Shown: positions 1-34,310 of the stretch, one piece after another
Layout of the letters: every line of letters starts with the position of its first letter
Numbering within the stretch: the first letter of the stretch is position 1
IMG/VR virus record: IMGVR_UViG_3300007734_000607
Span: 1-34,310 of that record
DNA: 34,310 bases
Strand: one strand, 5' to 3'
DNA from: a virus
Translations under genes and position numbers: made by a program
The notes under the pieces: generated by a model
Seen by the model: only the letters and a program-made list of their open reading frames with translations
Database searches by the model: none
Told to the model about the DNA's origin: nothing

Positions 1-103
1 ATACGATTGCGTTGCAGTTGTAAATGCGCCTTGAATCTTGTCCGACAAGGCTATTCTTGGATCTAGTCTGGATGACTGTAGACTTGCAGCAAGTGGGTAC
101 AGA
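1..103. repeat. Left copy of terminal near-repeat (genome overlap)
   Basis: These 103 bases align without gaps to 34208-34310, with 12 mismatches by eye. Both copies code for the same stretch of the tail hub-like protein in the same - strand frame, which suggests the window ends overlap on a circular or circularly permuted genome. The mismatches change five of 34 residues, so the two copies are different alleles or paralogues, not a simple read overlap. Confidence 0.8.
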
Positions 104-927
104 CCGTTGTAAGTCAAAACAAGTATGTCACCACCGTACTTCATTAGACAACGCTTGCCAACAGGCTTACCAAGCCTCCAAACGCCGATTAGCGCCCATT
201 TCGTAGCATCTGATGGATCAGTACCAGCGTAGACAATAACCTCGCCATTGGACGTTATAAACACTAGGTTATCGTCAACACCGTAGCCTGCGTCAATTGT
301 CCATGTTGAAACCGCAACAAGATAACCGCCGAGCTGGGCAACCGAACTTAGATCAATTGCGGCAGCTGCGCCTGAAATGCTCAAAGTTGGCAGATACCAC
401 GCTTTAAGGGTTGAGGCTTGCGTAAACCAAACTTGATTTTTAAACGTGGTGATATTGCTCAACGTAGTTGCTGTCACACCAGTAATTGACGGGTTTGACC
501 AAACTGAGCCGTTGTATAGTAACGGCGCATCCACACCATTGACCGCCATGATGTATCCGCCAGCGGGAGTTGTGACGTTGACATATTCCCATTTGGCGTT
601 AGTTAGTCCCGTTCTTACCGCTGCGCCAACCGCACCGCCCGCCGTACAGTCGTAAATTGACGTTCCCGCAATAGCAAACAATTCGTCAGTTGCACCCGAT
701 GAGTACGCCATAAGCGTCTGCACTTGACCCGTAATGCCTGTTGAGTATTGAGTGTAGCCGCCACGCAACACTACGTTGTTGACCGTAGGAAACAAATTAG
801 TTAGCTGAACGGCATCGAGCGTATCCATGTTTGCAATGGAGTCCCGCACGTTCCAACCACCGATAGGCGCTGGTAACGACTGGACACGAGCTGCCGTGCC
901 TTGAACAAGTCGGTTGGGCGCAAGCAT
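1..927 (-). CDS. Tail hub-like structural protein, N-terminal part (cut by window edge)
   Basis: Open frame of 309 codons from an ATG at 927 to the window edge with no stop. The start overlaps the stop of the upstream adaptor gene (TAATG), so translation is probably coupled. The protein is rich in beta-type, Thr/Ser/Gly sequence, with segments such as PAPIGGWNVRDS near the N-terminus. Its place after coat and adaptor genes matches the tail hub (gp10-like DNA stabilisation protein) of P22-type phages or the tail-tube B protein of T7-type phages. The last 34 residues (LYPLAASLQ to TATQSY) match, with five differences, the first 34 residues of the gene entering at the right edge (33599-34310). 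Joined, they would give about 511 residues, close to P22 gp10 from memory. The function is inferred from position and size rather than a clear motif. Confidence 0.75.
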   Translation of the reverse strand, partial: MLAPNRLVQGTAARVQSLPAPIGGWNVRDSIANMDTLDAVQLTNLFPTVNNVVLRGGYTQYSTGITGQVQTLMAYSSGATDELFAIAGTSIYDCTAGGAVGAAVRTGLTNAKWEYVNVTTPAGGYIMAVNGVDAPLLYNGSVWSNPSITGVTATTLSNITTFKNQVWFTQASTLKAWYLPTLSISGAAAAIDLSSVAQLGGYLVAVSTWTIDAGYGVDDNLVFITSNGEVIVYAGTDPSDATKWALIGVWRLGKPVGKRCLMKYGGDILVLTYNGLYPLAASLQSSRLDPRIALSDKIQGAFTTATQSY

Positions 928-1835
928 TAGTTTGTTCCGTAGCCAGTATCGGGTATGTTGTCGTAGCCAATTAAGACTGTGCCTGGGCGTGGTGCAAACG
1001 ACAAGTTAGCCGCCGACATATCCTGCGCCCGAACAATCTCAAATTCCTCAAGATAGTTACGGAACATGGCTGTCGTATCAAAGCCCTTAGCCTCGAAATA
1101 CTTGAGCTTTGTAGCCAACACCATCAGTCGGTCAGGATAAATGCAAGTATCGGTGTCAACGGTAAATGAGGTCTTGACCACACCAGTTGACGATAATGCC
1201 CAACCGTTTGATCGGTACTCGTAGCCAAGAAGCTCGTTAGTGGAAACGCCAGGCCAGATTTGAAAGTATTTGCCCAACAAGCGCCACCGAATCCGTGGGC
1301 CTGTTGAGATAAACCCTGACAACAGCCATTCCCATTGCTGTGGACTCTCCGGCCCTAGCATTTCCCAATGCTTGCTGAGATCCCACATAGTCCTTGGCAC
1401 AGCCGATTCGTAATCTGAGGGTAAGGCATACATCACCTTTTCAAAGGTAATCGTAGCGCCTGTGTACGTTCCCGTAGACGGTAGATTAACGGTGACTTGC
1501 GTACTTGAGTCTACAGATTCAATATAACAAGCGTTTGAAATACCGTTGCCCACCACTTGATACGTTGTATCTAAACCTGCGGTACTTGGAATGTTTGTAA
1601 TGGTGTAAGTGTTTTCGGTTACATCGCCCGTTGTTTGAGTGTATTCACTCGTAAACGTATAGCGTTTGGTTAATTCCCGCCAGTCGTGTCTACGCAAGAA
1701 CTCGTAGCCAGCTGCGTTCATTAACGCCAAGATTTGAATGACATCTTGGTTCGTATTCGATGCCACAGTAGTGGGCGTTGATACCCCAAGTTCGTTAGTG
1801 ACTTGGGTTACTAGCTGTAGCATCGTTGATGACAT
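927..1835 (-). CDS. Head-to-tail adaptor-like protein
   Basis: 302 residues. It begins with a helical segment (LQLVTQVTNELG, then DVIQILALMNAAGYEFLRRHDW at about 29-50) typical of podovirus head-tail adaptor proteins of the gp4 / tail-tube-A type. A beta-rich middle follows (YTITNIPS, STQVTVNLPSTG), then a conserved C-terminal part (FEKVMYALPSDYESAVPRTM and RIRWRLLGKYFQIWPG). The start has a ribosome-binding AGAGGA that is part of the end of the upstream gene, whose TAA lies just before the ATG. Downstream it overlaps the tail hub-like gene by one base. The role, forming the ring between portal and tail hub, is inferred from pattern and order. Confidence 0.75.
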   Translation of the reverse strand: MSSTMLQLVTQVTNELGVSTPTTVASNTNQDVIQILALMNAAGYEFLRRHDWRELTKRYTFTSEYTQTTGDVTENTYTITNIPSTAGLDTTYQVVGNGISNACYIESVDSSTQVTVNLPSTGTYTGATITFEKVMYALPSDYESAVPRTMWDLSKHWEMLGPESPQQWEWLLSGFISTGPRIRWRLLGKYFQIWPGVSTNELLGYEYRSNGWALSSTGVVKTSFTVDTDTCIYPDRLMVLATKLKYFEAKGFDTTAMFRNYLEEFEIVRAQDMSAANLSFAPRPGTVLIGYDNIPDTGYGTN

Positions 1836-2372
1836 TTATTCCTCTTTGCGTGGCCTCCCAACCTTCTTTTCTGACATTTGAGCAATCAAAGCCGCCATTT
1901 GCTGTTTAACTTCAGCAAGTTCCGACTTGGTGTGTTCAATCTCAGTCTGACTAGAAGATTGGTTCTTAACTTGTAAATAACGCCTAGCCTGCTCTCGCAA
2001 ACCCACCGCCCCCATGCCAATCCTTTGCAACTGGCTGTCGGACGCTGTAGCAACTTGCTCGACTGTCTGAAATTTAAAAATTTGCAATTCTGCCATCTGC
2101 ATATCGTTAAAGTTATCAGGATCGTCTTTTACCCATTGGCTCAGAGGCACACCAATAACTTCGGCGTTATTGTTTTGCATCTGAAAATGCAACCATTGAC
2201 GGGGAAAACGCTGCTTATGATCGTCCCTAACGGGTTGGTCAATAATCGTCGTTTTGTCCCCTGGCACTATAATTCTAACAAACGGCTTTTCTTTGTACGG
2301 CTCTTTATCGTAAACGTAAAACTCGACGTGTAGGTGAGTGTCTGCGTTGTGAATATCGCTGTCTAAAGCCAA
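1836..2372 (-). CDS. Conserved phage protein with C-terminal coiled coil and GRPRK motif
   Basis: 178 residues. The start is a TTG at 2372 preceded by GGGG and the stop of the upstream gene. The N-terminal two thirds is a compact mixed domain (HLHVEFYVYDKEPYKEKPFV, then PRQWLHFQMQNNNAEVIG). Residues from about 140 form a charged Gln/Glu/Lys coiled coil (EHTKSELAEVKQQMAALIAQ), ending in VGRPRKEE, which resembles an AT-hook core. It sits between a small virion protein and the head-tail adaptor, so a structural or assembly role is likely. I know such proteins only as conserved hypotheticals near podovirus coat genes; the DNA-binding idea rests only on the short basic tail. Confidence 0.75.
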   Translation of the reverse strand: MALDSDIHNADTHLHVEFYVYDKEPYKEKPFVRIIVPGDKTTIIDQPVRDDHKQRFPRQWLHFQMQNNNAEVIGVPLSQWVKDDPDNFNDMQMAELQIFKFQTVEQVATASDSQLQRIGMGAVGLREQARRYLQVKNQSSSQTEIEHTKSELAEVKQQMAALIAQMSEKKVGRPRKEE

Positions 2373-2373
2373 T

Positions 2374-2736
2374 TTATGCCCCTGTTAATGTTACCCAAGT
2401 CGTTGCTGAAGTACCAACCAACAACATAGTTTTTGCTGTTGCAAGCGTTACGCTTGTTGCAGCTGCGTTAATAGTGCTGCTAGTGTTAAACGGATAAATG
2501 GTAATTGTTTGACCAGAATCATTACGAATGGTCATTCTTGCGCCACTTTCAGTCGGTGGCAATTTAACGCCAGTTGACGCTGCTGAAGTCGTAATTGTGT
2601 TGTTTGACACATTTAATTGCAAAGCGTCTGCCGAAGTTGAACCAAGTGCGACTAGGCCAACAGCACCGTCACCACAAATGACTTGAGCAGATAGTGGCGA
2701 GTTGCCTGCGCCCATAATTCTTGATGGAAATGCCAT
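2374..2736 (-). CDS. Small beta-rich virion protein
   Basis: 120 residues, rich in Thr, Ser, Ala and Val with alternating hydrophobic residues (LNVSNNTITTSAASTG, MTIRNDSGQTITIYPF), typical of small capsid decoration or fibre-like proteins. There is no signal peptide or recognisable catalytic motif. An AAAGGA ribosome-binding site lies six bases before the ATG. It lies in the head gene cluster, directly after the MptE-like gene. A decoration or head-fibre role is inferred from composition and context only. Confidence 0.7.
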   Translation of the reverse strand: MAFPSRIMGAGNSPLSAQVICGDGAVGLVALGSTSADALQLNVSNNTITTSAASTGVKLPPTESGARMTIRNDSGQTITIYPFNTSSTINAAATSVTLATAKTMLLVGTSATTWVTLTGA

Positions 2737-2750
2737 GATTGTCCTTTAAG

Positions 2751-3518
2751 TTAATTACTCATTGCTTTTGCCATTTGGTGCAAAAGCCCATCGCCACACA
2801 CTTCAATCGTAACATCATCAAAGCCTGCTACGACATTCTGAAAATCCGTTACTTGCTGTGCCATCCACGGCGCACACTTGTACGTCACATCGTTAATCAT
2901 AGCGTCAATTACACGATCTGCGTTATTACTTTCTTGTTTATAAGCATGATGTTCGCCATCTCGATAGCTCGAATCCATGCCAAATAAGAAAATACGCTCA
3001 AAACCTTGTAACTTTGCCAATATCAACGACAAGATGCCAACAGTTGTAAAGCCGCCCATCAAGTGAACTGGTCGAGCCTTTTCATGCTCAAGCAGATCGT
3101 AGACGCCAGGCGTATTGGCGTGGACTAACACCACTTTGTAATGTTTCAAGGCATCAAACACAGCCTCGTCGCATTGGCTAGTAATGTAAAAAGTAGTCTT
3201 TGCATAAGGTTTTTGCACAAATCTTACGTTTTCAGGTCTTGCGTCAAGCATCACCATTGCGTCTGGAATAATGCCTTGCCCAACCAAATAATCGTAAGAA
3301 CCGTTCATTGCCCAAACTTTAGAGCCGTTTTGATGGCGGACTTTCAACTGGTCAATCGTGTCAACCAGACTTGGCCCACCACCAACAAGGCATACGCTGC
3401 CTTGGCGTGACTCGTCAAAATCAAACCAAGGCAGCGACCTTTTTACGGATCGCTGCACATTGCCCAACAATACGTCAGGCTCTGTGTTTCCTACCACATC
3501 AAGTACAGCTTCAATCAT
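2751..3518 (-). CDS. MptE-like / DUF115 family protein (glycan-related)
   Basis: 255 residues. Residues 42-51 read VCLVGGGPSL, the glycine-rich motif of the DUF115 / MAF_flag10 / MptE-like family (6-hydroxymethylpterin pyrophosphokinase-like fold, also found in Maf proteins linked to flagellin glycosylation). Supporting motifs are VWAMNGSYDYL (68-78), VMLDARPENV (89-98), HLMGGFTTVGILSLILA (152-168) and IFLFGMDSSYRDG (176-188). Phage homologues are often found among structural genes. With the FkbM methyltransferase and glycosyltransferase-like genes of the same message it forms a possible surface-sugar module. The ATG overlaps the upstream stop (TAATG). The family call is firm; substrate and target are unknown. 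Confidence 0.85.
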   Translation of the reverse strand: MIEAVLDVVGNTEPDVLLGNVQRSVKRSLPWFDFDESRQGSVCLVGGGPSLVDTIDQLKVRHQNGSKVWAMNGSYDYLVGQGIIPDAMVMLDARPENVRFVQKPYAKTTFYITSQCDEAVFDALKHYKVVLVHANTPGVYDLLEHEKARPVHLMGGFTTVGILSLILAKLQGFERIFLFGMDSSYRDGEHHAYKQESNNADRVIDAMINDVTYKCAPWMAQQVTDFQNVVAGFDDVTIEVCGDGLLHQMAKAMSN

Positions 3519-4051
3519 TAAGTGATTTGTGACTGGAGATGTGGACGGTTAATCGTCACGGTGACTGTTGAAGTCGTAGAAGTGACGGTGGTTAAGTTTG
3601 CTGAACGTGCAGCAACCAATTGCAAACCAGCACTCGCCAAGACTTTGACACGGCCTGCGGTGGCAGACAGGAACAAAGTGACTTGAGGCGTGACGGTAAC
3701 AGCAGTCTTTTTAATGACCGCATTGCCTGCAATTTGATACCAACCGTATAGACCAGCTGTGGTTGCCGCCATAGCGACAGCAATTGGCACAGCTTGAACA
3801 GCGGTATTGGTAATCAGCGCAGTTTGGTAAGTTGTTGCGTTGTACTTGACTACAGAACCAACAACAGTTGATGCCACGCCTAACAGCAGGATGAATTCAC
3901 CCTCGCCGTAGGTTGGATCAAATGCACGAACGATAGTACCTAGAACAGCTGGAGGCGTAGGAATAGTCGTGCCGCCTGCTGTAGAAGTACCAGAGTCCGT
4001 TTGAGCAATTTGCAGAAGTCCTGCACGAGGTTCGTCGAATGTATATGCCAT
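3518..4051 (-). CDS. Virion protein next to coat (decoration-like)
   Basis: 177 residues from the ATG at 4051 (MAYTFDEPRAGLLQIAQ). This start has AAAGGA seven to eight bases upstream; a longer reading from 4105 would run into the coat gene and is less likely. The protein is beta-rich and Ala/Thr/Val-rich, with few charges after residue 60 (TTAGLYGWYQIAGNAVIKK, FLSATAGRVKVLA), like capsid-associated proteins encoded just after the coat. No enzyme motif is seen. It follows coat by 11 bases and overlaps the MptE-like gene by one base. A decoration or cement role is inferred from position. Confidence 0.75.
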   Translation of the reverse strand: MAYTFDEPRAGLLQIAQTDSGTSTAGGTTIPTPPAVLGTIVRAFDPTYGEGEFILLLGVASTVVGSVVKYNATTYQTALITNTAVQAVPIAVAMAATTAGLYGWYQIAGNAVIKKTAVTVTPQVTLFLSATAGRVKVLASAGLQLVAARSANLTTVTSTTSTVTVTINRPHLQSQIT

Positions 4052-4062
4052 GATGGTTTCCT

Positions 4063-5064
4063 TTAGGCGATCAGAACGCCGCAAAATTGCGGGCCTGAAG
4101 AACAAAGATTGCCAGCAAAACCAATTAGCTTGACGATTGCGTCCTGATTGACGGCCTGTCTTTCTCCGCCGATTGGCACGAAATTACGATCAGCGTGTGG
4201 ACGGAACATGATGTATTTCGTGTTCAAGAACCACATATGGCTTGCTGTTGCGGCTGAACCGATACCACCGTCCAGAACCACATCAGATGCCATACCTGCG
4301 CCGTAGTATTTCAACGATGCAAAGCCTGCGCCAGCTGACGAATTGCCACCGTCTGTGATGCGTTGGATCGACTGCAACGATTGCAAATACAATTTGTAAT
4401 AGTTGTTGTCGCAAACGATCAAGTCAGGTTTGTCAGTTCCACGAATCAACTGAACAGCTAAAGCATCCATGTACGCTTGGATGTTTGATGCCGAAACAGC
4501 AGAGCCGCCGTTAGTCACGCCTGAATAGGCAACAGATTGCCAAAACGTGAAGGTTGCACGGTTAATGCCGCCGTAAGTACCAGTCGATGGTGCATCAGGA
4601 ACAGCAGCGCCTAAGCCTGTGATGTTCTTGCCTGAGTTACCAGTACCGTCTAGGTAAATGTCACCCGAAATACGGTTAGCCAACTGTGCTTCAGCCACGT
4701 TCATACGACCGTCGAGCAAGTCGATAATCGCTTCTTTGCCGCTGTTCTGAATCATTTCCAAGCCGCTGATCGAAACTGCCGATGCGTACTGGGTAATCGA
4801 GAATTGGGCAGCAGAAATAGGGCTGTTTTGGCTGACGTTCAATACTTCATATCCTGAATAGGAATTAGTATTATTTGTCGCCGAATCCGAGTACATAATT
4901 TCCTGCAAAATTACGTTACCGCCAGAAAACGTCTTTACGTTGCCACGTTCTTTCAAACGGCGCAGTAAAGCGTTGTTGTTTGTTACGTTGTCAGCAAGTT
5001 CACCTGTGCGGCTTTGAATGTTAGTCGCAATGATGTCGCTGATCGAGCTATTGGCAAATGCCAT
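4063..5064 (-). CDS. Major capsid (coat) protein
   Basis: 333 residues. The N-terminal helix (ISDIIATNIQSRTGELADNV) followed by NNALLRRLKERGNVKTFSGG and the beta-rich body (SAVSISGLEMIQNSGKEAI, DKPDLIVCDNNYYKLYLQSL, AGMASDVVLDGGIG) match podovirus coat proteins of HK97-like fold that I recognise by pattern. The C-terminus (NQDAIVKLIGFAGNLCSSGP) is also typical. A GGAG ribosome-binding site lies eight bases before the ATG. The gene follows the scaffold gene directly, the standard order. It assembles the head shell with the scaffold and portal. No separate protease gene is visible, so proteolytic maturation is not evident. Confidence 0.92.
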   Translation of the reverse strand: MAFANSSISDIIATNIQSRTGELADNVTNNNALLRRLKERGNVKTFSGGNVILQEIMYSDSATNNTNSYSGYEVLNVSQNSPISAAQFSITQYASAVSISGLEMIQNSGKEAIIDLLDGRMNVAEAQLANRISGDIYLDGTGNSGKNITGLGAAVPDAPSTGTYGGINRATFTFWQSVAYSGVTNGGSAVSASNIQAYMDALAVQLIRGTDKPDLIVCDNNYYKLYLQSLQSIQRITDGGNSSAGAGFASLKYYGAGMASDVVLDGGIGSAATASHMWFLNTKYIMFRPHADRNFVPIGGERQAVNQDAIVKLIGFAGNLCSSGPQFCGVLIA

Positions 5065-5084
5065 AGTAATCTCCGATTAGGTTA

Positions 5085-5996
5085 TCAAAAACGCTCATTA
5101 AGATTGTCAAATTGCTCTGACAATAATGAGCGCCTATCTTGCGCTTTGGTTGCCGTTGCCGCCCCTGGTGTGGAGGATTTAACGCTGACCGCTGCCGCCC
5201 GAGCCGCTTTCGCTGCTCTGTTCGATTGTTCCCGTTTTGCTGCATCTGCTGAACCCTGTGAGGCTTGCTGATGTTTCGTAAACAGGTCGTTATCTAGGCG
5301 TATTGCTTTTTGGTACGCATCATCCAAGTCTTGAGCCACGCCGCTGTTGAGCAACTGGATCATCGTTGGTCGTGCTTCCTCAAAATACTCTGCTTTTGCT
5401 TGAAACTGGTTAATTTCACTCAAAAGCGCTTGATTCTGAGCAGTTTCCTGCTGTTGCTTCCAATTTAGCACCTCGCCTCTGACTTGTGCAAGTTCATTTT
5501 GAATAGCGTAAAAGTTGGGATCAGTAGGCTGAAACTGAGTTTCGCCCATATTGATGCCGTACTGTTGCGCTAATTGTGCAAAGTAAGCCTGTTTTTGCTG
5601 TGGTGAGCCGTGGCGCAAGACGTTATCAGCTTCCATCAAGGCTTTGACCGCCTGTGGTGCTTCGATGCCTAACCCACGGATGTTGTTCATGTACGGCTCA
5701 ATGGCTTGCTGCATTTGGTCAGCATATTGAGCCTTGGAAAGCAAAGGCTGAACGCCTGCTTTCATTTCTTCTTCACGTTTCCAAGCGTATTCTTTGAGCT
5801 TTGGATCTGCCGTTGTCCACGCCTCGTGGTAATCCTTCTTCCACGATGCTGGCGGTCTTTCCCAAACGGGAGGTTCTGGCGCTTCCAGATCGGGTTCGGC
5901 TTGCGTTTTGACTAGCTCGACTGGTGTTTCATTCTGAACTTCGTCGAACTGCTGTGACAGTAATTCACGACGATCTGGTTGTTCAGTATTTTCCAA
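5085..5996 (-). CDS. Scaffold-like head assembly protein
   Basis: 303 residues, highly charged and Gln/Glu/Ala-rich, mostly helical, with no cysteines. It starts at a TTG (5996) with AAAGGGG six to seven bases upstream. It contains a Pro-rich acidic stretch (EAPEPPVWERPPASWKKDY, about 40-58) and long helices, and ends in a basic Ala/Lys region. A motif near the N-terminus (DRRELLSQQFDEV, residues 8-20) recurs at the C-terminus (DRRSLLSEQFDNL, residues 287-299). Its position between the portal-proximal genes and coat is that of a scaffolding protein. In P22 the scaffold C-terminus binds coat; here both ends may do so, which is inference. Confidence 0.85.
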   Translation of the reverse strand: MENTEQPDRRELLSQQFDEVQNETPVELVKTQAEPDLEAPEPPVWERPPASWKKDYHEAWTTADPKLKEYAWKREEEMKAGVQPLLSKAQYADQMQQAIEPYMNNIRGLGIEAPQAVKALMEADNVLRHGSPQQKQAYFAQLAQQYGINMGETQFQPTDPNFYAIQNELAQVRGEVLNWKQQQETAQNQALLSEINQFQAKAEYFEEARPTMIQLLNSGVAQDLDDAYQKAIRLDNDLFTKHQQASQGSADAAKREQSNRAAKAARAAAVSVKSSTPGAATATKAQDRRSLLSEQFDNLNERF

Positions 5997-6007
5997 TTTA
6001 TACCCCT

Positions 6008-6328
6008 TTAGGTAAATTTACGACGTAATTGTGTAAGAACTTGATTAGCCTGCTTATGCGTCATGTTTGCCAGCTGCTGCCGCATGACCTCTTTGCGTGT
6101 ATCTATCGGTGGTGGCAGCTTGGTTTCCATCTTTTCGTTGCCCACCTCAATGCAGCCATGCTGTCGTAAGTGGTCACGATGTACCGAACGGCTTGTAATC
6201 ATTGAACCGTCGATCATGGATTTGTATGGGGCAATGTCTGGCATGACCATTGGGCCAAGGCTCTCGTAATGCTCTTTTGAGCCTTTCTCAACCAGTTCGC
6301 CATTAACGTATATGTAAGTTTTTTTCAT
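6008..6328 (-). CDS. Conserved podovirus protein upstream of scaffold
   Basis: 106 residues. It has a conserved block around residues 31-64 (DIAPYKSMIDGSMITSRSVH then RDHLRQHGCIEVGNE) that I recognise from many podovirus genomes as an uncharacterised protein just before the scaffold gene. The C-terminal third is basic and helical (KEVMRQQLANMTHKQANQVL). The start ATG overlaps the upstream stop (ATGA). The function is unknown; conserved placement suggests a head assembly or early morphogenesis role. Confidence 0.8.
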   Translation of the reverse strand: MKKTYIYVNGELVEKGSKEHYESLGPMVMPDIAPYKSMIDGSMITSRSVHRDHLRQHGCIEVGNEKMETKLPPPIDTRKEVMRQQLANMTHKQANQVLTQLRRKFT

Positions 6329-6684
6329 ATCAAAGCTAAAACGTCCTCATCATCCATTTCTATGTGTTCGTTGTAAATCCTGTTTACTCGATCTAGATCA
6401 GCCAACATTGCATCGTAATCAATGACCGCTGGCGCTTGCGCTGTGGCCTCAATGACAAACGGTTCTGCAATTTCCTCTGCAATCCTTGGCTTACCCTCAA
6501 CTATTTGCTCAAATAACGCTAAAACCTCATCTCGCCTTGCTTTTGCCTTGTCTGCCTCTTGCTTACGGTAGGCATCTTCCTCTTTCTTGCGTTTACCGCC
6601 ATCGTGGGTGTCAACGTCAATTAGAACGGGTACATAGTCCCATGTCGCATCGTCCCACGTTCCGGTATCCCAGTAACCGTTCAT
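6325..6684 (-). CDS. Small acidic phage protein
   Basis: 119 residues. It starts with an aromatic, Asp-rich segment (YWDTGTWDDATWDYVPVLID), continues with a charged helix (KRKKEEDAYRKQEADKAKAR) and ends acidic (EHIEMDDEDVLALI). I recognise no domain. It overlaps the portal stop (ATGA at 6684-6681) and the next gene's start (6328-6325), so its amount is probably tied to portal translation. The N-terminal W-D repeats resemble virion surface proteins with WD-type turns, but this is weak. Confidence 0.7.
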   Translation of the reverse strand: MNGYWDTGTWDDATWDYVPVLIDVDTHDGGKRKKEEDAYRKQEADKAKARRDEVLALFEQIVEGKPRIAEEIAEPFVIEATAQAPAVIDYDAMLADLDRVNRIYNEHIEMDDEDVLALI

Positions 6685-9029
6685 GCAAGCTCAACCCCTG
6701 CGGCTCTCCCGTCTGCGCCACGGACAATCTTCTTAGGTGCGGCAATGATTGTCATCACACCGTTGATTTTATCCATTGCTGTGTTGTGCATATTGTTCAT
6801 GTTGTCGTGCATCTGAATCATGCGACTCATGGCTTGCGTCACGTTGTCACCCAGTTCTGCGGCAATCTTGGTGCTTGCAGCTTCTTGAGCTTCCATCAAA
6901 GGCAAATCTAAGCCAGGGTTCGCCCCAATCCGTGCCACCATGATCTTGGTTGCAGACTCTAGCTCTGACTTCCACTTTTCCAACTGTTCGGCAGCTTGCA
7001 ACTTGGCTTGTTCCATTGCCTGCGTGTATTGCTGTTTTTGCGCCTCAAGTTGAGATTCAGCTTGCAGCTTCATTTGTGCCATTTGCACATCTGCTTGCGC
7101 TTTAGCTTGAGCAACCTGTATATCGGCTTGCGCCCTTAACTGGTCTGCCTGCGCTGTGGCTTGCATTTTCATCTGCTCAGACTGTGCTTGAGCTTGCATC
7201 TTCATTTGCTCAAATTGTTGCTCTGCTTGCATCTTGACCACTTCAGGGTTCGGCGGTGGTGGCTGCTGCGCCATTTGCTGCTGTTTCATCTGCAACTCTT
7301 GCATAGCCGTGTCAATCGTGCCTTCAATCGGTGCGGCTTTCTTGTATGCGCCAACGCCAAACTTGACCAGTTCGATGAGCATAGGCACAAGTTCCGGCGC
7401 TTGTTGACCTAACGGCAACGCTTGCGTCAAAAACCCACCCATTGCTTGTAAAAACTCTGTGCGCTCACGTTTGTTCTGATTCTCGTCGATTTGCACAAGA
7501 CTGTCCGAATCAACCTGAATACGAAAAGAACGCAAAGGCTTGTCTTGCAGCAACATCAAAGCCTGTGGAATCAACGCCTGATCTGCGGGTTGCATAGCGC
7601 TTGCCGCGGCGTACTGGAGGATCGTAGACGGTTGAAACTTAGTGCAGATAACTTGCGCTTTTAGCTGAAATAGCTCGCTTGCGAACAAGGCAACATCTTC
7701 TTGCATTGAACGCAAACGCAAACCAGCATACTGCCCTTTGATTTGTTGGGCGGTAGCGGTTTCAGAGGCGGCGCCTTGTCCCCGAATAATGTCGCTAATA
7801 CCTGTGATTTCATAGATTTGGGCTTTGATTTCATTCATTGCTCGATAACATTGCATGAGCGTTGCCGCCATGACATCAATTGGCAACAAGTCAATCGAGC
7901 CTTTTAATCCGCCCTTTTCAGAGAACGCCATCCACTTATCCACAGGGATTAGTGTGTTGTTATCGCCCTCAGTCAAAAGGCGCTGCAAGGTGGGTTGTGA
8001 TGCGTCGTATACCCCACGCACACGCAACGCCTTCACTAGCCCGTCAATGCGGTCTGTCAGAATGTCTAGGTCTGTCGCTTGATCTTGATACAACACAAAG
8101 TCAGGCACAGGTACAAGCGTGTCGCTCGTCATCGTGGCGTACAAGGGTTTAGCACACGGAAAGAAGTTTTCTAGTTCTAGCGGATCTTCACGCTCGTCAA
8201 GTATGTCTGGGCAACTCTTGCTTAACCAATACACCTTGCCGCTTTCTTTGTCCCACAGCTCGCAAATCTTAGCTCTCGTAAAGTCTTTATTTTGTGTTGA
8301 ATACTGTTTGTTGGTTTCCGGCCCTGCATCCAAGGGAATCTTTTTAGCCTCATCTTCGCCAAACCGTTCGGCAAGGCTTTCTTTCGTCATGTAGACCCAG
8401 CGCCAAACGCTAGTCACTTCTTCCCATGTTCGGGCAACTGAGTGTCCAAAGTCCTTCCAATGCACATAATCGGTCGGCGCACACTCGTACTCAATTTCCT
8501 CTTGCGGCTCGACTTCCTCACCCAAACCGCCATCCATTATCATCGCAGTCTTAACTTGCTGATCGCCTTGCTCGTCCGGATCGTCAACGTCCTCAGTAAC
8601 CTGAAACCCATCTTCAGGTTCATCTTGCGCCCGAACGTGCGGCTCGTAGCGCACCCAAGCCACGCCTCGACCACCTAAGAATCTGTCCTCAACTGCGTGT
8701 TTCATGGTCGATCTGAAATCGGTGTAATGCTCGATCTCAAAGTCCAACGCACGTTCAATCAGCTGCGAGGCAACACGGGCAACTGGGTCGTTATCGCCAA
8801 AGCGTCTTGCAACGTCAGCTTTAGGCAACCTGGCATAGACTGACGGAATCAGCGTCTGTACGTTTGACCAAAGAATGTTGAATTTAGCGGTTTCGTTAGT
8901 GTTCTGATTGCGGTTGTCATCACGATAGCGCTTAACAATCTTAGTGGTGCGAGCTTCCCACTTCTTAAACTCATTGTCGTATTGACTGATTACATTCAGC
9001 CATTTTTGAACGCCAGTCAATGCTTCCAT
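6681..9029 (-). CDS. Portal protein
   Basis: 782 residues, the size range of large P22-type portals. The N-terminus (WEARTTKIVKRYRDDNRN, then FNILWSNVQTLIPSVYARLP at 50-69) and the core (YVHWKDFGHSVARTWEEV, ICELWDKESGKVYWLS, DLDILTDRIDGLVKALRVRG, ITGISDIIRGQGAASETATA) are the typical podovirus portal pattern. The portal is the dodecameric ring through which DNA is packaged and ejected. Residues 597-684 hold eight tandem 11-residue Gln/Ala/Met-rich repeats predicting a long coiled coil, like the helical barrel of P22-type portals that reaches into the head. The start ATG overlaps the FkbM gene stop (TAATG). Confidence 0.93.
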   Translation of the reverse strand: MEALTGVQKWLNVISQYDNEFKKWEARTTKIVKRYRDDNRNQNTNETAKFNILWSNVQTLIPSVYARLPKADVARRFGDNDPVARVASQLIERALDFEIEHYTDFRSTMKHAVEDRFLGGRGVAWVRYEPHVRAQDEPEDGFQVTEDVDDPDEQGDQQVKTAMIMDGGLGEEVEPQEEIEYECAPTDYVHWKDFGHSVARTWEEVTSVWRWVYMTKESLAERFGEDEAKKIPLDAGPETNKQYSTQNKDFTRAKICELWDKESGKVYWLSKSCPDILDEREDPLELENFFPCAKPLYATMTSDTLVPVPDFVLYQDQATDLDILTDRIDGLVKALRVRGVYDASQPTLQRLLTEGDNNTLIPVDKWMAFSEKGGLKGSIDLLPIDVMAATLMQCYRAMNEIKAQIYEITGISDIIRGQGAASETATAQQIKGQYAGLRLRSMQEDVALFASELFQLKAQVICTKFQPSTILQYAAASAMQPADQALIPQALMLLQDKPLRSFRIQVDSDSLVQIDENQNKRERTEFLQAMGGFLTQALPLGQQAPELVPMLIELVKFGVGAYKKAAPIEGTIDTAMQELQMKQQQMAQQPPPPNPEVVKMQAEQQFEQMKMQAQAQSEQMKMQATAQADQLRAQADIQVAQAKAQADVQMAQMKLQAESQLEAQKQQYTQAMEQAKLQAAEQLEKWKSELESATKIMVARIGANPGLDLPLMEAQEAASTKIAAELGDNVTQAMSRMIQMHDNMNNMHNTAMDKINGVMTIIAAPKKIVRGADGRAAGVELA
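6978..7241 (-). repeat. Eight 33-bp (11-codon) repeats in portal gene
   Basis: Codons 597-684 of the portal break cleanly into eight units of 11 residues, for example QMKMQAQAQSE, QMKMQATAQAD, QAKAQADVQMA and QMKLQAESQLE. A hendecad period predicts a nearly straight or right-handed coiled coil, unlike the seven-residue period of ordinary coiled coils. The DNA of the units is similar but not identical. Confidence 0.85.
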
Positions 9030-9640
9030 TACATTCTCGCAAAAATTACGTCACGGTTTACCCGCCCGACAATCTTATAACCCCAATCTTGGAGTAATCC
9101 GATTGTGTCCTCGTCGGTGTATCCATAGCGACTGCCCAAGCCTTTAAGCTCAAGAGTGATGACCGGATACGTCTTTTTAATGGTTTTCTCTGCCCCAAGC
9201 AAAGCTAAATGCTCGTAGCCTTCAATGTCTAGCTGGATGAAGTCGCAATCATGCACTTCAAAGTAATCAATTGGCATGACTCGCACATCGTTGCCTGCCT
9301 TTAATTGATGCGCCCCAATGTTCTCAGGGTAAACATGGTCAACAGACGCTGTGCCTTCTTTGTCACCAAACGCAGCTTGTGCGTGGTCAATGTTGTCATG
9401 GCCTGCAACATTTAACAACAATGCTTGGTAATTGACCGTATCCGGCTCGACTGTGATGACACGCTCAAATTGTTTTGCCATCGTTACCGGATAAACACCG
9501 ACATTGCCGCCTGCCTGAATAACGGTGCGAAACTGGTTCATGTGGGTATAGCTGACATTCAAATCCGGCAGCTCAGACAAGATTGCTGGCAAACAGCACT
9601 CGTCAATATCGGGAACTTGCCAGCCTTCAACCAATTTCAT
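9029..9640 (-). CDS. FkbM family methyltransferase
   Basis: 203 residues. It has the SAM-binding motif IQAGGNVGVYP (41-51), the acidic residue ending the second strand (VITVEPDTVNYQALLLN, Glu65), and the FkbM signature DFIQLDIEGYEHLALLGAE (133-151). FkbM enzymes O-methylate sugars or small molecules. In phages they often lie among structural or glycosyltransferase genes. Here it lies between a glycosyltransferase-like gene (14-base overlap) and the portal gene (one-base overlap), so it is co-translated with head proteins. A likely role is methylating a sugar on the virion or host surface; the substrate is unknown. Confidence 0.88.
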   Translation of the reverse strand: MKLVEGWQVPDIDECCLPAILSELPDLNVSYTHMNQFRTVIQAGGNVGVYPVTMAKQFERVITVEPDTVNYQALLLNVAGHDNIDHAQAAFGDKEGTASVDHVYPENIGAHQLKAGNDVRVMPIDYFEVHDCDFIQLDIEGYEHLALLGAEKTIKKTYPVITLELKGLGSRYGYTDEDTIGLLQDWGYKIVGRVNRDVIFARM

Positions 9641-10217
9641 ACGGTATCCTTGTTTGTTCCCACGGTCTTGGTTTGCCGTGAAATATCACAACCTTGGCAT
9701 CGTCTAACCCTTTGGGTAGCACATCAGCCTTAAAGCTCACAATTCCGTCTGTAATGTCCTGCCAATACGTTACCTTGTCTTTCATGTGGTGTTCAATATA
9801 AGACTGATCGCCACCAGCTGCGTACATCTGTAAATCAGCAAACTTGTTGTATAAATCTACGGGTTTACTCCAATACATCATGCTCGACTGCATCGCTTTC
9901 GGGTTGTACTGACCCCTATAAACGTCACGCATAATCACAAAATCATGCTGCTTTGCCGCCTCAATCATCTCGGTGCAGTCATCAATAATGACGGTATCCA
10001 AGTCAAAATACAGCGCACTCGGTAGCCGAAACAACTCCATCTTTGCCCACCAACCCGCCCAATCGTGCTTTAACAGGATGGTTTCGCAACTTAACTGTAT
10101 GTCTGACAGGCAAACAAACTCATGCGGTGGCAGATACTTAGCGCACATTCGTTGCAGCTTATAAACGTGCTGCGGCTCAAAGTCCCCACCAGACCGCAAG
10201 ACCGACGCTACGATCAT
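9627..10217 (-). CDS. Glycosyltransferase-like protein (GT-A fold)
   Basis: 196 residues. It begins IVASVLRSGGDFEPQHVYKL and has HEFVCLSDI, DWAGWWAKMELFRLP and the key strand LYFDLDTVIID (69-79) with a DxD (Asp72-Leu-Asp74), the metal/nucleotide-sugar site of GT-A enzymes. Later conserved parts are MYAAGGDQSYI and VVIFHGKPRPWE. This pattern is common in phages as a small putative glycosyltransferase next to terminase or portal. It overlaps the FkbM gene downstream and the virion protein gene upstream (ATGA). Donor and acceptor are unknown; virion or host-surface glycosylation is inference. Confidence 0.8.
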   Translation of the reverse strand: MIVASVLRSGGDFEPQHVYKLQRMCAKYLPPHEFVCLSDIQLSCETILLKHDWAGWWAKMELFRLPSALYFDLDTVIIDDCTEMIEAAKQHDFVIMRDVYRGQYNPKAMQSSMMYWSKPVDLYNKFADLQMYAAGGDQSYIEHHMKDKVTYWQDITDGIVSFKADVLPKGLDDAKVVIFHGKPRPWEQTRIPYEIG

Positions 10218-10537
10218 GCTGAGAAGATGCCTACCGCCATGACTTCAGACCCAGCGCCTGTTGTAATCTTCCAAGCGCCGTTTTGACTGATTGCGTTGAT
10301 CTCGACGTTATACACACCAATGCCGCCGCCTGGTGAGTTTGGCAGAATAGTGTGCGTCAAGATGCCTGCGCCTGTGCCGTCAACGATTTGAACTGCCGCC
10401 GTTGCAGCTGTAGCCACGGTAATGACGATGCGGTGCAGATAATCACCAACTGCGCCTGTGCCGCCTAAGACTTGTGCCGACTGGCTTGCTGCAACGTGTT
10501 CGTATTGGTATCTAAAGGGATTCTGTACGCCACTCAT
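10214..10537 (-). CDS. Small conserved virion protein between terminase and portal
   Basis: 107 residues, beta-rich. The block SAQVLGGTGAVGDYLHRIVI (about residues 19-38) followed by an Ala/Thr/Val/Gly-rich body (VQIVDGTGAGILTHTILPNS, WKITTGAGSEVMAVGIFSA) is a pattern seen in many podoviruses and siphoviruses near the terminase and portal, of unknown function. The start overlaps the terminase stop (ATGA at 10537-10534). A decoration or head-fibre role is plausible but unproven. Confidence 0.75.
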   Translation of the reverse strand: MSGVQNPFRYQYEHVAASQSAQVLGGTGAVGDYLHRIVITVATAATAAVQIVDGTGAGILTHTILPNSPGGGIGVYNVEINAISQNGAWKITTGAGSEVMAVGIFSA

Positions 10538-12732
10538 AATCTTCTACTCCGTTGTGTTGTGTGGGTTGCCCACATATCATTCAATGTAACTGTGTTCTCA
10601 GGCCCGACCATCAGCGGCTTGATCGTATCCGGTGCTTTAACCTTCGGCTCTAACCTCCAAGCAATCGCCAACATCCTAAATGCGTCAGCTGGGTGCGAGC
10701 AATTGTGAACAATTGCCCCATTTGCTAAAGAAAATTCGTTTGCATTTGGAACGGTTAAACACCAGACATCATCAGTCTGATTTAACTTTTTGACGCTCTC
10801 TATATCGAGCAGTTGCGGCTTTGTCTGCGCCCCTAGCCCTATACGCTTTAACTTTACAAGCCTCTGTGCAATACTTTTGCATACTTGCTGATTTTCTAAC
10901 CAATGCCATAAATAACACATTGCATTGTAAACACGGCTTTTCTTCTCTTTTGTTTTTTGTCCAAAATTGTTGTCTAGCTGCGTGTCGTTTGTGCCATAAC
11001 CTGCCTTCATCTGATTGATGCCATGCTGTTGCGGAATCTCTAGCGGATTGATTAAATCCTTTTTTAGGATTGGCGTGCCATGTTTCTGAAAGATGTATTT
11101 TTGCGGGTATACATTCAAGGTTGTGCAACTGGTTGTTTTTAGGGTTGCTGTCTTTGTGATGGATGTGACAGCCATCTGGAATAACACCGAACGCTGATCT
11201 CCAAACATCTCGATGCAACTTTTTACCACCTCTTGAAAGGTATTTGTCACTTGGCCATAAACGGTATAAACCGCCATCGAAATACTGCGTAATCGGGTCA
11301 AGGACGATAGGATTTGAGAACCCTTCGTTAGGTTCTCTGCTAATACCCACCCGTTCACCGTTTTGAATAAATGATCCGGCGTACATTTCACCGAATAACC
11401 GTTTGCGAACTCCACCTGCACAAGTTGGGCATTTTTCCTCGTCACACGAGGGTTTGTGTATTGTTTCCAGCCACATGATGTTAGAACCTCTCCAATATTG
11501 GGTAGATTCATTATCTGTTGTGTTCCGTAACGTGTCAATACCATAGTATCACCTGTAAAACACCAATCATGCCGTGGCGTTTGCCTAAATGCTTTCTTGT
11601 CCTCGTCGTATTCCCGCTGATATTGCCTGAGTGCCTCTAGTCCATCGTGCGTGCGTTCTGCATCAAACCAACACATCGGCAGCATCTGTCTGACCGCCTG
11701 AATCCCGTCTTGCACCGACAAATCAGGCACAATCGCCATGTTGTTGATGCCTAGATACTCACTCAATTGCTCAATAACCGACTTGCCCGCAGCTGCTAGT
11801 GTTTTAGCCCTAGCGTCATGCGGTAGGTAATGTTTACCGTAAATATACGGCTTTTCTACGACTATTTTAGCTATTTCTGCAATATTTGCACCAGATATTG
11901 CAAAATAATCTATTACATGAATTTCGTTACGCACGACTTGATACCACCAAATCGCCGTGTCATCTCGATAGCCTAAGTCCCAAGCCGTGTGCGTAGGTAT
12001 GTGCGGATCGTAGTCAACACGCCTAACCTGTCCGGCCTCGGTCACTTTGCGTAAGTCTTCGCCATAAAAAGCGCCGACAATGGCAGCTTCAAATGAGCAT
12101 TGAAACTCTTGCAGAAATTGGTCTTGAGAAATCTGTGCGGCCGCGGCTTTGAGTTCTGCTTCGGGCAACAGTCCAGATTCGGATGCTTTTAAGACAAGGT
12201 GAAACCACTCATCAGGTGTGCGCCTAGCTGTTTCGTATATGTCCCAAAACTGATTTTTGCCCTTTGGAGTTCCCGCAAAGACTGCCCAACCCTGTTTGTC
12301 GGACAATAAGGGTCTGATTACGTTTCCCCAGACTGACGGTCTAAAGTCACCGTATTCGTCCATGAACACGCCATCAAGACCAACTCCCCGCATGGCATCG
12401 GCATTGTCTGCACCAAAGAGTCGTATCTTGGCGCCAGTTATAAGTTCAACCGTCAGCTCGGCCTCATTGCTCGATGCGAGGACTGGTGCTGCAAAGCGTT
12501 TGATATAGTCCCAAGCCACGGACTTAGCTTGGCTGCGAAACGGTGCAATGTAGGCAAATAATGGGCTTTCAGTCTTGCACATGAGTGCGGCACGGATAAT
12601 GTCGTTAATTGCTGCGACAGTCTTGCCTGCGCGACGGTGGGCAACTAGACAAGCCCAGCGCTCGGTGCGGTTGTGAAACGATTTGAACGCTGCCCGTGGT
12701 TTATACGGGATTGTTTCTACTCGTCTTGCCAT
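10534..12732 (-). CDS. Terminase large subunit with in-frame intein
   Basis: 732 codons. The ATPase half has Walker A (CLVAHRRAGKT, ending at residue 38) and Walker B (GVFMDEYGDF, 121-130). The nuclease half has AWDLGYRDDTAIWWY (250-264) and ends with the last RuvC-type motif CSHPADAFRML (678-688, Asp683). Residues 391-677 are an intein, so the spliced protein would be about 445 residues, normal for a terminase. The enzyme packages and cuts DNA at the portal. Its start overlaps the small subunit gene by 16 bases, and its stop overlaps the next start (ATGA). Activity should require splicing, because the intein separates the last catalytic motif from the rest. Confidence 0.93.
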   Translation of the reverse strand: MARRVETIPYKPRAAFKSFHNRTERWACLVAHRRAGKTVAAINDIIRAALMCKTESPLFAYIAPFRSQAKSVAWDYIKRFAAPVLASSNEAELTVELITGAKIRLFGADNADAMRGVGLDGVFMDEYGDFRPSVWGNVIRPLLSDKQGWAVFAGTPKGKNQFWDIYETARRTPDEWFHLVLKASESGLLPEAELKAAAAQISQDQFLQEFQCSFEAAIVGAFYGEDLRKVTEAGQVRRVDYDPHIPTHTAWDLGYRDDTAIWWYQVVRNEIHVIDYFAISGANIAEIAKIVVEKPYIYGKHYLPHDARAKTLAAAGKSVIEQLSEYLGINNMAIVPDLSVQDGIQAVRQMLPMCWFDAERTHDGLEALRQYQREYDEDKKAFRQTPRHDWCFTGDTMVLTRYGTQQIMNLPNIGEVLTSCGWKQYTNPRVTRKNAQLVQVEFANGYSVKCTPDHLFKTVNGWVLAENLTKGSQILSSLTRLRSISMAVYTVYGQVTNTFQEVVKSCIEMFGDQRSVLFQMAVTSITKTATLKTTSCTTLNVYPQKYIFQKHGTPILKKDLINPLEIPQQHGINQMKAGYGTNDTQLDNNFGQKTKEKKSRVYNAMCYLWHWLENQQVCKSIAQRLVKLKRIGLGAQTKPQLLDIESVKKLNQTDDVWCLTVPNANEFSLANGAIVHNCSHPADAFRMLAIAWRLEPKVKAPDTIKPLMVGPENTVTLNDMWATHTTQRSRRL
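10702..11562 (-). mobile_element. Intein inserted in terminase nuclease motif
   Basis: The intein covers terminase codons 391-677. The splice junctions are HDW/CFTGD and IVHN/CSHPAD. Block A is CFTGDTMVLTRYG with Cys1. Block B is VEFANGYSVKCTPDHLF with the T-x-x-H pattern (Thr451, His454). Block F is DVWCLTVPNANEFSLANG and block G is the terminal His-Asn followed by Cys. The roughly 175 residues between the splicing blocks carry no LAGLIDADG or HNH motif in this frame. An HNH endonuclease is encoded there in another frame (10772-11476). The insertion lies a few residues before the last catalytic Asp, in the most conserved part of the gene, as homing elements usually do. Confidence 0.93.
10772..11476 (-). 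CDS. HNH homing endonuclease nested out of frame in the intein
   Basis: 234 codons in a different - strand frame from the terminase/intein. The core is KKLHRDVWRSAFGVIPDGCH (85-104) then IHHKDSNPKNNQLHNLECIP (105-124), the typical HNH motif of phage homing endonucleases. The C-terminus carries a zinc finger (C182-x2-C185, C203-x3-C207) followed by AYRARG. GGAGAGG lies about ten bases before the ATG at 11476, so it can be translated on its own. Residues 1-56 overlap the coding of intein blocks A-B, so a later start (Met31 at 11386) is possible. It ends just where the C-terminal splicing domain begins. It probably drives homing of the intein by cutting intein-free terminase genes. Confidence 0.82.
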   Translation of the reverse strand: MWLETIHKPSCDEEKCPTCAGGVRKRLFGEMYAGSFIQNGERVGISREPNEGFSNPIVLDPITQYFDGGLYRLWPSDKYLSRGGKKLHRDVWRSAFGVIPDGCHIHHKDSNPKNNQLHNLECIPAKIHLSETWHANPKKGFNQSARDSATAWHQSDEGRLWHKRHAARQQFWTKNKREEKPCLQCNVLFMALVRKSASMQKYCTEACKVKAYRARGADKAATARYRERQKVKSD

Positions 12733-13043
12733 TTCACAATCAATTCAATCGGGCTGTTATCCACGCCACTATGTTCGGTTCGTGCAAGTTTAGGTGAGGC
12801 AAACTCTGCTAATTGAGCAATAAGCGTCAAAGCACCCTTTGGATCTGGTTTAACCTGATCGCCATCGCCATGAGCAACGGTTTCTAGCCACTTGCCTACG
12901 TTCTCTGAATTATTCTCTAACAAGGCTGTAACGGTATCTCTAAAGGCTTTTGTAGCTTTATTGACGCTACCCTTCTTTCTGCCGATCCCTGCTGCTGGTG
13001 GTTTAGGTCGCACACCAGACTTCACTACTTTGCTGATTTCCAT
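12717..13043 (-). CDS. Terminase small subunit-like protein
   Basis: 108 residues from the ATG at 13043; a TTG four codons earlier (13055) is an alternative. The N-terminal half is basic with GRKKGSVNKATKAFRDTVTA, typical of small terminase or related DNA-recognition proteins. The C-terminal half is helical (GALTLIAQLAEFASPKLART) and ends in IELIVKWQDE. It overlaps the large subunit start by 16 bases, the usual order. It should bind the packaging start site and load the large subunit. No cos or pac site could be identified by eye. Confidence 0.82.
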   Translation of the reverse strand: MEISKVVKSGVRPKPPAAGIGRKKGSVNKATKAFRDTVTALLENNSENVGKWLETVAHGDGDQVKPDPKGALTLIAQLAEFASPKLARTEHSGVDNSPIELIVKWQDE

Positions 13044-13087
13044 ATCTTTTCTCAATGGTCTTAGATTTAAGATAGATTGAGTTTAGC

Positions 13088-13372
13088 TTACTTATTACGT
13101 TTGCTGATATTGTGCGCTTTAGCAATTGCGTCTGCCTTGCTCGATGCGCCCCATGCCTTGAGTGCTAACGCTAATCTGGTCGGTTTCCCGTCTTTCTCCA
13201 TCGGGCCTGCCGTGTTGCCCATTCGTGCGAGAAAACTGGCTCGGCGTGGGTTATCGCCTGATTTAACTGGTGGCTTTAGATTCATGCCCTCTGCTTTGGC
13301 ACTCGCTCGACCCTTGGCATTTAGACCACCAGCAGGGTTCTGTCCTTCTTTGCGTTGCCAAGCCGCTGTCAT
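13088..13372 (-). CDS. Conserved basic phage protein (DUF6321-like)
   Basis: 94 residues, rich in Lys, Gly and Ala. Blocks WQRKEGQNPAGGLNAKGRAS, PPVKSGDNPRRASFLARMGN, GPMEKDGKPTRLALALKAWG and SSKADAIAKAHNISKRNK match a conserved phage family I remember as DUF6321; the number is from memory. No catalytic motif is seen. It lies just before the terminase small subunit and its ATG overlaps the previous stop (ATGA). A nucleic-acid or packaging-related role is possible from its charge and position. Confidence 0.8.
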   Translation of the reverse strand: MTAAWQRKEGQNPAGGLNAKGRASAKAEGMNLKPPVKSGDNPRRASFLARMGNTAGPMEKDGKPTRLALALKAWGASSKADAIAKAHNISKRNK

Positions 13373-13521
13373 TTCTTTTCGTCTTTAGCTGTCTTGGCTG
13401 ATTCTTTGAAATGTTTGGCGGTTGGTGCGCCTGGATCGCCTGGCTTTCTCATCTTTTTGCCGCTGCCTGCTTTGATTCGTTCCTGTTTGGCAAGAATATT
13501 GGCGTAGAGTCCCGCTTTCAT
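13369..13521 (-). CDS. Small basic conserved phage protein (50 aa)
   Basis: A 50-residue gene with ATG at 13521 overlapping the DUF5856 stop (ATGA) and with its own stop overlapping the next ATG (13372). The sequence begins MKAGLYANILAKQERIKAGS and continues KMRKPGDPGAPTAKHFKESA, ending Lys-rich. I recognise this short Lys/Gly/Pro-rich protein from other phages, where it is also placed next to the DUF6321-like gene. The coupled overlaps on both sides support it. The function is unknown. Confidence 0.8.
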   Translation of the reverse strand: MKAGLYANILAKQERIKAGSGKKMRKPGDPGAPTAKHFKESAKTAKDEKK

Positions 13522-13874
13522 TTGAACGTCTTTAGCTTATAAAGGGTTGAATCAATTAATTGAGCAATTTCGTCAATTAAATTTTGCAACTCTGTTTCCT
13601 TGGGCAGCTCGGTGCGTATGTCTTTGACAAACGCTTTGACGCTAGTAATGTACTTTACTGGATCGGTAGCTAAATGAAAGTCTTTAGGATACGACTTAAT
13701 CTGCTCGTAGCAACCTTGATAAGTTTCTGCCCAAGTATCAATTAAGTCGATAATGCCTTCGTAGTATTTTTGCAACGCTTTATGCTTGGCATAAGAGTCT
13801 GTTTGCAAGTGCATAAAGTGTGCATTTGTTCCGCTGTGAAACAAGGTAGACACGAAAACGGCAGGATAGTCCAT
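13518..13874 (-). CDS. DUF5856 ferritin/Dps-like protein
   Basis: 118 residues, all helical. The N-terminus FVSTLFHSGTNAHFMHLQTD is followed by SYAKHKALQKYYEGIIDLID with the spaced His and Glu residues of a four-helix ferritin-like bundle, then DTWAETYQGCYEQI and LQNLIDEIAQLIDSTLYKLK. This is the DUF5856 family of phage proteins, Dps/ferritin-like in predicted fold. The role in infection is unknown; protection of DNA or metal handling is inference. A TGAGG ribosome-binding site precedes the ATG. The stop overlaps the next start. Confidence 0.83.
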   Translation of the reverse strand: MDYPAVFVSTLFHSGTNAHFMHLQTDSYAKHKALQKYYEGIIDLIDTWAETYQGCYEQIKSYPKDFHLATDPVKYITSVKAFVKDIRTELPKETELQNLIDEIAQLIDSTLYKLKTFK

Positions 13875-13880
13875 ATGGCC

Positions 13881-14141
13881 TCACAATGCTAAAACATCGT
13901 CAATAGACTCAATTCTAACAAAAATACCACCTTTCCAATCGTTTTGCCACTCAATTTGCTGTGGTGTAAATTTTGCTTTGTTGTCCCGTTTGATCTCAAA
14001 CAGGTAAGTAACCCCATGTTTCCCTGCTAATAAATCTGGGCAACCTTTGCCTACGGCTGACAAATCGGTGACAGAAAACCCTAATTGTCGCAGCGCAGCA
14101 ACAATTTCTTTTTGATTAACGTCAACTCGTTTAGCTTTCAA
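13881..14141 (-). CDS. VRR-NUC-type nuclease
   Basis: 86 residues starting at a TTG (14141) that overlaps the stop of the upstream nuclease (TTGA). It carries the PD-(D/E)XK core as GKGCPDLLAG (31-40, Asp36) and YLFEIKRD (46-53, Glu49 and Lys51), followed by KFTPQQIEWQNDWKGG. This is the compact phage VRR-NUC layout, related to Holliday-junction resolvases. It probably resolves branched DNA before packaging. It pairs with the Ref-like nuclease just upstream. Confidence 0.87.
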   Translation of the reverse strand: MKAKRVDVNQKEIVAALRQLGFSVTDLSAVGKGCPDLLAGKHGVTYLFEIKRDNKAKFTPQQIEWQNDWKGGIFVRIESIDDVLAL

Positions 14142-14404
14142 ATTAGCGCCTCTGTCTGGGCTAATAAATCTTCTTCTGTAACCCCATACTTTTGAGCAAA
14201 CGCCTTTTTGCCCAATCCGTGTACCCCATCATTGCCCACATGATGAGTCGGGCATAACGGTATAACCGGCGAATTTTCACGCTTCATTCCTAACCGTCTA
14301 ATGTGATGGATGTGGGCCGGCGTTTCCCCGTATCCCAAGTGCCTGCAAAGTGAACATCCAAGGTTAGCCAGTTTCTCAAAGTGTTTACGCTGCGCTTTGG
14401 TCAA
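14138..14404 (-). CDS. RecA-dependent (Ref-like) HNH nuclease
   Basis: 88 residues from a TTG at 14404 with AGAGG six bases upstream; the frame is open back to an ATG at 14515, but that would lie over the small gene at 14385-14558. A zinc pair near the N-terminus (LGCSLCRHLG) is followed by the His-rich core (PAHIHHIRRLGMKRENSPVI then PLCPTHHVGNDGVHGLGKKA). This matches the RecA-dependent nuclease family of phage P1 Ref. Such enzymes cut DNA at RecA-made displacement loops. It is coupled to the VRR-NUC gene. Confidence 0.82.
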   Translation of the reverse strand: MTKAQRKHFEKLANLGCSLCRHLGYGETPAHIHHIRRLGMKRENSPVIPLCPTHHVGNDGVHGLGKKAFAQKYGVTEEDLLAQTEALI

Positions 14405-14558
14405 CTTGAGCCTCTGTCCATTCTTGAAGATCAACGACAACAATTTGCATATCAACCGCTGCGTCAGCTGCTGCGTCGAATTTACCCTGCAAGACAAGTT
14501 TGCGGTAATGGGCAATCAACACGGCAATTTTAATCAGGCTTTCAGAATAGTCGATCAC
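14385..14558 (-). CDS. Small conserved helical phage protein (GTG start)
   Basis: A 57-residue gene starting at a GTG (14558) that shares one base with the upstream stop (TAGTG). The sequence starts with DYSESLIKIAVLIAHYRKLV and continues FDAAADAAVDMQIVVVDLQE, then WTEAQVDQSAA: amphipathic helices in a pattern I recognise from small hypothetical proteins of other phages. Its end overlaps the Ref-like nuclease start by 20 bases. The function is unknown. Confidence 0.75.
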   Translation of the reverse strand: MIDYSESLIKIAVLIAHYRKLVLQGKFDAAADAAVDMQIVVVDLQEWTEAQVDQSAA

Positions 14559-14887
14559 TATTTAGTTACCTTCTCTATTTGTGTTGCATGATATTTTTCA
14601 ACTTTCCATGCGTCAAACCTAAGTTGTGCGCTGGTTAGCCGCCACTTTAACAACTCGGCTTTTTCAGTTGCTGCCCCAATTGCATTGCAAAGGTTTTGGT
14701 AATCAGGATGAGCATATGCTTCTCTCTCTTGGGCAGCTGCTGTGGTTTCGCCAGACTTCTTCATCAGGATAGCCTTTAGGCTTGATTTGTACGCTTCTAG
14801 ATGCGCCAGTTCTCCCTTAGCCTTAGCGTAATGAGGTGCGTTGTCCCAAATGTACTCTATAGCAGGATGGGGTGAGTAGTCACTCAT
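14558..14887 (-). CDS. Conserved phage helical protein
   Basis: 109 residues, strongly helical and charged. The middle (LEAYKSSLKAILMKKSGETT, AAAQEREAYAHPDYQNL) and the C-terminal helix (LKWRLTSAQLRFDAWKVEKY) match a conserved phage family of unknown function found near recombination and replication genes. Its ATG overlaps the stop of the methyltransferase-locus ORF (ATGA at 14887-14884). There are no Cys and no enzyme motif. An accessory role in DNA metabolism is inferred from neighbours. Confidence 0.78.
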   Translation of the reverse strand: MSDYSPHPAIEYIWDNAPHYAKAKGELAHLEAYKSSLKAILMKKSGETTAAAQEREAYAHPDYQNLCNAIGAATEKAELLKWRLTSAQLRFDAWKVEKYHATQIEKVTK

Positions 14888-15990
14888 TTAAGCAGCTCCC
14901 ATGCAGTTGCTGCACATAAAGGGACTTGTCCATTTCCAATGGCCTTAAGTCTGTCCACCCTGGCCATTATGTTTTTGTCTGTTCTTGGGACAATCTTCGT
15001 TTCATCCATGCCAATTTGTTTCCGCATTTCCGACTGCACGTTTTCTGTCTGGCTCTTACATAAGTAAATGTCGTTGCACAATAAAGGCAAATCCGATCCT
15101 TTGTGTGATCCTTCCATCTCTCGTTGGCGTGTAGTGTTCCGTGGCATTTGTGGCACAGCGTTGCAATGTTGCTGCTTTGATTGTTTGTTGGGTTGTTGTC
15201 CAAATGATGCCTGTGAAGGGTCGTTGTCCCACCACATCTCTCGCAACTGTTCAGATTTTTGTAAAGTCTTTGTGCTTGTTTCCTTCCAGCGTTGATACTC
15301 TTTTGGGTCAATAGCATTTAAACTACTCCATGTGATAGGCCAATTCATAAGCCATTCTACCCAATTTGGATTCAAATATCCACCATTTACTTGAGCCGAT
15401 ATGACTTCCCCTAAATTGCTTTTCCAATAGTTGTCTTTGGAATTGTTGTGTCGATACAATGCGTGTCTGCTGTCTTGTGCTTTCGGAGTTGGAAATGTTT
15501 TGTTTTTTGGCCCTAATCCAAATCCTCTCTCTGAGATGGTTTGCACCAACGTCGGCAGCTGATACAACGCCCCATTTTGCATCAAACCCCATTTTGGAAA
15601 GGTCTGCAAGGACAACTCCAAGTCCTCTAGAAGTGAGGATTGGGCTGTTTTCCACAAAGACGTATTGAGGTCTAACCTCGCCAATGATCCTTGCCATGTG
15701 TTTCCACATTGAGGATTTGTTTCCTTCAATTCCTGCGCCTTTTCCGGCTGCGCTGATGTCTTGGCATGGAAATCCGCCAGATACAACGTCAACAATTCCT
15801 TGCCACGGGCGTCCGTCAAAGGTTTGAACGTCATCCCAAATCGGGAAAGGCGGGAGAATTTTGTCATTTTGTCTGGCGCACAATACGCTTGCTGGGTATT
15901 GTTCCCACTCAACGGCGCAGACGGTTCGCCATCCAAGCAGATGTCCGCCAAGTATTCCTCCACCAGCGCCTGCGAAAAGAGCCAACTCAT
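14884..15990 (-). CDS. Long ORF overlapping the methyltransferase and HNH genes, ending in methyltransferase motif IX-X
   Basis: 368 codons. The ATG (15990) overlaps the upstream stop (ATGA) and lies four bases after the GTG of the methyltransferase ORF, in another frame. The first part begins SWLFSQALVEEYLADICLDG and includes SRFGMTFKPLTDARGKELL, SLWKTAQSSLLEDLE and, near the middle, LNPNWVEWLMNWPITWSSL. I remember similar overlapping ORFs annotated in other phages, with a tail like WTDLxPLxxDKFQQW, which this one fits in register (WSSLNAIDPKEYQRW). The ORF stays open through the HNH cassette and ends RVDRLKAIGNGQVPLCAATA, the methyltransferase C-terminal motif. Whether it makes a protein is uncertain. 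Confidence 0.5.
   Translation of the reverse strand: MSWLFSQALVEEYLADICLDGEPSAPLSGNNTQQAYCAPDKMTKFSRLSRFGMTFKPLTDARGKELLTLYLADFHAKTSAQPEKAQELKETNPQCGNTWQGSLARLDLNTSLWKTAQSSLLEDLELSLQTFPKWGLMQNGALYQLPTLVQTISERGFGLGPKNKTFPTPKAQDSRHALYRHNNSKDNYWKSNLGEVISAQVNGGYLNPNWVEWLMNWPITWSSLNAIDPKEYQRWKETSTKTLQKSEQLREMWWDNDPSQASFGQQPNKQSKQQHCNAVPQMPRNTTRQREMEGSHKGSDLPLLCNDIYLCKSQTENVQSEMRKQIGMDETKIVPRTDKNIMARVDRLKAIGNGQVPLCAATAWELLK
14959..15331 (-). mobile_element. HNH endonuclease cassette splitting the methyltransferase
   Basis: The 373-base segment lies between the end of the catalytic ORF (about 15331) and the intact motif encoding VDRLKAIGN (14958-14932). It is almost filled by the HNH gene. The bases at 15305-15331 look like a decayed copy of 14932-14958: about half agree codon by codon, more if one gap is allowed. 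Removing 373 bases would rejoin the catalytic frame to RVDRLKAIGNGQVP and give a methyltransferase of about 245 residues, normal for phages. There is little room for an intron core besides the ORF. Confidence 0.5.
14967..15317 (-). CDS. HNH endonuclease in the methyltransferase locus
   Basis: 116 residues in the third - strand frame, different from both methyltransferase-locus ORFs. Motifs are a zinc pair C25-x2-C28, the HNH core TLHRHHLDNNPTNNQSSNIA (33-52), LCHKCHGTLH (54-63) with C55-x2-C58, and a second zinc finger C77-x2-C80 with C94-x3-C98. Basic residues follow. GGAG lies eight bases before the ATG at 15317, and the TAG of the methyltransferase ORF falls between that GGAG and the ATG. 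It probably acts as a site-specific mobile endonuclease; the conserved methyltransferase motif next to it would be the natural target. Confidence 0.85.
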   Translation of the reverse strand: MLLTQKSINAGRKQAQRLYKNLNSCERCGGTTTLHRHHLDNNPTNNQSSNIATLCHKCHGTLHANERWKDHTKDRICLYCATTFTYVRARQKTCSRKCGNKLAWMKRRLSQEQTKT

Positions 15991-15994
15991 TCAC
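15323..15994 (-). CDS. DNA (cytosine-5) methyltransferase, catalytic part (interrupted)
   Basis: 223 residues from a GTG at 15994. The motifs are I LFAGAGGGILGG (6-17), II AVEWEQYPAS (27-36), III PIWDDV (51-56), IV VVSGGFPCQDIS (70-81) with catalytic Cys77, VI VFVENSP (112-118) and VIII ANHLRERIWI (151-160). The end (SKWWIFESKLGRMAYELAYH) is the usual stretch just before the final motif, but a TAG at 15325-15323 stops the frame there. The final motif is present downstream of an HNH gene in another frame. The enzyme would protect phage DNA from restriction. As read, it lacks motifs IX-X and may be inactive unless completed in trans, by frameshifting or by excision. Confidence 0.88.
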   Translation of the reverse strand: MNELALFAGAGGGILGGHLLGWRTVCAVEWEQYPASVLCARQNDKILPPFPIWDDVQTFDGRPWQGIVDVVSGGFPCQDISAAGKGAGIEGNKSSMWKHMARIIGEVRPQYVFVENSPILTSRGLGVVLADLSKMGFDAKWGVVSAADVGANHLRERIWIRAKKQNISNSESTRQQTRIVSTQQFQRQLLEKQFRGSHIGSSKWWIFESKLGRMAYELAYHME

Positions 15995-16625
15995 TTAGTC
16001 CCCTTTCGTTAATATCGTAAAACCAATCGTCACCAGCTGACCATTTGCGTGACCCGTCAACAGTCCAAATGTGCCGTAATGCCTGAAAGTCTGGAAAGTC
16101 CGTCTTAGCCGGTATCAACGACTGATCGTACCAAAGGCATCGGTTATTAGGCTGCGCTGCAAACTGACCATTATCTAACCGGATAAAGTTAAATGATTTG
16201 TGTTCCTCTGCTTGCTCTGTAAACCCTGTGTCAAGTTCTTGCCCCTCTGCACAAAAATCCACGGTAAACAGGTATTTGCCAAAATGCCAAATTTTATCTT
16301 TACCTAAGAATTTAACGCCAAGATTACGCAAGCCGATCTTTTCATGGACTGTGAACCTGTAACCCATGCAATCCCATAACTGCAATATGTCGTAATCCAA
16401 ATCCCCATGCTTAGTATTCCAAACGTAAGCCTGAATTGGCAACTTGTCGTAAAGTGCGCCGTATCGTGGCAGCAAGCTCTCAATGCGGAACACTTGCCCA
16501 CGTATTGCCTTAATGCTTACCCAAATGCAAGGTTCAAGCTCTTTATGGCCTTTCTCAAAGTTGTACAAATACTCACGCCGTACAAAGCATTTAATTGGCG
16601 GTAGGTTTCCAATGATGTAGCTCAT
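15987..16625 (-). CDS. Conserved hypothetical phage protein
   Basis: 212 residues from the ATG at 16625, which overlaps the previous stop (ATGA); an earlier ATG at 16658 would extend into that gene. The sequence has LPPIKCFVRREYLYNFEKGH near the N-terminus, CIWVSIKAIRGQVFRIESLL, LPRYGALYDKLPIQAYVW, LQLWDCMGYRFTV and KFLGKDKIWHFGKYLFTVDF. I recognise this conserved pattern from other phages as an uncharacterised protein of the early or middle region. It is rich in aromatic residues, with no catalytic motif I can name. Its stop is shared with the ATG of the long ORF of the methyltransferase locus. Confidence 0.82.
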   Translation of the reverse strand: MSYIIGNLPPIKCFVRREYLYNFEKGHKELEPCIWVSIKAIRGQVFRIESLLPRYGALYDKLPIQAYVWNTKHGDLDYDILQLWDCMGYRFTVHEKIGLRNLGVKFLGKDKIWHFGKYLFTVDFCAEGQELDTGFTEQAEEHKSFNFIRLDNGQFAAQPNNRCLWYDQSLIPAKTDFPDFQALRHIWTVDGSRKWSAGDDWFYDINERGLSE

Positions 16626-16918
16626 ATTAAATCCATCTGCTTTGGCATAACCTTCCATTCCCGTTCGGCCCGACCAGACTTGCTTTGCACATTGCGACCA
16701 GTCAGCAGGATTTCGTGGTTGCGTTCTAGTTCACTAAGCCGCCTAGCAACTTGGTTGCCATCGAGTCCCGTAATCGTGGCTATACCGTCTTTCCCTTGCG
16801 CGCCATACTTGCATAAGGCTGCAATGATTATCGTGGCGTGTTGAGCCGCTAAAACCTTTGCAGAGTCGGCAGCAGCCCAACTGGTTAACGGATCGGTGTT
16901 GCGAGCGACTTGGTTCAT
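16622..16918 (-). CDS. Winged-helix DNA-binding-like protein
   Basis: 98 residues. The region AALCKYGAQGKDGIATITGL then DGNQVARRLSELERNHEILL is a helix-turn-helix with a following wing (TGRNVQSKSGRAEREWKV), typical of small winged-helix proteins. The N-terminus MNQVARNTDPLTSWAAADSA matches the truncated mini-gene at 17157-17246. It overlaps both neighbours (ATGA). It could regulate the middle operon; this is inference. Similar wHTH proteins are common in phages of Burkholderiales. Confidence 0.78.
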   Translation of the reverse strand: MNQVARNTDPLTSWAAADSAKVLAAQHATIIIAALCKYGAQGKDGIATITGLDGNQVARRLSELERNHEILLTGRNVQSKSGRAEREWKVMPKQMDLI

Positions 16919-17163
16919 GTGTTTTTGTCCTTTAGCGCATAGTTGAGAAAGTCGCAGAGGTGTTTGGCTGACTCTAAGTCAAAAGTTTGTGAGAAGTATT
17001 GCCTTTCTTCTTCTGGCTGTACTCCCATTCGAAATCCTGTGACAAGCAGCCCTTCGAACTCATCGCTAGAACCAGTAATATCAATTCGAAACTCTATGTA
17101 TGAGTTTGCATTTGGCTCGCATTGGCGACATTGGAATAAACTAATTTCAGCCTGACTCAGCAT
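16915..17163 (-). CDS. Small hypothetical protein
   Basis: 82 residues from the ATG at 17163, chosen because AAAGGAG lies upstream; the longer frame from 17208 overlaps the mini-gene. The protein has MLSQAEISLFQCRQCEPNAN at the N-terminus with a Cys-x2-Cys pair, then mixed beta sequence (YIEFRIDITGSSDEFEGLLV) and ends ESAKHLCDFLNYALKDKNT. No family is recognised. The overlap with the winged-helix gene (ATGA) supports it. Confidence 0.65.
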   Translation of the reverse strand: MLSQAEISLFQCRQCEPNANSYIEFRIDITGSSDEFEGLLVTGFRMGVQPEEERQYFSQTFDLESAKHLCDFLNYALKDKNT

Positions 17164-17246
17164 CCGTTCAACTCCTTTAGTCTTTTTTGAACAACATTTG
17201 TTGCCCAAGTAGTGATGGGGTCGGTGTTACGAGCAACTTGGTTCAT
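17157..17246 (-). pseudogene. Truncated copy of the winged-helix gene start (29 aa)
   Basis: A 29-codon ORF whose first residues MNQVARNTDPITTWA closely match the N-terminus of the gene at 16918 (MNQVARNTDPLTSWAAADS), then diverge and stop at TGA 17159-17157. The DNA around both starts is nearly the same (TCGGTGTT-CGAGC-ACTTGGTTCAT read on the + strand). Its ATG overlaps the previous stop (ATGA). It is best read as a remnant of a partial duplication, though it may still be translated and help re-initiation at 17163. Confidence 0.65.
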
Positions 17247-17548
17247 TTGACGCCCCTCGCTTTGTCCATTGCGTCTTGCGCCTGACATTGCCAAGCATAC
17301 AACTCGTCATCCGTTGTACCCAGACTTTGCGGCAAATCGACTAAAGCCGCATACAGGTACGGTGCTGCCTCAATCAACTGGCGCACCTGTTTGGCCTCAA
17401 ACTCGGTGTTTACGGTCACGCTCACCCGATATTTTTTATTCCACCTGATTGCGCCAATGGAAACCTTGCCTGGCGCTTGTTCGTAGATTTGCAAACTAGT
17501 GTCGGCAAACGCTTTTAAATAGTGTTTAAAATATTTGCAATCATTCAT
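17243..17548 (-). CDS. Hypothetical phage protein
   Basis: 101 residues. It contains FKHYLKAFADTSLQIYEQAP, a beta segment (GKVSIGAIRWNKKYRVSVTV) and helices (KQVRQLIEAAPYLYAALVDL). No family or catalytic motif is recognised. It sits in the run of small coupled genes between 18.2 and 16.6 kb and overlaps genes on both sides by a few bases, so it is very likely translated. The function is unknown. Confidence 0.65.
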   Translation of the reverse strand: MNDCKYFKHYLKAFADTSLQIYEQAPGKVSIGAIRWNKKYRVSVTVNTEFEAKQVRQLIEAAPYLYAALVDLPQSLGTTDDELYAWQCQAQDAMDKARGVK

Positions 17549-17759
17549 TGTTTTCCGCCATTAAAAATATACTTAAATCAATATAAGGTTCAGTTAATGC
17601 TGCTCTTACCACTTCCAAACATTCATCAATTATTTTGTCGTGGACACCTGGCGATGCTTTCTTTATTTGCATCAAAACTTGTTGGGCATCATTTAACGCT
17701 TCAATGTCAACGCTCAATGTGTTAATTGTGGATCTTATTGCATGGTTGTAATCGTTCAT
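17541..17759 (-). CDS. Small helical hypothetical protein
   Basis: 72 residues from the ATG at 17759 (MNDYNHAIRSTINTLSVDIE), which overlaps the stop of the membrane protein gene (ATGA); an in-frame earlier ATG at 17828 would lie over that gene. The protein is predicted to be helical (LNDAQQVLMQIKKA, IIDECLEVVRAAL). No domain is recognised. It overlaps the next gene by eight bases. Confidence 0.65.
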   Translation of the reverse strand: MNDYNHAIRSTINTLSVDIEALNDAQQVLMQIKKASPGVHDKIIDECLEVVRAALTEPYIDLSIFLMAENNE

Positions 17760-17953
17760 ACCATCAGCACCCAAAGTAACGGAATGTAACCAAACACCAT
17801 TGCTAAAAACAATGCGCCGCCGATCCAAGCAATGACAGGTATTTGCTCATCAGCAGAGGTGTAACGTGTCTGGTAACGCATCGTGCGATCCGTTCGACCC
17901 GTCCAGTTGGAATCGCCAAGGTCGGTCATAAAAGGCCAGTTACGTTTATTCAT
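17756..17953 (-). CDS. Small membrane protein
   Basis: 65 residues from the ATG at 17953. The N-terminal 37 residues are polar (MNKRNWPFMTDLGDSNW), and the last 28 are a long hydrophobic segment (IPVIAWIGGALFLAMVFGYI then PLLWVLMV), so it is a single- or hairpin-spanning inner membrane protein. A longer reading from 17995 is possible, but the shorter start lies directly at the upstream stop. No family is recognised. It might alter the host membrane or exclude other phages; this is speculation. Confidence 0.65.
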   Translation of the reverse strand: MNKRNWPFMTDLGDSNWTGRTDRTMRYQTRYTSADEQIPVIAWIGGALFLAMVFGYIPLLWVLMV

Positions 17954-18203
17954 AATCTTCCTCGTTGCAAGTGACGGTTTCGATGTGGTTGTCACTTATG
18001 TAATGCGTGTACATCGGCACGGCGCACATAAGAACGTCATCACGGTCAATCTTGATGTACGCCTCGCCTGTTCTGTCTATTTTTACGCCATCGGCAAATT
18101 GATCCATAATTTCTGCAATCTTTTTGTCTGACAACTCATGGCTAAGATCCCGCATAAGCTGGCGCTTGCCTTCGTCTGTTAATTGTGTGTATGAGTATTT
18201 CAT
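17946..18203 (-). CDS. Hypothetical protein, first gene of the middle leftward unit
   Basis: 85 residues, acidic and helical at the start (YTQLTDEGKRQLMRDLSHEL, KKIAEIMDQFADGVKIDRTG), then mixed (YIKIDRDDVLMCAVPMY). AAAGG lies seven to eight bases before the ATG. Its leader (18201-18266) is a near-copy of the leader of the ERF gene at 20731, so both units may be switched on together. No family is recognised. Confidence 0.68.
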   Translation of the reverse strand: MKYSYTQLTDEGKRQLMRDLSHELSDKKIAEIMDQFADGVKIDRTGEAYIKIDRDDVLMCAVPMYTHYISDNHIETVTCNEEDYE

Positions 18204-18266
18204 TTATGTACCTTTTGTCGTGGTTGATGGCTAATTGCCATGACTAATATTAAGCTATCTAAACAG
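18201..18266 (-). repeat. Leader repeat, copy 1
   Basis: This 66-base leader matches 20729-20794 at both ends. Read on the + strand, both contain CATTTATGTACCTTTT at the gene start and GCCATGACTAATATTAAG further out, followed by a similar CTATCTAAACAG / CAATCTAAATACAG. The middle differs. The shared parts are the ribosome-binding site with start codon and a TAATAT -10 element. Confidence 0.8.
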
Positions 18267-18275
18267 TAAAATCAT
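18247..18275 (-). promoter_or_regulatory. Likely promoter of the middle leftward unit
   Basis: On the - strand a TAATAT -10 (18252-18247) sits in the conserved leader block. The matching -35 position (18275-18270, ATGATT) is weak at 17 bases spacing. Because the -10 and flanks are kept and the -35 is not, this copy may need an activator or be weaker than the one at 20801. Confidence 0.45.
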
Positions 18276-18321
18276 AGGTGTTTACCCTAGTTTTTGTAAT
18301 TATTTTTAATTTATTTGGATT

Positions 18322-18351
18322 TTTACAACAAAACGCCCCAATTAAGGGGCG
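18322..18351 (-). terminator. Rho-independent terminator after the recombination operon
   Basis: On the - strand CGCCCC, loop TTAATT, GGGGCG (18351-18334) forms a perfect six-pair GC stem followed by TTTTGTTGT. It lies 38 bases after the exonuclease stop, separating the ERF-SSB-exonuclease unit from the middle unit. The U run is imperfect, so read-through is possible. The rest of 18204-18388 is AT-rich leader DNA. Confidence 0.8.
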
Positions 18352-18388
18352 GTCGATGGAACAAGGAGTGAACAACACCGACAATTTA

Positions 18389-19123
18389 TTATAGGTTGTT
18401 TTTACGCTTGTAGAACGCTAGAAGATATTGAAAGCAATCCCACGCAGAGGCTAGATCATCCTCTGAATGTTCAATCAGTTTCACATCACCTTCGGCAGTA
18501 AAAAACACGTTAGCGCACCTAGCTGTCGGTTTGCCAAGACCGACACGGTAAGCCGCCAGTTGCATCAGCTGCTCGTGATACGGCACAACCTTGTCGAGCT
18601 TGTCCTTAGACTTAAAGTCAATCACAATGTTTTCAGCAATCAAATCGACCTTGCCGCCGAACCCTTCGTATGCAAACGAGCGTTCTGCCTCCCAAGTCTG
18701 GTCATGTCCAAAGTGGATCTTGATCGACGCATCAACTTGGTCAACGTAAAACGGGTAATCATCGTGTTCGCCACGGTAGAAACGCTCTAAGACACCGTGC
18801 ATTTGTGTGCCTCGATCCATAGCGTCACGGCCTGTAGACTTAGAATCTGAAATTACTCGCTCTAGCCAGTTTTCCTCCGTTTCGCCAGCAATGCGTGGCA
18901 ACGTCAACGCAGCCAGTAAGACTTGTTGTTGCAGCCAAGTGTTAAGCCCAGGCTTATCAACCAATCCCAACACGGTGGTAACTGACGGAACAAGGTTTAA
19001 TTCCCTAGCGTCACGCAAATTGGTATTGCGTTCTTTACCGTTTTTGCCAATGATCCGATAAGCTGGTGACCCGTCTTGAGCATACCAATGGCTACTTTCT
19101 GTATCTACCGATTTAATAATCAT
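18389..19123 (-). CDS. PD-(D/E)XK exonuclease (RecB/Cas4-like)
   Basis: 244 residues. It has VPSVTTVLGLVDKPGLNTWL (45-64), a His in GTQMHGVLERFYRG (105-118), the catalytic core FGGKVDLIAENIVIDFKSKD (155-174; Asp160, Asp169, Lys171) and YHEQLMQLAAYRVGLG (182-197) with the conserved Gln/Tyr. This is the PDDEXK_1 family, which phages use with an annealing protein for recombination, like lambda Exo with Beta. Its partners ERF and SSB lie upstream on the same message. Its ATG overlaps the previous stop (ATGA), and a terminator follows. Confidence 0.88.
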   Translation of the reverse strand: MIIKSVDTESSHWYAQDGSPAYRIIGKNGKERNTNLRDARELNLVPSVTTVLGLVDKPGLNTWLQQQVLLAALTLPRIAGETEENWLERVISDSKSTGRDAMDRGTQMHGVLERFYRGEHDDYPFYVDQVDASIKIHFGHDQTWEAERSFAYEGFGGKVDLIAENIVIDFKSKDKLDKVVPYHEQLMQLAAYRVGLGKPTARCANVFFTAEGDVKLIEHSEDDLASAWDCFQYLLAFYKRKNNL

Positions 19124-19260
19124 TTTTGCACCTTTGCTAGTTGTTTAAGCATCTCAATTGCATCCTGTAGGTCTTGCATGGCCCTAGCGTCTAAGACCAT
19201 GCCTTCGTACCATTGCTGCAATCGCCAAGAAATAAGTATTGCTTCTTCGGACTGACTCAT
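19120..19260 (-). CDS. Small helical hypothetical protein (46 aa)
   Basis: 46 residues from the ATG at 19260, which overlaps the HNH stop (ATGA). The sequence begins MSQSEEAILISWRLQQWYEG and continues with a helix (DLQDAIEMLKQLAKVQK). Its stop overlaps the exonuclease start (ATGA). The tight coupling on both sides supports translation. No family is recognised; a partner of the exonuclease is possible. Confidence 0.68.
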   Translation of the reverse strand: MSQSEEAILISWRLQQWYEGMVLDARAMQDLQDAIEMLKQLAKVQK

Positions 19261-19688
19261 GCTATTGCCAATTCTTTGTGGCGTTGTTTGTGGCATGGTT
19301 GGCAAAGCCACATAACATCCAACGGTTTGTTGTAATCTTCATGGTGTGCAAGGCTTTTAATTTCGCCGCAACGTACACACGGCATTGGGTCAAGATTGCC
19401 GTTTTTAATTGCCCTAGCAACTGCGTTGTGACATTGTGTTCTGCGTTTGTCTGCAACCCGCCACTCTTGATTGACCCGCAATGCCAACTTAATCCTGTCT
19501 GGCAATTTTGCTCTGCGTTTGTCATATTCTCTAACCTTTTCAATGTTTTTTAACCTATGCTCAAGTGCATCTTTTTTGTTGCACTCTTTGCATTTGTTTA
19601 AATGACCGTCAGCCATTGCGGTGTGTTTGTAAAACTCATTTAACAGCTTGACGGTCTTGCATTTAAAACACGTTTTAGAACGAATCAT
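19257..19688 (-). CDS. HNH endonuclease (free-standing)
   Basis: 143 residues from the ATG at 19688, chosen because AAAGGAG lies six bases upstream; an earlier ATG (19718) lacks this. It has a N-terminal zinc knuckle (KTCFKCKTVKLLNEFYKH, then LNKCKECNKKD) and the C-terminal core MPCVRCGEIKSLAHHEDYNK then WLCQPCHKQRHKE. This two-finger HNH type is common in phages, often inserted between DNA metabolism genes. It lies between SSB and the 46-residue gene. It may be a mobile nuclease or have a packaging/recombination role. Confidence 0.87.
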   Translation of the reverse strand: MIRSKTCFKCKTVKLLNEFYKHTAMADGHLNKCKECNKKDALEHRLKNIEKVREYDKRRAKLPDRIKLALRVNQEWRVADKRRTQCHNAVARAIKNGNLDPMPCVRCGEIKSLAHHEDYNKPLDVMWLCQPCHKQRHKELAIA

Positions 19689-19730
19689 GTTGCACTCCTT
19701 TGCGTGGAATACAACCATTATAGACCCGTT

Positions 19731-20168
19731 CTAATTAAAAGGTACATCGTCAATCATTTCATCAACAGGCACAACAACCCCTTCTTTGATCTGCCGATAC
19801 GCATCAGATTTAGGTTTCGCAGGCGCAGCTGGCGGTGCATCTTCAGCAGGCCGACCACCAAGCATTTGCATTTGGTCAGCAACCACCTCAGTTGTGTATT
19901 GGTCAACGCCATCTTTGTTCTGCCACTTACGGGTAGTCATACGACCCGCTACAAAGACCTGTGAGCCTTTCTTTAAGTAGTCGGCACATATTCCTGCCAA
20001 CTTGCCAAAAGTCGTGATCCTGACCCATTCTGTCGTTTCCTTGGTTGCGGTCTTGTAACCCACCGCAATAGAAAAATTACAGATTGCGTTACTGTCAGCG
20101 GTGTATCGGGATTCAGGGTCTTTGCCCAGACGCCCAATAAACTCACACCTATTAAGATCGTTTGCCAT
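19731..20168 (-). CDS. ssb: Single-stranded DNA-binding protein
   Basis: 145 residues from the ATG at 20168 (MANDLNRCEFIGRLGKDPES), which overlaps the ERF stop (TAATG); the frame is open further upstream but only inside the ERF gene. The OB-fold shows in FSIAVGYKTATKETTEWVRI, TTFGKLAGICADYLKKGSQV and FVAGRMTTRKWQNKDG. A Pro/Ala-rich linker follows, and the acidic tail ends DDVPFN, close to the usual DDDIPF but with one extra residue. It protects single strands during replication and works with ERF in annealing. Confidence 0.94.
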   Translation of the reverse strand: MANDLNRCEFIGRLGKDPESRYTADSNAICNFSIAVGYKTATKETTEWVRITTFGKLAGICADYLKKGSQVFVAGRMTTRKWQNKDGVDQYTTEVVADQMQMLGGRPAEDAPPAAPAKPKSDAYRQIKEGVVVPVDEMIDDVPFN

Positions 20169-20731
20169 TATTGTTGTTCCCAGTTTGCTTTGAAATCGTC
20201 GTATGCGGCTTTTAACGGAATTTGTTGTTCTTTCAAACAAGTAGTCCACGCTTCTTTAAATATGTCTTTCAGGGACTCGTAGCTAACCGCTGATGCCATC
20301 AATGCTTTGATGTGATCCAGTTCAATGCCTTTGGGTTTATCAACTGGCTTAAACGGTGCTTTAACGGCAGCTTCACCGTCATCGTCAGCCGAAGCTATGC
20401 ACAAAGCTGTTTGAATTGAGTACCTCTTTGCGTAACTCAAAGCACTACCGAAACCTTGACTGTCGTGTTTGCTTGCAGGCACAAACAGTTTGCCAAATGA
20501 CATTTCTTGACCTGATTCGTGAATAATCACGGTTTCCACACAAACGCCACCTTCAGCATCGTGTGTCTTTTGTACAACAGCTAATCCATTAGCAGACAAA
20601 TGCGGTCTTACAGCGTCAATGACCGATGCCAAGCTAGAGTATGCAGATTTAAAGTGTGGGTTTTTAGAGTCTTTGGCTGCGTGTGACATTGCTGCTTGAG
20701 CCGTGACAAGTGCTTTTGCTAGTTCTTTCAT
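20168..20731 (-). CDS. erf: ERF family single-strand annealing protein
   Basis: 187 residues. It has the ERF pattern ALVTAQAAMSHAAKDSKNPH, FKSAYSSLASVIDAVRPHLS and DSQGFGSALSYAKRYSIQTA followed by LCIASADDDGEAA. It anneals complementary strands during recombination and genome circularisation; with SSB and the downstream exonuclease it makes a complete recombination module. It is the first leftward gene of the divergent control region. AAAAGG lies seven bases before the ATG. The C-terminal third (from about 125) is helical and less conserved. Confidence 0.92.
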   Translation of the reverse strand: MKELAKALVTAQAAMSHAAKDSKNPHFKSAYSSLASVIDAVRPHLSANGLAVVQKTHDAEGGVCVETVIIHESGQEMSFGKLFVPASKHDSQGFGSALSYAKRYSIQTALCIASADDDGEAAVKAPFKPVDKPKGIELDHIKALMASAVSYESLKDIFKEAWTTCLKEQQIPLKAAYDDFKANWEQQ

Positions 20732-20794
20732 TTATGTACCTTTTATCGTTAATGGCGGGTATGCCATGACTAATATTAAGCAATCTAAATACAG
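20729..20794 (-). repeat. Leader repeat, copy 2
   Basis: Copy of the leader at 18201-18266 in front of the ERF gene. It shares the start codon and ribosome-binding block and the -10 block GCCATGACTAATATTAAG (+ strand reading); the central 20 or so bases differ. The retained blocks suggest a common regulator or RNA feature for both leftward units. Confidence 0.8.
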
Positions 20795-20801
20795 AAAGCA
20801 A
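20773..20801 (-). promoter_or_regulatory. Leftward early promoter
   Basis: On the - strand TTGCTT (20801-20796) and TAATAT (20778-20773) are 17 bases apart, a good sigma-70 arrangement, about 42 bases before the ERF start. It should drive the ERF-SSB-HNH-exonuclease unit. It faces away from the rightward regulator promoter. Confidence 0.65.
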
Positions 20802-20828
20802 GTGGAAAACTCACAATTAAAATATTTA

Positions 20829-20858
20829 TTGAGTTTCTTTGACAACTAATGTTAAGAT
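20829..20858 (+). promoter_or_regulatory. Rightward promoter of the HTH regulator
   Basis: TTGAGT (20829-20834) and TAAGAT (20853-20858) are 18 bases apart, which would start transcription near the ATG at 20864 and give an almost leaderless message. No ribosome-binding site precedes that ATG, in agreement. A consensus TTGACA also lies at 20839-20844, but a matching -10 would fall inside the start codon region. Confidence 0.5.
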
Positions 20859-20864
20859 GTCTTA
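20853..20864. promoter_or_regulatory. Operator-like palindrome at the regulator start
   Basis: TAAGATGTCTTA is an inverted repeat (TAAGA-TG-TCTTA) that covers the proposed -10 and the first base of the start codon. A dimeric HTH protein bound here would block its own promoter, as Cro/YdaS-type regulators do. The site was found by eye; no second copy was seen nearby. Confidence 0.45.
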
Positions 20865-21079
20865 TGAAAACAACAGACATTATTCAAGCATTAGGCGGCA
20901 CGTTTGCGGTAGCCAAGCTATGTCGTGTCAGTCCTTCAGCCGTAAGTCAATGGCGCAACAACGGCATAGCAAAAGACAAATTGATTATGTTAGCTACGGA
21001 AATTGAAACAAAGTCTAACGGCGCCTGGTCAAGAAAAGAAATCCCCAACTGGTCACAAATCTGGCCTGATTTACGGTAG
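20864..21079 (+). CDS. YdaS/Cro-like HTH regulator
   Basis: 71 residues from the ATG at 20864; an upstream in-frame ATG (20849) lies in the promoter and is less likely. The sequence TTDIIQALGGTFAVAKLCRV then SPSAVSQWRNNGIAKDKLIM is a classical helix-turn-helix of the YdaS/Cro type, and the C-terminus RKEIPNWSQIWPDLR is typical of this group in proteobacterial prophages. It should bind operators in 20732-20864 and set the balance of leftward and rightward transcription. No cI-type partner is present. Confidence 0.87.
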   Translation: MKTTDIIQALGGTFAVAKLCRVSPSAVSQWRNNGIAKDKLIMLATEIETKSNGAWSRKEIPNWSQIWPDLR

Positions 21080-21151
21080 AGTGAATTGCCTTTAGCAAGC
21101 GGGTTTCGTAACAAGCACACGATTGTAAAAGAACCAACCAGTCAGCTTCAG

Positions 21152-21175
21152 ACTTGACGCTTCGGAAAGACGAGG
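21152..21175 (+). repeat. Internal RNA-like repeat, copy 1
   Basis: ACTTGAC-GCTTC-GGAAAGACG-AGG. It matches 21315-21339 at ACTTGAC and GGAAAGACG, with similar bases between. It lies 5' of the central helix of the candidate RNA. CTTGA here can pair with TCAAG at 21177-21181. Confidence 0.7.
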
Positions 21176-21314
21176 ATCAAGACGCATACAGATTAGGTCT
21201 GTAACCGTGTTGGTATGTGAAAGCGAATGTTGTGACTCATTGGTAGCACCTGCCAGTCGTTCTAGAGAGTAACTGGAAATAGCTTGTCACGATGCAGCGA
21301 GTAACATACCAACA

Positions 21315-21339
21315 ACTTGACACTCTGGAAAGACGGTGG
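21315..21339 (+). repeat. Internal RNA-like repeat, copy 2
   Basis: ACTTGAC-ACTCT-GGAAAGACG-GTGG, matching 21152-21175. It starts two bases after the 3' strand of the central helix of the candidate RNA, so the two copies flank that domain. Confidence 0.7.
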
Positions 21340-21375
21340 CAATATCAATTATCCCTTGGCGGGGAATCATTGGAC

Positions 21376-21457
21376 AAGCCTTAGTTAGCGTCCTGCTTGT
21401 GTCCACAAGTCCGCCAACACCTTAAAACGGTGAGGATGCTAACTAAGGCTTTTTTTT
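21376..21457 (+). terminator. Branched rho-independent terminator
   Basis: AAGCCTTAGTTAGC (21376-21389) pairs with GCTAACTAAGGCTT (21438-21451), followed by a run of T to 21457. The loop contains two small hairpins, CTTGT-GTCC-ACAAG (21396-21409) and CACC-TTAAAAC-GGTG (21418-21432). The stem is strong and the T run is long, so it should end transcription of the regulator and candidate RNA before the replication genes. Confidence 0.88.
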
Positions 21458-21468
21458 GGGCTTAAATT

Positions 21469-21663
21469 ATGAATTCGAGCAAACAAATTCAATATAACGA
21501 AACGATTACTTTTTTACCAAGATGTGATGGTGTAGAAATATTTAGACGAGTAAACCACATTGTTTTTGCGCAATCAGAAAAAGAAATTACTATTCCAATT
21601 GCAATGTTTGATTCTTTGATTTTGGCAATTAACAAAGCAAAAGGTGTCAATGATGAAAGTTGA
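21469..21663 (+). CDS. Small hypothetical protein before DUF1376 gene
   Basis: 64 residues. The sequence is YNETITFLPRCDGVEIFRRV then FAQSEKEITIPIAMFDSLIL; no family is recognised. It begins 12 bases after the terminator T run and has only GGG as a weak ribosome-binding signal, so how it is transcribed and translated is unclear; a promoter within the terminator region or read-through is needed. Its end overlaps the DUF1376 gene start by 11 bases. Confidence 0.6.
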   Translation: MNSSKQIQYNETITFLPRCDGVEIFRRVNHIVFAQSEKEITIPIAMFDSLILAINKAKGVNDES

Positions 21664-22402
21664 CATTTGGATGCCGCTATACATTGGCGATTACCTTGCT
21701 GATACATCACGCCTGACAACAGAGCAGCATGGTGCTTACTTATTGCTGATTATGGATTATTGGCGGTCTGGCAGACCTCCAGACAACGATCAAGTTTTAG
21801 CGCAGATTTGTAAACTTAGTCCTGATGCTTGGTGCAATGCTAAAGCAATGCTAAAGCAATACTTCAGCATAGAGGATGGTTGCTGGGTTCACAAAAGAAT
21901 AGAAGCAGAAATACTTGATGCTGCTCAAAACCAAGATAGAAAACATCAAAGAGCAGTAAAAGGCGCAGCAGCTAGGTGGAATAAAGCCACTAATGATGCT
22001 TCAAGCAATGCTCAAGCAATGCCTATGCAATGCCCGTCACCTTCACCTTCACCTTCACCCTTACCTTTAACTAAACCAATAAAAGATAACTACGGTTCGC
22101 CAGAAGGCGTATTACCTGAAGTCTGGCAAGATTTTGTTCAGCAACGTAAAACAAAAAGATCTGCAATCACGGAAACAGCAATCAAAGGAATAGAACGTGA
22201 AGCCAACAAAGCAGGCATAAGCCTAAATGCTGCTTTGCAAGAAATATGCGCTAGAGGATGGACAGGGTTTAAGGCTGAATGGGTACAGAAAGGCAATAAG
22301 ACAGAACATCAGCTTAGACAAGACGCAACAGCTAAAGCAATATTTGGTGATACCTCTGTGATCGAAATGGAGGCTTTCAATGTTGCCAAACGCTTGGGTT
22401 GA
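21653..22402 (+). CDS. DUF1376 replication protein
   Basis: 249 residues from the ATG at 21653 (an adjacent ATG at 21650 is possible; AAAAGG precedes both). The N-terminal DUF1376 domain reads DIWMPLYIGDYLADTSRLTT then EQHGAYLLLIMDYWRSG and CWVHKRIEAEI. A Ser-Pro linker (CPSPSPSPSPLPL, around residue 128-140) connects to a C-terminal helical part (LNAALQEICARGWTGFKAEW). Such proteins lie next to a P-like loader in many phages and are thought to act at the origin, like lambda O. This is the main candidate replication initiator. Confidence 0.85.
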   Translation: MKVDIWMPLYIGDYLADTSRLTTEQHGAYLLLIMDYWRSGRPPDNDQVLAQICKLSPDAWCNAKAMLKQYFSIEDGCWVHKRIEAEILDAAQNQDRKHQRAVKGAAARWNKATNDASSNAQAMPMQCPSPSPSPSPLPLTKPIKDNYGSPEGVLPEVWQDFVQQRKTKRSAITETAIKGIEREANKAGISLNAALQEICARGWTGFKAEWVQKGNKTEHQLRQDATAKAIFGDTSVIEMEAFNVAKRLG

Positions 22403-22742
22403 TAAAATGTTTGCCAGACTTCAAGGCATTTATGGTCGGGAGTTTACAAGTCAGTTTTCAGTCATCGACGCAAACGGCAATGACATTGGTATGGCAAACG
22501 CTAAACAGGTTTGGGCTGAAGAACTGGGTGGATTTGTTGATAATCCTGAAGCTATAGCTTTTGCCTTAAAACACTTACCAGACCGTGTGCCTAACGCTAT
22601 CAAGTTTCGGGATATGTGCCGACAAGCACCAGTTAAGGTAAATGCTGACCAATTAGGATTTTCAAAGATTGCCGTGGATGACGAAACAGCAAAGGCTAAT
22701 TTGCAAAAAATACGTCAAATGATGTGCATTAAAATTGTATGA
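22380..22742 (+). CDS. Lambda P-like helicase loader
   Basis: 120 residues. NAWVDKMFARLQGIYGREFT, GMANAKQVWAEELGGFVDNP and AIAFALKHLPDRVPNAIKFR match phage replication P-like proteins that bring host DnaB helicase to the origin. It is shorter than lambda P (233 residues) and keeps the conserved N-terminal part. It overlaps the DUF1376 gene by 23 bases, so the two are made together, and its stop overlaps the next start (ATGA). Confidence 0.82.
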   Translation: MLPNAWVDKMFARLQGIYGREFTSQFSVIDANGNDIGMANAKQVWAEELGGFVDNPEAIAFALKHLPDRVPNAIKFRDMCRQAPVKVNADQLGFSKIAVDDETAKANLQKIRQMMCIKIV

Positions 22743-22891
22743 AAACTAATAGAGAAATTGTTAGTGATTTAAAAAGAAAAGCTAAAAGAACAAAACGACG
22801 AGCAAAACGTGCGTTAAAAGTTAAAAAACCACAAACAATTCAAAAATGGTTAAAAAATAGTAATTTTGTTGTAAAACTGCCAAACATATAG
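22739..22891 (+). CDS. Very basic 50-residue protein
   Basis: The ATG at 22739 overlaps the stop of the P-like gene (ATGA). The protein begins MKTNREIVSDLKRKAKRTKR and is followed by RAKRALKVKK, so nearly half of its first 30 residues are Lys or Arg. The C-terminus is TIQKWLKNSNFVVKLPNI. The composition suggests binding to DNA, RNA or an acidic partner. The coupled overlap makes translation likely. No family is recognised. Confidence 0.68.
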   Translation: MKTNREIVSDLKRKAKRTKRRAKRALKVKKPQTIQKWLKNSNFVVKLPNI

Positions 22892-22901
22892 GGTTAACGC
22901 T

Positions 22902-23117
22902 ATGACACTCTGGGACTGGATGTTTGTTTTCTACTGTTCGGCAGCTCTAACCGTTGCTGCGCTTTTATTTATTCGTTGGGCAAGACCGAAACCACAAACC
23001 TATCCGAAAGATTGGGTCTGTGACGGTTGTGGTCAAGTGTCTAGCCAGTTACGACAGGGAATGTGTGCGTATTGCACTAACTTCCCTACGGAACATTTCC
23101 GCCGACAGGGAAACTAG
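22902..23117 (+). CDS. Membrane-anchored zinc-ribbon protein
   Basis: 71 residues. The first 25 residues include a hydrophobic span (WMFVFYCSAALTVAALLFI) and are followed by a zinc ribbon (WVCDGCGQVSSQLRQGMCAY then CTN; Cys-x2-Cys twice). AGGG lies eight bases before the ATG. It is the last + strand gene and its last 32 bases overlap the end of the converging secreted-protein gene. No function is known. Confidence 0.7.
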   Translation: MTLWDWMFVFYCSAALTVAALLFIRWARPKPQTYPKDWVCDGCGQVSSQLRQGMCAYCTNFPTEHFRRQGN

Positions 23118-23646
23118 CGCCAACTGGTGCTTGTGTGAACGCTGTTTCGCCTGGCACAACGTGGTTGCCAGTCCAAGGGCTTTCCATGACTGGCCCGTAA
23201 CAACTAGCTAACGTCACGCCATTAACTTGCTTAGCTTGTTTTGTACACAGAAATGCCCACATATTGCTCATACCTGTGGTTGGCGTGTCACCGACTTTAA
23301 ATGACCGAAACACCGCAGGCTGAACTGTCCAGTCAGGCGCTTGTGGATAACTAGTCAATGGTGGCACTCCAAACAATGACCAAACCTTGCCTTTTGGTGC
23401 GTCACATGAACCTTGCATCAATTCCATGTTTGCCACAGCCATGCCTGACAGCACAGGACACACCGCCACGCCCTCTTTGAACGTCTTGCCTGCCACGGAT
23501 ATAGACTTGCCCGTTAAAGTCGTTGGCGAGGCTGCACACAAAGCGTATTCACCTTTGCAGATGGCTATGGTCTGAGCTTGAATTGTGTTAACTAAAGCTA
23601 CAACCCAAAACAAAATAACGGTACTAATCAAAGTAAATGTTTTCAT
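23086..23646 (-). CDS. Secreted conserved phage protein
   Basis: 186 residues. A signal peptide is clear: MKTFTLISTVILFWVVALVN then TIQAQ, with probable cleavage after the Ala/Gln region near residue 24-25. The mature part has several Cys (ICKGEYALC, AVCPVLSG, GSCDAPKG, FLCTKQAK, ASCYGPV), suggesting disulfides in the periplasm. Blocks such as LCAASPTTLTGKSISVAG and MESPWTGNHVVPGETAF are conserved in phages I have seen, without known function. It follows the endolysin (TAATG overlap), so a lysis-stage or envelope role is plausible. Confidence 0.8.
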   Translation of the reverse strand: MKTFTLISTVILFWVVALVNTIQAQTIAICKGEYALCAASPTTLTGKSISVAGKTFKEGVAVCPVLSGMAVANMELMQGSCDAPKGKVWSLFGVPPLTSYPQAPDWTVQPAVFRSFKVGDTPTTGMSNMWAFLCTKQAKQVNGVTLASCYGPVMESPWTGNHVVPGETAFTQAPVGASFPVGGNVP

Positions 23647-24185
23647 TATGTCACCATTAAAGTTGCTTTCTGTTTAACATTTGCGACACGATTTAACCAA
23701 CCTGTGCCGTACACATCAAAGTTACTAAGGCTGCGGTAAAAAGTCTCTTTGGCTTGGCTAAACTTCTCAATCAGCTTAACAGGATCAGCAGCCTGCAAAG
23801 CTGCCATTGTCATTGGGCCAAAACTTCCATCAGGCGTGACTCCTATTGCGGTTTGCAAGGTCTTTATCGAACGACCCGCACCAGCATTTACGGCAAAATC
23901 AAATAAAAGGTATGCAACACCACCATTTTGAATTTCATCCCCACGCACGGCATCCCAATATTTCTTTTTGTATAACGGCTCTACATCCGCAGGGGTTAAC
24001 TTACGCATTTGGTCGTGCGTAACCTGATGCCCAACGTGCGCTTCCCAGTTGTACTGAGTCACGCCAAGCATGGTTGAGCCTATGCGACCATTAGTCAGGT
24101 GATTGCCAGAATCACGTTGGTCATCGCTAAAGCCGCCTTCTGAGGCAAGCATCTGTTTAAAGGCTTGATCCCAATTTTCTTTCAT
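23646..24185 (-). CDS. GH108 endolysin (N-acetylmuramidase)
   Basis: 179 residues. The N-terminal catalytic domain has MLASEGGFSDDQRDSGN (12-28) with the catalytic Glu16 in EGGF, then GSTMLGVTQYNWEAH and LYKKKYWDAVRGDEI. The C-terminal part (IKTLQTAIGVTPDGSFGPMT) is a peptidoglycan-binding repeat. This is the GH108 (ZliS-type) layout. It cuts the glycan strand at lysis. It has no signal peptide, so it depends on the holin. It overlaps the holin-like gene (ATGA). Confidence 0.92.
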   Translation of the reverse strand: MKENWDQAFKQMLASEGGFSDDQRDSGNHLTNGRIGSTMLGVTQYNWEAHVGHQVTHDQMRKLTPADVEPLYKKKYWDAVRGDEIQNGGVAYLLFDFAVNAGAGRSIKTLQTAIGVTPDGSFGPMTMAALQAADPVKLIEKFSQAKETFYRSLSNFDVYGTGWLNRVANVKQKATLMVT

Positions 24186-24547
24186 TTCTTTTGTGCGTAA
24201 AACAAAGTGCGATCCCCAAACAAATAGAACCCTACCGCAGACGCAAAGTTATTGACCGCTGGGTTGTCTTGTCCCGACAACATCATAAAACTCCATGTAC
24301 CCAACACAATAGCCCCAACAGCGGGGCGCATGAGGCGCACAACCGCTTCAACCCACGGGTAGGTAGTACCGCCCCCACCTGCGTTATTCATTGCTTTAAA
24401 CATCTCTAAATCGGTGTTTCGCATTTGCGTGTATTCACCAATATTTGTCGGTTTGTATACGTCAGTTTGAATAAATCGCCCGATCAAAGACTTGCCAAGA
24501 TCGACTGCTAATGGGCCGAGCGCTGCAAGGATGGTAATCGGATCCAT
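24182..24547 (-). CDS. Holin-like protein (GTA_holin_3TM type)
   Basis: 121 residues with two or three hydrophobic segments: PITILAALGPLAVDLGKSLI near the N-terminus, VVRLMRPAVGAIVLGTWSFM in the middle and NNFASAVGFYLFGDR near the end. The layout and its place just before the endolysin match holins of the gene-transfer-agent type. It should form the inner-membrane hole at lysis. The ATG overlaps the previous stop (TAATG). Confidence 0.8.
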   Translation of the reverse strand: MDPITILAALGPLAVDLGKSLIGRFIQTDVYKPTNIGEYTQMRNTDLEMFKAMNNAGGGGTTYPWVEAVVRLMRPAVGAIVLGTWSFMMLSGQDNPAVNNFASAVGFYLFGDRTLFYAQKK

Positions 24548-24801
24548 TATTTGTCAACCTTCTGGTCGATTTTGTCGTAGAGCTTCACAATCATCTGCTC
24601 AACACGGTCAAAGCGCTTGTCCATCTGGGCTTCGAGCGTTTCCATCTCGCTCTTTTTGACGTAGACATCAGAAACGTGCAGGCGCAAGTCGGCAATGTCA
24701 GCCTTGAGTTCTTTGACAGAATCCCACAGTTGACGAGCAAACCAGCCTATCGTAGCTAAAGCTGCGCCGCCTGCGATATTGATAAGATTCTGCCAATCCA
24801 T
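24547..24801 (-). CDS. Membrane-anchored coiled-coil lysis accessory protein
   Basis: 84 residues from the ATG at 24801. One N-terminal membrane span (LINIAGGAALATIGWFARQL) is followed by a long charged coiled coil (VKELKADIADLRLHVSDVYV, LEAQMDKRFDRVEQM). This resembles XhlA-type proteins or an inner-membrane spanin subunit. It lies directly before the holin gene. No outer-membrane lipoprotein partner was found within it. The role in lysis is inferred from order. Confidence 0.75.
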   Translation of the reverse strand: MDWQNLINIAGGAALATIGWFARQLWDSVKELKADIADLRLHVSDVYVKKSEMETLEAQMDKRFDRVEQMIVKLYDKIDQKVDK

Positions 24802-24803
24802 GA

Positions 24804-25220
24804 TTAAGCCTGTGTTGGTTGTATAGGTGCAAGCACCCAAGATTCTGTAGCTTCATCCCAAGCATAAAGTTGTCCATCCGTAGGATATGGAATTGGTGCT
24901 TCCCAATAATATGTTTGCGTATTTAGAATCCATGACGGATACGGCTGCGGTGCATAAAAAACACCAACAACGCCATCTTGAATAACCGTTGTATCAAGCG
25001 TGTAACCAATCCCCGCATAGTTTGCTCGTAACGCTACGCCGCCATCTGGTTGACCGTCTTGACCGTAATGAATATTGCCATGAGTATTGTAGGAAGTTTG
25101 CCACCACATACTTGGCTCGCCTTCTAAACCCGAATCAATAAAATCTTGTTCGGCAGCAATAACTTCACTAACAATGCCTTTTCCATCTATAAGTGATGGT
25201 ACGTTTGCAAAATAACTCAT
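24804..25220 (-). CDS. Conserved tail/neck structural protein
   Basis: 138 residues. The blocks EVIAAEQDFIDSGLEGEPSM, WWQTSYNTHGNIHYGQ, RANYAGIGYTLDTTV and PYPSWILNTQTYYWEAPIPY then PTDGQLYAWDEATESWVL match a small structural protein common in aquatic phages including cyanophages, as I remember. It is rich in Trp and Tyr. It follows the Gly-rich adhesin gene, so it is probably a tail or fibre component. No enzyme motif is seen. Confidence 0.8.
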   Translation of the reverse strand: MSYFANVPSLIDGKGIVSEVIAAEQDFIDSGLEGEPSMWWQTSYNTHGNIHYGQDGQPDGGVALRANYAGIGYTLDTTVIQDGVVGVFYAPQPYPSWILNTQTYYWEAPIPYPTDGQLYAWDEATESWVLAPIQPTQA

Positions 25221-25231
25221 AATAATTCCTA

Positions 25232-26086
25232 TTATGCGGTGTAAGTGCCTGACGTTGTAAACGTGTGAATAGTGTTGCCGCCTGAAGTTGTAACTGTACC
25301 GCCTGTACCACGCTGAGTGCCGAAGTAGCTAAATATTACAGCGCCTGAGCCACCTGCACCACCATTTGATGTAATACCGCCGCCGCCGCCTCCACCACCT
25401 CGGTTAGCAGTAGCCGCAGCACCCACGTTTGCACCAGTACCACCATTGCCGCCAACACTTGATCCGCCTGCGCCTCCGGCATCTGTACCACCACCACCAC
25501 CACCGCCAGCGTAATTTAACGATGATCCCGATATTGAACTGGCTGTTCCCGTGCCTCCTGCACCACCTGTAGACGCTACGCCAGCAGAACCAGCCGATCC
25601 AGAACCGCCACCACCACCACCAGCAGCAGCACCAGAACCTCCTGCACCAGCATTTCCTTGCCCTGAAGTTCCTGAACCAAAAGAGTTTTCTGTAACAGAA
25701 CTGCCGCCGCCAGAACCGCCGTTTGCACCTACTTTTGCACTTGTGTAGCTACCGCCACCGCCGCCTCCAACAGTTGTGCTAACTCCTGCAATTGTAGAAC
25801 TTGTACCGCTAGACCCTACAGCACTTATTGAAGTTGAGCCTGCACCGCCTGCACCTATTGTAATTGTGTACGCTGTACCTGCAATAACTCCTACAACGCC
25901 CGTAGAAGATAACAATCCTCCAGCACCGCCGCCACCAGCATAAGAATAGCCGCCGCCGCCTCCACCCGCAACCACTAAATAATTAACTGGATAAGCCGCA
26001 ACGCCTTGTTGCAACGAACTAATCCGCAACATTCCACTCGTGGGCGCACGATACGGGCCTATTTGCCCTTGGTTTCCTAATGCCAT
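25232..26086 (-). CDS. Polyglycine-rich tail fibre/adhesin
   Basis: 284 residues. The N-terminal part ends with NYLVVAGGGGGGYSYAGG, a start typical of the glycine-rich tail domain. About residues 40-240 contain many Gly runs (up to eight) separated by short Ser/Thr/Ala segments. The C-terminus (GAVIFSYF, GGTVTTSGGNTIHTFTTSGT) is the usual closing beta motif. In T-even gp38 adhesins such sequence folds as packed polyglycine II helices with variable loops that bind the receptor. A receptor-binding role here is inference. The ATG overlaps the previous stop (TAATG). Confidence 0.85.
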   Translation of the reverse strand: MALGNQGQIGPYRAPTSGMLRISSLQQGVAAYPVNYLVVAGGGGGGYSYAGGGGAGGLLSSTGVVGVIAGTAYTITIGAGGAGSTSISAVGSSGTSSTIAGVSTTVGGGGGGSYTSAKVGANGGSGGGSSVTENSFGSGTSGQGNAGAGGSGAAAGGGGGGSGSAGSAGVASTGGAGGTGTASSISGSSLNYAGGGGGGGTDAGGAGGSSVGGNGGTGANVGAAATANRGGGGGGGGITSNGGAGGSGAVIFSYFGTQRGTGGTVTTSGGNTIHTFTTSGTYTA

Positions 26087-26460
26087 TACGAAATGTCCTC
26101 ATAAGAACAAACGACTTTTAATTTGCTTGCTGTGCCAGCTGTAGCACCAATTGACATATTTTCCTCAAGATAAATCATGGTTGTTTTATCAATCACAATT
26201 AAACTTGAGTTTGCAGGAACAGAAATTGTTGAGGCAATTGCAGTTGCAGTCCCGCCAATCGCCGCAGCTGAATAATGACTGACCGTCACGTTTACAGCAT
26301 TTGCCGTGTCAATATTAGCTACCACAAGCGAGTCAACTTTAAACACTTTGCCGCTTGACGAGGCGTTGCTTAAAACAGACGTTGCAGCAGTTGTCGTTAA
26401 ATCGGCAGTTACGACTTTGCCATAAATTGCGCTGACGTTAACAATATTAGGTGCGGCCAT
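26086..26460 (-). CDS. Conserved beta-rich tail protein
   Basis: 124 residues. APNIVNVSAIYGKVVTADLT, GKVFKVDSLVVANIDTANAV and SLIVIDKTTMIYLEENMSIG, ending KLKVVCSYEDIS, match small structural proteins of aquatic phages that I recognise by pattern, where they are often next to tail fibres. All beta, few charges. It overlaps the adhesin start by one base. Confidence 0.8.
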   Translation of the reverse strand: MAAPNIVNVSAIYGKVVTADLTTTAATSVLSNASSSGKVFKVDSLVVANIDTANAVNVTVSHYSAAAIGGTATAIASTISVPANSSLIVIDKTTMIYLEENMSIGATAGTASKLKVVCSYEDIS

Positions 26461-26463
26461 GAT

Positions 26464-27030
26464 TTATAGTCCAAAGATAATTGAGAAAGCTATTGATTTG
26501 CCAGCTGTAACGCCGCCAGCCCCGATAAGTTGAAATTGTGTACCATCATAAACAATCTGATATAACGATCCGCTAACTAACTCACCCGCAGATAACTGCG
26601 TTGAACCGTTTTTCAAAATAGATTTAGCACCAAGCGAGCTGATATTTATTGTGACAGAACCCGTATTAGTTGCAGCAGCAATAAACTTAAATGTCTGACC
26701 AACAGCATATGCAGTTAATGATGGACTAACCGTTGCTGTAATGGTGTTTGTGCCTGATGCCGTTAAAAACGAGCCAAATGAGCTTTGCACTTGCGAAATA
26801 TTTGCAGAATCAGTTGCAGCCGAACCCACCCCTAAACCTGTGAACTTAAACGTCCCCATCGGAATATTAGCTGTCGCTGTCGTTTGACCGTCTTTGGTCA
26901 ACGTAGTCGTTAAACCAGTCGCAAGATCAGCAGTTAGCGCATTAAACGCCGTCGATGAGATGACTGTGTTGGTTACAACTGGTTGCCCAGTTGAGTTGAT
27001 TACAAACGTCCCAGAGCCGTTGAAAGACAT
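26464..27030 (-). CDS. Tail fibre-like protein
   Basis: 188 residues. The N-terminus SFNGSGTFVINSTGQPVVTN then TVISSTAFNALTADLATGLT and TKDGQTTATANIPMGTFKFT is the typical start of phage tail fibre proteins with a trimeric beta-rich shaft. The remainder is Thr/Ser/Ala-rich. AGAGG lies nine bases before the ATG. It is short for a fibre and probably carries the Gly-rich adhesin or links it to the tail. Confidence 0.83.
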   Translation of the reverse strand: MSFNGSGTFVINSTGQPVVTNTVISSTAFNALTADLATGLTTTLTKDGQTTATANIPMGTFKFTGLGVGSAATDSANISQVQSSFGSFLTASGTNTITATVSPSLTAYAVGQTFKFIAAATNTGSVTINISSLGAKSILKNGSTQLSAGELVSGSLYQIVYDGTQFQLIGAGGVTAGKSIAFSIIFGL

Positions 27031-27042
27031 TGTGATTACCTC

Positions 27043-29781
27043 TTACTTAGTTAATTGATTAAATCGTTGCCCTAATTGTTGCATTAAATCAGGGTTTTGC
27101 AACAAACTGCCGTAACGCAAACCAGCTGCAACTTTATCCCCCAACTCCATGCCAGGCACTCGATTAGCAAGAGCGTTTGCCATATTCAACGCTTCTTTTT
27201 GATCCATTTGACTCATTTGACTGCCAAATACTTTTTTAGCGCCTGCTTTTATAAGAGGCACGGCAGCTGTTGCACCTACAGCCGTTCCGACAAATGGCAA
27301 TCCGCCTAAAGCGCCTAACGCATCAATTCCTGCGCCCAACACTAAAGCGCCGCTGTTGCTGTTGTTTACAGCAGAACCTTTAGGTTGCGTTGTCATGTAA
27401 CTTGCCACACGACCCAAACGCTTTAACTCTCCAAGTTCCTCTGAGGTAAAGAACAAAGCTAATTTTCTATCACCAATGTTTTCTAATGCAGAATTAAAAC
27501 TTTTAGCACCAAAAGAACCAATTTCATCCGATTGACCGCCTAAAGCCTTAGACTTTAAGTGGGTCAAAATAGCGTTTTTGGTAGCAACCGGATCGCCTGA
27601 TTGTGCAATAGCAGCGGCATCATCTAAAGTACCGCTTAAAACAAATCGTTTAACAAAATTATCAGGTTGCATACCGCTTACTGCGGCTTCAACTGGCGCT
27701 GATGATTCTTGCCATGTCATGCGCTCACGATGTGATGCCCGTGCTTTATTTAAAGCATCTAACAATTCTTTGGGTTGAGCATCTTTGCCTGCTAAGTATG
27801 CAGCACCAGCCTCAGTAACAACTTGACCACCACCAAATTCTGTTTTAATTGGTTTAACTTCGGTTTGGTCAATAGCATCTCTAACAACTTTTAACGCCGC
27901 TTTGATGTTGCCATCGTTTGTAAATCGTTGCGCCGTTGCAATCGTAGTCATTAAATTATCTAAAGCGTTTACATCAAATGGGACTGGATACTTTACGCCC
28001 TCAATTGTTGTTTCACCTTTTGAAATACTGTTAATCATTGTTCGTACTTCGGCAGGCAAAAATGCGTTTTTATTTGCTTTAACTAACGCCGCATCAATGT
28101 TTTGAACTAACTCATTGCGATTTAATGGCAGCTGACCGCCTGGCATCCCTTCTGCTTGTTTATACAGACTGCTTGTAGCCGCTTGTCTTGCAGCGTCAGC
28201 AGCAGAAATATTGCCAATATTTGCTTGGCCTGCTGCAAATAAATCTGTTTTGCCTGCGCCACGTTGATTCAAAGCGTTAATGAGAGCTTGATTATTAGCA
28301 TTTTGAATTTGCCCTAATTGTTGCAAATTCGTATCTGTTGAATTTATGCCTGTTTTTGCAAGATTTTGTTCAAGCGTTACTTGGCGAGGATCAAGCGTAA
28401 TCATGCCTTTTGTTGGCGTAGCGCCTTCAATCATCCGAATATCAAACAATCGACGCATTGCATCTTCATCAAACTTGCCGCCAGTACGCAAAGCATTGCC
28501 AACGTCATTGCGTAATGCTGTCTTAATTTGATCTGGAACTTTTGAAAAGTCAAAACCTGACCGTCCAAGTGACGATGTAATTAACTCATCAATTTGTTCC
28601 GGTTGGACACCAAAACGGGTAGGCGCAATTTTGCTTCCCGCTGCGGTAACTGCTGCTTTTATGCCACTTCCAATAGGCGCAGCCGCAGTTGGTGCAGCAA
28701 CACCAGCAAGAATACTAGCAAGCAATTCCATTTCAGGTGGTGATCCATATTCCCTTGCAACACTACCACCACCGCCAGCGCCAGCTGCCGAAATTCCTTG
28801 CATTGCTGGGTTTGCAGCCAATTGTTGCAATATTGTTTGAGATTTTCCACCCACAAGTGGCGCTAATGCTTTAGCCCCACCCATCATTGGAATTGCGCTA
28901 AATCCTGTTTTTGCAACATCAAAACCAAATCTTTCTGCTTGACCTGTATTGTCCATTACGGACTTTTCAACAGGTTTTGGCAATTGCAATAAATTAGCAA
29001 ATTTTGTTGCCATTGTTTCAGCAGACGCTACCCGAGGCCCACCCGCTGCGGTGCTTATAGCCTCTAAAGCCATGCGAGTAGGTTCTGTAGGCGCTGATAA
29101 CGCAGAGCCTACGCCTTCAATTGCTGCTCGACCCGTTAGTTTCAACATTCTTGGAATGGCTTGAATATCACCCATCACCGATGATGTTGGCTGTATAGGC
29201 GTAGCTGGTGCAGTATAGGGCGCTGCTTCGGGCAAAGCGTATTTAGCGTTTAACTCAGCAAATGGATCGCTTTGTGGTGCAGGTTGTTCTGCATTTCTTA
29301 AATACTTTTTATTTAATTCAGCAAATGGATCGTTGTTTGACACCCCGACAGGATTTGAGTCAGACGTTGTCGTACTTGCTAACCTATCTATTACTTGTTT
29401 GCCGTACTGTAAAGTGCTTGGCGCATTTGGGTTTCTTGGATCGAAAACAGCAATACCTTGCCGAGCCTTATCAATTGCACCTTCGCCGCCGTAATATCCA
29501 ACAGCGGTAAGCATTGGATCACCACCAGATACTTGATTTAATCGTTTGATGTAACGCAATCCAGCTCTAGCATTTTGTTCAGGATTGTTAATATCCCAAT
29601 CTTTATCCGCCATGCTTGCAAAAGTTGATGGAATGATTTGCATTCCTCCTACAGCGCCAGCGTTTGATGTTGTTGTATTTTTGCCGCCACCTGATTCTTG
29701 CATATAAATTGAACGAGCAAGTTCAGCCAACGGGCCAGTTACGCCTTCTTGTTCTAATGCAATATCAAATAAATTTGCCAT
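27043..29781 (-). CDS. Ejection/internal virion protein with lytic transglycosylase domain
   Basis: 912 residues. The N-terminal SLT-type domain has LARSIYMQESGGGKNTT (21-37; catalytic Glu29), then GAVGGMQIIPSTFASMADKD (42-61) and LTAVGYYGGEGAIDKARQG. It is followed by two copies of DPFAELN-x-KY (151-160, 172-181), then a long helical Ala/Gly-rich body with several hydrophobic stretches, as in T7 gp16 or P22 ejection proteins. It is thought to be packed in the virion, ejected first, and to open the cell wall for DNA entry. The ATG overlaps the previous stop (TAATG). Confidence 0.88.
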   Translation of the reverse strand: MANLFDIALEQEGVTGPLAELARSIYMQESGGGKNTTTSNAGAVGGMQIIPSTFASMADKDWDINNPEQNARAGLRYIKRLNQVSGGDPMLTAVGYYGGEGAIDKARQGIAVFDPRNPNAPSTLQYGKQVIDRLASTTTSDSNPVGVSNNDPFAELNKKYLRNAEQPAPQSDPFAELNAKYALPEAAPYTAPATPIQPTSSVMGDIQAIPRMLKLTGRAAIEGVGSALSAPTEPTRMALEAISTAAGGPRVASAETMATKFANLLQLPKPVEKSVMDNTGQAERFGFDVAKTGFSAIPMMGGAKALAPLVGGKSQTILQQLAANPAMQGISAAGAGGGGSVAREYGSPPEMELLASILAGVAAPTAAAPIGSGIKAAVTAAGSKIAPTRFGVQPEQIDELITSSLGRSGFDFSKVPDQIKTALRNDVGNALRTGGKFDEDAMRRLFDIRMIEGATPTKGMITLDPRQVTLEQNLAKTGINSTDTNLQQLGQIQNANNQALINALNQRGAGKTDLFAAGQANIGNISAADAARQAATSSLYKQAEGMPGGQLPLNRNELVQNIDAALVKANKNAFLPAEVRTMINSISKGETTIEGVKYPVPFDVNALDNLMTTIATAQRFTNDGNIKAALKVVRDAIDQTEVKPIKTEFGGGQVVTEAGAAYLAGKDAQPKELLDALNKARASHRERMTWQESSAPVEAAVSGMQPDNFVKRFVLSGTLDDAAAIAQSGDPVATKNAILTHLKSKALGGQSDEIGSFGAKSFNSALENIGDRKLALFFTSEELGELKRLGRVASYMTTQPKGSAVNNSNSGALVLGAGIDALGALGGLPFVGTAVGATAAVPLIKAGAKKVFGSQMSQMDQKEALNMANALANRVPGMELGDKVAAGLRYGSLLQNPDLMQQLGQRFNQLTK

Positions 29782-31376
29782 TATTTAATTCCGTACTTTT
29801 GACTTAATGTGTATTGATTGCCAGCTTTGTCTGTAAGCGGCACATTAAACAATGAATCTTTTTCTGAAATTTTTTGCCATGCGTTTGTAATAGAAGATAA
29901 ATTTCCTCTAACACTAGGCATTGCCGCAGCTTCTTGATAATAATTTGCTTTACGTTGATCTTCCATTGCTTTTGCTTCTGCAACGTCAAGCAAGAACTCA
30001 TTAGCTCGTGGAGTGTTTTTAAGCTGTACATAAGTTTTTTGTATGTTTTCAAAATCTGCTTTTGTTTGTGGCCCTTTTTGTTTGCCAAGTGTGTCAACAA
30101 GACTTTCATAAACTTTAGCTTCAAATATTTGACCATCCGCTGCATATTTAGCTGCGTCTTTAACCCCAAATGCAGCAAGCACATTTGCGGCATTTTTTTG
30201 TGTGTCTGCTGTAAACCCAGTTTTAAAATCAATATTTTTCATAATGCGGATATTATCAATTGCACCTTTTGCCGCAATACCTGCCGTTTGAGCAGGTTCA
30301 AGTTGACTTGTAATCCAATTTTGATTGATTTGCTCGCCTGCTTTAGTAACGACAGGATTGATTCCCACAACAACAGGCTTTGTTGATGGTGGTTGACCAC
30401 CAGACAGCGTTGGCAATCCCATATTTGCTGCTTGTGTTGTGGCAACTACGTTTTGATTTTCATCAATTCTTGTTGCTGGCGTTGTTTGTGCAACACCCGT
30501 ACCTTTACCAGCCGCTTGTTGTCGTTCAATTTCAGCTGCAGTTGGGCCGTAATTCAAAATTGGACTGGCAGTCAAACCATTAGCCCCATATTGCTGTTGT
30601 ATGCCGCCTTTTGATCCAATATATGCTGGTACAGTTTGTCCTGGTAACATCAATGCAGCACCTTCAGCAACGGTAGTTGGCGCAACATAACTGTTTTTAA
30701 ATATAAATTTTTGCATTTCTGCTTTATATTCTGGGCTATCTTTGCCAAATATTGCCCCAATGTTTTTCATTTCAGGCGTTGGTTCAATTGATTTTGCTAA
30801 TAATTTTAAATATTCTTGACCGCCTAAACCTCGCACCAATTGTGCGTTTAATTTTTGATTGCTGCTCAACATAGGCATTTGATACGATTGTGGCGCTACT
30901 TGTCCTGTTTGTGGCGCTTGTGCCATGTTTGGCGCACTAATTGGCATTGCTGGGGCAACTGGCTCTGTTGGTTGCTGTGTCGGTGTAAACGCTGAACCTT
31001 CGCTAAATACAGTTGCGTTTGATGGCGCTTGAGTTAAGGCTTGCGCTAATTGCTTTGGTTTAGCTTCAATAGGTGGCAAATTGCTTAAAGCTAAATCAGC
31101 ATTTTGTGCTTTCAATGCCAACTCTTGTCTAGCTTGATCTGCGCTATCCATTTGCTGCCCTGCAAAATAACCCTGCAAGACTTTAGCAATACCAGACAAG
31201 GGCGAAATGGGCGCTTGGATACCTTGATAGCTACCCGCCTCAATAGGTTGCAAGGCTTGCTGTTGCAAAATTTGAGCCAATTGCTCACGCCTAGCGATTG
31301 AACGGTAATCCTCGTCATACGGCCCTGGCGCTCTATAAGTTTGAGCAGTCGGTATATTTGGGAACATAGTTGCCAT
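29781..31376 (-). CDS. Internal virion/ejection-like protein
   Basis: 531 residues. The N-terminus is Gln-rich (RREQLAQILQQQALQPIEAG), continues GIAKVLQGYFAGQQMDSADQ, a Pro/Gln-rich linker and a helical C-terminal half (FEAKVYESLVDTLGKQKGPQ, EFLLDVAEAKAMEDQRKANY). It lacks Cys and catalytic motifs. Its place next to the transglycosylase protein and Gln-rich proteins suggests it belongs to the ejection complex (gp15 / gp20-type role). The codon use is AT-rich like its neighbours. Confidence 0.75.
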   Translation of the reverse strand: MATMFPNIPTAQTYRAPGPYDEDYRSIARREQLAQILQQQALQPIEAGSYQGIQAPISPLSGIAKVLQGYFAGQQMDSADQARQELALKAQNADLALSNLPPIEAKPKQLAQALTQAPSNATVFSEGSAFTPTQQPTEPVAPAMPISAPNMAQAPQTGQVAPQSYQMPMLSSNQKLNAQLVRGLGGQEYLKLLAKSIEPTPEMKNIGAIFGKDSPEYKAEMQKFIFKNSYVAPTTVAEGAALMLPGQTVPAYIGSKGGIQQQYGANGLTASPILNYGPTAAEIERQQAAGKGTGVAQTTPATRIDENQNVVATTQAANMGLPTLSGGQPPSTKPVVVGINPVVTKAGEQINQNWITSQLEPAQTAGIAAKGAIDNIRIMKNIDFKTGFTADTQKNAANVLAAFGVKDAAKYAADGQIFEAKVYESLVDTLGKQKGPQTKADFENIQKTYVQLKNTPRANEFLLDVAEAKAMEDQRKANYYQEAAAMPSVRGNLSSITNAWQKISEKDSLFNVPLTDKAGNQYTLSQKYGIK

Positions 31377-31379
31377 GAC

Positions 31380-31694
31380 TTACCCCGTGTAATTGTTAGC
31401 AGTTACATCTGGGCCGACAGCGTTACCACGGTCAAACATACCGCCAGTTTGTGCTTGACCAAGTTTCAGTCGAGCCATGTAATCTTTATAATCCTGCATA
31501 TCGCCTTGCTGATTAAACTGGTTGTACATTTTCATTGCGTCTTGAACGCCGCCAAACGGGTTTTGAGCTTGTTGACCCATTGTTTGCGGCATTTCTTGTT
31601 GCCCTTGCAATTGCGTTTGTTGTTGTTGCTGCTGTTGCAACATTTGCGCCATGCGTTGTTGAGGGGACAAGTTAACGTATTGGTTCATCATCAT
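31380..31694 (-). CDS. Gln/Met-rich small virion protein
   Basis: 104 residues. The first ATG of ATGATGATG at 31694 overlaps the previous stop (ATGA). The N-terminal third is nearly all Gln and Met (RMAQMLQQQQQQQTQLQGQQ), the rest is helical (MKMYNQFNQQGDMQDYKDYM). It lies between the S74 protein and the internal virion protein, so it is probably a minor ejection protein. The poly-Gln tract is encoded by mixed CAA/CAG codons. Confidence 0.7.
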   Translation of the reverse strand: MMMNQYVNLSPQQRMAQMLQQQQQQQTQLQGQQEMPQTMGQQAQNPFGGVQDAMKMYNQFNQQGDMQDYKDYMARLKLGQAQTGGMFDRGNAVGPDVTANNYTG

Positions 31695-33208
31695 AGTTTC
31701 CCGTAATTAACCATCATATAACCGCTTTCGTTCGGCACAATTGCATCTGGCATTACTTTAGCAACTTCGTCTGCCATTACGCCACGCTCACGCTTGCCAA
31801 AAATATCGTACTCATAAATACCGATTCCAAGTGGGTGAGTCCCAACTTGAACGATATTTGATTTTAAGCGTCGATCAGAGTATTTAGAACCCAACATTGC
31901 TGCCGTACCCAATGCGCTAAATAAACCCTGAGTGGTTGCATTATTGCCCGCTTGTTGAATACCGTACTTTGACATATCAGCTTGACCTTGCGCTTGCGTA
32001 CCCGCAAAGGTTGGCGCTGGTGCAACGCTCGTACCCTGATAACCTTGGAATTGAGGCAACTGGATCTGTGAGCCGCCCATAAGACCGATGACTTCGTTGA
32101 TCGGTTGCGCTCGTAACGCCATGTCTTGCGCCAGCTGCTGTTGCTGTGCCGTATTCTGAAACTGAGCCTTGTTAAGTCCTTGGCTAAATTGTGTGCCTTG
32201 GGTGGTCATTCCTTGACCGTAATTCTGACCAACCACAGCATTTCTTAATTGATCTGCCGTTGTGCCTTGACCAAAGTTTTGTCCTACAGCTGCGTTATAC
32301 AAACCCGCTTGTGCTAATTGTTCGTTTAATCCTTGTTGACGAGCCGCCATGTCAATATTGATGCCTTGCAACGCCGCTTGGCTATACAAGTCGTTAATCT
32401 GTTGCGAACGATTGCGGTATGCAGCGTCGTAGGCAGCTGTGCCTGGTGCTAGTCCTTGGTTTGCCAATGCTTGCTTAAACGATACGTCACCCGCCTGAAT
32501 GGTAGGGTCAAGTCTTGCCAAAATAGCTTGTTGAGCATTGATGCCTGAATTAGTAGGCATTTGAGTCAAACCGCTTGTGTTTATTTGATTTTGTGCCAAA
32601 CCATAAGTATCTGCTGCCGTTCTTGCTTGTGCTAACCCATATTGATCTGCTAACGGTACATCACCATATCCACCAAAATCATGTTTAATTTCAGTTGTTG
32701 TTGGTGTAAACGGTCTTGATAAAGTGTCGTAAGCATTGGCAATGCCGACTTCACCAAGGTTTGCTAATGCACTTTGAACACGCTGTTGCGAGGCTAAAGT
32801 CTGTTGCGCTTGTGGAGTCAAGGTTTGGGTAATCGTTGGTTGACCGCCTCCAGTTGTAAACCCTTCACGGGTAGGCGCAGCACCTCGTTTTGCTTGTGCA
32901 GCGTCGTAAGCACCTTGGTCAAAGTATGTTGTGCCTGCCGAGGCTTGATCGCCAGTCCCTCCGCCATTTGTGGTGTAAAACTTATTACGATCTAAATTGC
33001 CAGCGTTGTATTTTGCCAACGCCGCATCATACGAGGCTTGATCGAATGTAGGACTTGAGTACGTCACCGTTTGATTTCCAAACGGCGTGTACATATTTGG
33101 GTTTGACATAATATTTGACTGTTTAGCCGCCGCAAGGTTGTCAATTCCCTGTTGTTTAGCTGCGCCCAAATAATCCGGTGTTGGTGGTGCTGATGCTGAC
33201 TTACCCAT
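31691..33208 (-). CDS. Tail/ejection protein with C-terminal peptidase S74-like domain
   Basis: 505 residues. The body is Gln/Ala-rich and helical with a repeated segment (NAAVGQNFGQG and NAVVGQNYGQG, about residues 306-334). The C-terminal 62 residues read SDRRLKSNIVQVGTHPLGIG, then YEYDIFGKRERGVMADEVAK and end GYMMVNYGKL. This is the peptidase S74 (intramolecular chaperone) pattern with Ser and Lys of the SDRRLK motif, but it stops earlier than in full fibre chaperones. Self-cleavage is therefore uncertain. It is probably a tail or ejection protein. Its ATG lies inside the end of the GNAT gene. Confidence 0.82.
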   Translation of the reverse strand: MGKSASAPPTPDYLGAAKQQGIDNLAAAKQSNIMSNPNMYTPFGNQTVTYSSPTFDQASYDAALAKYNAGNLDRNKFYTTNGGGTGDQASAGTTYFDQGAYDAAQAKRGAAPTREGFTTGGGQPTITQTLTPQAQQTLASQQRVQSALANLGEVGIANAYDTLSRPFTPTTTEIKHDFGGYGDVPLADQYGLAQARTAADTYGLAQNQINTSGLTQMPTNSGINAQQAILARLDPTIQAGDVSFKQALANQGLAPGTAAYDAAYRNRSQQINDLYSQAALQGINIDMAARQQGLNEQLAQAGLYNAAVGQNFGQGTTADQLRNAVVGQNYGQGMTTQGTQFSQGLNKAQFQNTAQQQQLAQDMALRAQPINEVIGLMGGSQIQLPQFQGYQGTSVAPAPTFAGTQAQGQADMSKYGIQQAGNNATTQGLFSALGTAAMLGSKYSDRRLKSNIVQVGTHPLGIGIYEYDIFGKRERGVMADEVAKVMPDAIVPNESGYMMVNYGKL

Positions 33209-33647
33209 GTTCTACCCCTAGAAATCGGCAATTTTCTCGTGCCAATGTCAAAAATATAATATCGCCATCAAGTGAGGCATTTTTTAATCTTGCTTCTTCA
33301 GTAAAACCCATCTTAGTCACCAATTTTATGCTTTTTGCATGATTACTGACTACAGGCACAATAATCTTTTTGCACTCACAAACATTAAACGGATAGTCAA
33401 ATATTGCTTTTAAATACGCTTTTGTCATGCGTCCTTCAATGGCTATATGACAAAAAATACTCTGCCGATTCCAGTTTTCGTAAATCACGCCTGCAATCGT
33501 TACCCCATCTTTCTGTAAACCAATTGCACTTGACCCTTCCGCAAAGAACTCGCCTGCTATCCTTTGTGCTACCCAATGCCCTATTTCAGCGCCTTGGACT
33601 ATATGCCAGCCCAACCTTGTTGGTAAACAATGTCCGTCGATGCCCAT
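33201..33647 (-). CDS. GNAT-family acetyltransferase
   Basis: 148 residues from the ATG at 33647, with AAGGA about ten bases upstream, overlapping the tail hub gene end by 49 bases; a TTG at 33614 is an alternative. The fold shows in GVTIAGVIYENWNRQSIFCH then IAIEGRMTKAYLKAIFDYPF and VSNHAKSIKLVTKMGFTEEA, where the Asn and the GF-x-EE ending are typical GNAT features. Phage versions are often found among tail genes. The substrate is unknown; modification of a virion or host protein is a guess. Confidence 0.82.
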   Translation of the reverse strand: MGIDGHCLPTRLGWHIVQGAEIGHWVAQRIAGEFFAEGSSAIGLQKDGVTIAGVIYENWNRQSIFCHIAIEGRMTKAYLKAIFDYPFNVCECKKIIVPVVSNHAKSIKLVTKMGFTEEARLKNASLDGDIIFLTLARENCRFLGVEHG

Positions 33648-34310
33648 AAAATTGTCGTTCCTTGAGATGCAGATTTAAACTGTGTACCAGCGCAATATCC
33701 AATCCCAGTCACGCCTTGCCAATTGTTTGTAATAACCGTATCCGTTGCCCAATAGCCTACATCCCACAATGCAACGTCCCATTTAGCAGATACCAACGGA
33801 CTAAAACTTAGCGCCGCAGTCGTGTCTGCCAAATCAAAATCCATGTTTAAGCCAATGAATATTGACGGTGTGCCGTTTGTAAAGATTGACGGTCTAGCTC
33901 TAGTAAAATACTTTTTTACGCCACGGGCATCAAAGTAATTAAACGCTTGCAACGCATAGCCGTTTATGTCGCTTGTGTCGTTGGCAAAATTGTCATCCCA
34001 CGCATGGGCAACAAAGCCGTTACCACCCCAATACGGCTCATTACTAAAAATTGTCCAACAATTAGCGTACTGACCCGTAAAGTTGCACCACGCTTTCGTA
34101 ATGTTGTTCATTACATACTGTTGTTGCTGACCTTCGGCAATTGGCACGTTGACCGTCAAAGCATTATGTTGTGGATCAAACGTAAGATCCCACCCAAAAT
34201 TACCGCCATACGATTGCGTTGCATTTGTAAATGCGCCTTGAATTTTGTCTGATAAATCTATTCTTGGATCCAGTATGTATGATTGTAGCCTTGCGGCAAG
34301 TGGGTACAGA
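33599..34310 (-). CDS. Tail hub-like structural protein, C-terminal part (cut by window edge)
   Basis: Open on the - strand from the window edge to the TAG at 33601-33599 (236 residues). The first 34 residues (LYPLAARLQ to NATQSY) match the end of the partial gene 1-927. The rest includes GGNFGWDLTFDPQHNALTVN, WCNFTGQYANCWTIFSNEPY, LQAFNYFDARGVKKYFTRAR and KWDVALWDVGYWATDT, the aromatic beta-rich end of podovirus tail hub proteins. An internal ATG at 34159 would give only the last 186 residues and is unlikely to be the start. See the entry at 1-927 for the joined length. Confidence 0.8.
   Translation of the reverse strand, partial: LYPLAARLQSYILDPRIDLSDKIQGAFTNATQSYGGNFGWDLTFDPQHNALTVNVPIAEGQQQQYVMNNITKAWCNFTGQYANCWTIFSNEPYWGGNGFVAHAWDDNFANDTSDINGYALQAFNYFDARGVKKYFTRARPSIFTNGTPSIFIGLNMDFDLADTTAALSFSPLVSAKWDVALWDVGYWATDTVITNNWQGVTGIGYCAGTQFKSASQGTTILWASTDIVYQQGWAGI
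34208..34310. repeat. Right copy of terminal near-repeat (genome overlap)
   Basis: Aligns with bases 1-103 without gaps, 12 mismatches by eye. Five of the 34 encoded residues differ (Ser/Arg, Ser/Tyr, Arg/Ile, Ala/Asp, Thr/Asn). Confidence 0.8.

Follow-up and report, generated by a model that had tools for sequence, protein, structure and literature searches.

The large terminase gene (TerL) on the minus strand of the window, that is, of the whole stretch analyzed (a record of 34,310 bases from a bacterial virus), is interrupted by an intein, and the same DNA carries an HNH endonuclease gene in another reading frame. This raises the question of whether intein and nuclease gene form one mobile element with two separately made products, or whether the overlap has another cause. 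The best explanation, to which we assign a probability of about 0.87, is a composite mobile element in which a cis-splicing intein at the TerL nuclease motif harbors, in its linker DNA, a separately expressed HNH homing endonuclease gene one frame over. The terminase frame would be translated into a precursor, and excision of the intein would join HDW to CSHPADAF. The HNH protein would arise independently, its translation beginning at an internal ATG preceded by a Shine-Dalgarno (SD) sequence of its own and its transcription probably at an internal sigma-70-type promoter; both signals lie within the codons of the N-terminal splicing domain. The inferred target of this protein is the intein-free terminase allele of a co-infecting virus, which it would cut near HDW/TSHPADAF; repair after the cut would copy the whole element into the empty allele. 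The anatomy of the intein and of the HNH protein, the constraint in two frames, the conserved start signals and the horizontal gain with co-conversion are read from the sequence; splicing, promoter activity, HNH expression and DNA cleavage are inferred, and there are no expression, splicing or cleavage data.

Anatomy of the intein and the overlapping HNH gene

The intein corresponds to residues 391-677 of the terminase ORF, begins with C1, ends with HN and is followed by a Cys at position +1 (Table 1). Pfam Intein_splicing matches the terminase frame (1.5e-11), with the N- and C-terminal terminase families on either side, and NCBIfam TIGR01445 (intein_Nterm) lies above its cut-off in the same frame (1.1e-7). 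The spliced terminase is predicted to have 445 residues, the splicing itself being inferred. An AlphaFold2 model based on 22 intein sequences reached pLDDT values of 83-96 at residues 1-90 and 251-287, compared with 23-49 in the linker (residues 91-246), and Foldseek searches with this model retrieved the DnaB, NrdJ-1 and gp41-1 inteins at about 1e-5.

The element meets the sequence and structural criteria of a class 1 intein: it possesses blocks A, B, F and G with C1, T61-x-x-H64, H286-N287 and C+1, its Hint fold is built from both terminal parts according to structure prediction and Foldseek, and about 60 uninterrupted homologues are joined in frame. The criterion for an in-frame homing endonuclease is not met, as no endonuclease family of Pfam matched the terminase frame and the region between blocks B and F contains no domain, is disordered and has unconstrained amino acids. 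Nor does the window hold a split intein or fractured gene, since the intein lies on one continuous ORF. The models predict a Hint fold at both ends of the terminase frame and none between, where the nuclease is encoded in the other frame. A group I or other RNA intron was ruled out, as there was no Rfam match at the gathering threshold.

Table 1. Positions of the terminase, intein and HNH features in the window, with the basis of each assignment
Feature	Positions	Strand	Basis
Large terminase (TerL) ORF, 732 aa, single frame open across the intein	10534-12732	-	Terminase_6N 5.8e-5, Terminase_6C 2.2e-4; phrog_2 terminase large subunit 2.1e-33
N-extein, residues 1-390, C-terminal HDW	11563-12732	-	Intein-free alleles 87-97% identical
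Intein, 287 aa, C1 to HN; Hint core = residues 1-90 + 251-287	10702-11562	-	Pfam, NCBIfam, structure prediction, Foldseek
Intein block A (CFTGDTMVLTRYG)	11524-11562	-	C1, T6, T10, G13 invariant
Intein block B (GYSVKCTPDHLFKT, TxxH)	11359-11400	-	C60, T61, P62, H64 invariant
Linker between splicing halves, terminase frame, intein residues 91-246	10825-11292	-	Motif-free, predicted disordered, amino acids unconstrained
Intein block F (DVWCLTVPNANEFSL)	10726-10770	-	As for blocks A, B and G
Intein block G (ANGAIVHN)	10702-10725	-	V285, H286, N287 invariant
C-extein, residues 678-732, N-terminal CSHPADAF	10537-10701	-	+1 Cys; Thr there in all intein-free alleles examined
Promoter-like TTGACA-17-GATAAT in intein codons 9-18, 33 nt upstream of HNH ATG	11510-11538	-	Conservation, 11/12 consensus bases
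HNH Shine-Dalgarno GGAGAGG in intein codons G24-E25-V26	11487-11493	-	Residue 25 = GAG/AAG in 58/64 relatives
HNH start ATG, spanning the codons of intein residue 29 (3rd base) and C30 (bases 1-2)	11474-11476	-	ATG in 60/64
HNH endonuclease ORF, 234 aa, out of frame in the intein; stop just before block F	10772-11476	-	HNH_3 3e-12; phrog_15471 2e-22
Dual-coded stretch, intein residues 42-90 / HNH residues about 13-61	11293-11439	-	Position-specific rates, third-base conservation
HNH catalytic region (HIHHKDSNPKNNQLHNLECIPAKIH)	11093-11167	-	H106, H107, N115, N119 invariant in 30 relatives
HNH zinc finger C182, C185, C203, C207	10856-10933	-	Four cysteines invariant in 30 relatives

The frame of the HNH gene is -1 relative to that of the intein. 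AlphaFold2 (30 sequences) modelled the HNH protein well from about residue 65, and residues 1-60 with low confidence. A PDB search with the HNH sequence retrieved a single homing nuclease, I-HmuI (E 0.016), which was also the best of the weak matches that Foldseek returned with the model (E 0.09). The protein fulfills the sequence-based criteria of an HNH homing endonuclease in having the active-site motif together with a zinc finger as DNA-binding accessory part, and in being sporadically distributed and transferred together with its host element. A conserved CxxC at HNH residues 16-19 is not claimed as a zinc site, because its cysteines are partly dictated by the invariant A45 and V48 of the intein.

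An earlier note on this DNA had placed all four splicing blocks in the terminase frame, seen no endonuclease between them and recognized an HNH protein with a zinc finger and its own GGAGAGG and ATG in another frame. HMM matches, invariant residues and the predicted Hint core bear out the first point, the absence of any matching Pfam family and the disordered linker the second, and the HNH_3 match and conserved start signals the third; coordinates, frames and the lengths of intein and spliced product also agree with that note.

Start signals within the intein codons

The start signals of the HNH gene were compared in 64 non-redundant relatives. Intein residue 29 is occupied by 11 different amino acids, yet the third base of its codon is an A in 63/64. 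A codon ending in A followed by the TGY codon of C30 creates the HNH ATG, which is therefore retained in nearly all relatives. The SD consensus is GGNGAGG and is kept by strongly skewed codons.

Unexpectedly, third bases hardly vary in intein codons 9-18 either. The relatives share a box of the form TTGAC(A/G)-17 bp-GATAAT, of which the window matches 11 of the 12 sigma-70 consensus bases. Within it, Leu is encoded by TTG in 51/58 cases (background 16%), Arg by CGT in 54/55 (14%), Gly by GGA in 59/63 (13%) and Ile by ATA in 54/59 (14%). The third bases of codons 20, 21 and 24 are at background and those of codons 22-23 only modestly biased. Consensus promoter matches are not above chance by count (one in 2.2 kb versus a mean of 3.3 in shuffles), so the case for a promoter rests on the conservation of the box; further exact copies of the block were not found in the window. 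On these grounds the box is probably the HNH promoter inside the intein codons, its activity being inferred.

Alternatively, the conserved island might be an operator, a site at which the HNH protein binds its own gene, or an RNA element, which would replace the promoter step only and is compatible with all other parts of the proposed mechanism. The spacer bases CGTNACGGA are conserved as well, and since a plain sigma-70 promoter neither reads nor needs them, the box may be or include something else. RNAalifold predicted a weak structure with double changes in 3 of 15 pairs. However, the spacing between -35 and -10 is exactly 17 bp, the consensus is almost completely matched, the box is correctly placed before SD and ATG, and third bases between -10 and SD are mostly free. 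A function other than that of a promoter is thus rather unlikely, without being negligible.

Gain, spread and two-frame constraint of the element

Among the best 80 terminase relatives, about 60 are intein-free and have N-exteins 87-97% identical to that of the window, whereas N-extein identity does not exceed 75% in those bearing an intein. The codons following the intein in the window are TGC-TCG-CAC, as in the carriers L004 and L005. In 69 empty alleles a Thr directly follows the insertion point, and TCG was found in 0/69. From CCA-GCT onward, the window equals the empty allele L042. This switch from TGC-TCG-CAC to L042-like sequence corresponds to the expected co-conversion footprint of homing. 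Moreover, HNH identity is uncoupled from extein identity (both to the window only), with 42% extein and 63% HNH identity in L015 and 67% and 56%, respectively, in L022. The near-identical intein-free terminases together with the footprint indicate a recent horizontal gain, by which the intein would be a recent arrival in the viral group of the window.

Relatives also harbor the element in reduced, split and free states. In L322 (1-650), a mini-intein of the same family has lost the HNH core by a clean deletion; it has kept all splicing blocks and still carries the TTGAC-17-GATAAT box, the SD and the HNH ATG. Another mini-intein without HNH (L114) occupies the same terminase motif. In prophages, Firmicutes-type and others (L141, L144, L145, L148 and L149), a TerL-IntN ORF is followed by an HNH ORF and then by a short IntC-TerL ORF, and partial examples of this layout occur in L143 and L146. 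The HNH gene of these split TerL inteins lies between the halves and overlaps them, apparently as a fractured-gene form of the element. In L138 and in Poludnitsa (L115), a terminase without intein is directly followed by HNH. The evolutionary order of the nested, split, free and deleted states is inference. The deletion in L322 and the HNH genes between split-intein halves support, indirectly, the idea of the earlier note that splicing is uncoupled from homing.

Packaging-type HNH nucleases are encoded beside terminase genes in many phages. The nested HNH protein could accordingly be a terminase-associated nuclease used by the phage in packaging and not a homing enzyme, as it sits inside the terminase gene and its non-nested relatives in L138 and Poludnitsa also adjoin terminases. 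This proposal is at odds with the many terminases with near-identical exteins that lack the element, with the reservation that these are mostly partial contigs and HNH elsewhere is not excluded. It also conflicts with the co-conversion footprint, with the loss of HNH in L322 and with the recurrence of the element at almost the same position in terminase families that are unrelated. We regard a packaging role as improbable and retain the reading of a homing endonuclease gene nested in an intein.

Nested HNH genes with the identical frame offset were found in at least about 110 distinct public contigs, including viral contigs, isolate phages and prophages of many phyla. Contigs recur between scans and counts derive from the best 80 matches per scan, hence they are not frequencies. 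HNH is out of frame with the same offset in 28/28 close viral relatives (HNH identity 53-86%); other nested cases are L030-L035, L098 and L119-L124. The isolate phages TJE1, LS06 and Highwayman contain the nested gene, and their records annotate the terminase only. Genomes of bacterial and archaeal bins contributed 13 nested loci, e.g. from Bacteroides, Glycomyces, Frankia, Rhizobium, Nitrospiraceae and Anaerolineae. A scan with the intein profile added 73 further loci among the matches listed; all 73 have a long ORF in the HNH frame, and in 72 of them the HNH motif is recognizable by a simple pattern. Around the terminase motif HDWxSHxADAFR, the insertion point varies by a few codons. L098 (2977-5163), whose terminase N-extein is 73% identical to that of the window, contains a distinct intein about four codons further on, with a nested HNH that is shorter and has the same offset. 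As far as sequence comparison can tell, the nested arrangement is old, common and largely undescribed.

Substitution rates differ along the overlap. Upstream of the HNH ATG, where the DNA encodes the intein alone, it is the third positions of the intein codons that evolve fastest (0.40 versus 0.17 and 0.13). Over HNH residues 1-56, all three codon positions are slow (0.25/0.17/0.22). In the HNH domain, the third HNH position is fastest (0.52) and the second slow (0.16); because the former is the second position of the intein codon, the intein amino acids are unconstrained there. Over intein residues 42-90, third bases are strongly conserved over and above codon usage. Roughly 50 codons thus appear to be dual-coded, close to the 56 proposed previously, with the middle under HNH-only constraint and the flanks under intein constraint. 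The terminase frame had also been suggested to be held open over HNH by selection. Synonymous shuffling of the HNH codons of the window introduced a mean of 3.8 stops into it, and only 0.6% of shuffles had none; the expectation was 0.5-4.6 stops in nested relatives, in every one of which 0 were observed, in agreement with that suggestion. In 11 non-nested HNH relatives, the corresponding frame contains 1-12 stops. The effect sizes are descriptive and no exact P values are given, because related sequences are not independent. A chance ORF was ruled out by the HMMs, the substitution rates and the synonymous shuffles.

A -1 ribosomal frameshift, yielding HNH fused to the N-terminal half of the intein and leaving its ATG unused, would account for the constant -1 offset, and 10/61 relatives lack an HNH-frame stop from the intein start to the ATG. 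In the other 51, however, such a stop is present, in 32 of them within 8 codons, and SD and ATG are under selection at the nucleotide level. A constant offset is expected anyway, as the many stops of the third frame (2-27 in nested relatives) would account for the invariable use of this one. Frameshifting is therefore very improbable, and initiation at the internal ATG is preferred. Two frameshifts introduced by sequencing or assembly might mimic the nesting of an HNH that is truly in the intein frame. The relatives have already refuted this for practical purposes: they all share the offset, and both frames are open in the 28 close relatives, in at least 73 other loci, in the three isolate phages and in 13 loci of bacterial and archaeal bins from unrelated projects. 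Neither a broken HNH frame nor frameshift errors, which would have refuted the original claim, were seen in relatives, except for the clean HNH deletion in L322.

Other nuclease-related and overlapping ORFs occur on the minus strand of the window. The N-terminal part of a DNA cytosine methyltransferase (15323-15994, PF00145 3e-31) shares its DNA with an ORF of 368 aa in the +1 frame (14884-15990, phrog_1008). Across 45 sequences, comprising the window and relatives, the +1 frame is stop-free for about 165 codons, save at most one stop at the very start; in 18 sequences tested, synonymous shuffling predicted 2.4-4.2 stops and 0 were observed. This region (14884-15994) is a candidate for a long overlapping gene pair, or for methyltransferase halves in two frames. 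A second HNH ORF (14967-15317, phrog_1271 1e-9) lies in an insertion of about 376 bp (14962-15337) near the methyltransferase C-terminus, which is shared by L229 and L262 and absent from L228, and which, unlike the terminase case, breaks the host frame. An ORF of a RecA-dependent nuclease family (14138-14515, PF16786 6e-9) and a small HNH-like ORF (19257-19718, CVRCGEIKSLAHHEDYNKP...) without Pfam match at 0.001 were also found.

Comparison with known systems

In the usual view of inteins with homing nucleases, one chain has both activities. The intein in the dCTP deaminase of cyanophage CL131 combines HintN and HNH_3, with the nuclease in frame (PMC6293099). It resembles the element described here in its splicing blocks, its HNH_3 type nuclease and its horizontal spread, but its nuclease shares frame and chain with the splicing domain, whereas that of the window does not. 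The TerL inteins of mycobacteriophages likewise share the host gene, the splicing blocks and horizontal spread; they are located in the ATPase domain (PMC5050341), in contrast to the nuclease motif in the window. Here, selfish mobility and splicing would be divided between two proteins from one DNA stretch, each under its own expression control, and this within an essential phage gene and in many bacterial phyla. The locus is a natural long overlapping gene pair with measurable double constraint, whose nuclease is overlooked by annotation pipelines, as its unannotated state in TJE1, LS06 and Highwayman illustrates.

Fractured genes, or split inteins whose halves flank a separate endonuclease, were reportedly described by Dassa et al. 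in 2009. They have in common with the nested element a separately encoded nuclease at the usual nuclease insertion point of inteins. However, the intein of the window is encoded by an uninterrupted ORF and is expected to splice in cis, and HNH overlaps it instead of separating its halves. The nested element suggests a possible origin of split inteins with free endonucleases. Tentatively, and at somewhat less than even odds, the inteins at the TerL nuclease motif may be an ancient, widespread composite class whose cis-splicing intein is overprinted by an autonomous HNH gene with promoter, SD and start codon. Once the linker frame was no longer constrained, split inteins would result, and the nested state would be the missing link that leads from cis inteins to split ones with free endonucleases.

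A literature search found no description of an out-of-frame nuclease inside a true intein; the papers of Gosselin from 2025 and Dassa from 2009 stood outside this comparison. The former, a bioRxiv preprint by Gosselin et al. on non-canonical intein architecture in actinobacteriophages, is cited for overlapping reading frames (in PMC11855218) and may thus have anticipated out-of-frame nucleases in inteins. The closest published precedent is ShiLan (Arsenault, Gosselin and Gogarten 2025, PMC11855218), where an insertion does not close the host frame and encodes a zinc-finger HNH in a second one, and where, as here, a patchy distribution indicates homing. Neither a splicing domain nor a ribosome-binding site is detectable in the ShiLan insertion, which is thought to stay in the protein. 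In the window, by contrast, the host frame encodes a true intein and the HNH gene has a conserved SD, an ATG and a promoter-like box.
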